From Exiguobacterium sp. s122 (GTDB lineage Bacteria > Bacillota > Bacilli > Exiguobacteriales > Exiguobacteriaceae), in NCBI RefSeq assembly GCF_018618475.1, contig NZ_JACSMD010000001.1, positions 1,922,001-1,986,000 of the forward strand: a stretch of 64,000 bases of DNA, in the 5' to 3' direction. Of this stretch, positions 1 to 64,000 are shown piece by piece (position 1 is the stretch's first letter; each line of letters begins with the position of its first letter). The notes beneath the pieces were generated by a model, which saw only the letters and a list, made by a program, of their open reading frames with translations, ran no database searches and was not told where the DNA came from. A program made the translations under genes and the position numbers.

Positions 1-2
1 AT

Positions 3-803
3 GCGGGCGGTTACTTCGGCTTCACCGAACAGTTCGGGAATCATCCCGGTGGTCAGGCCGAGTATTTGAAAGTGCCGTACGGTAACTTCATGCCGCTCGT
101 CATTCCAGAATCATGTGAGCTCGAGGATGAGGCGCTCCTCTTCCTATCAGACGTCATCCCGACTGCCTGGTGGAGCCTCGAGAGCGCCGGCATGAAAGCC
201 GGCGACACCGTCGTCGTCCTCGGTTCCGGACCGGTCGGACTCATGACGCAAAAACTCGCCTGGGTCCGCGGAGCGAAACGCGTCATCGCCGTCGACCCCG
301 AGCTTTATCGTTTAAACCGGGCGAAATTATCGAACAACGTCGAGACGGTGCTCATGAAAGACCCGATCGATACAGGTAAATACATTTACGAGATCACGAA
401 CGGCGGCGCCGACGTCGTCATCGACTGCGTCGGCTTCGATGGCAAAATGTCGCCAATCGAGAAAGTCGAACAGAAACTGATGGTCCAGGGCGGGACGCTC
501 AGCGCCATCAAAGTCGCGAAAGAAGCGGTCCGGAAATTCGGGACAGTCCAACTGACGGGAATTTACGCAATGAACTATAATCAATTCCCGCTCGGCGACT
601 TTTTCACACGGAACGTCAGCATCAAGACGGGTCAAGCGCCGGTCATCCACTATATGCCGGAGCTGTTCCAGATGATTGTCGACAACAAGTTCGACCCGAC
701 CGACATCATCACGCACCGGATGCCGCTCGACCAGGCGGCCGATGCGTATAAGATTTTCAACGATCATCTCGACGACTGCGTCAAAGTCGTCTTGAAGCCA
801 TAA
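3..803 (+). CDS. Zinc-type alcohol dehydrogenase (formaldehyde dehydrogenase-like), 5' truncated
   Basis: The open frame runs in from the left edge, so the N-terminus with the usual catalytic-zinc ligands is missing; about 266 residues remain. A GGQAEY-like stretch near the start of the visible part and a Rossmann motif LGSGPVG around residues 73-79 place it in the medium-chain dehydrogenase family. The order (GGQAEYLKVPYGN, WWSLESAGMKAGD, then the nucleotide fold) resembles the branch annotated as glutathione-independent formaldehyde dehydrogenase or threonine dehydrogenase-like. It would oxidise an alcohol or hydrated aldehyde with NAD(P) in the cytoplasm. An internal TTG at 66 could be mistaken for a start, but homology-like sequence continues upstream of it. 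The substrate cannot be set from the sequence. Confidence 0.85.
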   Translation, partial: AGGYFGFTEQFGNHPGGQAEYLKVPYGNFMPLVIPESCELEDEALLFLSDVIPTAWWSLESAGMKAGDTVVVLGSGPVGLMTQKLAWVRGAKRVIAVDPELYRLNRAKLSNNVETVLMKDPIDTGKYIYEITNGGADVVIDCVGFDGKMSPIEKVEQKLMVQGGTLSAIKVAKEAVRKFGTVQLTGIYAMNYNQFPLGDFFTRNVSIKTGQAPVIHYMPELFQMIVDNKFDPTDIITHRMPLDQAADAYKIFNDHLDDCVKVVLKP

Positions 804-805
804 CG

Positions 806-843
806 AAAGCGGTCCCCAATTTTACTGGGGACCGCTTTTTTTA
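806..843. terminator. Bidirectional terminator between converging genes
   Basis: Ten-base-pair stem AGCGGTCCCC / GGGGACCGCT with a 9-nt loop, T-run on the right and A-run on the left. It serves the dehydrogenase and the converging cation exporter, whose stop codon lies in its right edge. Confidence 0.85.
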
Positions 844-1749
844 CCAGATGGTTCGTTCCTGACAGCAGGCGGGTGCCCGCTCGATTTGTACGGTTGAACG
901 TTTGAACGTGCCGAATTGTTTTATCCGTTCCGTGACGTCCCGAAGGACCGCTTGATCGTTCGTCGTCTCGCCTATCAAGACGTGGCACGTCACCACGTAT
1001 TCGTTCGATGTGATCGACCAAACATGCAAATCGTGCACTTCGTTTACTCCGGTAACGGCCAACAAATCACGCTGCATTGCCACGACATCGACTTCATGCG
1101 GCGCCCCTTCCATCAAGATGTGGACAGCATCCCGCGTAACCCGATAGCCGCTAATCAAGATGAGCACGGCGACAAACAGGCTCGCGATGGCATCAGCGAG
1201 CGTCCATCCGAACAACAAAATAAGAAGCGCGGCCGTGATGGCCCCGACCGAACCGAGTAAGTCTCCGAATACGTGTAACAGCGCACTCCGTACGTTCAAG
1301 TTGTCCTGCTCCCCGCGCATTAAAATCCATGCCGCGAGTATGTTCACAATCAACCCGACGACCGCAATAATCAGCATGCCCTCACTCATAATCTCCGGTG
1401 GTGCGAAAAGACGTTTATACGCCTCGATGATGATATAAATCGAGATGACGAGTAACGTCAACCCGTTCACGAACGCCGCTAAAATCTCGAAACGCCGATA
1501 GCCGAACGTTCGGTCCGGTGTCGCCTGCCTCGACCCGAAGCGGACAGCGAGAAAACTAAGTCCGAGTGCCGCGGCATCACTAAGCATATGCCCAGCGTCC
1601 GACAGCAAGGCGAGACTATTCGTCCACAGACCGCCGACGACCTCAACGATCATGAACGTCGCAATCAACAGAAACGCCCAAAATAGCGCCCGTTGGTTCG
1701 TCGTATGATGGTGATGATGGTCGTGTCCGTGATGATCATGCCCAGCCAT
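841..1749 (-). CDS. czcD: Cation diffusion facilitator (Zn/Cd/Co efflux)
   Basis: A 302-residue CDF family protein of normal length. It begins with a histidine-rich cytosolic tail (eight His in residues 4-15), followed by six predicted membrane helices. The metal-site HxxxD motif is at H54/D58, and a second HxxxD lies in HVFGD near residue 160; a cytoplasmic ferredoxin-like C-terminal domain follows. The family exchanges Zn2+, Cd2+ or Co2+ for protons across the plasma membrane. The SD GAGGAGGGG lies a few bases before the ATG. The promoter (TTGATT-17-TATAAT) overlaps a short palindrome, which suggests control by a metal-sensing repressor. The gene appears monocistronic. Confidence 0.92.
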   Translation of the reverse strand: MAGHDHHGHDHHHHHTTNQRALFWAFLLIATFMIVEVVGGLWTNSLALLSDAGHMLSDAAALGLSFLAVRFGSRQATPDRTFGYRRFEILAAFVNGLTLLVISIYIIIEAYKRLFAPPEIMSEGMLIIAVVGLIVNILAAWILMRGEQDNLNVRSALLHVFGDLLGSVGAITAALLILLFGWTLADAIASLFVAVLILISGYRVTRDAVHILMEGAPHEVDVVAMQRDLLAVTGVNEVHDLHVWSITSNEYVVTCHVLIGETTNDQAVLRDVTERIKQFGTFKRSTVQIERAPACCQERTIW

Positions 1750-1769
1750 AATACCCCTCCTCTTCTCTC

Positions 1770-1810
1770 ATTATATTCCACGTCCCTCAAACAATCAAAC
1801 GTTCATTTGA
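1770..1810 (-). promoter_or_regulatory. czcD promoter with overlapping palindrome
   Basis: On the minus strand, -35 TTGATT (1793-1798) and a perfect -10 TATAAT (1770-1775) are separated by 17 nt. An inverted repeat TCAAA-6-TTTGA (1795-1810) covers the -35, where an ArsR/CzrA-type metal repressor would bind. The repressor identity is inferred. Confidence 0.5.
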
Positions 1811-1859
1811 ATGTAAAGCGAAAAAGAAAGCCGAAAAGTTTCCTTTTCAGCTGTCTCGC

Positions 1860-2624
1860 TTATTTCTGTTCAATCCGGACGCGCATGATGCCGCTATACG
1901 GGAACAGTTTCAACTGCATCGTCTCCCCTTCGTACCAACTTCCGGAAGCTTGGTCGCTCGACGCCGTCAACTCGGGCGATGCGACCGGTTGCTTGTCCCA
2001 ATCGATCGCCTTCACTTTGCCGTCACGCATCATAAGGAAGAAGCCGTCGTAGAAGTGATATTCGTTCACTTGGTCACGCTGCACGGCTTTCGGGGCACCG
2101 AGCTCCGCTCGGACCGACTCACGGTCCTTCCCGAGGAGCTCGAGCGTGGACGTGGACGCGGAAGGCATGACGCTTTGCCACGCGGAAGTGATTTCCTCAT
2201 CGGTCGCCGACGATGTCTCCGTCGTCACCCGTTCCTCGGTCACCCAGCCCGTCAACCGCTCGTTCAGTTGCAACTTGACGAACCCGCTCACCGTCTCGAG
2301 CCGCTCATAGCGGTCGCCGAGATCGGCCTCATAGACGACGGTTACCCGATCGTCCGCATACACTTTCGTATAAGGCGAGCCGATATAGACGACGTCTTTC
2401 GTCTCCTCGGCCACCGGCTCGTCTTCAGACTCTGAACCGACCATCTCGGTGGCGATGTCATCGGTTTCCGGCAACGCCGTTTTCGTATCTTTCGAATCCA
2501 TCAGTGCCGCCAAGGCGATGACACCGACGAGCGAGGCGATCAATACGAGTGTCATCAGCGTGCGCATCAACCGTTTTCGTTTCCGGGACGCGGCCCGCGA
2601 CGTCCGAACTTCTTCCTTCATCAT
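1860..2624 (-). CDS. Membrane-anchored SH3-like domain protein
   Basis: About 254 residues. A basic N-terminus (RKRKRLMR) is followed by one membrane helix near residues 22-42 and an acidic, threonine/glutamate-rich linker. The segment IGSPYTKVYADDRVTVVYEADLGD resembles a bacterial SH3 (YgiM/SH3_3) module, so a cell-envelope role is likely. The C-terminal half has no family I recognise. The start was chosen as the ATG at 2624: AGGAG lies 8 nt before it, whereas a GTG three codons earlier is too close to that SD. It follows the ABC-F gene by 11 nt and may be co-transcribed. Function unknown. Confidence 0.65.
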   Translation of the reverse strand: MMKEEVRTSRAASRKRKRLMRTLMTLVLIASLVGVIALAALMDSKDTKTALPETDDIATEMVGSESEDEPVAEETKDVVYIGSPYTKVYADDRVTVVYEADLGDRYERLETVSGFVKLQLNERLTGWVTEERVTTETSSATDEEITSAWQSVMPSASTSTLELLGKDRESVRAELGAPKAVQRDQVNEYHFYDGFFLMMRDGKVKAIDWDKQPVASPELTASSDQASGSWYEGETMQLKLFPYSGIMRVRIEQK

Positions 2625-2635
2625 GCTCTCCACTC

Positions 2636-4327
2636 CTACTCGTTTCGTTTCCTCTGTTTGGATTCGTCAAACGGTAAAAGGTTTCCTGCCTCGTCGACAT
2701 ATATTTGTTCGTCACGTTGAAGCGCCTCAATCGTGCGAAGCGTCGCCTCGACATCCGGCGCCTTACGCACATCTCGGTCCTTCACCGTCACCGGATCCCC
2801 GAGTTCGATGATCCGATCGGTCAATCGATGGAACGTCCGGTCATGCGAAATGAGGATGAGGCCGCCCGGATACAGCTCGAGTGCAGCCTTGATTTGTTCG
2901 CGTGTTGCCACGTCTAAATAGTTCGTCGGTTCATCCAGGGCGAGCAGGTGTGCATCCGAGAAATAAAGGATGAGGAAAGCGATGCGGCATTTCTCGCCCA
3001 TGCTCGCGTCGCGCATCGGTTTATACACTTCATCACGTCGAAACAAGAAGTGGGCAAGCAGCGTCCGGACAGCTGTCTCGGACAAGTCGCTTTCTGCTAA
3101 GAGTGCCTCGAGAAGCGTCCCTTCCTGTGGGAGACGTTCGAGCGCCTGTGAGAAGTAGCCGATCTTCAGGCGCGGATGTCGCCTGACGACTCCTGATGTC
3201 GGCTCGAGATCTCCGAGGATGAGCTTCAACAGTGTCGTTTTCCCCGAGCCGTTCGGCCCGACAATCGAGATGCGATCGTTTCGCTCGATTGCGAACGAGA
3301 CGTCCGTGAACAACGGTTCGTCATAGCCGAACGAGACCGCCTCACACGTCAGCCACGTCTTCGCTTCGAGCGGTTCGGCGTGGAATTGGACGTGCACGTG
3401 GGCCGTTTCTTTCGGTCGGTTCGGACGAGACGCCTCGAGCTGTTCGAGCTTTCGAACGCGTGCCTTCATCTTGACGGCCAAGTTTGCCGCGCCTTTTTGG
3501 GCACCGGGGTTGCGGACACTCGCCGTCGCTTTCGCTTTCAAGTGCCAGCCCTTATATTGGGCAATCATGTCGAGCAACTCCGACTTCCTTGCCACATAGC
3601 GGGCATGGGCTCGCTCGTCCCGTCGCGCTTCGTCGCGTTTTTGTGTCGTGTACGTCGTGTAATTTCCCGGGTAACGCGTGACGCGCCCCTCCTCAAGCTC
3701 GAGGATGACGTCGGCCACGTCCTCGATGAACTGTCGGTCGTGTGAGATGGTGAGTACTGTCCCTTGAAATTGGCGCACCCAGTCGGTCAACCATTCGATC
3801 GACGTGACGTCGAGATGGTTCGTCGGTTCATCGAGTAAGACGATGTCGACTTGTTGCAATGTCAGTCGTGCCAGTTGGGCTCGCGTCCGTTCACCACCGC
3901 TCAACTCGGACAATCGTCTCTCTTCATGAGTAAGGCCGAGTTGCTTGAGCGCGTGTTTCGCTTCCCCCTCGAGACGATATGCCCCAGTCTCTAACGCCTT
4001 ATCATACGCTCGCATGACACGCTCCGCCTCACCTGACATGACGTCCTCATATAAAGAGAAACGCACATGGTCGCCGAGCATAACGTACGAGAGCAGCGTC
4101 TCGTCCGATTCTTCGAGCGTCTGTTCGACGACCCCAAGCGTTCCGTGCCGCTCAATTGAACCGGCTTCTGGCGTGAGCGCCCCGACAATCAAGTTAAATA
4201 ACGTCGTCTTCCCCGACCCGTTCTGTCCGAACAAGACGGCGTGCTCCCCAGTCGCGACGTCAAAAGAAACATTTTGAAATAAAGGTTGCCGGTCGTAATC
4301 GAACCGGACTTGTTTGATGGATAACAT
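2636..4327 (-). CDS. ABC-F family ATPase (ribosome-protection type)
   Basis: Two ABC domains in one soluble 563-residue chain, with no membrane segments. Domain 1 has Walker A GQNGSGKTT (residues 34-42), signature LSGGERTRAQ and Walker B VLLDEPTNHLD. A charged interdomain linker is rich in Lys/Arg. Domain 2 has GPNGSGKTT, a weakened signature (SMGEK) and LLALDEPTNYLD. ABC-F proteins act on the ribosomal E site; the antibiotic-resistance members (Vga, Msr, VmlR types) dislodge peptidyl-transferase drugs. The resistance assignment rests mainly on the leader, which carries two tiny ORFs and a terminator as in drug-inducible members. Start at 4327: GAGGTGAG precedes this ATG by 4 nt, while an in-frame upstream extension runs into the leader. 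Confidence 0.85.
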   Translation of the reverse strand: MLSIKQVRFDYDRQPLFQNVSFDVATGEHAVLFGQNGSGKTTLFNLIVGALTPEAGSIERHGTLGVVEQTLEESDETLLSYVMLGDHVRFSLYEDVMSGEAERVMRAYDKALETGAYRLEGEAKHALKQLGLTHEERRLSELSGGERTRAQLARLTLQQVDIVLLDEPTNHLDVTSIEWLTDWVRQFQGTVLTISHDRQFIEDVADVILELEEGRVTRYPGNYTTYTTQKRDEARRDERAHARYVARKSELLDMIAQYKGWHLKAKATASVRNPGAQKGAANLAVKMKARVRKLEQLEASRPNRPKETAHVHVQFHAEPLEAKTWLTCEAVSFGYDEPLFTDVSFAIERNDRISIVGPNGSGKTTLLKLILGDLEPTSGVVRRHPRLKIGYFSQALERLPQEGTLLEALLAESDLSETAVRTLLAHFLFRRDEVYKPMRDASMGEKCRIAFLILYFSDAHLLALDEPTNYLDVATREQIKAALELYPGGLILISHDRTFHRLTDRIIELGDPVTVKDRDVRKAPDVEATLRTIEALQRDEQIYVDEAGNLLPFDESKQRKRNE

Positions 4328-4365
4328 ATGTCTCACCTCGCAAATTGTTCTGATACGCGATGAAA

Positions 4366-4397
4366 CAAAAAACACCATCCGCGACAAGCGGTGGTGT
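4366..4397 (-). terminator. Intrinsic terminator inside the ABC-F leader (attenuator)
   Basis: On the minus strand, ACACCA-CCGC pairs with GCGG-TGGTGT (one bulged A, 5-nt loop), followed by six T. It sits 40-70 nt upstream of the ABC-F start codon and downstream of two small leader ORFs, so transcription would stop here unless the stem is prevented from forming. Confidence 0.75.
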
Positions 4398-4456
4398 GAA
4401 GATCTCCGGTCAAGCGGAAAGAAGGGTTACCCCCGTCGCCTGAAATTGGACACACT

Positions 4457-4498
4457 TCACCCGTGACTGTTCGTGCGAACAGTGCTGACTTGTTTCAT
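4457..4498 (-). CDS. Second leader peptide of the ABC-F attenuator
   Basis: Thirteen-codon ORF encoding MKQVSTVRTNSHG. Its ATG overlaps the TGA of the first leader ORF (TGATG), as in translational coupling. It contains a perfect inverted repeat ACTGTTCG/CGAACAGT (4466-4483), so ribosome position would alter local RNA folding. No homologue is known to me; the role is inferred from position. Confidence 0.4.
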   Translation of the reverse strand: MKQVSTVRTNSHG

Positions 4499-4524
4499 CA
4501 GTTGAGTGTGTGTGACTTTTTCAT
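4498..4524 (-). CDS. First leader peptide of the ABC-F attenuator
   Basis: Eight-codon ORF encoding MKKSHTLN, preceded by AAGGAAGG about 11 nt upstream. Its codons CAC-ACA-CTC form an ACACACT segment complementary to AGTGTGT (4450-4456) further down the leader. A ribosome stalled here by a drug would release that downstream segment, the usual logic of ribosome-mediated attenuation. Confidence 0.5.
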   Translation of the reverse strand: MKKSHTLN

Positions 4525-4689
4525 GGCACGGTGTACCTTCCTTTCCTAAGTTATGTCCACCGTACCAAATTGGAAGCGGATTCGCAACCTCCCCCACAAT
4601 CTCCCATCGTTTCTACGGCTTTGGGCTGATGCAGGTTCGGCGTCTGAGCGGTATGATGAAGCCATCTTAGAATGAATGAGGAGACTGAC

Positions 4690-5601
4690 ATGAGACTACG
4701 AACCCTACTCGTCCCGAGCGCCGTCCTCGCGAGCGTCGGCACGTTCCTTTATACACGTTTGAAACGAAGATTGCCTCGACCGGCTTATAAAGTCCCATCG
4801 GTCAAGCCGGACCTCGCCTCATTTGATGAGACGACGGTCAGCGCCACGTGGGTTGGCCATTCGACCGTCCTCATCCATTGGTATGGTTTGAAGATTTTGA
4901 CCGATCCGGTGTTCTCGAAGCGAATCGGCGTCCACCTCGGTCCCATCACGTTCGGGATGAAGCGGCATACCGCGCCCGCCCTCTCCATTGAAGAAGTCGG
5001 CCCTGTCGACGTGATTTTACTTAGTCACGCCCATATGGATCATTTCGACCATAAAAGTTTGAAGCGGCTCATCACGCCGGACACGGTCGTCATCTCGGCC
5101 CCGGGGACGAGCAAATTGCTCCGCAAGTATAAGAGTCTGCAGACGATCGAGATGCACCCGCACGACAAGTTGACGCTCGCAAGCGGGCTACACGTGCACG
5201 CCATTCCCGTCGCCCATTGGGGCAACCGCTTCCCGTGGGACAAACAAATGGGCTATAACGGCTACGTCTTAAAGTATAAAGGGGTGCGTATGCTGTTCGC
5301 AGGGGACACCGCGTACACGGAATCGTTCAATGGCCTCGCGAACAAGGAACCGATCGACCTCGCCTTCTTCCCGATTGGTGCCTATCAACCAGACTCGTTC
5401 CAAGAAGCACATTGCACGCCGGAACAAGCGTGGATGATGTTCAAACAGAGCGGGGCGAAACGCTTTTTCCCGATGCATTGGGATACGTTTGTCTTATCCT
5501 ACGAGCCGGTCGAAGAACCCTACATCCGTCTCGTCGCCGCAGCGAAACTTGAGCGTGACCAAATCGTGATTAAAGCGCACGGCGAAAGCATTACCCTGTA
5601 G
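4690..5601 (+). CDS. MBL-fold hydrolase, NAPE-PLD/UlaG-like
   Basis: A 303-residue metallo-beta-lactamase-fold protein with a single N-terminal hydrophobic segment (about residues 4-22), so probably membrane-tethered. The metal motif HAHMDH is at residues 113-118, preceded by WVGHSTVLIHW, which is typical of the N-acyl-phosphatidylethanolamine phospholipase D-like branch. A later H in GHST/MHWDTF and D in AGDTAY complete a two-metal site. Start at 4690 was preferred because GAGGAG lies 7 nt upstream; the ATG at 4672 has no SD. It is divergent from the ABC-F leader. A second, distinct relative lies at 10867-11961. The substrate is unknown; lipid or phosphodiester hydrolysis is possible. Confidence 0.8.
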   Translation: MRLRTLLVPSAVLASVGTFLYTRLKRRLPRPAYKVPSVKPDLASFDETTVSATWVGHSTVLIHWYGLKILTDPVFSKRIGVHLGPITFGMKRHTAPALSIEEVGPVDVILLSHAHMDHFDHKSLKRLITPDTVVISAPGTSKLLRKYKSLQTIEMHPHDKLTLASGLHVHAIPVAHWGNRFPWDKQMGYNGYVLKYKGVRMLFAGDTAYTESFNGLANKEPIDLAFFPIGAYQPDSFQEAHCTPEQAWMMFKQSGAKRFFPMHWDTFVLSYEPVEEPYIRLVAAAKLERDQIVIKAHGESITL

Positions 5602-5662
5602 CTTTCACTTTCACTTTCGAGCGAATTTCGGTAACGTTAGACGTGATAGGGAGGGAATCAAT

Positions 5663-6496
5663 ATGGAATGGACAATGCTCAATAATGATGTCAATATGCC
5701 GATGCTCGGGCTCGGCGTATACAAAGTCGAAGACGGCTCCGTAACATCGGATACGGTGAAGGCGGCACTCGACGCCGGTTATCGTTTAATCGACACGGCC
5801 GCCATCTATCAGAACGAAGAAAGCGTCGGACGCGCGATTCGGGAATCGAACGTCCCGCGTGAAGACATTTTCGTGACGACAAAACTATGGAACGAGTTTC
5901 ACGGCTTCGACGAGGCGCTCCAAGCGTTCGAGGACAGCCTCGACCGGCTCGGCCTCGAGTACGTGGACTTGTTCTTGATTCATTGGCCGATGCCGCGGTT
6001 CGGTAAATTCGTCGAGACGTATAAAGCGCTCGAGCAACTGTATGAGGAAGGCAAAGTTCGGGCCATCGGCGTCTCGAACTTCGAGGTCAGCCACCTCGAG
6101 CAAATCATCCAGTCGTGCTCGATCGTCCCGGCCGTGAACCAAGTTGAGATTCACCCCTACTTGTCCCAAAAAGAGTTGATTGCATTCTGTCAACGCTACG
6201 ACATTCAAATTCAAGCGTGGAGCCCGCTCATGAAAGGCCGCGAAGCGCTCACCGACTCGGTCATCACGGACATCGCGGCGAAGCACGGCAAGTCCCCAGC
6301 CCAAGTCATCTTGCGCTGGCACTTACAAAACGGCGTCGCCGTCATCCCGAAATCGGTCACCCCGAGCCGGATTCAAGAGAACATCCAAGTGTTTGACTTC
6401 ACGTTGACGAAAGAAGAGATGGGTGCGATCGACGGGCTGAACCGGAACGAACGGACCGGGTCCGACCCGAATGAGATGCATAAAATCCACTACTGA
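5663..6496 (+). CDS. Aldo/keto reductase (YvgN-like)
   Basis: A 277-residue AKR of normal length. The catalytic tetrad is visible: D44 (LIDTA), Y49, K74 (TTKLWN) and H107 (LIHWP). The NADPH-binding signature PKSVTPSRIQEN is near the C-terminus. The family reduces aldehydes and dicarbonyls such as glyoxal or methylglyoxal in the cytoplasm. The SD GGAGGG lies 6 nt before the ATG. A PH-domain gene begins 13 nt after its stop, suggesting a small operon. Confidence 0.9.
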   Translation: MEWTMLNNDVNMPMLGLGVYKVEDGSVTSDTVKAALDAGYRLIDTAAIYQNEESVGRAIRESNVPREDIFVTTKLWNEFHGFDEALQAFEDSLDRLGLEYVDLFLIHWPMPRFGKFVETYKALEQLYEEGKVRAIGVSNFEVSHLEQIIQSCSIVPAVNQVEIHPYLSQKELIAFCQRYDIQIQAWSPLMKGREALTDSVITDIAAKHGKSPAQVILRWHLQNGVAVIPKSVTPSRIQENIQVFDFTLTKEEMGAIDGLNRNERTGSDPNEMHKIHY

Positions 6497-6509
6497 GGAG
6501 CGAGTAAAC

Positions 6510-7124
6510 ATGTTCAAAAAATTAGCCTCGGACTTGACCGGCTTCAGCGATATCGGTGAAGTCATCGACCCGAAAGACTTCGACAAAGCGGACTCGGACG
6601 ATTATGTCCTCCACGAAGACAACGAGAAGATTTACTTTTTGATCAAATCGAAATCAGACGAGTACTGCTTCACGAACTTGGCGATGATTCACCTTGACGG
6701 GACGAGCGCGATGAGCTCAAAGCGGATCTTATACCGCTATCCATACGCTCACTTCCCGCTGAACAGTGTCATGTTCGAGACGGCGGGCACCGTCGATTTA
6801 GACGTCGAGATTAAATTCACGATTGGCGACAAACCATACTCCATCGACGTGAACAAAAAACAGATCGAGCACGTAAAAGACTTGTACAAGTCACTTCTCG
6901 CCATCGCCGAGACACAACGCGAAGGTCGGAAGATGATGGAGTTCGCCAACGCGTCGCTCACCCATTCGGTGTCGATCTTGAGCGGGCTCCGTCAAGGTGA
7001 CATGCACGTCGCGTCGACGTTCAAAGAGTTGAATGAACAGAGCTTCGATTGGCTGCAAGGCCACTACCAGGAGTGGAACCGGAAAGACTTTGGTGACGTG
7101 TTCGAGAAATATATCAATAACTAA
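6510..7124 (+). CDS. Bacterial PH-domain protein, YvbH-like
   Basis: About 204 residues. The first 120 residues (VLHEDNEKIYFLIKSKSDEYCFTN and following) look like the bacterial pleckstrin-homology domain of YvbH. The last about 60 residues (LTHSVSILSGLRQGDMH...FDWLQGHYQEW) resemble the YvbH oligomerisation extension. No signal peptide or membrane segment is seen. The start at 6510 follows GAGGAGCGAG. An upstream in-frame ATG lies inside the aldo/keto reductase gene and lacks an SD. The cellular role of the family is unknown. Confidence 0.78.
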   Translation: MFKKLASDLTGFSDIGEVIDPKDFDKADSDDYVLHEDNEKIYFLIKSKSDEYCFTNLAMIHLDGTSAMSSKRILYRYPYAHFPLNSVMFETAGTVDLDVEIKFTIGDKPYSIDVNKKQIEHVKDLYKSLLAIAETQREGRKMMEFANASLTHSVSILSGLRQGDMHVASTFKELNEQSFDWLQGHYQEWNRKDFGDVFEKYINN

Positions 7125-7137
7125 TAGGCGGTGACGT

Positions 7138-7416
7138 ATGGACTTCATGTGGCTGTTGATTCTATTCGGTTTGTTCATGCTCGGAATGGTGATTGTTTTC
7201 ATTAGTAGCGTGCTGAACGCCATGTTCAGACAGCTTCATCCGCTCGTCCATGTCGTCATCGTCAGCTTACTCGTCTATTTGGGTTCAAGTTTGTTCATGG
7301 ACCAAAACGTGTTTTGGCCGATGACACTCGTCGCCATCATCAGTTACACGGCGCCACTACTCGTCATAAAGCTTTACAACAAAGGCGTGCGCGTCGAGCG
7401 CAAGCGCCAAACGTAA
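7138..7416 (+). CDS. Small membrane protein of unknown function
   Basis: Ninety-two residues with three predicted membrane helices (about 4-25, 36-52 and 58-76) and a basic C-terminal tail (KGVRVERKRQT), which suggests a cytoplasmic C-terminus. The SD GGCGGTG lies about 5 nt before the ATG. It begins 13 nt after the PH-domain gene and ends at a strong terminator, so it is probably the last gene of the aldo/keto reductase-PH-domain unit. I do not recognise a family. Confidence 0.65.
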   Translation: MDFMWLLILFGLFMLGMVIVFISSVLNAMFRQLHPLVHVVIVSLLVYLGSSLFMDQNVFWPMTLVAIISYTAPLLVIKLYNKGVRVERKRQT

Positions 7417-7460
7417 AAACGTCCGCTAGACACCTGACCTCGGTGCTAGCGGACGTTTTC
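7415..7460. terminator. Bidirectional terminator
   Basis: Long stem AAAACGTCCGCTAG / CTAGCGGACGTTTT with an inner CACC/GGTG helix, between two converging genes. Confidence 0.85.
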
Positions 7461-7980
7461 ATTTGTCTTCGTCAATCAACTGCTCGGCGAGCCGCTGGTA
7501 CAAGTGGCTCATGTGGACGGCCGATGCGATGGCGAGCGAACGCTGGATGTCACTGTCATTTGAGAGGACGTTCTCAATCATCGTCTCGGCTTGCATCTCA
7601 AACGCCTGCATGTTCTTTACTTTCTGAACTTGATACGCGTCATAGAAGTCCTCAAGCGAGAAACCTTCGTCCGATTCATTTAACGGACGGAGCGTCTGTT
7701 TGATGTCATTAATTGAAAGTAAGCCCTTCATCTCATAAATCAGGCTGAGGAGCATCAAGTGCTCATTCGTATACTTCTTATTTTTGACGGGATGAAACAA
7801 CTTGCCTTTGGCATAGTTGTTGATCATCGTCTTCGTCAAAATCGTCTCGGTCTCATCACGCTTCATCTTCTCATAATGTTGCTCGAACAGCTGGATGACT
7901 TGGTCCATGTATAAGTCAATCGTCGGGAGCACCTGCTTCGGAAGCGTCCCTTCCGTTTGAATGATATCGGCCGGTTTCAT
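7459..7980 (-). CDS. DUF1836 family protein
   Basis: A 173-residue soluble protein. The central TKTMINNYAKGKLFHPVKNKKYTNEHLMLLSLIYEMKGLLSINDI stretch (about residues 48-93; described here by its position and key features) is the DUF1836 hallmark and resembles a MerR-like winged helix. The family is found in Bacillota and presumed regulatory; no target is known. The SD GGAGAGGTGAT lies just before the ATG. It is monocistronic and shares its terminator with the converging small membrane protein. Confidence 0.75.
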   Translation of the reverse strand: MKPADIIQTEGTLPKQVLPTIDLYMDQVIQLFEQHYEKMKRDETETILTKTMINNYAKGKLFHPVKNKKYTNEHLMLLSLIYEMKGLLSINDIKQTLRPLNESDEGFSLEDFYDAYQVQKVKNMQAFEMQAETMIENVLSNDSDIQRSLAIASAVHMSHLYQRLAEQLIDEDK

Positions 7981-8059
7981 CTACATCACCTCTCCTTCAG
8001 TATACGAATAAACCCGGTTTGTCGAAACAAAAACCTTGTTGTTTTCCTGTATTCAGCTT

Positions 8060-8086
8060 ATCATGTAGTTATGGATACTACATGAT
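8060..8086 (+). promoter_or_regulatory. Palindromic operator candidate at the hemolysin III promoter
   Basis: Perfect 9-bp inverted repeat ATCATGTAG / CTACATGAT with a 9-nt spacer. A candidate promoter TTGTTG-17-TATCAT has its -10 across the left arm, so a bound dimer would block transcription. An mRNA hairpin just before the SD is the alternative. Confidence 0.5.
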
Positions 8087-8105
8087 GTGATAAGGAGTGT
8101 TTTAT

Positions 8106-8750
8106 ATGAATTCGATTTTTCGGGAACCGATTAACGCACTGACCCATTTGGCCGGGGCCGTGCTCGCATTTGTCGCGTTGATTGCGATGACGGTGAAAGC
8201 ATCGATGCTTGGGGAGCCGCTCGCCATCATGGCGGCGATTTTATTCGGCATCAGTCTCGTCTTCCTCTACTTGTCTTCAGGCTTATACCACAGCATCATC
8301 GCCTCGCCGAATGTGATCGCCTTCTTCCGAAGAATCGATCATGCGATGATTTATGCGTTGATCGCCGGGACGTATGCCCCGCTCACGCTCCTTGCGCTCG
8401 AAGGCCCGACGCGTTGGGTGCTGTTCGGCACCGTCCACGCCCTCGCCTTGTTCGGAATCATCTTCAAACTCGTCTGGTTCCACGCGCCGCGTTTCCTCTC
8501 GACGGCACTTTATATTGGAATGGGCTGGCTATCGGTGTTCTTCATCGGCCCTCTCCATAGCGTCATCGGTAACGCCGGCATCTTCTGGCTCGTCCTCGGT
8601 GGCGTCATGTATACGATCGGGGGACTTATTTACGGCTTCAAACCGAAATTCGTCAACTGGCGCGGTTGGGGCTTCCACGAGGTATTCCACTTGTTCATCT
8701 TGTTCGGTAGCTTCGCCCACTTCGTCTGCGTGTTCTGGTATGTGTTTTAA
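8106..8750 (+). CDS. Hemolysin III / PAQR family membrane protein
   Basis: A 214-residue protein with seven predicted membrane helices. It has the family's conserved polar residues: the N-terminal REPINALTHLAG, SGLYHS in helix 2-3, and the C-terminal HEVFHLFILFGSFAHF whose His residues form the PAQR zinc site. Bacterial members (YqfA, HlyIII) are of unsettled function; hydrolase activity on lipids is proposed for the superfamily. The ATG at 8106 follows AAGGAG by 8 nt; a GTG three codons earlier overlaps the SD and was rejected. A perfect palindrome covers the promoter. Confidence 0.88.
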   Translation: MNSIFREPINALTHLAGAVLAFVALIAMTVKASMLGEPLAIMAAILFGISLVFLYLSSGLYHSIIASPNVIAFFRRIDHAMIYALIAGTYAPLTLLALEGPTRWVLFGTVHALALFGIIFKLVWFHAPRFLSTALYIGMGWLSVFFIGPLHSVIGNAGIFWLVLGGVMYTIGGLIYGFKPKFVNWRGWGFHEVFHLFILFGSFAHFVCVFWYVF

Positions 8751-8777
8751 GTCCTCCTCGTGAGGGCTTTTTTATTG
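8750..8777 (+). terminator. Terminator after hemolysin III gene
   Basis: AGTCCTC / GAGGGCT stem with a short loop, followed by six T. Confidence 0.7.
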
Positions 8778-8835
8778 AGCAGTTTCGTTTACTTCGATTT
8801 CAAGACATCTTACACTGACGGTAGGAGGGATGATG

Positions 8836-9531
8836 ATGAAAATTGAAGTTTGGTCAGACTACGTCTGCCCGTTCTGTTATATTGGTAAGCGCCGTTTAGA
8901 AGAAGCACTTGAACAGTTCCCGCATGCGGACAATGTCGAGGTAGAGTTCAAGAGCTTCGAACTCGACCCGAACGCCCCGACGACGGATTCACGTTCGATT
9001 TATGAAGTGCTCGCCAAGAAGTACAACATGCCGCTCGAGCAGGCGAAGACGACGACGATGCAAGTTGCCGCGCAGGCGCGTACGGTCGGTCTCGACTATG
9101 ATTTCGACAACATGGTTGTTACGGGCACGCTCGACTCGCACCGGTTGACACACTATGCGAAGACGGTCGGGAAAGAGAAAGAACTATCGGAAGCACTTCT
9201 TAAGGCGTACTTCGTCGAGGCGAAGCATATCGGCGACCACGACATCCTCGTTGAAATCGCGACGAGTGTCGGACTCGAGGCGGATGCCGTGAAAGACGTG
9301 CTCGCGTCAGACGTGTACACGGACGACGTCCGTGCCGAAGAGAAGCGCGCCAGCGATCTTGGCATCACTGGCGTCCCATTCTTCGTCTTCGACGGTAAAT
9401 ACGGTGTCTCGGGCGCTCAACCGACCGAGGCGTTCACACAAGTGCTTGAGAAGACGTGGGCCGAATCGGCACCGACGCTTCAAGTGATTTCGGGCGGTGC
9501 GACATGCACGGACGACAACTGTGATATTTAA
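8836..9531 (+). CDS. DsbA-family oxidoreductase, FrnE-like
   Basis: A 231-residue thioredoxin-fold protein with the active-site CPFC at residues 11-14, right after the first strand (KIEVWSDYVCPFC). An all-helical insertion of about 110 residues follows, then the cis-proline segment TGVPFFVFDG. There is no signal peptide, so it is a cytoplasmic FrnE/YwbO-type disulfide oxidoreductase or isomerase. Three consecutive ATG codons (8830, 8833, 8836) follow AGGAGG; the third has the best spacing (7 nt). The C-terminus carries two more cysteines (TCTDDNC), which is unusual and could be redox-active. Confidence 0.88.
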   Translation: MKIEVWSDYVCPFCYIGKRRLEEALEQFPHADNVEVEFKSFELDPNAPTTDSRSIYEVLAKKYNMPLEQAKTTTMQVAAQARTVGLDYDFDNMVVTGTLDSHRLTHYAKTVGKEKELSEALLKAYFVEAKHIGDHDILVEIATSVGLEADAVKDVLASDVYTDDVRAEEKRASDLGITGVPFFVFDGKYGVSGAQPTEAFTQVLEKTWAESAPTLQVISGGATCTDDNCDI

Positions 9532-9535
9532 TTTG

Positions 9536-9563
9536 TAAGAAGCCGAATTCCCGGCTTCTTTTT
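9536..9563 (+). terminator. Terminator after FrnE-like gene
   Basis: GAAGCCG / CGGCTTC stem around AATTC, followed by six T. Confidence 0.8.
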
Positions 9564-9587
9564 TATAGCTTTCTGAATCGTTCTGAA

Positions 9588-9602
9588 GGATAATTATTAT
9601 CA
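9588..9602 (+). promoter_or_regulatory. Fur-box-like site upstream of the MFS exporter
   Basis: GGATAATTATTATCA matches the Bacillota 7-1-7 Fur consensus (TGATAATNATTATCA) at 13 of 14 defined positions and sits 28 nt before the MFS start. This suggests induction under iron limitation; no site was found elsewhere with an equal match. Confidence 0.6.
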
Positions 9603-9629
9603 GCTAATAAGAATCGAGGACTTAACCAT

Positions 9630-10844
9630 ATGTGGAAAAATCGCAACGTCTGGATTATCTTGACCGGAGAATTCGTCGCCGGACTCGGGCTTTGGCTCGG
9701 TATCATCGGCAATTTGGAGTTCATGCAGGAGAAAGTTCCGTCTGACTTCGTCAAGGCGCTCATCCTCGCTGGCGGATTGCTCGCCGGTGTCGCCATCGGG
9801 CCGCTCGCGGGACGACTTACCGACCAAGGCTCAAAAAAGAAAATCATGCTCATCTCAAGCGTCGTCCGGGCGCTGAGCGTCCTGTTCATGTTCGTCGCCA
9901 TCGAGACGGGCAGCGTCCTATGGATGGTCGTTTTCCTCGTCTTCCTACAAGGCTCGGCCGCGTTCTACTTCCCCGCGCTCCAGGCGGCCATCCCGCTCAT
10001 CGTCAAAGAACGCGAGTTGCTCGCCTTGAACGGTATCCATATGAACGTGTCGACGTTGTCTCGTGTCATTGGGACGGCCATCGCCGGGATTTTGCTCACA
10101 CTCATCTCGCTTCGGGACGTGTATGCACTCTCGCTCGTCGCCTATTTACTTCTAGCCGTGGCGACGTGGTTCTTGAAGATTGACGAGACGGCCGTCCCGT
10201 CCGCGAAGAAAGTCGACAAATCGACCGGCGGCTTTAAGGACGTCTTTCCGATCATCAAGTCGATTCCCGTCATCTTCATGACACTCGTCATGACGCTCAT
10301 CCCACTCCTCTTTATCGGTGGGTTCAACTTGCTCGTCATCAACATCAGCGAGCTACAAGATTCGACGGCGATCAAAGGCTGGATTTACACGGCGGAAGGA
10401 ATCGCCTTCATGGCTGGCGCTTTCCTCATCAAGCGAATCGGGGAGAAGTTCTCCGTCTTCTCGATTCTGTTCACGTTCTCGTTCTTGATCGGCGTCGCCC
10501 AGCTCATGCTCTATTTTGCCGACATCCCGGCCGTCTCCATTGCCGCCTTCGTCTTGTTCGGCTTCTCGGTCGGCTGTTTCTTCCCGACCGCGGTGACAAT
10601 TTTCCAGACACGAATGCCGAAAGACTATCACGGCCGCTTCTTCTCATTCCGGAACATGCTCGACCGAATCGTCTTCCAAGTCGTCCTCCTCGTCACGGGC
10701 TTCTTCCTCGATTTGATCGGCTTACAACTCATGGTCGTCTTGTTCGGAATCAGCTCCATCCTAATGACGGGAGCGTTCCTCGTTTATACACGGAAACATG
10801 AACTGCATATCGAGAAAGAAGAGGCCGAACGCCTCTCTTCGTAA
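9630..10844 (+). CDS. MFS transporter, probable drug or siderophore exporter
   Basis: A 404-residue major facilitator protein with about twelve predicted helices and the loop 2-3 motif GRLTDQGSKKK (residues 67-77), most like the DHA3 (MefA/YmfD) branch. It would export a small molecule by proton antiport. The ATG follows GAGGA by about 9 nt. A Fur-box-like site just upstream points to iron-linked expression, which for this branch would fit siderophore export; this is inference, since no siderophore synthesis genes are in the window. The gene is monocistronic, between two strong terminators. Confidence 0.8.
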   Translation: MWKNRNVWIILTGEFVAGLGLWLGIIGNLEFMQEKVPSDFVKALILAGGLLAGVAIGPLAGRLTDQGSKKKIMLISSVVRALSVLFMFVAIETGSVLWMVVFLVFLQGSAAFYFPALQAAIPLIVKERELLALNGIHMNVSTLSRVIGTAIAGILLTLISLRDVYALSLVAYLLLAVATWFLKIDETAVPSAKKVDKSTGGFKDVFPIIKSIPVIFMTLVMTLIPLLFIGGFNLLVINISELQDSTAIKGWIYTAEGIAFMAGAFLIKRIGEKFSVFSILFTFSFLIGVAQLMLYFADIPAVSIAAFVLFGFSVGCFFPTAVTIFQTRMPKDYHGRFFSFRNMLDRIVFQVVLLVTGFFLDLIGLQLMVVLFGISSILMTGAFLVYTRKHELHIEKEEAERLSS

Positions 10845-10845
10845 A

Positions 10846-10882
10846 AACAAGCGGTGACCGAATCGGTCATCGCTTGTTCGTG
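10846..10882. terminator. Bidirectional terminator
   Basis: AACAAGCGgTGACCG / CGGTCAtCGCTTGTT stem with a 3-nt loop between converging genes. Confidence 0.8.
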
Positions 10883-11961
10883 TCTTCGATTTCCCGCCAC
10901 CACGTTTTCGTGTCGTTCCGTCCGTCGAGCGTGATGCGCTCACCGATCACCGGCGTCAAGACGTCGTCTTTCGGTAAGAGCGTGACCATCTGCTCGGCTG
11001 GGTCGAACCAATCATGGAACGATAAGGTGAACGCACCCCAGTGAATCGGGAGCACTTTATCGGCTCGCACGTCATGAAACGCCTGCGCCGTCTCATGCGG
11101 TTGCATGTGCACGTCCGGCCAGCGTTCATCGTATTGGCCACACTCGAGCGCCGCGAAGTCGAACGGGCCATATGCGTCACCAATCTCTTTAAAATGCGGA
11201 CCGTAGCCACCGTCCCCGCTGAAGAAGAGGCGATCCGTCTCGCCGATGACGACCCATGACGCCCAAAGCGTCGCGTTGCGGTCGGTGAGCGAACGGCCGG
11301 AAAAGTGACGGGCCGGCGTGCAGACGAACGTCCATGACCCGAACGTATACGAATCGCCCCAGTCGCGTTCAACGATCCGTTTGGCCCCGATGCCCCATCG
11401 TTTTAAGTGACTGCCGACACCGAGCGGGACGATGAACGTCGCGACGCGGTCTTGAATCGCTTGAATCGATGCATAGTCCAAATGGTCGTAATGGTCGTGC
11501 GTAAGTAAGACGACATCGATGTCTGGCAAGTCGTCGAGTTCGAACGGTAAGTCTTCACTGAACCGTTCATTCTTCGCGAACGGGAGTGGTGACGGGCTGC
11601 GGCCGAACATCGGGTCGACGAGCATCGTCTTCCCGTCCATTTGAACGAGCAGCGCCGAATGGCCGAGCCAGTAGACGCGCGTGAAGCTCGAACCGAGTTT
11701 CTCTGAGAAATCGATTGGAACAATTGGAAGCGGTGCGCTCGGCTTGCGTCGTGAGTTCACATTCACATAATCACGCGACATCGAAATCATATCATCTGTC
11801 GAGAAACGCATCGGCGTATCGAGCAAATTACGGAACTTGCCGTTCACCAGATGCGGTGACTCGAGTGCCTTCGGTTTACGACCAAGCGGTTTATACTGTG
11901 TGAGCACGGTACCGGTCACGGCGGCCATGCCAATCAATGAAAACAATAGCGTCTTTTTCAC
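10867..11961 (-). CDS. MBL-fold hydrolase, NAPE-PLD-like, membrane-anchored
   Basis: About 364 residues. An N-terminal membrane segment (KKTLLFSLIGMAAVTGTVL) is followed by the MBL fold. The metal motif HDHYDH is at residues 155-160, preceded by YWLGHSALLVQMDG; the later GDGGYG and PIHWGAFTLS supply the remaining ligands. The RXXWLGHSA segment and the length match N-acyl-PE phospholipase D-like bacterial proteins. The start is uncertain: the GTG at 11961 has GAGG 6-7 nt upstream, while the longer ATG at 11979 has no SD. It is only distantly similar to the 303-residue MBL protein at 4690-5601. Substrate unknown. Confidence 0.78.
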   Translation of the reverse strand: MKKTLLFSLIGMAAVTGTVLTQYKPLGRKPKALESPHLVNGKFRNLLDTPMRFSTDDMISMSRDYVNVNSRRKPSAPLPIVPIDFSEKLGSSFTRVYWLGHSALLVQMDGKTMLVDPMFGRSPSPLPFAKNERFSEDLPFELDDLPDIDVVLLTHDHYDHLDYASIQAIQDRVATFIVPLGVGSHLKRWGIGAKRIVERDWGDSYTFGSWTFVCTPARHFSGRSLTDRNATLWASWVVIGETDRLFFSGDGGYGPHFKEIGDAYGPFDFAALECGQYDERWPDVHMQPHETAQAFHDVRADKVLPIHWGAFTLSFHDWFDPAEQMVTLLPKDDVLTPVIGERITLDGRNDTKTWWREIEDTNKR

Positions 11962-12133
11962 GTTCATCCTCTTCCCCATATGATGATGTTTGTCTCATTA
12001 TACGACGAAGTAGCGGAATGCGCATGATTCTTCATTCACGAAACGTGCCGAACCTCCGCTTATGCCATTTTTTGTTTAGATAGATTCTCTTCTCGCGCTT
12101 CAAGTCTGAACCAACCAGTCAATCGTTCGTCTT

Positions 12134-12166
12134 TAAAAAAGTCCCGATGCTTACGCATCAGGACTT
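12134..12166 (-). terminator. Terminator of the sco-bdb operon
   Basis: On the minus strand, AAGTCCTGATGCG / GCATCGGGACTT stem followed by six T; it overlaps the sco stop codon. Confidence 0.85.
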
Positions 12167-12736
12167 CTGCAAAATCTTAATATCGTTCATGATGTCTTCA
12201 TACGGCACGTCTTGGAAACCTGGATATGCTTTTACAATCTTCCCGTCCTGGTCGACGAGATAGAACCACGTCGCATGATCGACTTGCGTCCCTTCTTCCG
12301 GTTTCCGGACGAGCGCTTTGAAGTTCCCTTGCGCGAACGTCTCAATCTCTTCTTGCGAGTAGCCCGTCAAGAACTGCCAATCGGCGTTCGCTAAATCATA
12401 ATCCGCCATGAACGCCTTGATTTTCTCTGGCGTGTCGACGGTCGGGTCGACGCTGAACGAGACGAATTGGACGTCCTCGACCCCCTCCTCGACGAGTGCG
12501 TCATTCAACTTCGACATGTTGAACGTCATCGGCGGACAGACCGTCTCACAGCTCGTAAACACGAAGTCGGCCATCCATACCTTGCCTTTCAAGTCATCGA
12601 GACTGACTTGCTCTCCCTCTTGGTTCATATATTCGAACGATTCGATGTCCCAGTTGAGCGGGTCTTCGATTTCGTTACTACAGGCGGCGAGCACGACGAA
12701 CAGGCTCATAAATGCCACGATGATTCCTTTTTTCAA
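12158..12736 (-). CDS. Sco1/SenC-family copper lipoprotein
   Basis: A 192-residue lipoprotein. The signal peptide ends in the lipobox VLAAC with the lipidated Cys at residue 19. A thioredoxin-like domain carries the Sco copper site: C63 and C67 in CETVCPP, with H154 (QVDHATW). Sco proteins deliver or reduce copper for the CuA centre of cytochrome c oxidase, and B. subtilis YpmQ is the counterpart. The TTG at 12736 is 9 nt after AAGGAG; an earlier TTG overlaps the SD. It lies 14 nt downstream of bdbC, so Sco and the disulfide pair are made together, consistent with redox handling of the Sco cysteines. Confidence 0.9.
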   Translation of the reverse strand: MKKGIIVAFMSLFVVLAACSNEIEDPLNWDIESFEYMNQEGEQVSLDDLKGKVWMADFVFTSCETVCPPMTFNMSKLNDALVEEGVEDVQFVSFSVDPTVDTPEKIKAFMADYDLANADWQFLTGYSQEEIETFAQGNFKALVRKPEEGTQVDHATWFYLVDQDGKIVKAYPGFQDVPYEDIMNDIKILQKS

Positions 12737-12749
12737 TCTAGCCAACTCC

Positions 12750-13166
12750 TTAACGTTTTTTGACGAAAAGCAACAGCAACGTGATCATCGTGAACGCCGT
12801 CAACGCGAGAAACGGAATCGTCACGAAGCCGAACCAATTGATGTACTGCACGTTACACGGCACCCCTTGGACACACGGCTTAATCGCAGCAAAACCCGGT
12901 ACTTTTTGGACCAGATAATGATAAAACGAGACCGTACCGCCGATGATCGCCAGTGGCAACACGTATTTCTTAACGGCGCGATCATCTGTGAAGACGGCAA
13001 TGCCGAGCAGGAACGTCAGTGGATACATGAAGATGCGCTGAATCCAACAAAGTTCGCACGGGACGAACCCGCGAATTTCACTGAAATACAGGCTTCCGAG
13101 TGTCGCCATTAGCGAGACAAGCCAAGCGGCATAGAGTCCGTATCGATTAACGAACGATTTTGTCAT
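12750..13166 (-). CDS. bdbC: Disulfide oxidoreductase BdbC (DsbB-like)
   Basis: A 138-residue protein with four predicted membrane helices. Two cysteine pairs define the family: CELC at residues 37-40 and C98/C104 in CVQGVPC. It passes electrons from the extracellular thiol oxidase BdbD to quinone. Its ATG overlaps the bdbD stop (ATGA), so the pair is translationally coupled. Confidence 0.93.
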   Translation of the reverse strand: MTKSFVNRYGLYAAWLVSLMATLGSLYFSEIRGFVPCELCWIQRIFMYPLTFLLGIAVFTDDRAVKKYVLPLAIIGGTVSFYHYLVQKVPGFAAIKPCVQGVPCNVQYINWFGFVTIPFLALTAFTMITLLLLFVKKR

Positions 13167-13825
13167 AAGTCATTCTCAATCAATCGCTTGATTGCCTCAT
13201 AGTCGAACGGATTCTCGAGCACGACCCCGTTAATCATAATCGTCGGCGTGAGGCGCACCTCATTCTCTTTGACGAGTCCGTCATCAAAGCTCACTTGTTC
13301 GAGGACCGTCGAATTTTCACTCAAATCCGTTTTAAGCCGCGCGACGTCGACGGACGTCGTCGCTTCGGCAATTTCAATCAAACGCTCGACCGTCACCCAC
13401 GCCTCATCGTGATGCTGGCTCGCGGGTTGGGCGTCGTATACCGCCTTGTGGAAGTCCCAGAACGCGTCCGGGTCTTGGACGTATACGGATTCCGAAGCGA
13501 GTGCCGCCAAAATGGATTCTTGTCCGTGGAAGAGGACGTTTATGTAGCTGAAGCTCGCCTTGCCCGTGTCGATATAGTCCTCTTTTAATTTCGGATAGAC
13601 CGTCTCCCCCCACTGTTTACACGACGGGCACTTATAGTCCCCGAACTCGACGACTGATACGGGTGCGTTCGTTTCCCCGATGGTCGGTTGTCCGGCTGTC
13701 TCCACGTGCTCCCCTCGTACGGCCGTCTCGGCTTGGTCGGCTGGTCGATTCAACAACACGACGACGATTGCAATTAAAGCAACGGCGACGAGTGTCAAGA
13801 GGACCAATACTTTATTTTGTTTCAC
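13163..13825 (-). CDS. bdbD: Thiol-disulfide oxidase BdbD (DsbA-like)
   Basis: About 220 residues with an N-terminal membrane anchor (residues 4-25) and an extracellular DsbA-type domain. The active site CPSC is at residues 66-69 (FGDYKCPSCKQW), and TPTIMINGVVLENP near the C-terminus holds the cis-proline. It introduces disulfides into exported proteins and is reoxidised by BdbC. The GTG at 13825 follows AGAGG by 8 nt; another GTG three codons upstream overlaps the SD. It is first in a bdbD-bdbC-sco operon. Confidence 0.92.
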   Translation of the reverse strand: MKQNKVLVLLTLVAVALIAIVVVLLNRPADQAETAVRGEHVETAGQPTIGETNAPVSVVEFGDYKCPSCKQWGETVYPKLKEDYIDTGKASFSYINVLFHGQESILAALASESVYVQDPDAFWDFHKAVYDAQPASQHHDEAWVTVERLIEIAEATTSVDVARLKTDLSENSTVLEQVSFDDGLVKENEVRLTPTIMINGVVLENPFDYEAIKRLIENDL

Positions 13826-13970
13826 TGTCTTCACCTCTATGTCTTTATATCGTCTCCATTATATCGAAAGCGCTATCCTAATCCACAAAAATCGACTCAC
13901 ACTTTTTTTTGAGATCACAAGAAAAGGATGCACCGCAATGGATGCACCCTGTTTACTCGCTGTGATTGAC

Positions 13971-15242
13971 TTACGCTTCAAAAAGCAATTGCTCTGGATC
14001 TTCAATCATGTCTTTAATGTGTTTAAGGAACGTCACGGCCTCACGACCGTCGACGATGCGGTGGTCATACGAGAGCGCCACGTACATCATTGGGCGGTTC
14101 TCCATCGTGTCCGCATCGATTGCGATCGGACGGAGTTGAATCGAGTGCATCCCAAGGATCGCGACTTGCGGTCCGTTTAAAATCGGTGTCGACAAGAGCG
14201 AACCGAACACGCCGCCGTTCGTGATCGTGAACGTGCCACCCGTGAGGTCGCTAAGCCCGAGTTTGTTGTTGCGGGCCTTGTCGGCGAGGTGAAGGATGTC
14301 CTTCTCAATCTCACCAAAGTTTTTGCGGTCTGCTTCGCGCACGACCGGCACAACGAGTCCGTCTGGTGCCGACACGGCGATGCCGATATCGTAGTACTTC
14401 TTCAAGACGATCTCGTTGCCTTGAATCTCTGCGTTCAAGTAAGGCATCCGTTTAAGGGCCGCAACAGCCGCTTTCGTGAAGAATGACATAAAGCCGAGTT
14501 TGACGTCATTGTCTTTGACGAACTTCTCTTGACGACGTTTGCGGAGCGCCATAACGGCTGACATGTCGATTTCGTTGAACGTCGTGAGCATCGCAGCCGT
14601 CTGTTGCACTTCGACGAGGCGGTTCGCGATCGTCTGACGACGGCGCGTCATCTTGATGCGTTCTTCTTCCTTCCCGCTCGCTGCCGGTTGCGGTGTTGCA
14701 GCCGGTGCTTTCGGTGCCTCTTGTTTCGGTGCTGGTGCCGTGTTATGGCTCGTCACATCGTGGACGTTGATACGACCCATCGGATCGTTCGTTTGAATCG
14801 CCGCAAGGTCAATTCCTTTCTCACGGGCAAGCTTACGCGCTGCCGGTGTGGCGATTGGTCCTTTACCCGGGCTCGCGACGTGCTCTTCGCGACGCTCAAC
14901 TTTTTTCGCTTCCTCGAGCGTTTCGACTTTCGGCTCAGCCGGAGCTGGTGCCGTTTCGGCCGGTGCTTCCGTCTTTGTCTTCGTCGCGACAGCCGTGCCG
15001 CCGCCTGATCCCGAACCGAGACGGGCGATGACTTGTCCGACTTGGACCGTGTCACCTTCGCCGGCGAGTTGCTCTTCTAGCACACCCGATTCATCGGCTG
15101 GTACCTCGATGTTGACTTTGTCTGTCTCGAGTTCGACGATGGCTTCCCCTTTTTCGACTTGGTCACCTGGCTGTTTGAGCCATGAAGCAACCGTTCCTTC
15201 CGTAATGGACTCTGCTAACTCCGGTACTTTGATTTCGATCAC
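13971..15242 (-). CDS. odhB: 2-oxoglutarate dehydrogenase E2 (dihydrolipoamide succinyltransferase)
   Basis: A 423-residue E2 subunit. It has a lipoyl domain (residues 1-75, lipoylated K42 in ETDKVN), an Ala/Pro-rich linker, a peripheral-subunit-binding domain (about 125-165), a second linker, and the catalytic domain with YDHRIVDGREA near residue 393. It transfers succinyl groups to CoA in the TCA cycle. It starts with GTG, 6 nt after a TAAGGGGGAAC SD region. That SD region is perfectly complementary over 11 nt to a loop of the candidate sRNA at 62.65-62.98 kb. It lies 18 nt after odhA. Confidence 0.95.
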   Translation of the reverse strand: MIEIKVPELAESITEGTVASWLKQPGDQVEKGEAIVELETDKVNIEVPADESGVLEEQLAGEGDTVQVGQVIARLGSGSGGGTAVATKTKTEAPAETAPAPAEPKVETLEEAKKVERREEHVASPGKGPIATPAARKLAREKGIDLAAIQTNDPMGRINVHDVTSHNTAPAPKQEAPKAPAATPQPAASGKEEERIKMTRRRQTIANRLVEVQQTAAMLTTFNEIDMSAVMALRKRRQEKFVKDNDVKLGFMSFFTKAAVAALKRMPYLNAEIQGNEIVLKKYYDIGIAVSAPDGLVVPVVREADRKNFGEIEKDILHLADKARNNKLGLSDLTGGTFTITNGGVFGSLLSTPILNGPQVAILGMHSIQLRPIAIDADTMENRPMMYVALSYDHRIVDGREAVTFLKHIKDMIEDPEQLLFEA

Positions 15243-15260
15243 AATGAGTTCCCCCTTAAC

Positions 15261-18107
15261 TTATTTACGATCTTTTTGGTATGTGCTCGTGCCGGCAGCA
15301 GCCGAGACGGCGTCACGCGAAATGGCTTCGCGGATGATGCGCGCTTGTTCTTGCTTATGGGCCGTTGGGTTCCCCTCGGCCGGGCTCGAACGACGGCGAC
15401 GGCCGATATAGCGGACGTTCAACCGGTTCGTTGTGACCGCTTCGAGCCGTGGCTCGATATACGTCCAAGCGCCCATGTTCTTCGGCTCTTCTTGGACCCA
15501 AACGATCTCTTTCGCATTCGGGTAGCGACTGACGACTTCACGAATTTCACGGACCGGGAACGGATAAATCTCTTCGACCCGGATGATGTGAAGGAAGTCG
15601 AGCGACTCTTCCGACTTCATCGTCGCTTCTTGCAAATCGATCGCCATCTTCCCTGAACAGAAAACGAGTCGTTCAACTTTATCCGTTTGTTCACCCAAAC
15701 CTGGCTGCTCGACGATCGGACGGAAAGTTCCGTCTGTCAATTCTTCGACCGATGAGGCTGCAAGCGGATGACGAAGCAGGCTCTTCGGTGTCATGATGAT
15801 CATCGGACGGACTTGTTCCGTGCCAAGCATCAATGCTTGGCGACGTAAAATGTGGAAATACTGTGCGGCGGTCGAAAGGTTCGCGACCGTCCAGTTCTTC
15901 TCTCCGGCAAGCGTCAAGTAACGCTCCATCCGGGCACTCGAGTGCTCAGGACCTTGTCCTTCATATCCGTGCGGCAACAGCATGACGAGCCCTGACTTTT
16001 GTCCCCATTTGGCTCGTCCGGCCGAGATAAATTGGTCGAACATGACTTGCGCCGAGTTGGCGAAGTCGCCATATTGCGCTTCCCACAAGACGAGCGTGTC
16101 TTGAGCGAAGACGTTGTACCCGTATTCAAAACCGAGTACCGAGCCTTCCGAGAGCGGGCTGTTGAATACCGAGAATGAAGCGTTCGCTGTCGACAGATGA
16201 TGGAGTGGCGAGAACTTCTTGCCCGTCTCCGCATCGTTCAACATAATGTTCCGCTGGGCGAACGTCCCGCGCTCTGAATCTTGACCGCTCAAGCGAACCG
16301 GTGTGCCATCCGAGATGATGGACGCATAGGCGAGCGTCTCGGCATGACCCCAGTCGACTTTCCCATTCTCCCCGAACGCCTCGCGGCGACGGTCGAGTAC
16401 TTTTTGGAGTTTATGGAACACGCCAAATCCTTCCGGCCATTCGAGCAACTCCTCGTTGATTTGTTTCAAGACGTCTCGTTCCACGCCGGTCTCGACGGAC
16501 GGGAACCCTTTAAAGACGGCTTCCGGCATGACGATGTCAGAATCCTCTTCCTCTGATGGGACGAGGTCACGGGCCGATTTGAGACGGTCTTCAATCGACT
16601 GTTCAATCGTCGCTTTGTCTTCTTTTGTCATCACACCTTCCGCGATGAGCGTATCGGCGTAAACGTGGCGAACCGATTGATGGCCTTTAATCGCTTTATA
16701 GAGGACCGGGTTCGTGTTCATCGGCTCGTCCATCTCGTTATGACCGTAGCGGCGGTACCCGACCAAGTCAACGAGGATATCTTTATGGAACTTGGCACGA
16801 TATTCACTACATAGCTTCGCGACGGCCATACACGCTTCCGGATCGTCCGCATTCACGTGGAAGACTGGAATCTCATAACCTTTGGCGATATCGCTCGCAT
16901 AGCGCGTCGAGCGTGAATCGCTCGGATCGGTCGTGAAGCCGATCGTGTTGTTGGCGATGACGTGGACCGTACCGGCCGTCCGATATCCGTTCAAGTTCGT
17001 CATGTTGAGCGTTTCGGCGACAATCCCTTGGCCTGGGAAAGCCGCGTCTCCGTGAATCAAAATCGAAGCCGCTTTATCATCTTGTTGAACGGCCATCCCT
17101 TTTTTCGAGCGGTCGTCTTGTGCGGCGCGTGTGTAGCCCTCGACGACTGAACCGACGAACTCCAAGTGGCTCGGGTTGTTCGCAAGGTTCAAACGGACTT
17201 CTTTCTTGTCTTCAAGCACTTTCCGGTCGAGCCCAAGGTGATACTTGACGTCGCCTGACCAACCGAAGTTGATGCCGATTGAGCCTTCCGACGGGATGAG
17301 CTCTTTGTTCGGCGCATGTTGGAATTCGGCGAAAATCATCTCGTACGGTTTCCCGAGCACATGGGCGAGCACGTTCAAGCGTCCCCGGTGCGCCATCCCG
17401 ATATTGATATGTTCCGACCCGCTCGAGATGAGTCCCCCGACCATCGCATCAAGAAGCGGAATCATCGAGTCAAGTCCTTCAATGGAGAAGCGTTTTTGAC
17501 CGACGTACGTCTTATGAAGGAACGATTCGAACAATTCGGTCTCCGCGAGTCGCTGGAACAATTCGATTTTTTCGTTTTTTGAAAGTTTCGCTTTGAGTGC
17601 GCCCTGTTCAATCCGACGACGAATCCAGCGCTTCTCTTCCATGTCGTCTAAGTGACGAAGTTCGATCGCGACCGTGTCCGTGTACACGTCAAGCAAGTGA
17701 CGGACGAGTTCGAGCGCACTCGCGCCTTGCTTCGGTACATCTTCCGTCAATAGGTGCGCAGGGATTTGTTTTAAATCCGCTTCTTTCAGCCCATAGTGGT
17801 CAAACGCAAATAAGCCGTGTTCGCGCGGGTGGTCTTTGAGCGGGTAAATGTCAGCCGCTTTATGGCCGAGTGCCCGAATATCATTGACCAGCCGTGTCGC
17901 TGCCACGACTTTCTCCAAATCAAACGATGCGACCGGTGCGTCCGGTACCGCCGTTTCGGGTGCCCCATGCTCGTCGAAGTAGTGACGCGTCTCGGCATCG
18001 ACCGATTCTGGGTCTTCCAAATATTGCTCGTATAATTCAACGATATAGCCTAAGTTTGGACCATAAAATGATTGTAACGCTTCGTGACCGTTCGACGACT
18101 CTCCCAT
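15261..18107 (-). CDS. odhA: 2-oxoglutarate dehydrogenase E1
   Basis: A 948-residue thiamine-diphosphate enzyme, full length for the SucA/OdhA family. The N-terminus (LQSFYGPNLGYIVELYEQYLEDPESVD, described here as the E1 binding motif region) contacts E2. The GDAAFPGQG segment near residue 350 binds ThDP. The C-terminal half carries the transketolase-type pyrimidine and C-terminal domains. It decarboxylates 2-oxoglutarate and succinylates the E2 lipoyl group. The SD AGGGGG lies 9 nt before the ATG. A perfect-consensus cre site lies about 40 nt upstream, so carbon catabolite repression by CcpA is likely. Confidence 0.96.
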   Translation of the reverse strand: MGESSNGHEALQSFYGPNLGYIVELYEQYLEDPESVDAETRHYFDEHGAPETAVPDAPVASFDLEKVVAATRLVNDIRALGHKAADIYPLKDHPREHGLFAFDHYGLKEADLKQIPAHLLTEDVPKQGASALELVRHLLDVYTDTVAIELRHLDDMEEKRWIRRRIEQGALKAKLSKNEKIELFQRLAETELFESFLHKTYVGQKRFSIEGLDSMIPLLDAMVGGLISSGSEHINIGMAHRGRLNVLAHVLGKPYEMIFAEFQHAPNKELIPSEGSIGINFGWSGDVKYHLGLDRKVLEDKKEVRLNLANNPSHLEFVGSVVEGYTRAAQDDRSKKGMAVQQDDKAASILIHGDAAFPGQGIVAETLNMTNLNGYRTAGTVHVIANNTIGFTTDPSDSRSTRYASDIAKGYEIPVFHVNADDPEACMAVAKLCSEYRAKFHKDILVDLVGYRRYGHNEMDEPMNTNPVLYKAIKGHQSVRHVYADTLIAEGVMTKEDKATIEQSIEDRLKSARDLVPSEEEDSDIVMPEAVFKGFPSVETGVERDVLKQINEELLEWPEGFGVFHKLQKVLDRRREAFGENGKVDWGHAETLAYASIISDGTPVRLSGQDSERGTFAQRNIMLNDAETGKKFSPLHHLSTANASFSVFNSPLSEGSVLGFEYGYNVFAQDTLVLWEAQYGDFANSAQVMFDQFISAGRAKWGQKSGLVMLLPHGYEGQGPEHSSARMERYLTLAGEKNWTVANLSTAAQYFHILRRQALMLGTEQVRPMIIMTPKSLLRHPLAASSVEELTDGTFRPIVEQPGLGEQTDKVERLVFCSGKMAIDLQEATMKSEESLDFLHIIRVEEIYPFPVREIREVVSRYPNAKEIVWVQEEPKNMGAWTYIEPRLEAVTTNRLNVRYIGRRRRSSPAEGNPTAHKQEQARIIREAISRDAVSAAAGTSTYQKDRK

Positions 18108-18145
18108 TGAATAAATCCCCCTATCCGTTCCTAAACGCCCTTGTG

Positions 18146-18159
18146 TGTGAACGCTTTCA
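18146..18159 (-). promoter_or_regulatory. cre site (CcpA) at the odhA promoter
   Basis: TGAAAGCGTTCACA on the minus strand matches the cre consensus TGWNANCGNTNWCA at every position. It lies immediately downstream of a -10-like TAAAAT, where CcpA binding would block initiation or elongation. Confidence 0.75.
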
Positions 18160-18444
18160 TTTTAACATTAAGCGCGAAGCAGTTCATCCTTCTGATTCGC
18201 ACTAGATAAAGAGCCAAATCTTGCCTCTTACTCTCCCCTCCATACTACACCTTTCCACCTCGAAAGACCCTTTCAAATTCACAATTCGTCCATACCAATT
18301 CAATAAGTTTTCCTTATCAACAAATTGTGAACCGATGCGTTTGTTTCATTTATTTCAAAAAAAGGTGAAACCTCGTTTCAGCTTATGCCGTAATATAGGT
18401 GTAAGCCAGTTGGTAAATACTCTCAATGAAAGTTAGGTGACATC
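18160..18444. other. Intergenic region between odhA and the ABC exporter
   Basis: AT-rich divergent promoter region. It holds the odhA -10 (TAAAAT on the minus strand) and, for the exporter, a -10-like TAATAT (18391-18396). A perfect inverted repeat TGAAAC-CTC-GTTTCA (18366-18380) lies at the -35 position, where an activator could bind. No convincing ORF or RNA gene is visible. Confidence 0.4.
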
Positions 18445-19383
18445 ATGTTAACCGTGCAAAACGTACACAAAAAGATGGGAAAGACGAACGTGTTGACGAA
18501 CGTCAGCTTCGAAGTCGTGCCAGGGGAAATCTTCGGGTTCCTCGGTCCGAACGGGGCCGGTAAAACGACGACGATTCGCATCATTACCGGCCTCATGCCT
18601 GCGACCCACGGAACGGTGACAGTCGATGGGTTCGACGTCGCGACCGAGCGTCAACAAGCGCTGAGCCGGATTGGCGCCATCGTTGAAAACCCTGCCTTCT
18701 ATCCGTATCTGACCGGACGAGAAAATTTGATTCATGCGATGAATCTGATTCCAGGCATAAAGAAAGTAGATTTGAACGCCCTTGGCGCGCTCGTCGGACT
18801 CGAAACGAAGCTCGATCTAAAAGTAAAACAATACTCGCTCGGCATGAAGCAACGACTCGGGATTGCCCGTGCCCTCCTCCATAATCCGAAGGTCCTCATC
18901 TTAGATGAGCCGACGAACGGACTCGATCCAGCTGGGATCGCCGATTTGCGTCAATACTTACGGCATCTCGCCGACCACCGCGGCATCGCCATTTTAATCT
19001 CGAGCCACCTTTTAAGCGAAATGGAAATGATTACAGACCGTTTCGCCATCATCGACCAAGGTCAAATCAAGTCGGTCCAAGGGGGCGACGGGGAACTGCA
19101 GACGGAAAGCGTCATTTTATGCAAAGTGGACCGGGCTCACATGAACGATGCGCTCGATGTCGCGGCACTCGCCTTCGACGACGTCAAAATCGTTCAACAG
19201 TCGGCAGAGACGTTCATCGTCCCGCGACCAGAGAGCGACATTCCGCATCTATTAAAACAGCTTGTCGACCGTGGCTTGTCCGTCTATCAAATCGGGATGA
19301 AGCACGAGACGCTCGAGGAACAATTCTTAAAAGTAACGAAAAAAGAAGGAGGCACGAACAATGCGTTCATTACTAGCCAATGA
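18445..19383 (+). CDS. ABC transporter ATP-binding protein (BcrA-like)
   Basis: A 312-residue single-domain ATPase. Walker A GPNGAGKTT is at residues 34-42, signature YSLGMKQRLGIA is near 130, and Walker B VLILDEPTNGLDP is near 150. A C-terminal extension of about 90 residues is typical of the bacitracin/lantibiotic-export (BcrA) subfamily. It energises the permease encoded next, whose start overlaps its 3' end by 23 nt. The SD AGGTGA precedes the ATG by 4 nt. The substrate is unknown. Confidence 0.88.
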   Translation: MLTVQNVHKKMGKTNVLTNVSFEVVPGEIFGFLGPNGAGKTTTIRIITGLMPATHGTVTVDGFDVATERQQALSRIGAIVENPAFYPYLTGRENLIHAMNLIPGIKKVDLNALGALVGLETKLDLKVKQYSLGMKQRLGIARALLHNPKVLILDEPTNGLDPAGIADLRQYLRHLADHRGIAILISSHLLSEMEMITDRFAIIDQGQIKSVQGGDGELQTESVILCKVDRAHMNDALDVAALAFDDVKIVQQSAETFIVPRPESDIPHLLKQLVDRGLSVYQIGMKHETLEEQFLKVTKKEGGTNNAFITSQ

Positions 19384-20089
19384 ATTTATGAAGTGGCGGC
19401 GAACGATTAAGCCACTCATCGCCCTTGGTATGTACACGGCGATTATCCTATTGACGTATTTCTTCGTTCGGGCAGACGGGGACGCCGCAACCTTCGTCAA
19501 CTTCGCCGCGATGGCCGCGATGACGTTCCTTGGCATCTTTACGATCGTCTTTACGGCCGAGATGATCGGGAATGAGCTAAAGTACGACACGTTGAAACAT
19601 TTGTTGATGAGTCCGTATTCACGTGATCGGATTCTCCTATCAAAACTTTTGGCGGCTCTCCTCATCATGCTCGCCCAGTTCGTCTTCATCCTAGCCGTGA
19701 CGTACGGTCTCGCCCTCACGCTCGATGGGAACTTGACGTTCGAACAGTTCCGCAACTTGTTGCTCAGCGTGTCGAGCGGCGTGTTCGTCATCTTCTTGAC
19801 GCTCATGTTCTCGGTCGTCTTCAAATCGACTGGTGTCGTTATCGGCTTCACCGTGCTCGCGAACTTCCTGTCGACGATGATTGGCGGCCTTCTCATCACA
19901 TGGAAACCAGCCATCGCCAAATGGATTGTCTTCTTGCATACGGACTTATCTGTCTATTACCAAAGTCCCGGCTTCATGGAGACGATGGACGTGACGATTT
20001 GGTTCTCTGCCCTTTACGTCTTGATTCACATCGTCGCCTTCTACATCATCACGGCGTTCATGTTCCGGAGTAAAACGTTCGCCGAATAA
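19361..20089 (+). CDS. ABC transporter permease (ABC-2 type)
   Basis: A 242-residue membrane protein with six predicted helices, of the ABC-2/BcrB-like permease family. It starts inside the end of the ATPase gene, with GAAGGAGG 7 nt upstream of the ATG. The segment ELKYDTLKHLLMSPYSRDRILLSK (about residues 66-89), between helices 2 and 3, is the expected coupling region. Together with the ATPase it forms a dimeric exporter of unknown substrate, possibly a peptide antibiotic. Confidence 0.82.
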   Translation: MRSLLANEFMKWRRTIKPLIALGMYTAIILLTYFFVRADGDAATFVNFAAMAAMTFLGIFTIVFTAEMIGNELKYDTLKHLLMSPYSRDRILLSKLLAALLIMLAQFVFILAVTYGLALTLDGNLTFEQFRNLLLSVSSGVFVIFLTLMFSVVFKSTGVVIGFTVLANFLSTMIGGLLITWKPAIAKWIVFLHTDLSVYYQSPGFMETMDVTIWFSALYVLIHIVAFYIITAFMFRSKTFAE

Positions 20090-20155
20090 CGGTTAAGCGG
20101 TCGGATGAAGTGGTACTTCCTACTAGAGAGTGATTTCTAAGGAGGAGGGACCTGT

Positions 20156-20704
20156 ATGTCGAAAACCGCTTTACTCATCATTGATATGTTCAATGACTTT
20201 GACTTCGAGGGAGGCGACGATTTACTCCGGAACACGGAACCGATCGTCGAACCGATTTTACAGTTAAAACGTCACTTTAAAGACAATGACTTACCGGTCA
20301 TCTACTGTAACGACAACTTCGGACAGTGGAAAGATAGTACGGAGGACATCGTCCGTCACGTCGAATCATCGAACGGTCGTGAGATTGCAAAGCGCATCGC
20401 GCCGAAAGATAAAGAATATTTCATCATCAAACCACGACATTCCGCCTTTTACGGGACGCAGCTCGATATTTTACTCCGTCAACTCGACGTCAAAAATTTG
20501 GTGATGACCGGGGTCGCATCGGATATTTGCATCTTGTTCTCAGCGAACGATGGCTACATGCGAGAGTATGAGCTCCACGTACCGCGCGATTGTGTCGCCG
20601 CCGAGACCGACAAGCGGAACGAGAGTGCATTGACCGTCATTCATGAGACGCTTGGCATTCCAATCGATGCAGCCGACGTATATATTAAACAGACGAATTC
20701 GTGA
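20156..20704 (+). CDS. Isochorismatase-family cysteine hydrolase
   Basis: A 182-residue protein with the family's catalytic triad: D10 (LLIIDMFNDF), K92 (IIKPRHSAF) and C125 (GVASDICILF), the last preceded by the usual cis-peptide VAS. Family members hydrolyse amides or isochorismate (nicotinamidase-like proteins); the substrate here is unclear. The SD AAGGAGGAGGG lies upstream of the ATG. It is followed by a strong terminator. Confidence 0.88.
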   Translation: MSKTALLIIDMFNDFDFEGGDDLLRNTEPIVEPILQLKRHFKDNDLPVIYCNDNFGQWKDSTEDIVRHVESSNGREIAKRIAPKDKEYFIIKPRHSAFYGTQLDILLRQLDVKNLVMTGVASDICILFSANDGYMREYELHVPRDCVAAETDKRNESALTVIHETLGIPIDAADVYIKQTNS

Positions 20705-20758
20705 CAAAAGCCTCTGATTGTTGGACACACAATCCCAACATTTCAGAGGCTTTTTTGG
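20704..20758 (+). terminator. Terminator after the cysteine hydrolase gene
   Basis: AAAAGCCTCTGA / TCAGAGGCTTTTTT stem with an inner TGTTGG/CCAACA helix. Confidence 0.85.
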
Positions 20759-20810
20759 TTTATTTTCAGCTATGCTAACTATATGAAGAACTGAAGAAGG
20801 ATGTGACAAG

Positions 20811-21005
20811 ATGTATCTCACGATTGGATTATCGCTCCTCGTCTGCCTGATCGCTCTCGTCTTTACAATTATGGTCGGGCTCGGGAAAGACAAGTCAGCG
20901 TATAGTCAGAAAAAGAGTTGGTCGATGGTTTCCTGGATTTATATCATCTTATTGCCGCTCTCGTTTTTCGGGCTCGGTCTACTCTACTATTTCATCACCC
21001 GATGA
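20811..21005 (+). CDS. Small two-helix membrane protein, unknown
   Basis: Sixty-four residues with two predicted helices (about 3-23 and 39-60) separated by a polar KDKSAYSQKKS loop. The SD AAGGATGTGA precedes the ATG, and a hairpin terminator overlaps the end of the gene, so it is probably a real monocistronic gene. I do not recognise a family. Confidence 0.6.
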   Translation: MYLTIGLSLLVCLIALVFTIMVGLGKDKSAYSQKKSWSMVSWIYIILLPLSFFGLGLLYYFITR

Positions 21006-21027
21006 CCTATTCATCGGGCTTTTTGTT
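20999..21027 (+). terminator. Terminator after the small membrane protein
   Basis: CCGATGA / TCATCGG stem with a short loop and a T-rich tail. Confidence 0.75.
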
Positions 21028-21031
21028 TTCG

Positions 21032-21640
21032 TCACTTTATCGCGACCGCAATCCCAAACGGATAATGCCGGCTCGGGCGTTTTGGTTCCACGAGGACACC
21101 TCGTTGATAGTAGTAGTCGATAGATGTGAACGGTTCGAACAGCGCCTCGAATTCTGTCTCCGTGAACTGATGGGCGTGAAACGGTTCATTTGTTGGCTGA
21201 CCGACGCCTTGGCCGAACGGGGTCGACAAGACGAGCGTCCCGCCCGGTTTTAACAAGCCCCATACGTTTTCCATAAAACATTCAAAATCCGTGATGTGCT
21301 CGATCGTCTCAAAACTGACGATGCAGTCGAATTGGCCGAGCCGCTCCGGTAGCGTCCGGTCGAGCACGTCCCCGACGACATAGGTGACGTTCGGATGATG
21401 ATACCGCCCTCTCGCGTAGGCAATCGAAGTCTCGGACACGTCGACCCCGACGACTTCCGTCACGGTCCCTTTCAACGTTTTCGCAATCAATTGGCCGCCG
21501 TAGCCGCTCCCGGTCGCGAAGTCGAGTACCCGTCCGTTCAAATATAATAATGAAAATTGATAGCGGGCAATGTGTTCGAGCAACATCCCGTTCATCGGAT
21601 TCATCTGATCCGGGATGACCCGTTCTCCCGTATACTCCAT
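21032..21640 (-). CDS. Class I SAM-dependent methyltransferase
   Basis: About 202 residues. Motif I is VLDFATGSGYGG (near residue 40), the acidic strand 2 end is VVGVDVSETSI, and motif IV-like FDCIVSFETIEH and LLKPGGTLVLSTP follow. This is the architecture of small-molecule methyltransferases of the UbiE/Methyltransf_11 type. The N-terminus MEYTGERVIPD recurs in methyltransferases linked to glycan or cell-envelope genes. The start is ambiguous: ATG at 21640 or GTG three codons upstream, which is very close to the AGGAG. The substrate is unknown. Confidence 0.82.
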   Translation of the reverse strand: MEYTGERVIPDQMNPMNGMLLEHIARYQFSLLYLNGRVLDFATGSGYGGQLIAKTLKGTVTEVVGVDVSETSIAYARGRYHHPNVTYVVGDVLDRTLPERLGQFDCIVSFETIEHITDFECFMENVWGLLKPGGTLVLSTPFGQGVGQPTNEPFHAHQFTETEFEALFEPFTSIDYYYQRGVLVEPKRPSRHYPFGIAVAIK

Positions 21641-21705
21641 TCGCTTCACTCTCTCCTGTTATGACTCCTGCCATCTTACCACGTTCGTTCCTGATTGAAG
21701 ACAAC

Positions 21706-21737
21706 AAAAAAAGAGAGAAGGGACTCTCTCTTTTTAT
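21706..21737. terminator. Terminator of the LTA synthase gene
   Basis: AAAAAGAGAG / CTCTCTCTTTTT stem around AAGGGA; the A- and T-runs on the two sides could serve both strands. Confidence 0.65.
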
Positions 21738-23647
21738 CATTCATTCGGTTCTTTGAAACGAAGTAAATCGGAGTAGATAATCGAATCGTTCATCTCGAGC
21801 ACGCGATTCGCCTCTTCTTCGAGTAGGTCACACGCTTCCGGGTCGGCTGCGAGTTCACCCGTCTCCGCTTCATAACACATCGACTGGGTAAAGACGTGAT
21901 CGTTTGTAATCATCGTCCCGTCTCGGAAAATGGCGCGGTCATTTCGTTCCGGTGCGAACAAGTCGTTCCCGAAACCGATTTGGTCTGACGTATCAATCCC
22001 GAGCAGATGTTGAATCGTCGGGTTCATGTCGATCTGACTTCCGATTCCGTCATGGACGACCCCTTCTTCTTGTCCCGGTAAGTGAATCGCGAACGGCACT
22101 TGCTGTAACTTCGCGACGTCATAAGGGGTGATTTCATCTTTCCCAAGAAGGTCGGCCATCGCAGCGTTATGGTTCGTCGAGATCCCGTTATGATCGCCAT
22201 AGACGATAAAGATCGTATCTTCCCACATCCCGTTCGCTTTCAACTCGTCGATGAACAAGCCGAGCGCATAGTCCTGATAGGCGAGTGCCTGCGGGAAGTT
22301 GTTGAGCGTCGTCGAGTTCGTTTCGAATTTCGGTACAAGCTCATGCTCTTCGCTTGGCATCGTGAACGGGAAATGGTTCGTGAGCGTGATGAACTTCGCG
22401 AAGTACGGCTCCGGAAGTTCCTCAAGCATCGGCACCGATTGTAAGAAGAACTCATCGTCGAGCAGTCCCCACTCCGTCATATCGGCCGGGTCGCCTAAGT
22501 CGTAATAGTCTTGATCGTAGAACGAGTCGACGCCGATGTTGGCATACATTTGGTCACGGTTCCAGAACGATTTGTTGTTCGCATGGAACACGGCCGAGTG
22601 ATAGTCCGCCTGCTTGATCCGTTCCGTCAACGCATCGTACTCATTGTCTGCATTCGTGAAGTAGACGCCACCGCGCGGCAATCCGAAGAGCGAATTGTCG
22701 AGGGCGAACTCCGAGTCCGACGTCTTCCCTTGACCGGTCGTATGATAGAAGTTCGGCCAGAAGTGCGACTCTTCAATGAGTTTGTTCAAGTTTGGCGTGA
22801 TGTACTCGCCGTTTGGTGCTTTCATGTGGTTCGTGAAGTTCTGGGCCGACTCGAACGAGACGGCAATCACATTCTTCCCTCGATACTTCCCGAACAGCTC
22901 CGGGTCCGGCGCGGCATAGTTTTGGCGGGTGTACTGTTCGACTTCCGCCAACTCCGAACCGTCCGCCATCGCTTTTTGCGCCGACGTCTTCGTTTGGAGC
23001 ATCGCGTCATACACGTGGAAGTTAAACGTCCCGAGGTTTTTGACGAGAAGCTCACGGTCGAACGAACGTGTCAAGAGCTCGGGACGTTCCGTCTCAGCGA
23101 GTGCCAAGTTGAATCCGAACATGGCCGCGGCCGCCACGAACGTCGCGATGACGCGTTTCCGTGACGACTTCCCCGTCTCATTCAGCTTCCAAAGCAAGAA
23201 CGGCAAGACGAGCAAGTCACCGACGATGAGCAAGTCTTTCCACTGGAGCAGTGACAGGAACGACGACGACAACGTCTCCATGTTCGACGATTGGAACAAG
23301 ACCGGTACGGTCAAGAAATCCGTGAACTCCCGGTAATACGTCGTATCGGCGAACAAGATGAGCGACGAGACCGCGTAGAGGATGTAGAGGGCCCACTTGC
23401 GCTTGTTTCCGCTGAAGAAGAAGCTGAACGCGAACAAGAACAGCGTCGAGCTGAGCGGATTGATGAGCAAGATGAACGACTGCATCCCGTTATCAATCGG
23501 GATGTTGAAAAAGAATTGATACGCGATGGTCGACTTCGTCCACAACAATAACGTGAACAGCCAGAACAAACGATGTGTCCGGAACGAGTTCGCTGCCGCC
23601 TGACGGAACCGTTCCATTTTTCCTTTCGGTTGATTCAAAGGATTCAT
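21737..23647 (-). CDS. ltaS: Lipoteichoic acid synthase family protein
   Basis: A 636-residue protein with five N-terminal membrane helices (to about residue 185) and an extracellular sulfatase-fold domain. The catalytic threonine T309 lies in GQGKTSDSEFAL, metal ligand E266 in VSFESAQNF, and YGDHNG supplies the D and H ligands. LtaS polymerises glycerol-phosphate from phosphatidylglycerol onto a glycolipid anchor at the outer face of the membrane. Length and motifs match LtaS/YflE/YfnI, and which paralogue this is cannot be told. The ATG at 23647 was chosen for its AAGGAG 11 nt upstream; a GTG four codons earlier overlaps it. The promoter spacer holds a perfect palindrome. Confidence 0.92.
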   Translation of the reverse strand: MNPLNQPKGKMERFRQAAANSFRTHRLFWLFTLLLWTKSTIAYQFFFNIPIDNGMQSFILLINPLSSTLFLFAFSFFFSGNKRKWALYILYAVSSLILFADTTYYREFTDFLTVPVLFQSSNMETLSSSFLSLLQWKDLLIVGDLLVLPFLLWKLNETGKSSRKRVIATFVAAAAMFGFNLALAETERPELLTRSFDRELLVKNLGTFNFHVYDAMLQTKTSAQKAMADGSELAEVEQYTRQNYAAPDPELFGKYRGKNVIAVSFESAQNFTNHMKAPNGEYITPNLNKLIEESHFWPNFYHTTGQGKTSDSEFALDNSLFGLPRGGVYFTNADNEYDALTERIKQADYHSAVFHANNKSFWNRDQMYANIGVDSFYDQDYYDLGDPADMTEWGLLDDEFFLQSVPMLEELPEPYFAKFITLTNHFPFTMPSEEHELVPKFETNSTTLNNFPQALAYQDYALGLFIDELKANGMWEDTIFIVYGDHNGISTNHNAAMADLLGKDEITPYDVAKLQQVPFAIHLPGQEEGVVHDGIGSQIDMNPTIQHLLGIDTSDQIGFGNDLFAPERNDRAIFRDGTMITNDHVFTQSMCYEAETGELAADPEACDLLEEEANRVLEMNDSIIYSDLLRFKEPNE

Positions 23648-23688
23648 GACATGTAACACTCCTTACTTAACAATAAAATTTAAATCAA

Positions 23689-23704
23689 ATCGTGCAAGCA
23701 CGAT
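23689..23704 (-). promoter_or_regulatory. Hairpin in the ltaS 5' leader
   Basis: Perfect inverted repeat ATCGTGC-AA-GCACGAT in the transcribed leader, about 45 nt before the start codon; it may be an RNA hairpin or a second operator. Confidence 0.4.
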
Positions 23705-23728
23705 GAACGGACATAATGTATGAATCGT

Positions 23729-23757
23729 ATTTTAACGTTCTTGTGAACGTAAATCAA
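23729..23757 (-). promoter_or_regulatory. ltaS promoter with palindrome in the spacer
   Basis: On the minus strand, TTGATT (23752-23757) and TAAAAT (23729-23734) are 17 nt apart. The perfect inverted repeat ACGTTC-4-GAACGT (23735-23750) fills the spacer, a classic repressor position. The regulator is unknown. Confidence 0.5.
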
Positions 23758-23840
23758 CCGAAGGGACTGTGTGAAATCGTTGTACATTAACGACATATTT
23801 GTGAAAAATACGATCGACTAAAATTAATCGTTTAGCGTCT

Positions 23841-24620
23841 TCATCCGATGAGATCGAGCCAAATCTTAACCGTGCTCGCTAATATAAGGAGCCCTAAGAT
23901 GAGTTGAAGCGACTTCGTTTTCATGTTCTTTCCGACGTTCGCTCCAATCGGCGCAGCCATTAAACTGGCGACGATCATGATGATAGCCGGTTCCCACACG
24001 ATTTGATCCGTAATGATTTTTCCAGTCGTCGACCCGATCGACGAGATGAACGTAATCGCTAGCGAGCTCGCAATCGCCATCTTCGTTGGGATGCGCAAGA
24101 CGACGAGCATAATCGGCATCAATATGAAGGCACCGGCGGCCCCGACGATGCCTGAAGCGATTCCGACGATAAACGCCGACCCGGCCGCGATAACTTTGTT
24201 GAATGTCACTTCGTCGAGTGGTAAATCTTCGACATTCTTCTTCGGCATGAACATCATCACGGTCGCGATTGTCGCGAGTACGGCATAGACGACGTTAATC
24301 AGGTTTTCTGATAAGAGCGTCGAACCATATCCGCCGATAAAGCTCCCAATCAGGACAGATACACCCATGAAGAGAATCAATTGTCTATTTAAATAGCCGC
24401 CCTTTCGATACGCATAAATGCCTCCGATCGTAGCGAAGAATACGTGTATTGCGCTAATTCCAGACACTTCATGCGCACTGAACGCCGCAAATCCGAGGAT
24501 CGGCGGAATGTATAACAACATGGGATATTTGATAATCGAACCTCCGATGCCGACCATCCCTGAGATGAATGACCCGATGAATCCGATGAAAAAGATTGTG
24601 ATGATAAACCCTAGCTCCAT
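23841..24620 (-). CDS. Sulfite/sulfur exporter, TauE/SafE family
   Basis: A 259-residue protein with about eight predicted helices. It has the family's GMVGIGGSIIKYPMLL motif in helix 1 and a second-half repeat (SGIVGAAGAFILMPIM). TauE/SafE proteins export sulfite, sulfoacetate or related sulfur species. GGAGG lies 7 nt before the ATG. It follows a membrane rhodanese gene by 36 nt in the same direction, both behind the CsoR/CstR-like operator, as in staphylococcal cst loci. A role in exporting sulfite or thiosulfate made from persulfide is likely. Confidence 0.87.
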   Translation of the reverse strand: MELGFIITIFFIGFIGSFISGMVGIGGSIIKYPMLLYIPPILGFAAFSAHEVSGISAIHVFFATIGGIYAYRKGGYLNRQLILFMGVSVLIGSFIGGYGSTLLSENLINVVYAVLATIATVMMFMPKKNVEDLPLDEVTFNKVIAAGSAFIVGIASGIVGAAGAFILMPIMLVVLRIPTKMAIASSLAITFISSIGSTTGKIITDQIVWEPAIIMIVASLMAAPIGANVGKNMKTKSLQLILGLLILASTVKIWLDLIG

Positions 24621-24656
24621 AAAAACTCCTCCAATTCCTTATGGACGCGGTACGTC

Positions 24657-25028
24657 CTATCTTTGTTCCCAGGCGATCATGCCACCCGTCACGTCATACA
24701 CTTCCGTATAGCCGTGGTCACTCAATATTTGAGCAGCTACCGCACTTCGGTTGCCACTATGACAGATGAGGTATATCGGTTCATCTTTTTCATAAGGCAA
24801 ACCGACCGCATCCAATGAAGAAAGTGGTGCGTTCACCGCTCCCTCAATATGCCCCCCACTGTATTCATCTGTTTCGCGTACATCAATTAACGTCCTTCCT
24901 TCTTTTTTTAATTGTATTTTTAACGTGTCAACATCAATTTTAGTCACTTCCGTCTTATTCGACGTGAATAAAACGAGCAAGAGCGTACCAATCACTAAAA
25001 TCGATAAAAGAATGATAAGTTTCCGCAT
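24657..25028 (-). CDS. Membrane-anchored rhodanese-like protein
   Basis: A 123-residue protein: one N-terminal membrane helix (residues 3-21), then a single rhodanese domain with active-site C89 in CHSGNRS and the lead-in IDVRETDEYSGGHIEGA. The domain is probably outside the membrane. It would move sulfane sulfur between persulfides and acceptors. GGAGGG precedes the ATG at 25028 by 7 nt; an in-frame TTG upstream overlaps that SD. It is the first gene of the leftward sulfur unit (rhodanese-tauE). Confidence 0.88.
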   Translation of the reverse strand: MRKLIILLSILVIGTLLLVLFTSNKTEVTKIDVDTLKIQLKKEGRTLIDVRETDEYSGGHIEGAVNAPLSSLDAVGLPYEKDEPIYLICHSGNRSAVAAQILSDHGYTEVYDVTGGMIAWEQR

Positions 25029-25052
25029 AATTCTACCCTCCAATCTTTCTAC

Positions 25053-25086
25053 TTGCGCTCATTATACCTTAGGGGGTATATTTAAG
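25053..25086. promoter_or_regulatory. Divergent promoters with shared CsoR/CstR-like operator
   Basis: Perfect palindrome TATACC-TTAGGG-GGTATA (25063-25080), the form bound by CsoR-family repressors. It occupies the spacers of two divergent promoters: leftward TTGGCT-18-TATAAT (its -10 at 25061-25066) and rightward TTGCGC-18-TATATT (25077-25082). One bound tetramer would silence both sulfur units; a persulfide sensor (CstR) is the likely regulator by gene context. Confidence 0.7.
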
Positions 25087-25138
25087 CCAACGAAAGATTT
25101 TTGCCATTACATTTGATTCAAAAAAGGAGATTCAACAC

Positions 25139-25435
25139 ATGAAGACGATTACGACCACTGAACTTGAAGCGTTGCTCAAGGCCGATGAGACGATCAACTT
25201 GATTGACGTTCGCGAGACCGATGAATATGCCGGGGGCCATATCCAACAGGCGAAAAATGTCCCACTGTCTGAATTTGGGGAATACGTCGAAACGCTCGAC
25301 CGTTCAAAACCGATTCACGTCATTTGCGCAGCAGGCGGACGCAGCATGAACGCTTCCACTTATCTCGATTCGCTCGGCTTTGACGTCGTCAACGTCGACG
25401 GCGGCATGATGAGCTGGACGGGCAAAAGGATCTAA
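25139..25435 (+). CDS. Single-domain rhodanese
   Basis: A 98-residue cytosolic rhodanese with active-site C63 in CAAGGRS and DVRETDEYAGGHI at residues 23-35. It resembles stand-alone sulfur carriers such as YtwF. AAGGAG precedes the ATG by 9 nt. It is the first gene of the rightward unit, upstream of the persulfide dioxygenase-sulfurtransferase fusion, and probably delivers persulfide sulfur to or from it. Confidence 0.9.
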   Translation: MKTITTTELEALLKADETINLIDVRETDEYAGGHIQQAKNVPLSEFGEYVETLDRSKPIHVICAAGGRSMNASTYLDSLGFDVVNVDGGMMSWTGKRI

Positions 25436-25486
25436 CGCTCTTTTCGATTCATTTCAAAAACCACATTCATTCACAGTCAACACTTC

Positions 25487-25497
25487 TTAGGGGGTAT
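25487..25497 (+). promoter_or_regulatory. Repeat of the sulfur operator half-site at the cstB SD
   Basis: TTAGGGGGTAT is identical to the right half of the divergent operator (25069-25079) and here doubles as the SD of the fusion gene. The left half is not conserved, so it may be only an SD; repressor contact is possible. Confidence 0.3.
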
Positions 25498-25502
25498 TTC
25501 AC

Positions 25503-26903
25503 ATGTTATTACGTTATTTCTATGATGAAAAATTAGCACAGGCTTCATATATGGTCGGTTGTCAAATGACCGGCGAAGCAGTCGTCATCGACCCTGCTCG
25601 TAACATCACACCTTATTTGGAGGAAGCCGAAAAAGAAAGCATGAAAATCGTCGCTACGGCCGAGACACACATCCACGCCGACTTCGTCTCAGGCTCACTC
25701 GAGCTCGCCAAGCGCAACGGCTCGAAAGCATACTTGTCAGACGAGGGAGACGCTTCGTGGAAGTACGCGTTCGCGAAAGAGATCGACGCCCAGCTCGTCA
25801 AAGAAGGTGACACGTTCAACGTTGGTAACGTCATGCTCGAAGTCATGCACACACCCGGGCACACACCCGAACATATCTCGTTCTTGCTCTACGACCGGAA
25901 CCAGACGCAACCGATGGGGATCTTCACAGGCGACTTCGTCTTCGTCGGCGATATCGGTCGCCCTGACCTGCTCGAAGAGGCAGCCGGTGTGAAAGGCACG
26001 ACCGCCATCGGCGCCGAGCAAATGTTTGATTCGCTCAAGAAATTCAAAGCTCTCCCTGACTTCATCCAAGTCTGGCCGGGCCACGGTGCCGGCAGCGCTT
26101 GCGGAAAAGCGCTCGGCGCCATCCCAACGTCGACGGTTGGTTACGAGAAAGCGACGAACTGGGCGCTTCAAATGACAGACAAAGACGCGTTCATCAAAGA
26201 GTTGACGACGGACCAACCAGAGCCGCCGAACTACTTCGCGATGATGAAGAAAGTGAACAAAGACGGGATTCAAGTGACGAATACGCTCTCACGTCCAGAA
26301 TTCGCCGACACGGACCGTCTCGACGAGCTTGTGAATGAGACGCAAGTCATCGACACTCGGAGAGGCGAAGACTTTGCCAAAGGTCACGTCCCGGGCACCA
26401 TCAATATCCCGTACAACACAAAGTTCGTCTCATGGGCCGGCTGGCTCGTCAATTTCGATCAAGACATCACGCTCATCACGAGTGCGGACGACGTCGAGCA
26501 AGTTCAAACTGACTTGCAATCAATCGGCATGGACAAGCTCCGCTACATCGTTCCCGTCGAAGAGCTCGGTCAAGAGCTGTTGACGGAGACGTACACGGAC
26601 GTGACAGCCGAGCAAGCCATCGAATCTGCAGAAAAAGGTGACGTCTTCGTCCTCGACGTCCGGAATGCGACAGAATGGAATGCGAGCCATTACGAGAAAG
26701 CCGAGCGCATCTTGCTTGGTAAACTCGCACGCGACCACAAGGGACTTCCAACCGATCAGACGATTGCCGTCCACTGTGCATCCGGCGTCCGTTCACGGAT
26801 GGCTGCGAGTGTCCTTCAATCGCTCGGCTACAAGGATATTCAAAACATCCTCGGTGGCTACGGTGCGATGAAGACGGTCCTCAATGCAGCACAAATTCGC
26901 TAA
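25503..26903 (+). CDS. cstB: Persulfide dioxygenase-sulfurtransferase fusion (CstB-like)
   Basis: A 466-residue, three-domain protein. An MBL-fold persulfide dioxygenase (residues 1-240) has H56, H58, D60 in THIHADF, H116/H120 in MHTPGH and D143, plus a cysteine C200 in GAGSACGK that matches the conserved dioxygenase cysteine of staphylococcal CstB. A degenerate rhodanese domain (about 275-350) has LITSADD instead of a cysteine loop. An active rhodanese (about 365-466) has C425 in CASGVRS. CstB oxidises low-molecular-weight persulfides to thiosulfate with non-heme iron. The gene is 67 nt after the rhodanese, under the CsoR/CstR-like operator. A cstR gene and a sulfide:quinone oxidoreductase are absent from the window. 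Confidence 0.9.
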   Translation: MLLRYFYDEKLAQASYMVGCQMTGEAVVIDPARNITPYLEEAEKESMKIVATAETHIHADFVSGSLELAKRNGSKAYLSDEGDASWKYAFAKEIDAQLVKEGDTFNVGNVMLEVMHTPGHTPEHISFLLYDRNQTQPMGIFTGDFVFVGDIGRPDLLEEAAGVKGTTAIGAEQMFDSLKKFKALPDFIQVWPGHGAGSACGKALGAIPTSTVGYEKATNWALQMTDKDAFIKELTTDQPEPPNYFAMMKKVNKDGIQVTNTLSRPEFADTDRLDELVNETQVIDTRRGEDFAKGHVPGTINIPYNTKFVSWAGWLVNFDQDITLITSADDVEQVQTDLQSIGMDKLRYIVPVEELGQELLTETYTDVTAEQAIESAEKGDVFVLDVRNATEWNASHYEKAERILLGKLARDHKGLPTDQTIAVHCASGVRSRMAASVLQSLGYKDIQNILGGYGAMKTVLNAAQIR

Positions 26904-26925
26904 TGCTATACTACAAACAAACAAA

Positions 26926-26955
26926 GAAAGCGCCCATTCGTCTGGGCGCTTTTTC
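26926..26955 (+). terminator. Terminator of the rightward sulfur unit
   Basis: AAAGCGCCCA / TGGGCGCTTTTT stem with a 5-nt loop. Confidence 0.88.
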
Positions 26956-26970
26956 ACTAGGAGGGATGAT

Positions 26971-28089
26971 GTGTTTGCCATCGGTCCATTAAATATCCGG
27001 CTCGACCTGCTCGTCTTCATGGCCAGCCTACTCTTGTTATACATCGGCTTCAGAAAAATCGGATTGTCGGAAAAAGAACGTGACGCCGTCCTCGGCACGT
27101 GGTTCGCCGGCTTCCTCGCTTGGAAAGGCAGCGCCGTCTTGATCGGCCTCGTCTCGACCGGTAGCCCGACACTCGCCTTATACGCCACTGGCGGGAACTG
27201 GTCAATCGCCATCGCCGCACTCGTCACCGGACTGTTCGTCTTTCGGCTCGACAAGCAGCTTTACGGCTATTGGACGTTGTCCGGTCTTGTCTTATGGTTC
27301 GGAATGACGCTCGCCGTTCCGCGTTACGCCGCGCTCCCCCTTTTTGCTTCACTCCAACCGCTCCATCTATACACGGCCGGGCTCATCGTCGTGTTGATGC
27401 TGTTGACGTGGCGTTGGATGCGGACGCCGTCGCGCGGTTCGCTCATCTGGACGTTCGCCGGCGCGATGCTCATCTGGGTGTTGCGTGAGGGCGCGACCGG
27501 GACGTGGCATATGGGGGCGCTCGGATTGTTCATCGGTCTAGTCGTGCTTGCGACGACCCTTGCCCGCCCCACGCGAAAAGCCGTCCAACTCACACTCGGC
27601 ATCGTCGTCGCGCTCGCCATCATCAATGCGAGTCTGCCCGACCAGACACCGACGCTCGAGGCGACCGAGACGATCGGATTGAACATCGGTCAAGTGCCCC
27701 CGGACTTCGAATTGAAACGAACAGACGGCAGTACGTTCCGATTGGAAGACTTGCGCGGACAACGCGTCGTCCTCAACTTTTGGGCGTCGTGGTGTCCTCC
27801 ATGTCGCGCTGAGATGCCCGACATGGCCGGATTCGCCCGCTCGAACGATGAGGTGACGATCGTCGCTGTGAATACGACGACGAGTGAACGAGATGTCGAA
27901 GACGCCACATCGTTCGTCGCCCCGTATGAAGAAGCGTTCGAAGTCGTCTATGATCAAGACGGTGCCGTTTCGAACGGCTACCGCATTCAAGCGATGCCGA
28001 CGACGTACGTGCTCGATGAGTCCGGTGTCATCACCGCAAAACAGTTCGGTGCCATCGACAGAGCGTGGCTCGATGCTCGGACAAAATAA
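26971..28089 (+). CDS. Integral-membrane TlpA/ResA-like thioredoxin protein
   Basis: A 372-residue fusion. The first about 220 residues are hydrophobic with six or seven predicted helices. The opening FAIGPLNIRLDLLV faintly recalls prolipoprotein diacylglyceryl transferase, which is only a resemblance. The C-terminal 140 residues are a TlpA/ResA thioredoxin domain with WCPPC (C275, C278) and the cis-proline in AMPTTYVLDE. The domain probably faces outside and reduces disulfides in exported proteins such as apocytochrome c or sulfur-cluster partners. Start is the GTG at 26971, 6 nt after AGGAGGG; a longer in-frame ORF runs through the upstream terminator and is not credible. Confidence 0.83.
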   Translation: MFAIGPLNIRLDLLVFMASLLLLYIGFRKIGLSEKERDAVLGTWFAGFLAWKGSAVLIGLVSTGSPTLALYATGGNWSIAIAALVTGLFVFRLDKQLYGYWTLSGLVLWFGMTLAVPRYAALPLFASLQPLHLYTAGLIVVLMLLTWRWMRTPSRGSLIWTFAGAMLIWVLREGATGTWHMGALGLFIGLVVLATTLARPTRKAVQLTLGIVVALAIINASLPDQTPTLEATETIGLNIGQVPPDFELKRTDGSTFRLEDLRGQRVVLNFWASWCPPCRAEMPDMAGFARSNDEVTIVAVNTTTSERDVEDATSFVAPYEEAFEVVYDQDGAVSNGYRIQAMPTTYVLDESGVITAKQFGAIDRAWLDARTK

Positions 28090-28117
28090 ATACCGCCAAA
28101 AAATTGGCGGTATTTTC
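28087..28117. terminator. Bidirectional terminator
   Basis: AATACCGCCAA / TTGGCGGTATT stem with a short A-rich loop, between converging genes. Confidence 0.8.
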
Positions 28118-28865
28118 AGTGCTTCAAATAGCCTTGTGCTTTTAAGAAATCCTTGACGTCAAGTCGCGTTGGCTTCGACAGCATCCGTCCCATCTGAGCA
28201 GTCCATGTGTCGTCCCGGCGATTCGACCCGCGCGCCGCATAGTAACCGTGAATCGTCTCGTCATAATGTGACAGTTGCCGTTTCAGTTCGGCCGGGTCAA
28301 GTTCATATGTATTCTCGTGGTAGACGTGTTCAAATGGCAAGCGCGGCTTCTGGTCCTCGACGTGGGCGGGGACACCGACCGCGAGCCCGAACAGTGGCAG
28401 CACTCGCTCCGGTAGGCCGAGCAACTCTTTCACAGCGAACATATCGTTCCGAATCCCGCCGATGTAACAGATGCCGAGCCCCATTGATTCCGCGGCGACA
28501 ACCGCATTCTGTGAGGCGAGCGCCGCATCGATGACGGCGACGAGAAGCTTCTCATCTGTCTCGAGCGTCCCGGCCACTTCAGCATCACGCATGTCTCCAA
28601 TCACCTCATGGCGATACAAGTCGGCACAAAAGACGAAGAAGTGCCCGTTGTTCATCACATAGTTTTGGTTACCCGCAATCTCGGCAAGCCGTGCCTTCTT
28701 TTCCGAATCGGTCACACCAATGATGGAATAGGCCTGGATGAAGCTCGACGTCGAGGCACGTTGAGCACTCTCGACAATGAGTCGAATTTGTTCGTCGGTC
28801 AAACGCTCGTCCGTGAAGGAGCGGACAGAACGGTGGTTCAATAACGTTTCGATGATTTGGTTCAT
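28116..28865 (-). CDS. Oxygen-insensitive NADPH nitroreductase / FMN reductase (NfrA-type)
   Basis: A 249-residue nitroreductase-family flavoprotein. It has NHRSVRSFTDERL at the N-terminus (FMN phosphate binding) and GLGICYIGGIRND and FGLAVGVPAH near residues 125 and 165, matching NfsA/NfrA1. It reduces nitro compounds, quinones or FMN with NADPH. Start at 28865: AAGGGGGAA lies 5 nt upstream, while the longer ORF overlaps the neighbouring gene. The SD is complementary over 9 nt to a loop of the candidate sRNA at 62.65-62.98 kb. Confidence 0.9.
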   Translation of the reverse strand: MNQIIETLLNHRSVRSFTDERLTDEQIRLIVESAQRASTSSFIQAYSIIGVTDSEKKARLAEIAGNQNYVMNNGHFFVFCADLYRHEVIGDMRDAEVAGTLETDEKLLVAVIDAALASQNAVVAAESMGLGICYIGGIRNDMFAVKELLGLPERVLPLFGLAVGVPAHVEDQKPRLPFEHVYHENTYELDPAELKRQLSHYDETIHGYYAARGSNRRDDTWTAQMGRMLSKPTRLDVKDFLKAQGYLKH

Positions 28866-28927
28866 GAAGATTCCCCCTTTTGTCTTATCTTGGCATAGAG
28901 GAAAGGCTTCCGACAATTTTAGAGACT

Positions 28928-29614
28928 TCATTCTATTTTCGAGATGATCCACGGTAACCATAAAACGGGCTCCGTCCCCACCTCTTCTTGATTACTATAT
29001 GCACAATAGCGTTCCGCCTCTTTAAGCGTTGGAATGAAGCCGTGCTCATTCAATTGGAACGAGAACCGTTCGGCGAAGTCACGCTCTAGCCCATTGCATA
29101 AATACGAATGAAACGTACCGTCCTCATATCCGAGCACTTCATAACCGAGAGATCGTCCAAGCGGCTCGTCGTGTTCACGTTGCAAAATGAACCGCTCGAC
29201 GCCGTACTGCTCGGGATGGTCCCCAACTTGTCCTTCCGCTAAAAAGTTAGCGACATAAGGTTCAGGTAGTTTCAGCTCGATAATGTCGAGTTCGATGTGG
29301 GCGAAGAAGCGATCCCGAAACATCTTGGCGAGTTCAATCGTCTGAAACGTTTGAGGATATCCGAGTTCTCCCCTCTCGTGAAACACCTCCACCCATTCCA
29401 TGAGCAGGAGGAAGTCTTCCTCGCTGAGTCGCAATCGTTCTCGATACGCCTCCTTCCTACGTTTCGACGTCCCCCAAAGCACATCAAGCGTAGGGTGTTG
29501 CTCACAAATACATGCGCTCGCCGACTGCACGAACTCCGGAATCCGTTGCTCGTCCATGAAGTCCGCTCGTTTGGTCCGTTCGATCAGCAAGTATCCTCCA
29601 CTCCTCATCTTCAT
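28928..29614 (-). CDS. Protein of unknown function
   Basis: About 228 residues, soluble, acidic, with many aromatic residues. There is no signal peptide, membrane helix or motif that I recognise. A helical N-terminal half (RLRLSEEDFLLLMEWVEVFHERGEL, about residues 60-84) is followed by a mixed region. It lies between nitroreductase (62 nt downstream, same strand) and catalase. The SD GGAGGTGAAGAG precedes the ATG at 29614, which was preferred over two upstream in-frame codons. The good SD and typical codon use support a real gene, but nothing supports a function. Confidence 0.6.
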   Translation of the reverse strand: MKMRSGGYLLIERTKRADFMDEQRIPEFVQSASACICEQHPTLDVLWGTSKRRKEAYRERLRLSEEDFLLLMEWVEVFHERGELGYPQTFQTIELAKMFRDRFFAHIELDIIELKLPEPYVANFLAEGQVGDHPEQYGVERFILQREHDEPLGRSLGYEVLGYEDGTFHSYLCNGLERDFAERFSFQLNEHGFIPTLKEAERYCAYSNQEEVGTEPVLWLPWIISKIE

Positions 29615-29642
29615 CTCTTCACCTCCACTATTTAATATACGC

Positions 29643-29673
29643 AAAAAAAAGCAGAGCGCAAACGCGCCCTGCT
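29643..29673 (-). terminator. Terminator of katA
   Basis: On the minus strand, GCAGGGCGC / GCGCTCTGC stem with a 4-nt loop, followed by eight T. Confidence 0.88.
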
Positions 29674-29681
29674 CCTCCTAC

Positions 29682-31151
29682 TTATTCTGTCACTTGGCTC
29701 AAGAACGGTGTGATGTCGACGTTCAACTCTTTCGAGAGACGCTCGCCGAGGTCACGGTCGGCCCGATAGAAGTTACAAATCAAGAGAAGAACCGTCTTCT
29801 CGTGACGAACTTCTTTGATGTGGGCGACGAGGTTACGGACGAGGCCATCTTTCTCTTCTTGCGAGTAACGACGGTACACTTCGCCTGCTTGTCCGAAGTC
29901 GTTCGTCTTCTCGATCTTTTGACGACCGGCTACGCCATTGAGCGGTTGCTCTTGTTCAATATAAGCAGCATCCGGTCTCGGTGTGTCTTCATAACGGTTC
30001 GGTTCGTAGTTTACGGTGCTCGTCTGTTGCTTGAACGGCATCGCCCCATCACGCTGGTTGTTCGACACTTGGGCGAACGGGCAGTTGATTGGGAGTTGAA
30101 GATAGTTCGCACCAATGCGGTAACGTTGTGTATCTGAATACGAGAAGAGACGCCCTTGAAGCATCTTATCTTCAGACGGTTGAATCCCTGGGACGAGGAC
30201 GCCTGGGTTGAATCCGACCGATTCCGTCTCAGCAAAGTAGTTGTCGACGTTTTTGTTCAATGTCATCGTTCCGACGAGTTGATACGGGATGACGTCTTCG
30301 AACCAGTCTTTTGTCGCATCGAGCGGATCGAAGTCGAAGTTGTCCATATCGGCCGGATCGAGAATTTGAACGTAGAGGTCCCATTCAGGGAAGTCACCTT
30401 CTTCGATGGCGTTGAACAAGTCACGTGTCGCATGGTTGAAGTCTTCCGCTTGCACTTTCGCCGCTTCTTCCATCGACAAGTTTTTAATCCCTTGTTTCGG
30501 GACCCAACGGAGTTTTATGTACACCGTGTTCCCAAATTCATTGACCCATTTGAACGAGTGGACAGACGAACCGCGCATATGGCGATAAGACGCCGGGATT
30601 CCCTCATCACTGAACAAATGTATGAGCATGCTCGTCGACTCCGGTGTGAGCGACATGAAGTCGAAGAAACGGTCCGGGTCTTGAAGGTTTGTCCGTGGGT
30701 CCGGCTTGAGTGAGTGAATCACGTCCGGGAATTTGATGGCGTCACGAATGAAGAAGACCGGCAAGTTGTTTCCGACGAAGTCGTAGTTTCCTTCTTCCGT
30801 GTAGAACTTGACGGAAAACCCACGTGGGTCACGGAGCGTCTCAGGCGATCCGAGTCCGTGGATAACGGTTGAGAAACGAGCGAACACTGGCGTCTCTTGT
30901 CCTTCTTCTTGCAAGAATTTGGCTTTTGTATAACGTTTCATGCTATTTTTAACTTTGAAGACACCATGAGCTCCAGCTCCACGGGCGTGAACGACACGCT
31001 CTGGCACGCGCTCACGGTCAAAGTGGGCGAGTTTTTCGATAAGTTGATAGTCTTCGAGAAGCGTCGGGCCACGACGACCCGCAGTGATGGAATTGGCGTT
31101 ATCCCCGATTGGGACGCCTTGGTTAGTAGTTAAACGGCGATGTTGATCCAT
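29682..31151 (-). CDS. katA: Monofunctional haem catalase
   Basis: A 489-residue clade-3-size catalase. The catalytic His lies in RVPERVVHARGAGAHG (about residues 49-64), the distal Asn in YDFVGNNLPVFFIRD, and the proximal haem Tyr in RLFSYSDTQRYRIG. It converts H2O2 to water and oxygen in the cytoplasm. AGGAGG lies 7 nt before the ATG. Two PerR/Fur-type boxes flank the promoter, so peroxide-responsive, metal-dependent repression is expected. The gene is monocistronic. Confidence 0.97.
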   Translation of the reverse strand: MDQHRRLTTNQGVPIGDNANSITAGRRGPTLLEDYQLIEKLAHFDRERVPERVVHARGAGAHGVFKVKNSMKRYTKAKFLQEEGQETPVFARFSTVIHGLGSPETLRDPRGFSVKFYTEEGNYDFVGNNLPVFFIRDAIKFPDVIHSLKPDPRTNLQDPDRFFDFMSLTPESTSMLIHLFSDEGIPASYRHMRGSSVHSFKWVNEFGNTVYIKLRWVPKQGIKNLSMEEAAKVQAEDFNHATRDLFNAIEEGDFPEWDLYVQILDPADMDNFDFDPLDATKDWFEDVIPYQLVGTMTLNKNVDNYFAETESVGFNPGVLVPGIQPSEDKMLQGRLFSYSDTQRYRIGANYLQLPINCPFAQVSNNQRDGAMPFKQQTSTVNYEPNRYEDTPRPDAAYIEQEQPLNGVAGRQKIEKTNDFGQAGEVYRRYSQEEKDGLVRNLVAHIKEVRHEKTVLLLICNFYRADRDLGERLSKELNVDITPFLSQVTE

Positions 31152-31166
31152 ATTATTGCCTCCTCT

Positions 31167-31181
31167 TTATAATCATTCTTA
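31167..31181 (-). promoter_or_regulatory. PerR-like box 1 (katA leader)
   Basis: TTATAATCATTCTTA matches the PerR consensus TTATAATNATTATAA at 12 of 14 defined positions and lies between the -10 and the SD of katA. Confidence 0.6.
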
Positions 31182-31189
31182 CAAAATCA

Positions 31190-31218
31190 ATAATATAAAA
31201 AGATAATAATTATTACAA
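31190..31218 (-). promoter_or_regulatory. katA promoter with PerR/Fur-like box 2
   Basis: On the minus strand, TTGTAA (31213-31218) and TATTAT (31190-31195) are separated by 17 nt. The site AGATAATAATTATTA (31201-31215, plus strand) matches both PerR and Fur consensus at 12 of 14 positions and covers the spacer and part of the -35. Box 1 lies downstream, so two dimers could block transcription. Confidence 0.65.
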
Positions 31219-31220
31219 AT

Positions 31221-31254
31221 AAAACAGCTCGATTCTAATCGAACTGTTTTGAAA
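31221..31254 (-). terminator. Terminator of the DUF2238-like gene
   Basis: On the minus strand, AACAGTTCGATT / ATCGAGCTGTT stem followed by a T-rich tail; it abuts the katA promoter. Confidence 0.7.
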
Positions 31255-31260
31255 GCGTTA

Positions 31261-31839
31261 TCAAGAATTCGTTTTCGACTGATCTTTTCGATGCAGTTCG
31301 GTCACGAAAAAGGCCGCTAACATCCCACCGAACGAGCCAGCGATGATATCGATCATCGTATCGTCGTTGCCGTTCCCTTGCATCGTCGTGTTCAAGACGA
31401 GATCGGACGTGAATTCGTACATCTCCCAAAGCGCCGCCCCTGCCATCGCAAAGACGACGATATAGACGAAGAGAAATCGTTTCGGCATCTCTAACCGGAT
31501 GTCGTCATCGAGTCGGCTAAAGAAGTCATACCCGAGAAACGCGATGAATATGCCGCTCAATACGTGCAGGAATGTGTCCCACCACCCGTTCGCGTATAGG
31601 CCGACAATGGAACCTAAATACTGCGAGGCGAACAGGAACAAGATATAGGCGACTTTCAACTTGGCATCGAACGTGATCTTGAACGTTTTCTCGAGGATAA
31701 ATGGAATTAGCCCGGACACAATCCCTGCAGCAGCGACACTCGCATCGAACCACGCTTCTTCAATGACCGACGCGACAAGAATAATCCCCATGAACAATAC
31801 AAATCCGAACTCCAACATCCGTCCACGTGCCCATTGCAT
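31261..31839 (-). CDS. DUF2238/YjdF-like integral membrane protein
   Basis: About 192 residues with six predicted helices. The pattern NGWWDTFLHVLSGI, LWEMYEFTSD and DDTMIDIIAGSFGG (conserved D, H, E, D) is the signature of the DUF2238 (YjdF) family, which may be a membrane metalloenzyme; its function is unknown. Start at 31839 was chosen for AAGAAGG 8 nt upstream; an upstream GTG extension is hydrophilic and has no SD. Monocistronic. Confidence 0.7.
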   Translation of the reverse strand: MQWARGRMLEFGFVLFMGIILVASVIEEAWFDASVAAAGIVSGLIPFILEKTFKITFDAKLKVAYILFLFASQYLGSIVGLYANGWWDTFLHVLSGIFIAFLGYDFFSRLDDDIRLEMPKRFLFVYIVVFAMAGAALWEMYEFTSDLVLNTTMQGNGNDDTMIDIIAGSFGGMLAAFFVTELHRKDQSKTNS

Positions 31840-31986
31840 ACGAAACGCCTTCTTTCTATTCGAAGTCTCAGTTTCTGTTTCCCGTTTTTTACATAGCCAG
31901 AACAAATTTGATTCGAAATTCACGCTTTTGTCGGATTGCGCATTTTAAAACGGACGCCATACTAAAGAAAAAGGAGTGTGACGAAT

Positions 31987-32406
31987 ATGCCCATCAATCC
32001 ATATTTAAACTTCAACGGAAACTGTCGAGAAGCCGTCTTGTTTTACGCCGATGTATTCGACTATCCGAATCCCGAGATCATGCCGTTCGGTGCCCAGCCC
32101 GGTCCAGACGGGAACCCGGTGCCACCTGAGCTGGCCGAGCTCGTCCTTCATGCTCGCCTCGTCGTGCACGGGACGTCGCTCATGTTCTCTGATTCGATGC
32201 CGGACGGTCCTGTCACGTTTGGCCAGAACATCACGCTTGCCGTCTTGACTCGTGATCTCGAGGCTATTCGTCGCGAGTTCGACGCACTCGCAGTCGGCGG
32301 ACGCGTGTTGATGCCGCTCCAAGAGACGTTTTGGAGCAAGGCGTACGGCACCGTCGAAGACCGATTCGGCGTCCAGTGGCAGTTCAGTTATGAACCCGAA
32401 GCATAA
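31987..32406 (+). CDS. VOC-superfamily (PhnB/glyoxalase-like) protein
   Basis: A 139-residue protein of the PhnB-like branch: INPYLNFNGNCREAVLFYADVF at the N-terminus (residues 3-24), central LVLHARLVVHGTSLMFSD, and the C-terminal EDRFGVQWQFSYE. Members of this branch are often small stress or resistance proteins with unknown substrates; the repeated beta-alpha-beta units would form a metal or ligand pocket. The ATG at 31987 follows AAGGAG by about 10 nt; a GTG three codons earlier is too close to it. Confidence 0.85.
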   Translation: MPINPYLNFNGNCREAVLFYADVFDYPNPEIMPFGAQPGPDGNPVPPELAELVLHARLVVHGTSLMFSDSMPDGPVTFGQNITLAVLTRDLEAIRREFDALAVGGRVLMPLQETFWSKAYGTVEDRFGVQWQFSYEPEA

Positions 32407-32442
32407 AAAAAAAGTCCCATCGCATTCGCGATGGGGCTGTAT
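32404..32442. terminator. Bidirectional terminator
   Basis: AGTCCCATCGC / GCGATGGGGCT stem with a 4-nt loop; on the minus strand it is followed by nine T and serves the yqeM end. Confidence 0.85.
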
Positions 32443-33168
32443 TTATTTCTTGGCCACGAAAAAGATTCGTTCAGCATCAGCTCCTGGCGCCTTGTCCGTG
32501 AAGTCGGCCGTGACCGACTTCACATGAAAGCCCGCACCGATGAGCCATTGCATGTATTGCCCCGGCTCATACGTCCGCTGCTCGTGCGTCTCTTCGACCC
32601 GCTCATACGTCCCATCCTCGAGCGCGACGAAAAACGTCAAGTCGTGGACGACCGAGAGCGGGGCTTCGCCCGGGTCGGCGAACCAGATGTACGAACAGTC
32701 CTCACCGTTCGATGCATACGTCTTCTGGTTGAAGAGCGTCTGCATCTTGTTCGGCGAGTGTACGTCGAAGATGAACGTGCCGCCCGGTTTAAGTTGCTCA
32801 TAGACGGCTTCGAACGTATCGATGACGTCGGCCTCATCCGCTAAATAGCAGAGCGAGTCACACAGAATCGTCACGGCATCGACCGGTTGCGGCAACTCGA
32901 ATTCCCGCATGTCCTGTTGCCATAGCGGCAAGTTGACACCTGCCTCGAGCGCTTTTTCTTGCGCGACTTCAAGCATCGACTCCGACAAGTCGAGCCCGAT
33001 CGTATCGTAGTGTGCGGCAAGTTGAATCGTCGCAGAACCCGTCCCGCATCCGACGTCGGCGAGCGATGCCCCGTCCGGCACATGACGTCGCACAAACGCG
33101 ACCCACTCTCCGTAAGGCGCATCTTTCATCAACTCATCGTATACGTAGGCGAACCCTTCGTACGCCAT
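32443..33168 (-). CDS. yqeM: Class I SAM-dependent methyltransferase YqeM
   Basis: A 241-residue protein. Motif I is LADVGCGTGSATI (residues 36-48), followed by GLDLSESML and AVTILCDSLCYL. Its place at the end of the yqeG-to-yqeM block identifies it as the YqeM orthologue. The methyl acceptor is unknown. Its ATG overlaps the rsfS stop by one base (TAATG), indicating coupling. Confidence 0.88.
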   Translation of the reverse strand: MAYEGFAYVYDELMKDAPYGEWVAFVRRHVPDGASLADVGCGTGSATIQLAAHYDTIGLDLSESMLEVAQEKALEAGVNLPLWQQDMREFELPQPVDAVTILCDSLCYLADEADVIDTFEAVYEQLKPGGTFIFDVHSPNKMQTLFNQKTYASNGEDCSYIWFADPGEAPLSVVHDLTFFVALEDGTYERVEETHEQRTYEPGQYMQWLIGAGFHVKSVTADFTDKAPGADAERIFFVAKK

Positions 33169-33515
33169 TAACCGACTTCCACTTCGACGTGCGGCGCGTC
33201 AGCCCAAAGTTTTTCGAGGTTATAGTAATCACGGTCGTCACGATGGAAGATGTGGACGACGACGTTCTCGAGGTCAGCGAGCACCCAACGTGCCGTGTCC
33301 ATTCCCTCGAACTTGTGGAGCGGAAGATCGTTCTCGCCCGCAACATCTTTAATTTCACGTGCAATCGCTTCGACTTGCTTCTCTGAGTTTCCGTGGCAAA
33401 TCACGAAGTAATCTGCAATCGGCGAGATGCCTTCCATGTCGAGGACGACGATTTCTTCGGCGCGCTTATCATCCGCAGCCTTTACAATCAATTCAAGTTG
33501 TTCTTTTACAGTCAT
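33168..33515 (-). CDS. rsfS: Ribosomal silencing factor RsfS
   Basis: A 115-residue RsfS/YqeL/Iojap protein with KAEEIVVLDMEGIS-type N-terminus (EEIVVLDMEGISPIADYFVICHG) and the C-terminal DVVVHIF-like segment VVVHIFHRDDRDYYNLEKLW. It binds uL14 and prevents joining of ribosomal subunits in stationary phase. It lies in the yqe block between yqeK and yqeM. Confidence 0.95.
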   Translation of the reverse strand: MTVKEQLELIVKAADDKRAEEIVVLDMEGISPIADYFVICHGNSEKQVEAIAREIKDVAGENDLPLHKFEGMDTARWVLADLENVVVHIFHRDDRDYYNLEKLWADAPHVEVEVG

Positions 33516-33525
33516 ATTGACCCTC

Positions 33526-34083
33526 CTAAGGTGTTTTCACAAAATCGTTATATGTCGCAATCGTCAGTGGGAAAATCCGTACCGACTTGTTCAATAAGTG
33601 TTGAATCGACTGACGTAACGTCGCGACGACAGCCAACTCGAGTGACTGCTCGGCGACGTCCCGCAATGCTTCAACACCAGGGTAACGCCGGTTCGGTTCA
33701 ATCGCATCGGCCACAAAGATGACTTGGTCGAGGCGCGACATACCCGGGGAACCGGTCGTATGGTTCTTAATGGCGGAGACGACGGATGCATCGAGGTCAT
33801 AGGAACGGTCTAACAAAACTGCCCCGACCGGCGCATGCAAGAGTTCGTCATCAAATTCGAGTAAGGCGAGGTCAAGCTGTTCGTCGAGGACGACTTGACG
33901 CATCTCGTCACGGTCCATATATTTCGCATAATCGTGCAACATTGCGGCCAGACGGGCCTGTTCGACGTTCACGCCATAAATTTTCGCCAAGTGTTCCGCC
34001 GTCTCGACGACACCGAGCGTATGGATGAATCGTTTCTCTGGCAACGTCTGTTCAATCAACGTTCTCGCTTGTTCATACGTCAT
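33526..34083 (-). CDS. yqeK: HD-domain Ap4A hydrolase YqeK
   Basis: A 185-residue HD-superfamily protein. The metal motif is seen as RFIHTLGV (residues 22-29), AAMLHDYAKYM (HD), and later H in LHAPVGA and NHTTG. YqeK enzymes hydrolyse diadenosine tetraphosphate symmetrically to ADP. Start at 34083 follows AAGGAG and overlaps the nadD 3' end by 11 nt. The very long upstream ORF extension lies inside nadD and is a shadow. Confidence 0.92.
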   Translation of the reverse strand: MTYEQARTLIEQTLPEKRFIHTLGVVETAEHLAKIYGVNVEQARLAAMLHDYAKYMDRDEMRQVVLDEQLDLALLEFDDELLHAPVGAVLLDRSYDLDASVVSAIKNHTTGSPGMSRLDQVIFVADAIEPNRRYPGVEALRDVAEQSLELAVVATLRQSIQHLLNKSVRIFPLTIATYNDFVKTP

Positions 34084-34642
34084 ACAATCCATGCTCCTTG
34101 ATATAAGTTTCCACTTCTGATGGCACGAGATACGCAATCGAACGATTGCGTTTTGCCCGCTCGCGAATATCCGTCGATGAGATTTCGAGTTGTGGCATAT
34201 CGATCGTCCGGACATCGGCCCGTTTCGGAATGCGATAACGACTCTCGGGACGAGCGACGGCACCGAACGTGACGAGCGTAATGAGCGTCTCGTAGTCGTA
34301 CCACTTCTCGAGCGCATCGAGCGAGTCCGCCCCAATTAAGAAATAGAACGTATCCTCCGGAAAGCGGTCGCGCAGTCGGCGCATCGTCTCGACCGTGTAA
34401 GACGGCTCGGTCCGTTCGAACTCAATCAAATTGAGTTTAAACGCCGCGTTTGATGCGATCGCGCGCCGGGTCATCTCGATCCGGTCCTCTGCTTGGCTGA
34501 ACCCGGACTTATGGGGCGGAATCGCCGCCGGCAAAAACCAGACTTCGTCGAGTTCAAGCTGTTCACGCGCCTGCTCGGCAATCAACAAATGACCGAGGTG
34601 CGGCGGGTCGAACGTTCCTCCCATCAGTCCGATGCGGCTCAT
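34073..34642 (-). CDS. nadD: Nicotinate-nucleotide adenylyltransferase
   Basis: A 189-residue nucleotidyltransferase with GGTFDPPHLGHL (residues 8-19, the HxGH motif) and the C-terminal ISSTDIRERAKRNRSIAYLVP (ISSTxxR motif). It makes deamido-NAD from nicotinate mononucleotide. Its start overlaps the end of yhbY by 4 nt. Confidence 0.96.
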   Translation of the reverse strand: MSRIGLMGGTFDPPHLGHLLIAEQAREQLELDEVWFLPAAIPPHKSGFSQAEDRIEMTRRAIASNAAFKLNLIEFERTEPSYTVETMRRLRDRFPEDTFYFLIGADSLDALEKWYDYETLITLVTFGAVARPESRYRIPKRADVRTIDMPQLEISSTDIRERAKRNRSIAYLVPSEVETYIKEHGLYDV

Positions 34643-34935
34643 GGGAGTTTGATTTGGCGGTTTTCTTTCTCTGTCGCCTGTTTGTACAAGACGATGACTT
34701 TGCCGATGACTTGAACGACTTCTGCCTTCGTCCCTTCCGCAAGCTCTCCTGCCACGTCTTTCGGCGTGTCGGCACAGTTTTGAAGCACTTGAACCTTCAA
34801 CAACTCACGCTTCTCGAGCGCGTCACTAATATCTTTACACATCGCTTCACTGACACCATTTTTTCCGACTTGATAAATCGGTGAGAGGTGGTGTGCCTCT
34901 GCACGTAAATATCGTTTTTGTTTACCTGATAACAT
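34639..34935 (-). CDS. yhbY: RNA-binding CRM-domain protein YhbY
   Basis: A 98-residue single CRM domain protein: LSGKQKRYLRAEAHHL, the GxxG-type loop QVGKNGVSE (residues 22-30), and ELLKVQVLQNC. It associates with pre-50S ribosomal particles. It sits 5 nt after aroE in the yqe operon and is coupled to nadD. Confidence 0.94.
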   Translation of the reverse strand: MLSGKQKRYLRAEAHHLSPIYQVGKNGVSEAMCKDISDALEKRELLKVQVLQNCADTPKDVAGELAEGTKAEVVQVIGKVIVLYKQATEKENRQIKLP

Positions 34936-34940
34936 TATTT

Positions 34941-35726
34941 CTATTCCTCCAATAAGCTCTCAATTAACTTCATTCCAACAAATTGATCCGGTTTCACACC
35001 TGTCCAATACTCAAACGCCAAAGCACCTTGTCCGACGAACATGGCTGTTCCGTTGACGATGATCGCCCCTTTTTTAGCGGCTTCTTTTAAAAACGGTGTG
35101 ACGAGTGGACGATATATGATATCACAAACGACCGTGTTTTGTCGTAACCCATTTAATGAATGCGGCGAATGGACGCCGTCCATCCCGACCGAAGTCGTCT
35201 GGATAATAACGTCATACCGTGCGATGTCGACGTCAGGAAGGGCTTCTGCTTCGATACCGAAACGTTCTGCGAGACGCGTGGCTCGTTCCATCGTCCGGTT
35301 CGTGACCGTGATATCTCGTGTCGGTAACGCACTGATAATACCGCGCGCCGCACCGCCTGCCCCGATGACGAGCACGCGACCTGACCAGTCTGTCATCGGA
35401 GACAGGGCGACGATTAGACCGGCACCGTCTGTATTCGTTCCAATCAACTTGCCGTCCCGTTTATATACCGTATTGACCGCGCCAGCTTCCGTAGCCGCTA
35501 AATCGAGTTCATCTAGGTATCGGATGACGGTTTCTTTATACGGAATCGTGACGTTGAAGCCGTCCCATTCGCCGTCGCGCATCGACTGAAACAATTCGCT
35601 CAAATCTTCTTCGGCGACGTCGAGCGCCTCATAACGCCCGAAAAGCCCAGACGCTCTCAGCCACTGCTCGTGCAGGACGGGAGAGAGCGAATGAGCAATC
35701 GGGTGACCGATGACGGCCAGTCTCAT
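34941..35726 (-). CDS. aroE: Shikimate dehydrogenase
   Basis: A 261-residue enzyme. Substrate site HSLSPVLHEQWL (residues 12-23), catalytic K in FNVTIPYKETV, and NADP-binding VIGAGGAARGI with NRTMERA. It reduces 3-dehydroshikimate in aromatic amino acid synthesis. The ATG overlaps the yqeH stop by 4 nt. Confidence 0.96.
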   Translation of the reverse strand: MRLAVIGHPIAHSLSPVLHEQWLRASGLFGRYEALDVAEEDLSELFQSMRDGEWDGFNVTIPYKETVIRYLDELDLAATEAGAVNTVYKRDGKLIGTNTDGAGLIVALSPMTDWSGRVLVIGAGGAARGIISALPTRDITVTNRTMERATRLAERFGIEAEALPDVDIARYDVIIQTTSVGMDGVHSPHSLNGLRQNTVVCDIIYRPLVTPFLKEAAKKGAIIVNGTAMFVGQGALAFEYWTGVKPDQFVGMKLIESLLEE

Positions 35727-36853
35727 ACGAGTGCCTCACGCAACGTGACGGCGACTCCTTTTGGTGCCCAGGCAGCGATGCGGCCACCTTTGCCGTGAAT
35801 CGCAACCCAACCGAGACCACTGAAGACGATATCCGTCTTCACACCGTCACGGAGACTGAACTCGTGACGGACGAGCGGCGGTAACTTCTCGAGTGTCTTC
35901 TCGTTCGGTGGGTTGAGCATTTGACCGATGTGGTTCTCGTACAACTCGTCTGCTTTATCGAGTTTCGTACGATGCGTCTTCAACTCGTTCGACATGTAGA
36001 CGACGAATGAACGCTTGTTACCTTCCATATAATCGAGACGAGCGAGACCGCCAAAGAAGAGCGTCTGTTGCGGGTTCAATTGGAACACGTGTGGCTTAAT
36101 CTCTTTTTTCGGCGTGATTGTCTTCAAGTCTTTCGCATCGACGTAATGCGCCATCTGATGGCGGTTGATGATCCCTGGTGTATCGTAAAGGTTCGCATCG
36201 TCATCGAGCGGGACGTCAATCAAGTCGAGCGTCGTTCCCGGGAAATGGCTGACCGTGATAATCGCCTCGTCTTCTGCGCCGAAACGCTTGATGACTTGGT
36301 TGATGAGCGTCGACTTCCCGACATTCGTACAACCGACGATATAGACGTCTTTCCCTTTCCGATAGTACTCGATTTTTTCAGCGAGCTCGTCGATACCGTG
36401 GCCTTTTTTCGCACTAATCAAATGGACATCGATCGGGTTCAATCCGAGCTCTTTCGCTTCGGCCTTCATCCAGTTCGCCATCCGGTTCGGGTTGACCGAT
36501 TTCGGTAACAAGTCGACCTTGTTTCCGACGAGAAGCACGGGATTCGATCCGACCGAGCGCTGAAGTCCTGGGAGCCAGCTCCCGTTAAAGTCGAAGATGT
36601 CGACGATTTTAATGACGAGCGCTTCTTTCGCGCTAATCCCGTTCAAGATGCGCAAGAAGTCGTCATCTGTCAATTCGACGTCTTGAATTTGATTGTAGTG
36701 CTTCAATTTGAAGCAACGTTGGCAAATGACGATCTCGCGATCGAGCGCCGACTTTGGTGCGTATCCGACACCAGAAGGGTCTTCTGTTTGAATGAGAACG
36801 CCGCAACCGGCGCAAAAACGTTTTGTTTCTTCCATAGCATGATTTGCTGTCAT
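35723..36853 (-). CDS. yqeH: Ribosome biogenesis GTPase YqeH
   Basis: A 376-residue circularly permuted GTPase. A zinc knuckle (C14, C17, C44, C47) comes first, then G4 (GNKVDLLP), G5 (SAKKG), G1 (GCTNVGKST) and G3 (DTPG), in the permuted order. The C-terminal domain resembles NOA1/YqeH. It acts in 30S subunit assembly. The ATG at 36853 was chosen for AAGGGG 7-9 nt upstream, trimming eight residues from the longest ORF. Confidence 0.95.
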   Translation of the reverse strand: MTANHAMEETKRFCAGCGVLIQTEDPSGVGYAPKSALDREIVICQRCFKLKHYNQIQDVELTDDDFLRILNGISAKEALVIKIVDIFDFNGSWLPGLQRSVGSNPVLLVGNKVDLLPKSVNPNRMANWMKAEAKELGLNPIDVHLISAKKGHGIDELAEKIEYYRKGKDVYIVGCTNVGKSTLINQVIKRFGAEDEAIITVSHFPGTTLDLIDVPLDDDANLYDTPGIINRHQMAHYVDAKDLKTITPKKEIKPHVFQLNPQQTLFFGGLARLDYMEGNKRSFVVYMSNELKTHRTKLDKADELYENHIGQMLNPPNEKTLEKLPPLVRHEFSLRDGVKTDIVFSGLGWVAIHGKGGRIAAWAPKGVAVTLREALV

Positions 36854-36969
36854 TTGAGTTTCCCCTTCTTCATTCACCGTAGCGCCTCGCCGCTACTCCT
36901 GAAGCGTTAATTCCGACGCCTTACGCGCCGTACAAGGACAGCCTCCTTCTTCCTGTGCGTTCGAGGTCC
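36854..36969 (-). promoter_or_regulatory. Structured spacer between yqeG and yqeH
   Basis: A GC-rich 92-nt gap within the otherwise tightly packed operon. It contains an inverted repeat GTAGCG/CGCTAC and a second strong AAGGAGG with no ORF of useful length after it. It could be a processing or attenuating structure; no terminator T-run is seen. Confidence 0.3.
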
Positions 36970-37596
36970 TTATTCATCTTTTTTATGTGAATCTTCGGAA
37001 TTCGGGTGCATCGCTTCTCCGATTTTTTCGGCGACGGCTATTTTAGCACGTTTCGCATCGACCGCGAGCTCCTCGACTTTTTTCGTGATTAAAACGTACT
37101 TTCCACGACGCTTCATGTGAGCGAACACAACTTTCTCAAGAAGACGATTGAACTTCGTAACGAAACCGTCTGTCTTGACGACAGGTTCAACATGAATGAC
37201 ATGAATTCCGGCCATATTGGCGCCGAGCACATCCGTAAACAACTGGTCTCCTAAGAAAATCGCTTCTTTCGTCGAATAGCCATATTTTGCGAGTGCACGC
37301 TTGAAACCAGATGGTAACGGCTTTCTCGCACGCGACACGTAATGAAGGCCGAGTGGTTCCGTAAACGTCCGGACGCGGTTTTCGTTGTTGTTCGACACGA
37401 CGATTACGTCAAGTCCATGTGATTTTACTTGTTCGAGCCATAGCAAAAGAAGCTCTGGTGCGTGCGGGACGTCCCAAGCCACGAGTGTATTATCAAGGTC
37501 CGTCAAAATGACACGGACACCACGGTCTTTCAATTCTTCAAGGTCGATGTCAAAGACAGACGCGACGAACTGTTTCGGATAAAGTCGATTAAACAC
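36970..37596 (-). CDS. yqeG: YqeG family HAD phosphatase
   Basis: A 208-residue HAD-IIIA protein. Catalytic DLDNTLV at residues 33-39, then VVSNNNENR and GDQLFTDVLGAN. The YqeG/Gep4 family is related to phosphatidylglycerophosphate phosphatase, an activity shown for some members but not certain here. It starts with GTG, 9 nt after GGAGG, and is the first gene of the yqe block. The charged C-terminal extension (about residues 170-208) is longer than in most relatives. Confidence 0.9.
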   Translation of the reverse strand: MFNRLYPKQFVASVFDIDLEELKDRGVRVILTDLDNTLVAWDVPHAPELLLLWLEQVKSHGLDVIVVSNNNENRVRTFTEPLGLHYVSRARKPLPSGFKRALAKYGYSTKEAIFLGDQLFTDVLGANMAGIHVIHVEPVVKTDGFVTKFNRLLEKVVFAHMKRRGKYVLITKKVEELAVDAKRAKIAVAEKIGEAMHPNSEDSHKKDE

Positions 37597-37670
37597 GTTT
37601 GAATTCCTCCAATTATCTAAAGCGATTCAACTACTCATACAAGTATTGATATCCCTTCTATGGTAAACGA

Positions 37671-37706
37671 AAACCGACCAAACGACTAGTGTATCGTTTG
37701 GTCGGA
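37671..37706 (-). terminator. Terminator of psd
   Basis: Perfect 12-bp stem CCGACCAAACGA / TCGTTTGGTCGG with an 8-nt loop; the minus-strand tail is TTTTCG. Confidence 0.8.
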
Positions 37707-37725
37707 ATGAAAAAGTTTGTGATTT

Positions 37726-38502
37726 TCATAGAATCGAGCCGATGGCTTCACCGAGACGGACCGGACCGATTTTTGATGAATCAATGTGGACCCGTCCTTT
37801 TTCGAAGCACAGGACGACCGTCGAACCGAACGAGAAGTAGCCGACTTCGTCTCCTTTGTCCACGTGTGACCCGTCATGCGTCCACTCGATTGTGTTGACG
37901 TTCAACGCGCCGACCATGACATGTTCATAGACACCGGCAGGGCTATCGAACCGCGTGATGCGGCGATAGTTGCGGGAGAGCGGTCGAACGGTTTCCGTCA
38001 ATCCGATTTCATTGACGGGTGCCGAACGATCTCCAAGCTCATAGTGACTGAGGACACGCCCAGCGAGCGGGGCGTGGACGCGGTGATAATCCCGTGGGCT
38101 CAAATAAAGCACACAGACCGTACCGCCCGCATAGCGGCGCGCCTCTTGTTGTGAACCGAGCATCTCGGCGAGCGTATAGGACTGACCCTTCACTTCAAAG
38201 CGGCTATCGTCTGTGATATCGGTGACGATGGACAGCTTCCCGTCACACGGAGAGACGATTGATTGTGTATCTGCGTCAATCAATCGAGCCCCCTCTTTTA
38301 AATGTCGCGTGAAGAACGCATGCAGACTCGGATACGATTCGATCGGGTCTCTTGCTTCATCAATGTCAATCTTATACGTTTTCGCGAACGAGGCGATGAG
38401 TGAACGGCTATAGTTCGATTCAGCGAACCACCGGAGCCGTTTGGCGATGAACGGGGAAGCGTTCAATTCAAACAACGTCTGGTAGAAACGGCTTTTAATC
38501 AC
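37726..38502 (-). CDS. psd: Phosphatidylserine decarboxylase
   Basis: A 258-residue proenzyme. The self-cleavage site is FGST (in GYFSFGSTVVL, near residue 226), where most homologues have LGST; the pyruvoyl group forms from the Ser. Catalytic H residues lie in RDYHRVHAP. It makes phosphatidylethanolamine from phosphatidylserine at the membrane; the matching PssA is encoded 19 kb away at 57829-58527. The ATG overlaps the end of the thioredoxin-like gene by 4 nt. Confidence 0.94.
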   Translation of the reverse strand: MIKSRFYQTLFELNASPFIAKRLRWFAESNYSRSLIASFAKTYKIDIDEARDPIESYPSLHAFFTRHLKEGARLIDADTQSIVSPCDGKLSIVTDITDDSRFEVKGQSYTLAEMLGSQQEARRYAGGTVCVLYLSPRDYHRVHAPLAGRVLSHYELGDRSAPVNEIGLTETVRPLSRNYRRITRFDSPAGVYEHVMVGALNVNTIEWTHDGSHVDKGDEVGYFSFGSTVVLCFEKGRVHIDSSKIGPVRLGEAIGSIL

Positions 38503-38918
38503 TGTTCACCCTCCTCGTTCTTGAAGAATGTCTCATATTGTTGCTCAGAGACGGCCCCTTCGATTCGGCCCGTCTCTTGGCCGTCTTCAAATCGGATGAC
38601 CGTCGGCGTACCGTTGATGCCATACGTCGTCCAGACGTTATGGTCAGCTAAATTAATTGAAACAGCATCGTACTCTTCCACGAGTGGCTCGACGTATGGT
38701 TTCACTTGCTCACAGTACTCACAGCCTGTCTGCCAGAAATAGACGACCACTTCATCTTCTTCCGAAATCTTCGTCTCCAACTCTTCGGCATTGACGGCGT
38801 TGACGCCCTCTTCTTCATTTGCATTGTTCAAAAAGAACAATAGCCCGATGCCAATCACGATAATGGCAGCAATAATGGCGAACGTGATGAAGTTCGCGCG
38901 TTTTGCATCGTTTTTCAT
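38499..38918 (-). CDS. Membrane-anchored thioredoxin-like protein
   Basis: A 139-residue protein: one N-terminal membrane helix (residues 11-30), an acidic linker, then a thioredoxin fold with CEYC (C66, C69) and the cis-proline GTPTVIRF. The domain is probably extracellular. It may serve as a thiol oxidoreductase for envelope proteins. It is coupled to psd (4-nt overlap), an unusual pairing with no obvious functional link. Confidence 0.82.
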   Translation of the reverse strand: MKNDAKRANFITFAIIAAIIVIGIGLLFFLNNANEEEGVNAVNAEELETKISEEDEVVVYFWQTGCEYCEQVKPYVEPLVEEYDAVSINLADHNVWTTYGINGTPTVIRFEDGQETGRIEGAVSEQQYETFFKNEEGEQ

Positions 38919-38985
38919 AGTAAGCCCTCCTAAAATGATATAAAAAGAACTGACTCGACTGTGAGCCAGTTTGATTGTGAACGTC

Positions 38986-39180
38986 TTACTTCTCTTGGGC
39001 GACGTCGCTAATCCCCATATCTTGGTTTACGACATCCAAGAGTACGATAAAGATTGTGATGACCACGCCAAATCCTGTCGCGAGCATCGCATTGAACGTC
39101 ACGCCGTCGACAGCAGAAATGATAAAGATCGCTGTGTTCGAAAGCACAATCGCCCATAACAATGTGACTAAATAACGCAT
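38986..39180 (-). CDS. DUF2929 (YjzD-like) small membrane protein
   Basis: Sixty-four residues with two predicted helices; the N-terminus MRYLVTLLWAIVLSNTAIFI resembles YjzD/DUF2929 proteins. GGAGGGG precedes the ATG at 39180 by 7 nt, so an upstream in-frame extension of seven residues was rejected. Function unknown. Confidence 0.7.
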   Translation of the reverse strand: MRYLVTLLWAIVLSNTAIFIISAVDGVTFNAMLATGFGVVITIFIVLLDVVNQDMGISDVAQEK

Positions 39181-39343
39181 CGAAAGTCCCCTCCATCTCA
39201 CAGATGATGCATGAATTGCTCATACGAGATTAGTATAGCATTGTTCCTTATAAATGTGCGACCTCGATTGTATATTCTTTCCGTCGTAACCAGAAATGTG
39301 ATACCGTCAGAGAAACAGTACACCGTAGAAAAGAGGATGACTT

Positions 39344-40156
39344 ATGTCACGTTATTTAATCGCAGTGGATTTAGACGGCACGTTGTTACGAGATGACAAA
39401 ACGATTAGCGACCGAAACATCCGCGCGCTCCAAGCGGCGCGAGATGCCGGCCACGAGGTCATGATTGCGACAGGGCGACCACATCGCCACTCCATCATGT
39501 ACTATGAACAACTCGGTTTGACGACACCGCTCATTAACTTTAACGGTGCGCTCGTCCACCATCCGAAAGACACATCTTACGCCGTTACACACCGACCGAT
39601 TCCCCTCAAAACGGCACATGACATCATCGAGGAAGTGTCAGAGACGAAAGCGCATAACATCGTCGTCGAAGTGACGGACCACGTCTACTTCCAAAAAGAT
39701 CCGCAGGAATTTTATAGCCCCTACGCCGAGCGCGCTCTCAGCGTCACGTCGGGGAATTTGCTTAAACACTTACAAGAAGAACCGACATCGCTCCTCATTC
39801 ATGCGACGAAAGAACACGTCGAGCATGTGCGTGCCCGTTTGAACAACGTGCATGCCGAGGCTGTATTGAACCGTCAATGGCGCATGCCGGAGCATATGAT
39901 TGAAGTCATGAGCCAAAACACGTCGAAGGCGCTCGGGCTGCGTGAAGTATCGAAACATCTCGGAATCAACCGCCAGCAGATCATCGCGTTCGGTGACGAA
40001 GAGAACGACCTCGAGATGCTCGACTACGTCGGCACCGGCGTCGCGATGGGAAATGCCATCAATCAACTGAAAGCTGTCGCGAACGAAGTGACCGCGTCTA
40101 ATATGGAAGACGGCATCGCCATCTACCTCGAAGAAAAACTCGGCATTAAAGCATAA
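39344..40156 (+). CDS. Cof-type HAD phosphatase
   Basis: A 270-residue HAD-IIB hydrolase: catalytic DLDGTLL (residues 8-14), ATGRP, and the C-terminal GDEENDLEMLDYVGTGVAMGNA motif. Members dephosphorylate sugar phosphates, FMN or pyridoxal phosphate; the specificity is not evident. AGAGGATGA precedes the ATG. It is monocistronic with a strong terminator. Confidence 0.92.
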   Translation: MSRYLIAVDLDGTLLRDDKTISDRNIRALQAARDAGHEVMIATGRPHRHSIMYYEQLGLTTPLINFNGALVHHPKDTSYAVTHRPIPLKTAHDIIEEVSETKAHNIVVEVTDHVYFQKDPQEFYSPYAERALSVTSGNLLKHLQEEPTSLLIHATKEHVEHVRARLNNVHAEAVLNRQWRMPEHMIEVMSQNTSKALGLREVSKHLGINRQQIIAFGDEENDLEMLDYVGTGVAMGNAINQLKAVANEVTASNMEDGIAIYLEEKLGIKA

Positions 40157-40198
40157 TCAAAACACACCGACTGGATTCAGTCGGTGTGTTTTGATTAT
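40157..40198 (+). terminator. Terminator after the Cof-type phosphatase gene
   Basis: Perfect long stem ATCAAAACACACCGACT / AGTCGGTGTGTTTTGAT with a 6-nt loop. Confidence 0.85.
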
Positions 40199-40213
40199 TG
40201 ACTACCACGATGT

Positions 40214-40345
40214 TTCGCGCGCTTCCTTCTGGCGCCTCCGCTTTCCTAGGGGCGAGCAGGGAGCCGCATCGCTTAACGCTGCTGGGTCTCCCCTTGCTCG
40301 CTGATCCCTTAGGAGTCTCCGGCGCCATCGGATGAGCGAAGCAAT
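40214..40345. repeat. Imperfect palindromic intergenic repeat
   Basis: GC-rich element bounded by GGCGCC at 40231 and 40321. The arms are imperfect inverted copies (TCCTAGGGG/TCCTAAGGG; GAGCAGGGAG/GAGCAAGGGGAG on the reverse strand). The arms extend into GCTTC-type ends. Layout and sequence resemble the roughly 100-bp repeats scattered between genes in Bacillales genomes. Only one copy is in this window. The remaining part of the gap (40346-40430) shows nothing. Confidence 0.55.
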
Positions 40346-40429
40346 AGCAGGTTCTCGTCTTTTTCTGAGGTCTGGACGGCCAAACGTTTACATCATCCAA
40401 CGTAACAATTTGATCTCTATCTACACAAT

Positions 40430-40457
40430 AACCCCCGCTGAACGCTCAGCGGGGGAA
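40430..40457 (-). terminator. Terminator of the YitT-family gene
   Basis: Perfect 10-bp stem CCCCCGCTGA / TCAGCGGGGG with a 4-nt loop; the T-run is short. Confidence 0.7.
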
Positions 40458-40460
40458 TCA

Positions 40461-41309
40461 TTAGCGTCGGAACGCACCTTCGACATCTTCAGTCGGAACC
40501 ATGTTGATGAAGACGGCCGGGTCCGCATCTTTACAGATTCGTGTAATCTCACGCACTTCGTGACGCTGGGCGACCATCATGAGCGTCGCTTTCTCGACTT
40601 TCGAGTACGTGCCAATTGCGGGCATAAGCGTGATGCCACGGAAGACGTGCTGGTGTAACTCTTTCGTCACTTCATCCGGATGACTCGTGACGATGAAGAG
40701 TGTTTGCCGTTGTGTGTTCGTATAAATTTCATCGATGACTTTCGATGTGACATACAAGAAGACAATTGTATAGAGCGCAGTCGGCCATCCGAACAAAGCG
40801 CCCGCCCAAAGTGCAATCATCATGTTCATGAGGAACAAATACACTCCGACCGAGTTGTTTGTGAATTTCGCCAAGATGAGCGCGACAATGTCGAACCCAC
40901 CGGTCGAGGCACCGAAGCGAATCGTGATCCCCGAACCGATTGCAAGGAGTACCCCGCCAAAAACAGCGTTCAAGAGCGGGTCCTCAGAGAGGAGCGGCGA
41001 CTGCGGAAGCACACGGATGAACACCGTGACCGCGGCGACACTGATGAGCGTATGGATCATCATGTTTCGTCCGAGCATAAAGTAACTGACGACGAGGAGC
41101 GGTGCGTTTAAAATGAAGAACCAGAGTCCTTCCCCTAGTTCGAACGGCGTATCTGCAAATAACTGCGTAAAGATTTGGGCAAGCCCCGTGAAGCCGGTCG
41201 AGTAGACCCCGGCTGGAATTAAAAATAAGGTCATAGATAACGCGACGAACAAGCCTCCAATGATCGAGACGACGCCGATGCGTGTATGTTCTTTTACAAC
41301 TTCCGTCAA
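40461..41309 (-). CDS. YitT family membrane protein (DUF161/DUF2179)
   Basis: A 282-residue protein with five or six N-terminal helices (GGLFVALSMTLFLIPAGVYSTGFTGLAQ, then STGGFDIVALIL) and a cytosolic C-terminal DUF2179 domain (about 200-282: TLFIVTSHPDEVTKEL...). The family is common in Bacillota and of unknown function. It starts with TTG after a GGGGGAGAG SD. Monocistronic. Confidence 0.87.
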   Translation of the reverse strand: MTEVVKEHTRIGVVSIIGGLFVALSMTLFLIPAGVYSTGFTGLAQIFTQLFADTPFELGEGLWFFILNAPLLVVSYFMLGRNMMIHTLISVAAVTVFIRVLPQSPLLSEDPLLNAVFGGVLLAIGSGITIRFGASTGGFDIVALILAKFTNNSVGVYLFLMNMMIALWAGALFGWPTALYTIVFLYVTSKVIDEIYTNTQRQTLFIVTSHPDEVTKELHQHVFRGITLMPAIGTYSKVEKATLMMVAQRHEVREITRICKDADPAVFINMVPTEDVEGAFRR

Positions 41310-41405
41310 GTGTTGGTCTCTCCCCCCTGAAATTTCTAAGAATCAAGATAACATAGATTTCTAGCCCTGCCTATCACTAAAATGGACCAACCTGTCGAGA
41401 CCCTA

Positions 41406-41440
41406 TGTAAAAAAACAAGCCGACCGAAGCCGACTTGTTG
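41406..41440 (-). terminator. Terminator of the maltose phosphorylase gene
   Basis: On the minus strand, ACAAGTCGG / TCGGCTTGT stem with a T-run of seven. Confidence 0.8.
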
Positions 41441-41455
41441 TGCTGATGCGTTTGA

Positions 41456-43753
41456 TTACGCTTTCACAGTTTCGATTGTCACTGTATCATTTGCCGGAAC
41501 GTTGACCACATTTCCATATACCGTGATGGAAACGTCCGTTCCACCCGTTTGTTTGATCGTCACATGGTCACGTGTCGACGTAATCGTCAAGTGATGGCCA
41601 CGCCAGAGCATGTTAAACGAGTAGCCGTTCCAATCTTTCGGAATCATCGGGCTGAACGTAAGCTCATTTTCGAGTGCGCGCATGCCAGCGAACCCATGAA
41701 CGATTGACATCCACGATCCAACCATCGATGTGATGTGAAGACCATCTTCCGTGTCGTTATTGTAGTTGTCGAGGTCAAGACGCGCTGAACGTTGATACAA
41801 CTCGACTGCCTTATCCTCGTAACCGACTTCCGCTGCGATAATTGAGTAGACGCAAGGCGACAAGCTCGACTCGTGAACCGTACGCGGCTCATAGAAGTCA
41901 AAGTTCGCCCGCTTTTGTTCGAGCGTGAAACGGTCACCGAACGTGTAGAGACCTTGAAGCACGTCCGCCTGCTTGATGAAATTCGAGCGAAGGATGCGGT
42001 CCCATGACCAGTTCTGGTTGAGCGGCAAGTGTTTCGGATCAAGGTCTTTCACCAAAATCTGTTCTTTATCCATAAACCCGTCTTGCTGCATAAACACGTC
42101 TGGCACGAGCTCGTCTTTCGGGTAATACATCTTCGTCTGGATATCGGTCCATTTCGCCAACTCTTCGTCCGAGAGACCGAGCGACGCGATGAGTTCGTCC
42201 AAACGCTTCGGCTCCGCTTCTTTCAAGTAGTTGTACACTTCTTGCGTGTATTCGAGCGTCCAGGCGGCAATCAAGTTCGTGTACCAGTTGTTGTTGACGT
42301 TGTTATCGTATTCGTTCGGACCTGTAACGCCTAGGATCATGTAGACATCTTTGTGCGGGACAAAGTTGACACGGCTCGCCCAGTAACGCGAGATTTCGAC
42401 CAACACTTCCAGTCCATATTGTCCCAAGTACGATTTGTCGCCTGTGAAGTTCGTATAGTTGAAGATGGCGTGTGCAATCGCACCGTTACGATGAATCTCT
42501 TCATGCGTGATTTCCCACTCGTTGTGGCACTCTTCCCCGTTCATCGTTACCATCGGATAGAGGGCACCTTCCATGCCGACATTCTTGACCGCGTTCTCTT
42601 TCGCTTGCGGCAATTGGTTGTGGCGATATTTGAGCAAGTTCCACGATACTTCTGGCTTTGTTGTCGCCAAGTAGAAATGTAGACAGTACGCTTCCGTGTC
42701 CCAATACGTCGCACCGCCATATTTCTCTCCGGTGAAGCCTTTCGGTCCGATATTGAGACGCGAGTCTTCACCCGTATACGTCTGATACATATTGAAGATG
42801 TTGAAACGAATGCCTTGTTGCGCTTCCGCGTCGCCGTCGATGCGGACGTCCGCATCTTCCCAACGTGCGAGCCAAGCGCCCGTCTGCTCAGCTAGGAGCG
42901 TCTCGAAGCCTTTCTCGAACGCCGCTTCGACGCGCTGCATCCCTGTCGACTGTAACGCTTCGATGTCATAGTCACGGTTCGTCACGACCGAGACGTACTT
43001 GTAGGCCGTCGCTGTCTCGCCAGCTGCTGCCGTCACTGTGAACTTGTTGGCGACGAAAAGGTCTGTTGCTTCGAGCACTTCACAACGGGCACCTTCGACG
43101 TCCGCGATCATCGATGCCGTCACGTGCCAATCGAGCTTTTTCGTCTTTGTCGTCACAAAGCCAAAGCGCTCTTCGACACCGTGTTCGACCGGTAACCAAA
43201 ACTTCTCATCATAGTTCGAGTCTTCATTGACGACATCGCCGTCTAAGTAAGGAGTGAACTCGACTTTCGCCTCGTAATTGACGGGCGTGACGTTGTAACG
43301 GATTGCTAAAATCTCTTTGTCGACGATAGAGAAGAAACGGACGACTTCAACTTGCGTCTCTTCTGTGCCGTTCATTAACGTAAACGTCCGTGTGAGCACG
43401 CCACGTTGCATGTCGAGCTCGCGCGTGAAGTCTTTGACCTCCCAGTTCGCCAGATCGACCGGTGTCCCGTTGATCACGACACGAAGGCCGACGACGTTTG
43501 TCGCGTTCAGTACTTTCGCGAAATATTCCGGGTACCCGTTCTTCCACCAACCGACGCGTGTCTTATCTGGATAATAGACACCCGCCACATAGAAACCTTG
43601 GTGTGTATCGTTCGAGTAATCCTCTTCAAAGTTTCCGCGCATGCCCATATGGCCATTCCCGAGTGAAGTAATTGACTCGGCAAGACGATTCTCTTTCGGA
43701 TGAAGCCCTTCTTCGGTTACTTTCCATTCATCGACTGCAAACAATCGTTTCAT
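41456..43753 (-). CDS. mapA: Glycoside hydrolase family 65 maltose phosphorylase
   Basis: A 765-residue GH65 enzyme of full length. The N-terminal beta-sandwich (residues 1-270) is followed by an alpha/alpha barrel with the conserved TGPNEYDNNVNNNWYTN motif, whose Glu is the expected general acid, and NVGMEGALYPMVTMNGEECHNEW in the substrate site (about residues 390-410). The C-terminal jelly roll closes the protein. Maltose phosphorylase converts maltose and phosphate to glucose and beta-glucose 1-phosphate. Two MalR-type operators and a cre-like site precede it, tying it to the maltodextrin operon nearby. Kojibiose or trehalose phosphorylase is less likely but possible. Confidence 0.9.
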   Translation of the reverse strand: MKRLFAVDEWKVTEEGLHPKENRLAESITSLGNGHMGMRGNFEEDYSNDTHQGFYVAGVYYPDKTRVGWWKNGYPEYFAKVLNATNVVGLRVVINGTPVDLANWEVKDFTRELDMQRGVLTRTFTLMNGTEETQVEVVRFFSIVDKEILAIRYNVTPVNYEAKVEFTPYLDGDVVNEDSNYDEKFWLPVEHGVEERFGFVTTKTKKLDWHVTASMIADVEGARCEVLEATDLFVANKFTVTAAAGETATAYKYVSVVTNRDYDIEALQSTGMQRVEAAFEKGFETLLAEQTGAWLARWEDADVRIDGDAEAQQGIRFNIFNMYQTYTGEDSRLNIGPKGFTGEKYGGATYWDTEAYCLHFYLATTKPEVSWNLLKYRHNQLPQAKENAVKNVGMEGALYPMVTMNGEECHNEWEITHEEIHRNGAIAHAIFNYTNFTGDKSYLGQYGLEVLVEISRYWASRVNFVPHKDVYMILGVTGPNEYDNNVNNNWYTNLIAAWTLEYTQEVYNYLKEAEPKRLDELIASLGLSDEELAKWTDIQTKMYYPKDELVPDVFMQQDGFMDKEQILVKDLDPKHLPLNQNWSWDRILRSNFIKQADVLQGLYTFGDRFTLEQKRANFDFYEPRTVHESSLSPCVYSIIAAEVGYEDKAVELYQRSARLDLDNYNNDTEDGLHITSMVGSWMSIVHGFAGMRALENELTFSPMIPKDWNGYSFNMLWRGHHLTITSTRDHVTIKQTGGTDVSITVYGNVVNVPANDTVTIETVKA

Positions 43754-43808
43754 CTGTCTGCCACTCCTTTTTCTCTAACAAGGCTACTCCTCAATAGACA
43801 ACGACATC

Positions 43809-43893
43809 ATGCAAGCGTTTGTCTATGAAAGCGCTGTATTTCAATCTCACCTCCCATTTTACACGACTCAACAGATAATGCAATCGTTTGCAT
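43809..43893 (-). promoter_or_regulatory. mapA promoter with two MalR-type operators
   Basis: Candidate promoter on the minus strand: TTGCAT (43878-43883), 16 nt, TAAAAT (43856-43861). Operator 1, ATGCAATCGTTTGCAT (43878-43893), covers the -35. Operator 2, ATGCAAGCGTTTGTCT (43809-43824), lies downstream of the start point. A cre-like TGAAAGCGCTGTAT lies between them. This flanking arrangement suits a LacI-family repressor. Confidence 0.6.
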
Positions 43894-43933
43894 AAAACTT
43901 TTTCTTTCTTTTTTTCGTCACATTTTCATATAC

Positions 43934-43966
43934 AAAAATAGCCTCGGGTTCCCCCAAGGCCATTTC
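43934..43966 (-). terminator. Terminator of the stress-protein pair
   Basis: On the minus strand, GCCTTGGG / CCCGAGGC stem with a GGAA loop and a T-rich tail. Confidence 0.75.
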
Positions 43967-43967
43967 T

Positions 43968-44375
43968 TTATTCTGTCCGATCGCGACCGAACGCCGCGTT
44001 GTCTTCGTGTCCTTCGAATACCGGGTTCTCCCCGTCATTAAAGCCTGTATCCGGTTCATCGAGAATGAGCGCATACCCACCATTTAAAATGTCTCGATAA
44101 GCATTGTTTACATCATCGTCCGCGAGTCCGAGATCGAGAAGCGCACGTTTGACTTCTTGTTCCCCTTCGGCCACGCCGGCGAATTTTTGCAACCACGACG
44201 CCGACGCTTCTTCGACTTTCGCGTCCGTCTTCCGCTCGACGAGCGAGACGTTGTCTTCGTCTTTCACGACGACGAACAAATCTTTCTCGTCATATCCATC
44301 GTGATTCAATTGATCGATTTTGGCAACGAGTGACGCCTCATCCTGATACGTACCGACAAATCTTCTTCTACTCAT
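43968..44375 (-). CDS. YflT-type general stress protein
   Basis: A 135-residue protein with the heat-induced stress protein YflT (general stress protein 17M) domain: FVGTYQDEASLVAKIDQL, the central DLFVVVKDEDNVSLV and ILNGGYALILDEPD. The family is SigB-controlled in Bacillus; the molecular role is unknown. It is a close paralogue of the N-terminal domain of the 349-residue protein at 45258-46307. Its start overlaps the upstream gene's stop by 4 nt. Confidence 0.8.
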   Translation of the reverse strand: MSRRRFVGTYQDEASLVAKIDQLNHDGYDEKDLFVVVKDEDNVSLVERKTDAKVEEASASWLQKFAGVAEGEQEVKRALLDLGLADDDVNNAYRDILNGGYALILDEPDTGFNDGENPVFEGHEDNAAFGRDRTE

Positions 44376-45184
44376 ATGTCCCCATCCTTTCGATGTTTAA
44401 GTGAAGCGTCGACTTCGATGTCGGCATCGCCAACTTGTCGAACGTCAACTTCTTCTTTGCGCAACGTCTCCGTCACCGTCTCGACGTCTTCATGGACGCG
44501 CTTATGGACGATGATTTCTTCGACGACGACCGGTCGCTTGACGATGAACGCCCGCTCTTCAATCACTTGAATCCGGAGATGGTCCCCTTCATCAATCGTG
44601 CGAATGCCCGGCTGATCGAAATCATACGTTTCGAGCTCTTCAAGCGAGCCGTCTTTACGCTCTACGTGTAACTGTTCCCGTCGGACCGGGATTTCAATCT
44701 CTTGTTTCGACTCGGTTACATGTTTGTCGATGACGACTTCACCCGTTTGGATAGCCCGTTTGTCGACTTCGAGCTGCTCTTCATGCAACAGAAGCGTCTC
44801 TTCTTCACGACTAGTCGTATCAGTTTGCTTCTTAGCTCGAGTTGAATTTATCCGTTCCCCTTGCTTCGCATCAACGTATAAGAATAGCTTGCCGTGCTCA
44901 ATCGCTTGGGCATACGTATCTTGCCGCTCCGGTGTCAGACGCATGCTACTCAGCCATCGTTCGATCGGACGCTCGCTTGAGGTGACGAGCGAGGCGACTG
45001 CATCTGGATCATCCGCTACGAAGACGTATAAGTTGGACTGGCGACGCACCGCTTCTCCCGTTTCTTTTCGTTTGACGACAACGTACATGTCACTTTCTTC
45101 GTACCCTTCCCGTTTTAAATCGACCACACGGGTCAAAAGCGCTTCCGTATGATCGAACAGTTCGGTAATGATTGCGTGTTTCAT
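44372..45184 (-). CDS. Stress protein with YflT-like and YsnF/AvaK (DUF2382) domains
   Basis: A 270-residue protein. The N-terminal about 110 residues are a diverged YflT-like domain (SDMYVVVKRKETGEAV). The C-terminal half is DUF2382, with the repeated LLLHEEQLEVDKRAIQTGEVVIDKH, IEIPVRREQLHVER and PVVVEEIIVHKRV blocks. YsnF/AvaK-like proteins are stress-associated with unknown activity. The ATG at 45184 follows GGGAG by 6 nt; a longer in-frame start overlaps the upstream terminator. It is the middle of three tandem paralogous genes. Confidence 0.78.
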   Translation of the reverse strand: MKHAIITELFDHTEALLTRVVDLKREGYEESDMYVVVKRKETGEAVRRQSNLYVFVADDPDAVASLVTSSERPIERWLSSMRLTPERQDTYAQAIEHGKLFLYVDAKQGERINSTRAKKQTDTTSREEETLLLHEEQLEVDKRAIQTGEVVIDKHVTESKQEIEIPVRREQLHVERKDGSLEELETYDFDQPGIRTIDEGDHLRIQVIEERAFIVKRPVVVEEIIVHKRVHEDVETVTETLRKEEVDVRQVGDADIEVDASLKHRKDGDI

Positions 45185-45204
45185 GACGCACTCCCTTTCT
45201 CCTC

Positions 45205-45244
45205 GAAAAAAGGATGGTCCCTCAGAGAGAGCCATCCTTCTTCA
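45205..45244 (-). terminator. Terminator between stress genes
   Basis: On the minus strand, AAGGATGG / CCATCCTT stem, 15-nt loop and T-run; it ends the 45258-46307 transcript. Confidence 0.75.
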
Positions 45245-45257
45245 GGCAATTTTTCCG

Positions 45258-46307
45258 TTAAATTCGGTCGCGGTCGTCACGACGGGTGTGGTCATGGTCA
45301 TCGTGACGTGTATGATCTCCGTCACGATGCAAACGATCGCCGTCACGTTTACGAAGGTCCTCTTCGCCTTCGATGTGGGCTTCTTCCTTGCGCACCGTCT
45401 CACGTACAGTTTCCGTATCTTTAACTTTGTCTTTTCCGACTACGATTTCTTCAGACACGACATCTTTTTTCGTGACGTCAACGCGCTCTTCCGTCACCGG
45501 TACGCGAATCTCGTCATGATTTGTCCCTGAATCAAACGAGTGGTCTGTCGCTGCACGATCCCCATCGACCGGACGTCGCTCGACATAGACTTCGTCACGC
45601 TCGACTTCCACGTCGACGCGCTCTTCGTGTTCGACCACGTCTTTTTCAACGCGGACTTCTCCCGTTTGAACGCGCTCTTTGTTCACTTGAAGACGTTCTT
45701 CATGGAGCTGGAGCTTCTGCTCGTCCGTCAAGTCCGTCCGGTTACGAATGTCTTCGTCCACATCATGCAACTGATGGCGATGTGACGAATCGTGATGTGA
45801 TGAATCACGGTGCGTCGAATCATGATTTGTCGGTCCCGTCGCATCAAGTCCAGTACCTGCTGCGCCGACGCCCGTTCCAAGATCGCGAGCCGTCATATTG
45901 CCAGCTTCGTTTCCTTCAGAACCATAGCCCGCTGACGTTCGTCCTTCAAACGTGTCGTTTCGTCCATTGTCGAGTAGTCCGTCATCCGTATCGAGTAATA
46001 GGACGAATCCCCCGTTCTCGATGTCTTGATGGTGACGCGCCGTCTCTTCTTCTGAGAAACCGAGTTTGTCGAACGTATGACGCACCTCGTCCGCTCCGTC
46101 TGAAACGCCGAAGAAGCGGTCTAGCCATGAGGCTTTCGTTTCTTTTACTTCTGCATCTGTCTCGCCACGAACCATCGAAAGGTTCGATTTATCTTTTACA
46201 ACAACATACAGGTCTTCTTCACGGTGACCTTGAGCGCGAAGCTCATCAATTTTTGATACGAGCTCTGACTCTTGATAGTAAGTCCCTACATAACGTTTGT
46301 TATCCAT
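45258..46307 (-). CDS. YflT-YsnF stress protein with His-rich segments
   Basis: A 349-residue protein. YflT domain at residues 1-110 (YVGTYYQESELVSKIDEL...GGFVLLLDTDDG), a Gly/Thr/His-rich linker with many histidines (about residues 165-185), a DUF2382 domain (about 195-320), and a highly charged His/Asp/Arg tail (about 322-349). The His-rich linker and tail could bind metals. The role in stress is inferred from the family. The SD GGGAG lies 8 nt before the ATG. It is separated from its two paralogues by a terminator. Confidence 0.78.
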   Translation of the reverse strand: MDNKRYVGTYYQESELVSKIDELRAQGHREEDLYVVVKDKSNLSMVRGETDAEVKETKASWLDRFFGVSDGADEVRHTFDKLGFSEEETARHHQDIENGGFVLLLDTDDGLLDNGRNDTFEGRTSAGYGSEGNEAGNMTARDLGTGVGAAGTGLDATGPTNHDSTHRDSSHHDSSHRHQLHDVDEDIRNRTDLTDEQKLQLHEERLQVNKERVQTGEVRVEKDVVEHEERVDVEVERDEVYVERRPVDGDRAATDHSFDSGTNHDEIRVPVTEERVDVTKKDVVSEEIVVGKDKVKDTETVRETVRKEEAHIEGEEDLRKRDGDRLHRDGDHTRHDDHDHTRRDDRDRI

Positions 46308-46342
46308 GATTGAATCTCCCTTTCACATTCTATATTTTTTGG

Positions 46343-46429
46343 TTATGGGCCTGGCGAAACGGATGAGTTTGCCAATCTGCCGGTAATGAAAGTGTTCCCT
46401 TGCACTTTCTTTTCAAGCTCTTCTTTCAC
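46343..46429 (-). CDS. Possible 28-residue ORF upstream of stress gene
   Basis: GTG start with AAAAAGG 8 nt upstream, encoding a 28-residue charged peptide that begins MKEELEKKVQGN. It lies in the 222-nt gap between malR and the stress gene, 36 nt before the latter. There is no homologue that I know, and chance cannot be excluded. Confidence 0.25.
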   Translation of the reverse strand: MKEELEKKVQGNTFITGRLANSSVSPGP

Positions 46430-46490
46430 GTTTGTAACCTTTTTGTAATATTAAGACTTTTGTCCGATTGCATCACTTTCAATTATATGC

Positions 46491-46529
46491 ACAAAAAAAA
46501 CCTCTCGTCCGAAGACGAAAGGTTTCCGT
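46491..46529 (-). terminator. Terminator of the maltodextrin operon
   Basis: On the minus strand, AAACCTTTCGTC / GACGAGAGGTTT stem with a TTCG loop followed by a T-run; it lies just after malR. Confidence 0.88.
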
Positions 46530-47573
46530 TTACTCGACCGGTTGTCCGGCTTTCTTTTGTCCACATGATTGACGGACGACGAGATAATGAGGCACGATGA
46601 CACGTTTCCCATAAGGTGGTGCGCTATCGCCAATCTGTTCAATCAAACAGTTCGTCGCTTCAAATCCAAGACCGAAAATGTTAATTTCGACCGACGTAAG
46701 AGGCGGATTCGAGTGTTCGGCGATGTAGACGTTGTTAAAACTGACGACCGCGACGTCTTCCGGAATCCGAAGACCCATTTCACTGAGCGTGCTGATGACA
46801 CCGAGCGCCATCATGTCGTCGCTGACGACAACGGCCGTCGGTGGTTCTTCAAGGCGAAGCAATTCCCGAACGGCTTTCGCCCCGCCTTTCGTCATAAATT
46901 CGGCCCGGGCGATATAATCTTCGCGTACCGGGATACCTGCTTCCATGAGCGCCGTCGCGTAGCCGTTACGGCGATCTTGCGTGACGGCGAGCTTATCGGA
47001 TCCACCGATAAAGGCGATACAGCGATGGCCTAGGTTGTATAAATGCTTCGTCACTTCCCGAGCCGACAAATAGTTGTCCGTGTCGACATATGTGATCGAT
47101 GAGGCATCCCCGAACGGCTTCCCGACCACAACAAATGGGAATTTCGTTTGACGTAAATACTGAACGACTTTGTCATCTTCACGTGAATACAAGACGATGA
47201 CACCGTCCACACGTCGCCCTTGTACCATTTCGATGACACCTGACAATACTTCTTCTTCTGTCACACCCGTTGTCATGTAAAGCGAGTACCCGTTTTGATG
47301 CGCTTTCGTACTGATTCCCCGGAGCACTTCCGGGAAGAATGGATTTTGTAACGTCTTCGTTGCCGCACTCGGCATGACGAGACCAATCGACTGCGTCGAG
47401 CGGTTCGCGAGGCTTCGTGCATGAATGTTCGGATGGTACCCGAGTTCCTCCATCGAACTGCGCACGCGCTCTTTCGTTTTTTGACTGATTCGTGGACTGT
47501 TCGCAATGACACGTGACACCGTCGACGGTGCGACGTTGGCGTGCTTCGCGACATCTTTAATCGTGATTTGCAT
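46530..47573 (-). CDS. malR: LacI-family regulator, probable MalR
   Basis: A 347-residue repressor with an N-terminal helix-turn-helix (ITIKDVAKHANVAPSTVSRVIANSPRIS, residues 3-30) and a periplasmic-binding-like sugar domain. LacI-family proteins bind near-palindromes centred on CG, of which several occur upstream of malE, the neopullulanase and mapA. It is the last gene of the malE-malF-malG-amylase-malR operon, so it should repress its own operon and be released by maltose or maltodextrin. The SD AGGGGGAG precedes the ATG. Confidence 0.88.
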   Translation of the reverse strand: MQITIKDVAKHANVAPSTVSRVIANSPRISQKTKERVRSSMEELGYHPNIHARSLANRSTQSIGLVMPSAATKTLQNPFFPEVLRGISTKAHQNGYSLYMTTGVTEEEVLSGVIEMVQGRRVDGVIVLYSREDDKVVQYLRQTKFPFVVVGKPFGDASSITYVDTDNYLSAREVTKHLYNLGHRCIAFIGGSDKLAVTQDRRNGYATALMEAGIPVREDYIARAEFMTKGGAKAVRELLRLEEPPTAVVVSDDMMALGVISTLSEMGLRIPEDVAVVSFNNVYIAEHSNPPLTSVEINIFGLGFEATNCLIEQIGDSAPPYGKRVIVPHYLVVRQSCGQKKAGQPVE

Positions 47574-47615
47574 GGTGCTCCCCCTTGCTTCCGTTAGTTC
47601 TTAAGTTCCCTATTG

Positions 47616-49127
47616 TCAGTTGGCGCTTCTACGGCGCTTCCACATCACAAGTCCCGTCAAAAAGATTGGGATGGCGATGACGAGCAAGCCGACGGTCCAC
47701 ATATTCACTTCAGACTCTTCGACAATGTAGGCGTTTGCACTTTCGCCTGACAGTTTAATCGTAAACGTACCACGTTTCTCTGTGACAAGTTGTGAGAACA
47801 GGAGACCACGAAGACGGGTGTCTTCACCGACTTCGCTTACCTCGAATTGAATCTCTCTGTCCTCTTCGTTCATGTTGATGGCATATAGGGCGACGTCATC
47901 GCCATCACGGCGTTCAAATACGGCCATCCCGCCTTCAGACGCGATCAACCGCTGTTCGCCGGTCGCAAACACCGGGTATTCGGCCCGCATCCGGTTCATC
48001 GTCGTAACATAATCGTGAAGGTCTTCATTTCCCGGGAATTCGGTCATCTCCCGGTTAGCCGGGTCAGCCCCACCCGTTTGGGCGTTCTCCGTGCCTTGGA
48101 AGACGATCGGCATGCCCGGTGATGCATAGAGTGCGAATAACCCGAGGCGGAGTCGACGTTCCGCCGACTCGGCACCACCAAGTTCCGCGACGTGCATGAA
48201 CCGTTCGACGTCATGATTGTCGAGGAACGTCGCCATTTGGTTCGGGTCATTGAAGAACGTCTGAGCGTAGCTCGCAGCCACGTCAATTTCGTCGACGTTT
48301 GCCGTCTTTTGCGCCATCGTCTTCGCGACTCGGTCATAGAACGTGAAATTGGTAATGCTGTTGAACCCGAGGTCATCGTACTCTGCGACATATTGCGGAT
48401 TCGGGTCAAATACTTCGGCCAACAAATAAAAATCGGGGTCGACCGCACGGACCGCTTCGACGAAATCTTCCCAAAACGGCTTATCGACGTGACGGACCGT
48501 ATCGAGTCGATATCCGTCAATGCCCGTCTCTTCAATCCAATACGTCGCCGCTTCGAGCAAGTAGTCTTTCACTTCCGGATCTTCCGTTTTAAAGTCCGGT
48601 AAGTCAAAGAGCCAGTGGGTCTCGACTTGTTCTTGGTCTTGCCAGAGCACGATCGGCAACTCGTCGTGGAACCATTCCGGTCTTTCTTCAACCCATGGAT
48701 GGTTCGGCCCGACGTGGTTGACGACGAAATCGAGGATGACTTTCATATCCCGCGCGTGCGCCTCGTCGACGAGTCGCTGTAAATCTTCTTTCGTTCCGAA
48801 CTGCGGATCGATCTCATAAAAATCTTGAATCCAATACCCGTGGTAGCCGTCCGGCATATTTTGAAACACCGGCGTCAACCAGATGGATGTGAATCCGAGC
48901 GACTGGATGTAATCGAGCTTTTCGATCACTCCTTCAAGATCGCCCCCGTGAAACGCTTTCGGGTCATCCCGGTCCACTTGCAGATTGTTGTCGGGATTCC
49001 CGTCAACGAACCGGTCGACCATAATAAAGTACATGCGTTCTTGTTCCCATGTTGCTGCTTCTTTCGCTCCGACGACTGTAGGAAACAAAAGAAGCGACAG
49101 GAGAACGAGCACGACGCCTCGCCTCAT
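47616..49127 (-). CDS. Secreted, membrane-anchored alpha-amylase (GH13)
   Basis: A 503-residue protein. A signal peptide ends near VVGAKEA. The GH13 barrel holds DFVVNHVG, the nucleophile in GYRLDTVRHVD, acid/base in LLAEVFDP and the third acid in FLDNHDVERF. After a C-terminal beta domain comes a membrane helix (about 477-496, MWTVGLLVIAIPIFLTGLVMW) and a basic tail, so the enzyme stays on the outer face of the membrane. It would cut starch or dextrins for the MalEFG importer encoded upstream. The SD TTAAGGGGGAA is complementary over 10 nt to a loop of the candidate sRNA at 62.65-62.98 kb. Confidence 0.9.
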   Translation of the reverse strand: MRRGVVLVLLSLLLFPTVVGAKEAATWEQERMYFIMVDRFVDGNPDNNLQVDRDDPKAFHGGDLEGVIEKLDYIQSLGFTSIWLTPVFQNMPDGYHGYWIQDFYEIDPQFGTKEDLQRLVDEAHARDMKVILDFVVNHVGPNHPWVEERPEWFHDELPIVLWQDQEQVETHWLFDLPDFKTEDPEVKDYLLEAATYWIEETGIDGYRLDTVRHVDKPFWEDFVEAVRAVDPDFYLLAEVFDPNPQYVAEYDDLGFNSITNFTFYDRVAKTMAQKTANVDEIDVAASYAQTFFNDPNQMATFLDNHDVERFMHVAELGGAESAERRLRLGLFALYASPGMPIVFQGTENAQTGGADPANREMTEFPGNEDLHDYVTTMNRMRAEYPVFATGEQRLIASEGGMAVFERRDGDDVALYAINMNEEDREIQFEVSEVGEDTRLRGLLFSQLVTEKRGTFTIKLSGESANAYIVEESEVNMWTVGLLVIAIPIFLTGLVMWKRRRSAN

Positions 49128-49150
49128 ATCGCTTCCCCCTTAAGTGAGTA

Positions 49151-49984
49151 TTACCCTTTCGTACCACCCGCAGTGAGACCCGAGACGAAGTAACGTTGGA
49201 ACATGAAGAACAAGAGCACGATCGGAAGGGCCGAAAGGACGGCGCCTGCCGCGAACAACGTGAAGTTGTTGTCGAACTGTCGAGAAATCATGTTATAAAG
49301 TCCAACCGCAAGCGTCTGTTTCTCCGGTGAACGAAGGACGAGCGATGCCAAGATAAAGTCGTTGAACGGGCCCATGAAGTTAAAGAGGGCGATCGTTGCG
49401 ACAATCGGCTTCGCGAGCGGCAAAATAATTTGCCAGAAGATACGGAGGTGACCGGCACCATCCATCCGAGCGGCTTCATCGAGCTCTTTCGGAATCGTAT
49501 CGAAGTAACCTTTGGCGAGATACGTGTTCATCGGAATCGCCCCGCCGGCGTACAGCAAGATGAGCGCTGTGTGCGTGTCGAGAAGACCGAGCATGTTGAG
49601 GAGCACGTAAATCGCGATGATAGCGACGAACTGTGGCACCATTTGCAAGACGAGGAACAAGATGAGCGAGTTCTTCCGTCCGACGAAACGGTAACGCGAG
49701 AATACATAACCCGTGATCGTGACGAGAATGACCGCGAGCGCCATCGTGATGAAGGCAATCTTCAATGTATTCACATACCATAAACTATAATCCGAAATCG
49801 TTAAGTCAAACAAGTTTTTATAGTGAATAAACGTCGGGTTGTCCGGAATAATTTTTGACGTGATCGTACGACCCGGGTTAAATGACGTCCCCACTACCCA
49901 AAGCATCGGATAAAGGATGATGATCGACGCAAGCGTCAAGATAACATACGAGAGCGCCAGATTGATTCGTCTTTGTTTTTTCAT
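49151..49984 (-). CDS. malG: Maltodextrin ABC transporter permease MalG
   Basis: A 277-residue permease with six helices. The EAA loop (ELDEAARMDGAGHLRIFWQIILPLAKP, about residues 165-192) contacts the ATPase. The C-terminal GLTAGGTKG is typical of MalG. It is encoded 1 nt after malF. No ATPase gene is nearby, so a shared MsmX-type ATPase elsewhere is expected. Confidence 0.93.
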   Translation of the reverse strand: MKKQRRINLALSYVILTLASIIILYPMLWVVGTSFNPGRTITSKIIPDNPTFIHYKNLFDLTISDYSLWYVNTLKIAFITMALAVILVTITGYVFSRYRFVGRKNSLILFLVLQMVPQFVAIIAIYVLLNMLGLLDTHTALILLYAGGAIPMNTYLAKGYFDTIPKELDEAARMDGAGHLRIFWQIILPLAKPIVATIALFNFMGPFNDFILASLVLRSPEKQTLAVGLYNMISRQFDNNFTLFAAGAVLSALPIVLLFFMFQRYFVSGLTAGGTKG

Positions 49985-49985
49985 A

Positions 49986-51338
49986 TCAAATCATATCCTC
50001 GTCTTTGAAAGATTTTGTCCGACGGAACTGGATGACGGCAAGTGTCATGATGAAGAATGACAAGATGAGCGTGATCGCAGCCGCAAGTCCGTATTGCGGG
50101 TTGGCCCCGAGAGACAATTTGTAAATCCATGAGATCAAGATGTCGGTACCGCCGGCCGTCTGTCCTGGCACCGCAGGTCCTCCACCGTTGAAGAGGTAAA
50201 TCAAGTTAAAGTTGTTAAAGTTGAACGTGAACTGCGTGATCAAGATCGGCGCTGTCGCGAACAAGAGCATTGGTAACGTGATCAAGCGGAACTTGTCAAA
50301 GATTGTTGCGCCGTCAATCGTCGCGGCTTCATACAAGTCACCCGGGATCGACTGCAAGACACCGGTCATGAGCGTCATGATGAACGGGAAACCGAGCCAC
50401 CACTGAATCAAGATGAGCGCGCTCCGTGTCGCCGTCGGGTCGGTCATCCAACTGATTGGATCGAGCCCGAACGCTGGGAGGATCGTCGTGTTGAATACGC
50501 CGAACGATTCGTTGAACATCGAACGGAAAATCAAGATGGTGATGAACGCTGGGACTGCCCATGATAAAATCAAGATTGAACGGAACAAGCGACGGAAACG
50601 GAGTCCCTCTTGGTTCAAGAGGACCGCAAGGAAAATTCCGATGGCGATGACGCCTGTCGTCGACGCGACCGTCCAGACGAGTGTCCAACCGAGAACGCTG
50701 ACGAACGTATCGCGCCAAATGTCGATTTGGAAGATGCTCGTGAAGTTACTGAATCCGATCCACTCGACGAGTTTCGCCGGTGGCGCGTTGTTGTAACGAT
50801 AGTTCGTGAACGCGATTAAGAATGTGAAGATAAGCGGTAAGACGACAGTGAAGACGAGCAAGATGAGTGACGGGATTAACATGAGATATGGGAATCCATG
50901 GTCACGCAAGTTGCGAAGCTGCACTTGGAACGATGGCACGTTTAGGTGCTGATCACGAATGCGACCGACTCGGTATGCGTCACGAATGTTCCAGATATAA
51001 AACGCAATTCCGAAGAACAATAAGATTAAGGCGACAATACCTTCTACCATCAAGAAGATGGAATGGTCGTTACGAGGTCCTGCCACTTCGCCAAGCGTGA
51101 TCAATCCCCAAAGGCCACCACGGTCGCCAGGTCCTGCGCCCGCTCCTTTGAAAAAGAGATCGTAGTTTACTGCGAAATAAGACATGATGACGATAAAGAA
51201 TGCGACTGCTTTCGCGCGCTGATTGTTATAAAATTGACCGGCTCCCGGAATGATCGAGAGTAGTGCAGCGTTGCGGGCATGATTCGTCGGTTTGTCCGGA
51301 CGTTGCTCCGGCGTGTTCGGTTTCGGAATTGAAGCCAT
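49986..51338 (-). CDS. malF: Maltodextrin ABC transporter permease MalF
   Basis: A 450-residue permease. It has an extended N-terminal part (about 150 residues, including SIIPGAGQFYNNQRAKA and two helices), as in B. subtilis MdxF, followed by the usual six helices and the EAA loop DLYEAATIDGATIFDKFRLITLPML (about residues 325-350). ATG at 51338 is 9 nt after AAGGAG; a TTG two codons earlier has a worse position. A hairpin and a MalR-type operator separate it from malE. Confidence 0.92.
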   Translation of the reverse strand: MASIPKPNTPEQRPDKPTNHARNAALLSIIPGAGQFYNNQRAKAVAFFIVIMSYFAVNYDLFFKGAGAGPGDRGGLWGLITLGEVAGPRNDHSIFLMVEGIVALILLFFGIAFYIWNIRDAYRVGRIRDQHLNVPSFQVQLRNLRDHGFPYLMLIPSLILLVFTVVLPLIFTFLIAFTNYRYNNAPPAKLVEWIGFSNFTSIFQIDIWRDTFVSVLGWTLVWTVASTTGVIAIGIFLAVLLNQEGLRFRRLFRSILILSWAVPAFITILIFRSMFNESFGVFNTTILPAFGLDPISWMTDPTATRSALILIQWWLGFPFIMTLMTGVLQSIPGDLYEAATIDGATIFDKFRLITLPMLLFATAPILITQFTFNFNNFNLIYLFNGGGPAVPGQTAGGTDILISWIYKLSLGANPQYGLAAAITLILSFFIMTLAVIQFRRTKSFKDEDMI

Positions 51339-51373
51339 CCTCAATTTCTCCTTTCAATTTGAGCAAATCAATC

Positions 51374-51389
51374 GAGCAAGCGTTTGCTC
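51374..51389. promoter_or_regulatory. MalR-type operator between malE and malF
   Basis: GAGCAAGCGTTTGCTC is a near-perfect 16-nt palindrome centred on CG. A further TTGAGCAAA (51359-51367) makes a second half-site on its left. It lies just upstream of the malF SD, so it could control distal expression separately. Confidence 0.55.
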
Positions 51390-51397
51390 AATTCTAG

Positions 51398-51434
51398 AAA
51401 ATGAGGGGGAACGCCAGTCGGCGCACCCCATCAT
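51398..51434 (-). terminator. Partial terminator/stabilising hairpin after malE
   Basis: On the minus strand, GGGGTGCGCC / GGCGTTCCCC stem flanked by ATGA/TCAT, followed by TTTTC. Placed right after the malE stop within the operon, it would reduce readthrough and stabilise malE mRNA, giving more binding protein than permease. Confidence 0.65.
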
Positions 51435-51443
51435 TTCAGTTCC

Positions 51444-52712
51444 TTATTGGTTGTTCGCTTGGATTTGTTGCTCGATGACTTTCACAGCATCGTCAGCTGA
51501 TTTTTGTGCATCTTGCTTGCCAGTTGCGACGAGCTGGAGTGCTTGTGCCATTGGCTCCCAAACTTGACCCATTTCAGGAATGTTAGGCATTGGGATTGCG
51601 TTCGTTGCTTGATCGAATACCGCTTTCGCTACTTCGTTCGACGTGATTGTCTCGTTCGACTCAAGAGCAGCTACTGGTGGGATCTCGTTGTACGCTTCAA
51701 ACATCTTCAATGCGTTCTCTTCGTTTGTGAGTTCTGCAAGGAACATTTCAGCCCACTCTTGGTTCTCAGTGTAAGCTGAAAGTGCGTATGTTTTCACGCC
51801 CATGAACGTCTTGATTGGCTCACCGTTCGGGAGTGTCGGCATTGCTGATGCACCGAGGTTGACGCCCGCGTCTTGGTAACCAGCTACAGCCCACGGTCCG
51901 TTCATGACTGTGTGTGCTTTCTTCTCAGTGAAGAGTTGGTCCATCGCTTGGCCGCCAGACTCACCGATCAATCCTTTAGGGAAGAGACCTTCTTGGTACC
52001 ATTTGCCGATGTAGTCGAATCCTTCGACTGCGCCTTCGTTGTTCAAACCGATGTCAGATGGGTCGAGCGCGCCGCCATCTTCTTTAAATACGTATCCGCC
52101 GAAGCCAGCGATGACGCCGTGTGCGAAGTAGAAGTTATCCCAAAGTCCGAGGAATCCGTACTCGCCATCACCTTTTACGTCATTTGACAATTCGTACAAT
52201 TCATCCATTGTCGCTGGTGCTTCAGACACTAAGTCCTTGTTGAACATGAGGACTGGTGTTTCAACTGATTTCGGGTAGCCGTAAGCTTGACCGTCGAACA
52301 TGACAGCTGATTTCGAAGCGTCTGTGAACGCGTCGAGTGCGCCTTCGTCAGCGAGCGGTGCCAAGTGACCTTGGTCTGCGATCGTGCCGATTTGGTCGTG
52401 TGGGACGAGAACGATGTCTGGACCTTTACCAGCCGGGCCATCGAGGGCGAGCTTGTCTTTTTGGTCCGTCATCTGTACTTCGACAACTTCAACCTTTACG
52501 CCATGCTCTTCTTCAAATGCTTTGGCAACTTCTTTAGTCGTTTCCGACTTTTCAATATCTTCCCAAATTACGATTTTTTCTGGCTTGTTCTCGCTAGAAG
52601 AACCGCCATTTTCGTTAGAAGAACCGTTGTCCGTACCGCCACCACATGCAGCAAGTGCACCGAATGCGAGTACTGCCGTTGAAAGTCCTGCTACCATTTT
52701 TTTCATCTTCAT
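51444..52712 (-). CDS. malE: Maltodextrin-binding lipoprotein MalE
   Basis: A 422-residue solute-binding lipoprotein. The signal peptide ends in ALAACGGG (lipid-anchored Cys near residue 22), followed by a Gly/Ser/Asn-rich linker. The mature domain shows IVIWEDIEKSE, GPDIVLVPHDQIG and VMNGPWAVAGYQ, typical of maltose-binding proteins. It captures maltodextrins outside the membrane for MalFG. ATG at 52712 is 9 nt after GGAGG; the longest ORF adds six residues without an SD. It is the first gene of its operon. Confidence 0.93.
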   Translation of the reverse strand: MKMKKMVAGLSTAVLAFGALAACGGGTDNGSSNENGGSSSENKPEKIVIWEDIEKSETTKEVAKAFEEEHGVKVEVVEVQMTDQKDKLALDGPAGKGPDIVLVPHDQIGTIADQGHLAPLADEGALDAFTDASKSAVMFDGQAYGYPKSVETPVLMFNKDLVSEAPATMDELYELSNDVKGDGEYGFLGLWDNFYFAHGVIAGFGGYVFKEDGGALDPSDIGLNNEGAVEGFDYIGKWYQEGLFPKGLIGESGGQAMDQLFTEKKAHTVMNGPWAVAGYQDAGVNLGASAMPTLPNGEPIKTFMGVKTYALSAYTENQEWAEMFLAELTNEENALKMFEAYNEIPPVAALESNETITSNEVAKAVFDQATNAIPMPNIPEMGQVWEPMAQALQLVATGKQDAQKSADDAVKVIEQQIQANNQ

Positions 52713-52749
52713 GATGAAAAACCTCCCCAAGGAATAGTATGGTCAGATT

Positions 52750-53015
52750 TGCGCAAGCGTTCTGTCCGATTGATTAAAAAAATGATACTCCGCTACGAAA
52801 TCAATCGTTCAGTGAAAACGTTTGCATCCTCACCTCAATTTTTATTATACAGTTGTGTAAGCGTTTTACAAGTCTTTTTTTTAGCTTTTTTTCTTGCCGT
52901 TAACCCATTTATCTCTTTTTGAATTTTTTGTTGTCGTTTCTTCAATAATTATCCCAATGTATGATTGACAAAATGTAAACGCTTTATTAACCTTTGCTTG
53001 AGCAAACGTTTTCGC
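52750..53015. promoter_or_regulatory. malE / neopullulanase divergent control region with operator array
   Basis: A 356-nt intergenic region. malE promoter: TTGTAA (52866-52871), 16 nt, TATAAT (52844-52849), minus strand. Neopullulanase: consensus -35 TTGACA (52965-52970) with a weak -10 TAACCT 17 nt on. LacI-family-type sites: GCGCAAGCGTTCTGTC (52751), TGAAAACGTTTGCA (52813-52826), TGTAA-5-TTACA (52856-52870, over the malE -35), TGTAAACGCTTTAT (52974-52987, in the neopullulanase spacer) and GAGCAAACGTTTTCGC (53000-53015). Some are probably MalR and others CcpA (cre) sites. Confidence 0.6.
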
Positions 53016-53086
53016 AACTGTTGTTTCATTTCGAATTCGACAGTGTAAAATGGATATAACGCCAATAGAGAAAGGAACGATTTCAT

Positions 53087-54871
53087 TTGATCAAAGAAGC
53101 TATTTACCATCGCGCCATGTCCCCTTTCGTGTACAAGTATGACCGAGAGACGATTCACATTCGCTTTCATACGAAGAGAAATGATATCCAATCCGTTGAC
53201 TTAATTTGGAACGATCCGTACGACTGGCATTCAGAAGATCCGGCCATGTGGAATTTTGATCCGAGCAAACCGAGTTTTTGGCGTACATTCGAGACACCTA
53301 TGGAAAAAATTGGTCATGATAATCAATACGATTACTGGTTCATCGCCATTAAACCCCCTTTCCGTCGCCTTCGTTACGGTTTCCGACTTCATGACGGAAA
53401 CGAGACGGCTGTCTTCACGGAAAAGGGCTGGTTCGAGGATAAACCGCTCGATGATACAGGTTATTACTTCTGTATCCCGTTCATCAATCCAATCGACATC
53501 TTCCACGCCCCGTCTTGGGTGAAGGATACGGTTTGGTATCAAATCTTCCCGGACCGGTTCGCAAACGGTGACGCGTCCATCGACCCGGAAGGTACACTCC
53601 CATGGAACAGCGCTGAACCGAGTCTGACAAACTTCTTCGGTGGCGACTTCCAAGGGGTCATCGATCACATCGATTACCTCGTCGACCTCGGCATCACGGG
53701 CATCTACTTCTGTCCAATCTTTAAAGCGACGACGAACCATAAATATGACACGCTCGATTATATGGAGATTGACCCGCAGTTCGGGACGAAAGAGAAGTTT
53801 AAAGAAATGGTCGACTTGCTTCATGCCAACGGAATTAAAGTCATGCTCGATGCGGTGTTCAACCACGTCGGTTACCACCATCCGTGGTTCCAAGATGTCG
53901 TCGAGAACGGGGCACACTCGGAGTATCGGGACTGGTTCTACCTTCGCGACTTCCCGATCGAGACAGAACCGAAGCCAAACTTCGATACGTTCGCGTTCGA
54001 GAAGAACATGCCGAAAATCAATACCGAGCACCCTGCGCTCAAAGCTTACTTATTAGAAGTCGCTCGTTACTGGATTGAAGAATTCGGCATCGACGGCTGG
54101 CGTCTCGACGTGGCCAACGAAGTCGACCATGCGTTTTGGCGCGACTTCCGAAAAGCCGTCAAAGAAGCGAACCCGGAAGCGTACATCCTCGGTGAGATTT
54201 GGCACGATGCCCAACCGTGGTTAAAAGGCGACCAGTTAGATGCGGTCATGAACTACCCGTTCACGAACGCGAGCTTGAACTATTTCGCCCTCGACCGGAC
54301 GACGGCCTCGCAGTTCCGTGACGAGTTGACGCGTGTGGAGATGATGAACACGATGAACGTAAGCGAAGTGACGTTCAACTTGATCGACTCACACGACACG
54401 CCGCGTGCCCTCACCCGTGCGAAAGGCCACAAAGGAAAGTTCAAGCTCCTCATGACGTCGATGCTTACGTACACGGGTAGCCCATGTATTTATTATGGAG
54501 ACGAGATTGGACTCGAAGGCGGGCAAGACCCAGGTTGCCGTGGTTGTATGCCTTGGGATGAAACACAGGAGGACCGGGAGTTGTTCCGTTTCACGAAGAA
54601 GCTGATTCAACTTCGTAAAGATCATCCTGTCCTCGCTAACGCTGGCTCGTACCGTTTCAACCTCGTCGATGACGAAGAGAATGCGCTCATCATCGAGCGT
54701 TGTACGAAAGACGAGACGTACTTGATATACTTCAATAACTCAGATACGAAATCTGTCCTCAACCCGCTCTGGCATACCGGAAGTGCGCATGACCTGCTCA
54801 ACGACCGTGATGTAGACTCACTTGAGATTGAATTGGCCCCATATGGTACAGCGATTTTGAAAATGAAATAA
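53087..54871 (+). CDS. Neopullulanase/cyclomaltodextrinase (GH13_20)
   Basis: A 594-residue cytoplasmic GH13 enzyme with an N-terminal CBM34-like domain (residues 1-125), which is diagnostic for the neopullulanase/cyclomaltodextrinase/maltogenic amylase group. Catalytic residues: D in GWRLDVANE, E in LGEIWHD and D in LIDSHDTPR. There is no signal peptide, so it opens imported cyclo- and maltodextrins. It starts with TTG 10 nt after AAAGGA. It is transcribed divergently from malE and shares its operators. Confidence 0.93.
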   Translation: MIKEAIYHRAMSPFVYKYDRETIHIRFHTKRNDIQSVDLIWNDPYDWHSEDPAMWNFDPSKPSFWRTFETPMEKIGHDNQYDYWFIAIKPPFRRLRYGFRLHDGNETAVFTEKGWFEDKPLDDTGYYFCIPFINPIDIFHAPSWVKDTVWYQIFPDRFANGDASIDPEGTLPWNSAEPSLTNFFGGDFQGVIDHIDYLVDLGITGIYFCPIFKATTNHKYDTLDYMEIDPQFGTKEKFKEMVDLLHANGIKVMLDAVFNHVGYHHPWFQDVVENGAHSEYRDWFYLRDFPIETEPKPNFDTFAFEKNMPKINTEHPALKAYLLEVARYWIEEFGIDGWRLDVANEVDHAFWRDFRKAVKEANPEAYILGEIWHDAQPWLKGDQLDAVMNYPFTNASLNYFALDRTTASQFRDELTRVEMMNTMNVSEVTFNLIDSHDTPRALTRAKGHKGKFKLLMTSMLTYTGSPCIYYGDEIGLEGGQDPGCRGCMPWDETQEDRELFRFTKKLIQLRKDHPVLANAGSYRFNLVDDEENALIIERCTKDETYLIYFNNSDTKSVLNPLWHTGSAHDLLNDRDVDSLEIELAPYGTAILKMK

Positions 54872-54878
54872 ATTCGAT

Positions 54879-54910
54879 TTGACACCCGTTTTGACGGGTG
54901 TTTTTTTTGT
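54879..54910 (+). terminator. Terminator after neopullulanase
   Basis: ACACCCG / CGGGTGT stem with a 6-nt loop and eight T. Confidence 0.85.
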
Positions 54911-54959
54911 TGAAAATAATTTACGATATCTCTTTCTTTTTCATTTTAAAAGGAGTAAC

Positions 54960-54998
54960 ATGACCCATGTGATTTTTAAAAACGTAAATATTTCATAG
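54960..54998 (+). CDS. Leader peptide upstream of the MATE exporter
   Basis: Twelve-codon ORF MTHVIFKNVNIS with an excellent SD (AAAAGGAG, 4 nt spacing), ending 30 nt before the MATE start. The strong SD implies it is translated. Its place suggests translational or antitermination control of the exporter; no terminator hairpin is seen between it and the gene. Confidence 0.5.
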   Translation: MTHVIFKNVNIS

Positions 54999-55028
54999 AG
55001 AGAATTGTAGAAACAAGGGAGAATACAC

Positions 55029-56387
55029 ATGTCGAACAAAAACACCGAGCAGCTCAGCCTGTTCAAAATTTCATGGCCCATCTTTATCGAGCTCGCGCTT
55101 CATATGGGGACCGGGATTATCGCAACGCTTATGCTTGCCCATTATTCTGACGCAGCCGCTTCTGCGGTCGGAGTCGCCAACCAAATCTTGAACGTCTTTT
55201 TAATCGTCTTTAGCGTCACGTCGGTCGGTGCCACGATTTTGATTGGGCAAGCCATCGGTGCCAACCGGATGAAGAAGAGCCGGGACTTCGCCCGCTCTGC
55301 CGTCAGCTTGAATATGTGGCTCGGTGCTTTCATGGTCGTTTTCGTGTTCTTATTCGGTGAAACGTTCCTTCGTCTGTTCGGATTGTCAGATGAACTGTTC
55401 GCACACGGGATTTTATTCTTACGCATCGTCGGGCTCTCGCTCTTTACTGAGGCCCTCATCATGGCATTGAGTGCCGTGCTCCGCAGTCACGGGCTGACGA
55501 AGCACGCCATGCTCGCGACACTTTTAATTGATATCATTACGGCAATCGGCGCCATGCTCGCCGTTACAGGCTGGTTCGGCCTTCCGGTAACCGGTGTCGC
55601 CGGTGTGGCATGGGCCATTGTCATCGCCCGCTTTGCTGCGATGGTGCTCTTGTTCTGGATCGTCAAACGTCGTCTTATGCTCCGCTTCCCGATGAAAGAG
55701 TTGATTCGCCCGCAAGGTGACGACATTAAGGCACTCCTCCAAATCGGGATTCCGTCGGCTGGGGAGAACTTGTCCTATCAGTTTTCACAAATCATCATCA
55801 CTGGGTTCATCGCGACGATGGGAGAAGCGTCACTTGCGGCACGCGTATATGTCATGAACTTATCGATGCTCGCCTTCCTCTTTACCGTCGCAATCGCCCA
55901 AGGGACACAGCTCCTCATCGCGCGCGACGTAGGTGGGAAACGGTTTAAAGAAGCGTATACACGTGCTGTGCGGACACTGAAGATCGCCATGTTCTCGTCG
56001 CTCGTCGCCTCGCTCGGTCTTGCGGTCTTCGGCAAGTCGCTACTCGGTCTATTCACGTCGAACCCGGACATCATCGCGGTCGGGATTCCAATCCTTTGGG
56101 CAACGCTCATTCTTGAGCCAGGTCGGGCGATGAATATCGTCTTGATGGGCTCGTTGAAATCAGTCGGAGACGTCCGTTTCCCGGTCATGATCGGTATCGC
56201 CTCGATGTGGGGCGTCGCCGTTGTGTTCAGTTACTTGTTCGGGCTCCAGATGGGGCTTGGCATTCTTGGGATTTGGCTTGCCTTCACACTCGATGAGTGG
56301 TTCCGCGGCTTCTTCGCCTTCCGGCGTTGGAAGTACGGGACGTGGCAACAAAAAGGCTTCCAGTTCGAAGCGAAACCAACAGCATAA
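55029..56387 (+). CDS. MATE family efflux transporter
   Basis: A 452-residue protein with twelve predicted helices in two homologous halves (GVANQILNVFLIVFSVTSVGATILIGQAIGANRMKK, about residues 43-78, and the corresponding GEASLAARVYVMNLSMLAFLFTVAIAQGTQLLIARDVGGKR, about 257-297). It is of the NorM/DinF-like type, exporting cationic drugs or metabolites by Na+ or H+ antiport. The SD AAGGGAGAA lies upstream of the ATG. A leader ORF precedes it. Monocistronic. Confidence 0.9.
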   Translation: MSNKNTEQLSLFKISWPIFIELALHMGTGIIATLMLAHYSDAAASAVGVANQILNVFLIVFSVTSVGATILIGQAIGANRMKKSRDFARSAVSLNMWLGAFMVVFVFLFGETFLRLFGLSDELFAHGILFLRIVGLSLFTEALIMALSAVLRSHGLTKHAMLATLLIDIITAIGAMLAVTGWFGLPVTGVAGVAWAIVIARFAAMVLLFWIVKRRLMLRFPMKELIRPQGDDIKALLQIGIPSAGENLSYQFSQIIITGFIATMGEASLAARVYVMNLSMLAFLFTVAIAQGTQLLIARDVGGKRFKEAYTRAVRTLKIAMFSSLVASLGLAVFGKSLLGLFTSNPDIIAVGIPILWATLILEPGRAMNIVLMGSLKSVGDVRFPVMIGIASMWGVAVVFSYLFGLQMGLGILGIWLAFTLDEWFRGFFAFRRWKYGTWQQKGFQFEAKPTA

Positions 56388-56388
56388 C

Positions 56389-56431
56389 AAAAAGAGGGTA
56401 GACGAATCGGCGTCTACCCCCTTTTTGTATG
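56389..56431. terminator. Bidirectional terminator
   Basis: AAAAAGAGGGTAGACG / CGTCTACCCCCTTTTT stem with a 6-nt loop between converging genes. Confidence 0.82.
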
Positions 56432-56454
56432 TCTCATCCACTTGGCCGCACTTT

Positions 56455-57192
56455 TTATTTTTTCGTCAAAAAGGCGTGCATCGCCTGACGGTGGATCTCG
56501 GTCTGTCCACATTTCCGTTGCCACTGAATCTCTTCTTCGAGCCCTGCCTCAAACGTTTCGGCCCGGAACAGCGCCTTCATTCCTTCGACTGCAACAGGAG
56601 ACTGCTTCGCGAGCGTCTCCGCATATTCCGTCAACGCTCTCGTATAGACATCATCTTCGACGAGCTCGGTGACGAGCCCGAACCGTTCCGCCTGTTCGGC
56701 ATCGATTGTCCGCCCGCTCCACATCCAACTGAGGGCGAGATCGGGACGCATGAGACGCTTCAAGTGATACGGTCCACCCGCGTCGGCGACGAGACCGATT
56801 TTAATGAACGCCGAACTAAACTTTGTCGAACGGGCCACGATACGTACGTCGGCCGCGAGTGCGAGGCTGAGGCCGGCACCGGCGACGACCCCATGGATGC
56901 CGGCGATCAGCGGTTTTTTGCATGACTCGAGCGCCCGTACGAGCGGATGATACACGTCCTCCAAGTACGTTCCGTAATCGGCATCCCCTTCAATCGTCAA
57001 GTCTTGTCCAGATGAGAAGGCTCGTCCTTCTCCGACGAGAACGATGACGCGAACGTCGTTATCCGCCACGAGGTCCCCGATGGCCTCGGCCGCTTCCTTC
57101 AAAAGCGTCTCGTTTAACGCGTTCAACTTCTCGGGCCGGTTCCATTTGAGCCATCCTACTCCGTTATGGCGTGTGATTTGAATCGTTTCCAT
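56455..57192 (-). CDS. Enoyl-CoA hydratase/isomerase family protein
   Basis: A 245-residue crotonase-fold enzyme. Oxyanion-hole segments are GRAFSSGQDL (near residue 58) and HGVVAGAGLSLALAADVRI (near 100-118). The catalytic Glu positions of true hydratases are not clearly conserved, so it may be an isomerase (PaaG-like) or other crotonase. It is alone, divergent from ybaK. GGGGGA precedes the ATG. Confidence 0.85.
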   Translation of the reverse strand: METIQITRHNGVGWLKWNRPEKLNALNETLLKEAAEAIGDLVADNDVRVIVLVGEGRAFSSGQDLTIEGDADYGTYLEDVYHPLVRALESCKKPLIAGIHGVVAGAGLSLALAADVRIVARSTKFSSAFIKIGLVADAGGPYHLKRLMRPDLALSWMWSGRTIDAEQAERFGLVTELVEDDVYTRALTEYAETLAKQSPVAVEGMKALFRAETFEAGLEEEIQWQRKCGQTEIHRQAMHAFLTKK

Positions 57193-57346
57193 TGTGATGA
57201 ATCCCCCTTTTAGAAATGAATCACTATTCAGTTCGCCATTTCGAGAGCAGTTTCCTTCCCGTCACGAAAACTTCGCGTGTACGATTGCCCGACACTGCCA
57301 CTATTTGCTATTCTTAGAGAAGTCATTCAACGAAAGGGTGGGCTTG

Positions 57347-57811
57347 ATGCAACTGACGAACGCCGCTCGACAATTGAAGCAACGAAACATTCCGTTCACG
57401 TTCCATACATACGTGGTAGACCCGTCGGACGTATCGGCGAGCCATGTCGCTGCGTCGATGGGAAAACCGGTCGATCAACTGTATAAAACGATTTGTCTCG
57501 AGAGCGAGCAGAAGCGTCACGCCTTCTTCCTCATCTCCGGCGACCGCGATATCGATTTAAAGGCGGCCGCAAAAGCATGGGGCGTCAAAAAAGCCACACC
57601 AGTCCCGATGAAAGAGCTTGAAGCGCTTACGGGATACATTCGGGGAGGCGTCTCACCGATTGGGGCGAAAAAGGCGTTCCCCGTCTTTTTGCACGAGAGC
57701 GCCAAAGAAAAAACAACGATTGTCATCTCCGCAGGGAAACGCGGCGCCCAACTCGAACTCACGCCAGACGATTTGCTCCGTTTCACGAACGGTCGCTGGT
57801 TCACTCAATAG
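57347..57811 (+). CDS. ybaK: YbaK-type aminoacyl-tRNA deacylase
   Basis: A 154-residue YbaK/EbsC protein: KTICLESEQKRHAFFLISGDRDIDLKAAAK and the conserved GYIRGGVSPIGAKKAFPVFL (about residues 97-116). The family hydrolyses mischarged Cys-tRNA(Pro). Start at 57347 is supported by AAAGGGTGGG; the longest ORF would overlap the divergent promoter region. pssA begins 17 nt after it. Confidence 0.92.
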   Translation: MQLTNAARQLKQRNIPFTFHTYVVDPSDVSASHVAASMGKPVDQLYKTICLESEQKRHAFFLISGDRDIDLKAAAKAWGVKKATPVPMKELEALTGYIRGGVSPIGAKKAFPVFLHESAKEKTTIVISAGKRGAQLELTPDDLLRFTNGRWFTQ

Positions 57812-57828
57812 AAATTGGAGGCATTACT

Positions 57829-58527
57829 ATGTGGAAAGAAAGAATCCGGTCATGGGTTCCTAACTCGTTTACGTTCGGCAACTTATTTTGCGGGGTGATC
57901 GCTATCGTCTATGCGGCGAGTGGAGATTTTTCCAACGCCACGTTACTGATTATCATCGCCATGATGCTCGACAGTCTCGATGGACGACTCGCTCGAATGC
58001 TCGGGGTTGCGGGTGACTTCGGGAAAGAGCTCGACTCGCTTGCTGACGTCGTCACGTTCGGGGTCGCACCGGCCCTGCTTGCGTATTACACGTTCTTCAT
58101 CGACTATGGCAACTACGGTCTGTTTTTCGCCGCCTTGTTCCCGCTCTTCGGTGCCTATCGTCTCGCCCGATTCAATTTATCGGCGACGAACGTGACCGCG
58201 AGTTATTTCTCAGGTGTGCCGATCACGGCTGCGGGCGGTTTGCTAGCGGTCGTCACGACGTTTGGTGATCGCATCAGCGAACTACTCACCCCTATCTTTT
58301 TTACCGGACTCGCGCTCCTCATGGTCAGTCGCGTCCGCATCCCGAGCTTTAAAGAAGTGCCGCTCCCACGTCACTCGTTCATCATCACAGTCAGTCTCGT
58401 CTACTTGACGTATATGATTTTCGCCCGTTGGAAAGAATGGCCGTCGTTTTGGTTCATCGCCGTGCCGTTCTACATCCTCTTTATCGCCTTCTCCTTCGTC
58501 AAAAAACGAAAGAGTATGGCCAACTGA
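57829..58527 (+). CDS. pssA: CDP-diacylglycerol-serine O-phosphatidyltransferase
   Basis: A 232-residue membrane enzyme with about six helices. The CDP-alcohol phosphotransferase motif is complete: DSLDGRLARMLGVAGDFGKE followed by LDSLAD (residues 48-73, three catalytic Asp pairs). It makes phosphatidylserine, the substrate for Psd. GGAGG lies 7 nt before the ATG. It is probably co-transcribed with ybaK. Confidence 0.94.
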   Translation: MWKERIRSWVPNSFTFGNLFCGVIAIVYAASGDFSNATLLIIIAMMLDSLDGRLARMLGVAGDFGKELDSLADVVTFGVAPALLAYYTFFIDYGNYGLFFAALFPLFGAYRLARFNLSATNVTASYFSGVPITAAGGLLAVVTTFGDRISELLTPIFFTGLALLMVSRVRIPSFKEVPLPRHSFIITVSLVYLTYMIFARWKEWPSFWFIAVPFYILFIAFSFVKKRKSMAN

Positions 58528-58560
58528 CGAGCTCCTCACCATGAGGGGCTTTTTTTTTAA
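58526..58560 (+). terminator. Terminator after pssA
   Basis: AGCTCCTC / GAGGGGCT stem with a short loop and nine T. Confidence 0.82.
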
Positions 58561-58621
58561 TTGCACGCATTCATTAGACGCTTGCGGAAAAGCTCTTTAG
58601 AATAGGAGATGAGGTGATGGA

Positions 58622-59371
58622 ATGAAAGTATATCCGTGGATTTGGAAATGGTTTGTTGTCTGGTACGTCATTGGGGTTATCTTGGTCGGCTTCGACTTGT
58701 TGCCGAATTGGCTCGAATGGGCGAATCCGGTCTTTTTATGGCTCGCCGGTGCGATTGGGGCGTTCGTGATTGCCGACGGGGTTCGTCACGCCCGTTGGAT
58801 CGTCCCGTTTATCTTTTTCGGGTCAATCGCTGTCGAGACGCTCGGTGTAAAAACGGGATTCCCGTTCAGTGAATATCTCTATGCCGAAGCATTCGGTCCA
58901 ACCGTGTTCGGCGTCCCGGTCACGATTGGCGCAGCTTGGCTAGCCGTCATCGGCGCAAGTTTTGCCGTGGCGCGCTTCTTTCCCTTTAAACGACGGACGC
59001 TCTGGCTTGTGCCGTTTCTCGCCGTCTGGCTTGACATGGCGATCGACCCGGTCGCCGCGAACGTGAAAGGCTACTGGGAATGGGCGAACGGTGGATTGTA
59101 TTACGATATCCCGACACAAAACTTTGTCGGTTGGTTCGGTCTATCGCTCATCTTCTCGTGGGTGCTCGACCGTTACGAGGTCGAAGCTGAGCCGCTCTTA
59201 TTGAAGCACGGCCGTTATTTATTCGTCATGCTACACGCTTTGTTCGGTGTCACGGCAGTCAACGCCGGTTTATATGGAATCGGGATGCTCAGCATCTTGA
59301 CCGCAAGTGTTATTTTCTTCGAACGGAGGGTCAGACATGATCGAATCGAACAAAAAGAAATGGTTCAATGA
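58622..59371 (+). CDS. Carotenoid biosynthesis membrane protein (CruF/DUF422-like)
   Basis: A 249-residue protein with about seven helices. FPFSEYLYAEAFGPTVFGVPVTIGAAW and LDMAIDPVAANVKGYWEW (conserved acidic residues in membrane segments) are the hallmark of the CruF family, which hydrates carotenoid psi ends in other bacteria and archaea. In this cluster it probably acts on a C30 carotenoid end before glycosylation. The SD GAGGTGATGG lies upstream. It is the first gene of the rightward carotenoid unit and overlaps the next gene by 35 nt. Confidence 0.82.
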   Translation: MKVYPWIWKWFVVWYVIGVILVGFDLLPNWLEWANPVFLWLAGAIGAFVIADGVRHARWIVPFIFFGSIAVETLGVKTGFPFSEYLYAEAFGPTVFGVPVTIGAAWLAVIGASFAVARFFPFKRRTLWLVPFLAVWLDMAIDPVAANVKGYWEWANGGLYYDIPTQNFVGWFGLSLIFSWVLDRYEVEAEPLLLKHGRYLFVMLHALFGVTAVNAGLYGIGMLSILTASVIFFERRVRHDRIEQKEMVQ

Positions 59372-60035
59372 CGTCTTCTCATTTTTTGTGAAAGAACGTC
59401 AAATTCGTCCGTTCTTTCATACGATCCACGTACGAGCTGATGATGTCCCGACCCCCGGTTTGTTCCTTGCGACCCACAGCTCGTTTTGGGACGGACTCAT
59501 CCTACTTATGCTGAATCAATATTCGTTACGTCATGACGTCCACGTCTTGATGGATGAGGAAGGCTTGCGCCGCTTCCCCTTCTTTCGCCACTTAGGCGCA
59601 TTTTCCATTCAAAAAGGCAACTTGTCCGATGTTCGGGCGTCGCTCTCTTACGCTTCCGATTTGCTCGAATCTGGCAAGTCCGTCTGGGTGTTCCCACAAG
59701 GACGGGAGTATCCGCAAGAATATCGTCCAATCGAAATCGGGACCGGTGCGACGATGTTGCTCACAAAACCGGTAGTCCGGCTCTGTGCCATCTATTACGC
59801 GTTCGAGTCACATGCCGCACCGGTCGTATACGTCCGGTTTCGCAATCATACCGTCGTCTCAAAAACGAGGCGGCTTCAAAAACAGGAGTTGGCCGAAGCG
59901 CTCGAACGGCTATACGATGACACGCGTACTGACGTCATCGAACAATCCGAACGTTATGTCGCCCTTTTCCCGCCGAAACGCAGTCTTGCGGATTGGACCG
60001 AACATCTTTTGAAACTTGGGAGGGGCGACCGATGA
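59337..60035 (+). CDS. PlsC-like acyltransferase in carotenoid cluster
   Basis: A 232-residue 1-acylglycerol-3-phosphate acyltransferase-family protein: catalytic HSSFWDG (HX4D) near residue 46 and FPQGRE (usual FPEG, E replaced by Q) near residue 122. By context it may acylate a glycosylated carotenoid, as the acyl group is added in staphyloxanthin, although CrtO of Staphylococcus is unrelated. Start at 59337 follows GGAGGG; the longer ORF begins in the previous gene. Confidence 0.78.
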   Translation: MIESNKKKWFNDVFSFFVKERQIRPFFHTIHVRADDVPTPGLFLATHSSFWDGLILLMLNQYSLRHDVHVLMDEEGLRRFPFFRHLGAFSIQKGNLSDVRASLSYASDLLESGKSVWVFPQGREYPQEYRPIEIGTGATMLLTKPVVRLCAIYYAFESHAAPVVYVRFRNHTVVSKTRRLQKQELAEALERLYDDTRTDVIEQSERYVALFPPKRSLADWTEHLLKLGRGDR

Positions 60036-61099
60036 TCCTCTTCTCGCTGACGTTATTCATGCTCGTCTTCACGCTCATCAATCTTGTGTTTTTAAGACCG
60101 CTCACCAAGCCCGTCGACGCTCCCCCGACGGCCGTCTGTATCCCGCTCCGTAATGAGGAGCGGAACGTTCCGAAACTGATTGCTAGTCTAAAGGCGGCCG
60201 TGCCACCCGGGAGTCACGTCTATTTATATGAAGACCGGTCCGAGGACGGTACATACGCTGCGCTCGTTCAGACGATTGCGGACGATTCTCGCTTCACCAT
60301 CTTTCGTGGGGTGCCGCTCCCCGAAGGCTGGGCGGGTAAAGTCCATGCGTGCCATCAGTTGGCGAGCCGAACGATCGAGCCGTACATTTTGTTCCTCGAT
60401 GCCGACGTGACCATCGATTCGATGTTCATCGGTCGACTGCATGGGACACGATTACGTGAAGGGGCCGTTTTCTTGTCTGGTTTCCCTCGTTTCCCGACGC
60501 CGACATGGCTCGGAAAGCTGCTCATCCCGATGCAACACGTCTTAATCGCCCAACATTTGCCCCTGTTCTGGCGAAAAGTTCGTCATCCTGCTTTCGCGGC
60601 GGCGAACGGAATGAATGTTCTCGTCGAACGGACAAGTTACGATGAGGTCGGAGGCCACGCTTCGATTCACAATTCTTTGATCGATGATATCGATTTGTGC
60701 CGGGAATTCAAACGACGGAAAAAAATAACGTCCCTTGTGCAAGTGTCGCCATATATCACATGTGACATGTATGCCACGAATGAAGAAGTATGGAACGGGT
60801 TTTCAAAAAACGTATTCAAGGGAATGAATGAATCAGTGGGCATCGCCCTTTACTTCTTTCTCTATTACGGCGTCCAAGCGTCGGCATTCGTCGCCCTACT
60901 CGTCCGACCTGACTGGTATTCGTTCGGAGCGGTCCTTTGCGTCCTACTCGCACGGCTCGCCATCGATTTGAAATCAGGGGGAAGACAGTTTTGGTTGCAT
61001 CCGTTCAGTCTCATCGCCTACCTGGCGTTATTGGCGACTGCGGTCATTCGAAAGTGGAGACGACAACCGATCACGTGGAAAGGCCGCATGTATCCTTAG
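60032..61099 (+). CDS. Family 2 glycosyltransferase, CrtQ/CruG-like
   Basis: A 355-residue membrane-associated glycosyltransferase. GT-A motifs: VCIPLRNEERNV near residue 27, LYEDRSEDGT, and FLDADVTI (DxD) near residue 123; three C-terminal membrane helices. It would add glucose to a hydroxylated or carboxylated carotenoid. ATG at 60032 overlaps the acyltransferase stop (ATGA) and follows GGGAGGGG, so the two genes are coupled. Confidence 0.82.
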   Translation: MILFSLTLFMLVFTLINLVFLRPLTKPVDAPPTAVCIPLRNEERNVPKLIASLKAAVPPGSHVYLYEDRSEDGTYAALVQTIADDSRFTIFRGVPLPEGWAGKVHACHQLASRTIEPYILFLDADVTIDSMFIGRLHGTRLREGAVFLSGFPRFPTPTWLGKLLIPMQHVLIAQHLPLFWRKVRHPAFAAANGMNVLVERTSYDEVGGHASIHNSLIDDIDLCREFKRRKKITSLVQVSPYITCDMYATNEEVWNGFSKNVFKGMNESVGIALYFFLYYGVQASAFVALLVRPDWYSFGAVLCVLLARLAIDLKSGGRQFWLHPFSLIAYLALLATAVIRKWRRQPITWKGRMYP

Positions 61100-61122
61100 A
61101 AAACGTTAGGAGGCACATTGCC

Positions 61123-62589
61123 ATGAAACAAATTGCCATCATCGGGGCCGGTCTCGGTGGCCTGAGCGCCGCTGTCACCCTTGCTTCACGCGGTTACGAC
61201 GTGACCGTCATCGAAAAAAATGATCACGTCGGCGGAAAGCTCATGCCCGTCATCACCGACGGCCATCGGTTTGATTTTGGTCCAAACACGATCACCATGC
61301 CGGACGTGTTCCGATCCGTTATCCGCAATAGCGGAGCGAACCCGGAAGATTACTTTGAACTCGTCAAACTCGATTTGCATACGGTCAACCACTTTACCGA
61401 CGGCTCGACGTTCACGTTCCGTTCCGGGCGCGAGCAGATGGAAGAGGAGGTTCGACGCTTGACGGGTAGCAAGGCCGATCAAAATCAGCTCGCCGACTAT
61501 TTGGATGAGGCGGAAAAATTATTTGAAATCGCGAACAAACGGTTCTTTACCCGAATGGAGACGAAAATGGACACCGGGCTATGGGCCGATATGATGAAAG
61601 TCCACCCGCTTACGAGTCTGCATTCGCTTCATAAGAAGTACTTCAAAGACCCACGTATCATTCAAGCGCTCGACCGCTACGCGACGTATATCGGGAGTAG
61701 CCCGTACGTCACACCGGGCACGTTCGCGCTCATCTCCCACCTGGAGTTGAACGATGGGGTGTATTATGCAAAAGGTGGAAACTGGACAATCGCAAAAGGC
61801 TTCGCCAAACGGGCAAGTGAACTGGGCGTCAAGTTCAAACTCGGCCAAGAAGTGACGAAGATTGAAGTGATGAACGGCAAAGCCCATGCCGTCATCATCG
61901 ACGACGAAGAAGTATTGTCGTGTGATGCCGTCTTATTGAATGGGGAATTGCTCACGCAATATCCACGTCTCGTCGATGCGGTCAACCGTCCCTCGTTCCC
62001 AGTCCCGACACGCGATACGGTCGAACCGTCCGTCTCGGCATTCGTCATGATGGTCGGGTTGAATAAACGCTTGAACCTCGCCCACCACAACGTCTACTTC
62101 TCTGACGACTATGAGGCCGAGTTCCGGGCGTTGTTCGACGAAGAGCGTTATGCGGACGAGCCGACGATTTACATCTCAAACTCGTCCCATACGGATCCTG
62201 CAATGGGTGAGACCGGGGACAACTTGTTCATCCTCGTCAACGCCCCGGCCCATTTGACCGACATTGATGCTGAAACGTATGAACATTTGATCCGTCGCCG
62301 ACTCCGTAAATTCGGAGTCGAGTGGGACGACGCCGACGTCGTCTATCACCATCGCGTCACCCCGCACGATTTGACGCGTGACTTTTATGCGTATTACGGC
62401 GCTTTATATGGCACATCCGCTAACTCGAAGAAAGGTGCTTTCTTCCGCCCGTCAGCCCGATCAGAAGACGTCTCCAACATTTGGTTTGCGGGCGGGTCGA
62501 CCCATCCGGGCGGTGGCAGTCCGATGGTCACGCTTTCAGGACAGCTAGCCGCTCGGTCGATGTTAGAGGACATACCTCTGACAATTTGA
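61123..62589 (+). CDS. Carotenoid desaturase/oxidase (CrtN/CrtP family)
   Basis: A 488-residue FAD amine oxidase-type enzyme. The dinucleotide fold IIGAGLGGLSAAVTLASRG opens the protein (residues 5-23), and the C-terminal GGSTHPGGGSPMVTLSGQLAA (FAD contact) closes it. It belongs to the phytoene desaturase group. CrtN (diapophytoene desaturase) and CrtP/CrtNb (oxidase) look alike; because a second copy lies at 63818, one is probably desaturase and the other oxidase. AGGAGG precedes the ATG at 61123 (AGGAGGCACATTGCC). It is the last gene of the rightward unit. Confidence 0.86.
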   Translation: MKQIAIIGAGLGGLSAAVTLASRGYDVTVIEKNDHVGGKLMPVITDGHRFDFGPNTITMPDVFRSVIRNSGANPEDYFELVKLDLHTVNHFTDGSTFTFRSGREQMEEEVRRLTGSKADQNQLADYLDEAEKLFEIANKRFFTRMETKMDTGLWADMMKVHPLTSLHSLHKKYFKDPRIIQALDRYATYIGSSPYVTPGTFALISHLELNDGVYYAKGGNWTIAKGFAKRASELGVKFKLGQEVTKIEVMNGKAHAVIIDDEEVLSCDAVLLNGELLTQYPRLVDAVNRPSFPVPTRDTVEPSVSAFVMMVGLNKRLNLAHHNVYFSDDYEAEFRALFDEERYADEPTIYISNSSHTDPAMGETGDNLFILVNAPAHLTDIDAETYEHLIRRRLRKFGVEWDDADVVYHHRVTPHDLTRDFYAYYGALYGTSANSKKGAFFRPSARSEDVSNIWFAGGSTHPGGGSPMVTLSGQLAARSMLEDIPLTI

Positions 62590-62616
62590 ACATTTTGTGA
62601 ACAGAAGATTCGACAC

Positions 62617-62645
62617 TTGTCGACAAGTCTGAGACGTGATAATAT
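62617..62645 (+). promoter_or_regulatory. Candidate promoter of the C-loop RNA
   Basis: TTGTCG (62617-62622), 17 nt, TAATAT (62640-62645), with an extended -10 TGA directly before it. The -35 lies in the perfect 14-nt palindrome ACTTGTCGACAAGT (62615-62628), which could be an operator. A transcript would begin near 62652. Confidence 0.45.
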
Positions 62646-62651
62646 CATATT

Positions 62652-62977
62652 CGAGTTCAAGCAGTATTGTAACGTTTGTTACACCTGTAGCGATCGAATG
62701 GCTTCCCCGAGCCAATCGCGTTTTGAACTTGTCACACCCGAGAAAAATGATGAGCGAGTTTCCCCACTCGTATGCCGTAGCTGGATCAGCATGCATCTGA
62801 TGTTCCCCCTTAGTCCATCAAGCATCCTGTTTCAGCGAAGATGCCCCATCGTTTCATTCCCCATGAGACGAGGCACATCTTTAGGCGTTCATCACAAGCC
62901 GATTCGTTCGTTTCCCCGACGAACGAATCACATAACGCTTACACCACTTTTGGTCCCCCGCCAAAAGTGGTTTTTTT
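62652..62977 (+). ncRNA. Candidate small RNA with seven C-run hairpin loops
   Basis: About 326 nt between the desaturase gene and crtM, ending in a strong terminator. Hairpins with C-runs in the loop: 62690-62719 (loop TCCCCG), 62755-62770 (TTCCCC), 62798-62820 (loop TTCCCCCTTAGTC), around 62840-62850 (weak stem, GCCCC), 62850-62870 (8-bp stem, TCCCC), 62901-62929 (10-12-bp stem, TCCCC) and the terminator 62944-62970 (TCCCCCG). A hairpin TGTAAC-4-GTTACA (62668-62683) lies near the 5' end. C-rich loops are the hallmark of sRNAs that pair with SD sequences (RsaE/RoxS, LhrC, RNAIII). The plus strand is favoured because only that strand has a T-run after the last stem. No coding ORF explains the region. 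I know no family matching it. Confidence 0.55.
62944..62977 (+). terminator. Terminator of the carotenoid unit / candidate sRNA
   Basis: Perfect 10-bp stem CCACTTTTGG / CCAAAAGTGG with a TCCCCCG loop and seven T. The long distance (354 nt) from the desaturase stop suggests it belongs to a separate RNA. Confidence 0.9.
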
Positions 62978-62983
62978 ATGCGC

Positions 62984-63012
62984 AAAAAAACGACCGCTTC
63001 CGCGGCCGTTCA
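62984..63012 (-). terminator. Terminator of crtM
   Basis: On the minus strand, AACGGCCGC / GCGGTCGTT stem with a 4-nt loop, followed by seven T. Confidence 0.85.
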
Positions 63013-63849
63013 CAATCGTGCTAATAGTTTTCCCTTTTGGAACGTCGAGACGTAGGCTCGCTTCGTGAACACGTCATATGCGTTCCCCCGCGCCGCGTCC
63101 AAAATGCCTTCATAGAGAAGGGCCGCCGCCTGTACTGGCTTCCGGCTCGCCGGTGGGTAGAGGTGATGGGGTTCGCGCGCCCGGGTATACAAGAATTCAG
63201 CTCGACGGGCGAGCGTCTCCCAGACATCCTTGAACGCAGGGGTCACTTGTCGTGCGAACAAGTCCGCCTCCGATACACCGAACTCAGCGAGTAGCGTTTG
63301 CGGGAGATAAATCCGGTCCCGGTTCAAGTCTTCGCCGACGTCACGCAAGATGTTCGTCAACTGCATGGCGATGCCAAGGTCGATTGCTCCTTGCTTAAGG
63401 GTCGCCTTCTCCGACGCATCCGGCTCTGGTACGAGAATCGGCAAGAGCATCAAACCGACCGTGCTCGCAGCATAATAGCTATACTGTTCCGTTTCTTCAA
63501 GCGTCGCATACCGCGACTTATGTAAATCCCACTTCATCCCTTCGGCCAACTCAAAGAAAGGCGCGACATCCATGTCGTAGCGATTCCATACATCTCGAAG
63601 CGCGACCCAAAGCGCCCCTTCGACGTATTCGTTTGCCAAAAAGCGATTAAAATCATGCAAAAATTCCGTCAGGCTCGCTTCAGGCCGGTCGGATTCATCG
63701 ACGGCATCGTCAAGCAGACGGCAAAACGTGTAGACTGCCATCACCGCCTGACGGTCCGGTTTGGAGAGCAGAGAGAAGGCCCGATAAAATGTCAACGAGC
63801 CTTTCTTCATGATTTCCTCACATTGACGATACGCTTCTTGTGTCGTCAT
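63010..63849 (-). CDS. crtM: Squalene/phytoene synthase family, diapophytoene synthase
   Basis: A 279-residue enzyme with both Asp-rich substrate motifs: DDAVDE (residues 46-51) and NILRDVGEDLNRDRIYLP near residue 165. It condenses two farnesyl diphosphates (C30 route, CrtM) or geranylgeranyl diphosphates (C40, CrtB); the Bacillales context favours C30. Its start overlaps the truncated upstream desaturase by 32 nt, so they are co-transcribed. The SD GGAGG lies 7 nt before the ATG. Confidence 0.9.
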   Translation of the reverse strand: MTTQEAYRQCEEIMKKGSLTFYRAFSLLSKPDRQAVMAVYTFCRLLDDAVDESDRPEASLTEFLHDFNRFLANEYVEGALWVALRDVWNRYDMDVAPFFELAEGMKWDLHKSRYATLEETEQYSYYAASTVGLMLLPILVPEPDASEKATLKQGAIDLGIAMQLTNILRDVGEDLNRDRIYLPQTLLAEFGVSEADLFARQVTPAFKDVWETLARRAEFLYTRAREPHHLYPPASRKPVQAAALLYEGILDAARGNAYDVFTKRAYVSTFQKGKLLARL

Positions 63850-64000
63850 AGAATGCCTCCATTTCTTCTTCCATTCTTTTCACGAGTAGCTCGGACCCAA
63901 TCATGACAATTGGTACACCCCCACACGGGTGTACCGAGGCACCGACAGCAAAGAGCCTCTCGATGTGCGCATATGGCCGGGCTTGCGGCTTGAATGCTGC
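63818..64000 (-). CDS. crtN: Phytoene/diapophytoene desaturase family, C-terminal part
   Basis: The frame enters from the right edge and supplies 60 residues. LFAVGASVHPCGGVPIVMIGSELLVKRM is the conserved FAD-binding C-terminus of CrtN/CrtI enzymes (about residues 15-42 of the visible part). The usual HPGGG reads HPCGG here, replacing a glycine by cysteine. The stop lies inside crtM (32-nt overlap). It would be the partner or first desaturation enzyme of the cluster. Confidence 0.8.
   Translation of the reverse strand, partial: AAFKPQARPYAHIERLFAVGASVHPCGGVPIVMIGSELLVKRMEEEMEAFYDDTRSVSSM

Follow-up and report, generated by a model that had tools for sequence, protein, structure and literature searches.

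A conserved multi-hairpin RNA with C-rich loops at the carotenoid locus of Exiguobacterium: a putative anti-Shine-Dalgarno small RNA that looks like a larger companion of RoxS

Locus and predicted structure

What is the RNA that could be transcribed from the gap between two convergent carotenoid genes of Exiguobacterium, and why would one RNA carry so many equivalent seeds? The window, by which we mean the whole 64,000-nucleotide stretch of an Exiguobacterium genome that was analyzed (G000:C1:1922001-1986000), holds this folded RNA, hereafter the C-loop RNA, at positions 62652-62977 of the + strand (about 326 nt). A sequence-only reading of the same DNA had placed it between convergent carotenoid units, in agreement with the genes that flank it. 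Comparisons were made across 38 genomes, 19 from the genus of the window (its own genome included; own genus) and 19 from a sister genus. A coding RNA was rejected, as no open reading frame of at least 10 amino acids had a start common to at least 15 of the 19 own-genus orthologues. The locus comprises:

Stop at 62589, + strand: CrtI-family desaturase, upstream neighbor of the C-loop RNA
62652-62977, + strand: C-loop RNA, from fold, conservation and covariation, its 5' end placed from the promoter
63010-63849, - strand: squalene/phytoene synthase, downstream neighbor of the C-loop RNA

The + strand of the C-loop RNA has a minimum free energy of -117.9 kcal/mol, compared to -70.0 ± 4.4 kcal/mol in 100 shuffles (z = -10.9), and the - strand of the region likewise folds well (z = -6.2). 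Seven runs of at least four C occur in the RNA, six of them inside hairpin loops (62705-62708, 62762-62765, 62805-62809, 62859-62862, 62914-62917 and 62955-62959). The sequence-only reading had counted seven CCCC loops, and six of these stand as hairpin loops, but only half of the seventh run (62844-62847), which falls in an internal loop, is unpaired, with unpaired probabilities of 0.97, 0.96, 0.04 and 0.05, so that the count was one too high. Two stems singled out earlier, at 62850-62870 and 62901-62929, are present in the predicted fold. The UCCC motifs lie in accessible loops, where the Cs have an unpaired probability of at least 0.95 in all six, except for the first C of the third loop (0.33). 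One further hairpin has the apical loop GUUU and no C-loop. The predicted elements are as follows:

62652-62731, + strand: 5' domain, a closing helix around two hairpins, with the same layout in the sister genus
62699-62714, + strand: hairpin with loop CCCC (62705-62708), CUUCCCCGAG kept in both genera
62754-62771, + strand: hairpin with loop UUCCCC (62760-62765), from the fold
62798-62820, + strand: hairpin with GUUCCCCCUUAG (62802-62813), invariant in 38/38 genomes, the predicted Shine-Dalgarno-pairing loop
62849-62871, + strand: hairpin with loop UCCCC (62858-62862) on a covarying stem
62901-62929, + strand: hairpin with loop UCCCC (62913-62917) on a covarying 12-bp stem, wholly different in the sister genus
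62943-62977, + strand: intrinsic terminator with loop CCCCC (62955-62959) and U run, from scan and fold

The six CCCC hairpin loops compare with zero to three in 400 dinucleotide shuffles (none in 212, one in 148, two in 36 and three in 4). When 782 segments of 326 nt from both strands of the 64 kb were folded, two had at least three CCCC hairpin loops, and both overlap the C-loop RNA locus. By fold energy and by loop count, the structure is genuine and far exceeds chance expectation.

Covariation, loop constancy and strand

Covariation in related genomes had been named as a check on the structure, and the stems do covary within each genus. In the own-genus alignment (19 distinct rows, 103 pairs), 99.5% of cells were paired and 9 pairs changed on both sides, compared to 4.5 ± 0.9 in shuffles (reached in 0 of 500), and in the sister-genus alignment (16 distinct of 19 rows, 72 pairs) 99.0% of cells were paired and 14 pairs changed on both sides, compared to 7.8 ± 1.4 (0 of 500), in a test that favors both structures because they were derived from the same alignments. 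The number of further pair types was not raised in the sister genus, where 429 of 500 shuffles reached it. A combined alignment of the two genera (647 columns) was too gapped for use, and they were compared by inspection.

C-bearing hairpin-loop columns were invariant in 31 of 32 cases in the own genus and 34 of 36 in the sister genus, compared to 170 of 206 and 103 of 144 paired columns, respectively. The C-runs also stay in loops, with at least six C-bearing hairpin loops in the minimum-energy folds of all 38 genomes. The sister genus has seven C-bearing loops, five with CCCC and two with only CCC (AUUGACCC and ACCCA); small exceptions are a UCCCU loop at one own-genus locus (L014) and loss of the ACCCA loop at one sister-genus locus (L052). 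From one genus to the other, the outer 5' helix is retained and a single pair changes in the first C-hairpin. Most of the second, fourth, fifth and terminator stems has a different sequence (e.g., GAUUCGUUCGU/ACGAACGAAUC compared to CUGAGAC/GUCUCAG), while CUUCCCCGAG and GUUCCCCCUUAG are unchanged. Two of the three refuting conditions named in the sequence-only reading, a lack of covariation and C-runs that leave the loops in related genomes, were put to the test, and the RNA withstood both.

Among variable pairs, G.U cells outnumber A.C cells by 113 to 4 in the own genus and 45 to 4 in the sister genus. Since an RNA from the - strand would show the reverse, and promoter and terminator both lie on the + strand (see below), the RNA strand is the + strand, and we are all but certain that the C-loop RNA is a real structured RNA of that strand. 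GGGGA loops, as a CsrA sponge would display, occur on the - strand only, with none in the loops of the favored + strand, and a CsrA sponge transcribed from the - strand was rejected on the same G.U/A.C counts, promoter and terminator. A broader alternative is that the C-loops bind a protein, such as a cold-shock or other C-binding protein, and that the C-loop RNA is a CsrB-like sponge. CsrB-type sponges repeat a near-identical loop motif on different stems, and the C-loop RNA shares this repetition and its multivalence. However, a classical GGA-loop CsrA sponge would have to be read from the - strand, which the G.U/A.C test opposes, and the flanks of single loops are individually conserved (in GUUCCCCCUUAG and CUUCCCCGAG), which suggests base-pairing over a single shared protein motif. 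We therefore regard protein binding as an improbable explanation of the loops, and base-pairing as the better one.

Distribution in the family and beyond

The C-loop RNA was found by DNA search in 19/19 own-genus genomes (87-100% identity, one match each, E values up to 0.001), with the closest relative among the compared genomes, G009, at 98% identity over the RNA. All 19 also have a similar upstream flank of 110 nt, in which the desaturase gene ends. A homologous RNA lies at the same place in 19/19 sister-genus genomes, where it was found via the phytoene synthase loci. BLAST with the C-loop RNA does not reach the sister genus, save for short weak matches in one genome (G033; best E = 0.005); matches in 17 sister-genus genomes (E = 0.24 to 0.88) were set aside as chance-like, and two of these loci, when read, appeared to fall at a transporter gene.

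A covariance model, R1, built from the own genus alone, scored 19/19 sister-genus RNAs (E = 3e-15 to 2e-5). Of the control loci, none of eight RoxS loci matched, and one of nine other loci gave a 22-nt match at E = 4.2. Across the order (38 whole genomes, all of this family), R1 recovered 30, comprising 19/19 of the own genus and 11/19 of the sister genus. Across the class it matched 23 of 398 genomes, all of this family, and nothing outside it, at a low sensitivity (4/19 sister-genus genomes recovered in that mode) that leaves room for diverged relatives elsewhere. A pattern around the third loop was present in 24 stretches among 84,980 species, all of them Exiguobacterium. The C-loop RNA is an uncatalogued RNA family present in 38/38 genomes, in which loop letters are kept while several stems are altered or replaced, a natural experiment on what C-rich seeds need.

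Promoter and terminator

Both signals noted in the sequence-only reading, an extended -10 promoter-like sequence upstream and a strong terminator at the end, were recovered, and at the level of sequence the C-loop RNA has its own promoter and intrinsic terminator. The terminator has a 12-bp stem (62943-62971) followed by a U run and ends the C-loop RNA. Upstream lie:

62586-62600, + strand: TTGAACATTTTGTGA, a putative activator site (half-site distance 10 bp) that overlaps the upstream gene's stop codon
62617-62645, + strand: promoter with -35 TTGTCG, 17-nt spacer and extended -10 TGATAATAT, elements kept in 19/19 genomes of each genus

The upstream motif is kept as TTGAACATTTTGTGA in 19/19 own-genus genomes and as TGTGAAnnTTATGTGAA in 19/19 sister-genus genomes. 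The letters of the promoter spacer vary among genomes, and in five sequences measured the distance from motif to -35 was 16 nt and the spacer 17 nt. The scan also lists an overlapping alternative promoter three bases downstream (62620-62648; TCGACA/TATCAT), and we prefer the one at 62617-62645 because it is kept in the sister genus too. Over 1.6 kb, the scan gave three promoter-like and four terminator-like sites, compared to 1.2 and 1.5 in shuffles, so that the scan by itself proves little. At 62980-63010, an inverted repeat with a T run on the - strand, seen by eye, adjoins the terminator of the C-loop RNA and apparently ends the phytoene synthase gene; it is absent from the scan's list of terminators.

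The C-loop RNA starts about 60 nt past the CrtI-family gene, the scan shows no terminator on the + strand in that interval, and its last hairpin is a terminator, which it probably shares with the carotenoid operon. The hairpins might therefore be no more than the end of that operon, its 3' untranslated region with the terminator, serving insulation or RNA stability, with no role in trans. Against this stands a separate promoter kept in 19/19 genomes of each genus. The C-loops are also more conserved than the paired columns, and several stems have been replaced around kept loops between the genera; where loop letters are fixed while stems change, stability alone is an insufficient explanation. 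We consider a purely 3' untranslated role unlikely, and favor a C-loop RNA of about 326 nt that would be made from a promoter of its own, immediately after the carotenoid operon.

A promoter motif shared with RoxS and cydA

A search of the own genome for GTGAACATTWTGTGA with at most one mismatch gave three places: RoxS, cydA (cytochrome bd oxidase subunit I) and the C-loop RNA. The motif lies 17 nt from the -35 in RoxS, 16 nt in the C-loop RNA and 17 nt from a possible -35 in cydA, a likeness to RoxS, and a link to it and to cydA, that the sequence-only reading had missed. With two mismatches there were 12 sites in the own genome, compared to seven for the mirror pattern, and the looser KTGAACRTTWTGTGA with one mismatch gave six sites; looser patterns give so many sites that only the best are meaningful. 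None of the six two-mismatch sites read in the own genome was assigned to respiratory genes. Over the family, the search for the upstream motif gave at least 282 matches, compared to at least 36 mirror matches (summed). Nine further sites were read in three genomes, eight without an evident respiratory gene downstream and one upstream of cydA, and at least three of the nine lie inside or across the coding frames of other genes. The cydA of a sister-genus genome (G061) also carries the motif; the sister-genus RoxS promoters have a different arrangement, in which the shared motif does not occur in the same form.

Direct repeats such as the upstream motif would suit an OmpR-type factor such as ResD, whose box is TTTGTGAAT; no paper combining ResD and TTTGTGAAT was found in a literature library composed mostly of nonsubscription journals. 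The motif is unlike the inverted repeat TTGTGAAW4TTCACAA given for Rex in PMC2883068. In Bacillus subtilis, RoxS is under the positive control of ResDE and the negative control of Rex (PMC4409812, PMC5419742). We lean slightly toward a regulator common to the C-loop RNA, RoxS and cydA, and that it might be a ResD-like factor is a guess. The shared promoter element suggests that the C-loop RNA would be made under respiratory or redox stress, alongside RoxS. If so, one respiratory promoter element apparently serves two different C-rich small RNAs (sRNAs), which makes a testable case.

Loop pairing and candidate targets

At the level of sequence, the UCCCC seeds of the C-loop RNA are complementary to Shine-Dalgarno sequences. 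Pairing was scored over 450 sampled genes of the own genome and 374 of a second genome, with starts called by a simple script. GGGG occurs at -20 to -4 of 98/450 own-genome genes, compared to 2.3% of 17-nt stretches in the window, and with about a fifth of genes carrying it near their start, some loop matches are to be expected. The exact 12-nt complement of the GUUCCCCCUUAG loop, CTAAGGGGGAAC, has 59 copies in 38 genomes, 38 of which are the C-loop RNA itself, and every one of the other 21 immediately precedes an ATG or GTG start codon. The mirror pattern, itself Shine-Dalgarno-like, has 36 copies in the 38 genomes, so that abundance shows no sign of selection for pairing. The anti-Shine-Dalgarno role proposed from the sequence alone nevertheless gains support from loops that fit GGGG-type Shine-Dalgarno sequences and from the position of all 21 exact complements before starts. 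We consider it likely that the C-loops act by base-pairing at Shine-Dalgarno sequences.

G-rich regions of RosA and RsaI bind RoxS/RsaE, as described in PMC8216469 and PMC9217828, and by analogy the C-loop RNA might sponge G-rich sRNAs of this kind instead of mRNAs. As every exact non-self complement of one loop (21/21) is found at a translation start, we hold this to be very unlikely, and mRNAs are the preferred partners.

Fifteen of the 21 non-self CTAAGGGGGAAC copies lie in one operon, bkd, in 15/19 sister-genus genomes, a link noticed post hoc, after the pattern search. The gene that follows differs by clade, being a 2-oxo-acid dehydrogenase E2 gene (bkdB) in nine genomes and a leucine-dehydrogenase-like gene (bcd) in six. 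The name bkd rests on gene order and on an NCBIfam match of the first gene to phosphate butyryltransferase; the other two were unnamed above NCBIfam cut-offs. In the own genome, three of seven bkd genes passed the 5% background level (-16.0), namely ptb (-17.9), a dihydrolipoyl-dehydrogenase-like gene (-17.2) and an E1 gene (-16.4). The second candidate lies in the window:

13971-15242, - strand: odhB (2-oxoglutarate dehydrogenase E2), NCBIfam sucB above cut-off

This gene has a GTG start behind TTAAGGGGGAAC, and its pairing score (-20.6) is the second of the 450 own-genome genes sampled. By inspection, its Shine-Dalgarno sequence can form 12 contiguous pairs with GUUCCCCCUUAG, one of them G.U. 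That sequence is identical in the 15 own-genus genomes examined (the own genome and 14 of the other 18), a conservation that may have other causes because it closely follows the stop of the upstream gene. odhB was not found in six sister-genus stretches examined. For B. subtilis, PMC8216469 tabulates proteins that change without the RoxS sponge RosA, and there OdhB and OdhA bear the mark RoxS. The best-supported candidate targets would be odhB and the bkd operon, both concerned with 2-oxo-acid oxidation, although we propose them as real targets only tentatively, at somewhat less than even confidence.

Overall, the C-loop RNA is probably a trans-acting multi-loop anti-Shine-Dalgarno sRNA with its own promoter, in which six hairpins would present UCCCC-type loops to Shine-Dalgarno sequences of the GGGG type and, by pairing with them, block translation. 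We speculate further, as a doubtful extension, that at least six C-loops could form a multivalent comb able to hold several mRNAs simultaneously. Induced together with RoxS and cytochrome bd oxidase, it would, on respiratory failure, shut down odhB, bkd and other messages with GGGG Shine-Dalgarno sequences together. Were this true, the RoxS regulon would have acquired, in Exiguobacterium only, a second and larger arm in the form of the C-loop RNA.

Relation to known RNAs

That no known family came to mind in the sequence-only reading fits the comparison with Rfam, in which 4227 families searched over 62000-63600 gave no match for the C-loop RNA; three matches up to E = 10 were unrelated and far below gathering scores. 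The CcsR/cuckoo RNAs of Alphaproteobacteria likewise have anti-Shine-Dalgarno hairpin loops, but belong to another phylum, have the loop CCUCCUCCC and usually carry only one or two loops. FsrA and CsfG, presumably included in the Rfam library used, lie at loci that differ from that of the C-loop RNA and gave no Rfam match to it. RNAIII presents several UCCC hairpins on one long RNA and also encodes a peptide, in contrast to the C-loop RNA, which has no shared open reading frame in the own genus and no match to RNAIII in Rfam.

In Staphylococcus aureus, the UCCC seed motifs of RNAIII block Shine-Dalgarno sequences (PMC9217828), and for B. subtilis, FsrA and CsfG are described as sRNAs with C-rich regions, like those of the C-loop RNA (PMC8216469). 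In Listeria, LhrC carries three UCCC sites that are redundant, as any of them can bind the G-rich region at the start of lapB, and two of the three sit in loops (PMC4132741); its arrangement of five copies with three sites each differs from one long RNA with at least six C-loops. As UCCC/UCCCC motifs that bind Shine-Dalgarno sequences are reported in PMC4132741 and PMC9217828 for RsaE, RNAIII, SprD, FsrA and LhrC, the mechanism class is known. Among the matches listed, no report of the C-loop RNA was found in the Exiguobacterium literature, which is weak evidence of absence with subscription journals mostly outside the library; in the accessible part of a cold RNA-seq paper on Exiguobacterium antarcticum, mentions of ncRNA concern filtered reads (PMC4247613). 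Our best reading, from sequence, is that the C-loop RNA may be a new family of a known mechanistic kind, a redox-linked multi-loop anti-Shine-Dalgarno sRNA. What would be unusual is the presence of at least six equivalent loops in one RNA, a distribution confined to one family among the genomes tested, and the promoter motif in common with RoxS.

RoxS as a separate RNA

RoxS/RsaE (RF01820) is the closest comparison, with C-rich UCCCC seeds aimed at Shine-Dalgarno sequences, an intrinsic terminator and, in the own genome, the promoter motif described above. RoxS is about 115 nt long, and the RoxS loci as cut here span 139-145 nt. RoxS has a TCA-cycle target in sucC (PMC4409812), to which the candidate odhB would be a likeness. 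An RF01820 search of the 38 genomes gave 0/38 over the cut-off and weaker matches in 23/38, and among the matches listed none lies at the C-loop RNA locus. The own-genome match is:

G000:C1:1741089-1741224, - strand: RoxS/RsaE-like RNA (locus L059), RF01820, 36.2 bits compared to a gathering score of 79

This RNA lies downstream of pepF and beside a gene read as yjbH; the context in B. subtilis is yizD-yjbH (PMC3574147). Place and 5' sequence at L059 fit RoxS, and the Rfam model misses the RoxS of this family. A RoxS-like RNA was read in the own genome and in two others of the own genus (G009, G010), and by eye at the same place in 19/19 sister-genus genomes. Both RNAs co-occur wherever examined.

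With the same seed type and a promoter motif common to both in the own genome, the C-loop RNA could be taken simply for the RsaE/RoxS orthologue of this family. That idea was rejected, since a separate RoxS-like RNA is found at pepF-yjbH in the own genome and the sister genus and the C-loop RNA has no RF01820 match; co-occurrence already refutes it, and we give it almost no credence. The C-loop RNA lies at the carotenoid locus and not beside yjbH. RoxS is shorter and located at yizD-yjbH or pepF-yjbH, whereas the C-loop RNA, found only in this bacterial family, has about 326 nt and at least six C-loops and coexists with RoxS, of which it looks like a larger companion, judged by its sequence features. 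By eye, the sister-genus RoxS RNAs (L136-L154, downstream of pepF) are shorter and lack two extra C-loop hairpins seen in three own-genus sequences, so that RoxS, like the C-loop RNA, may have gained and lost such loops.
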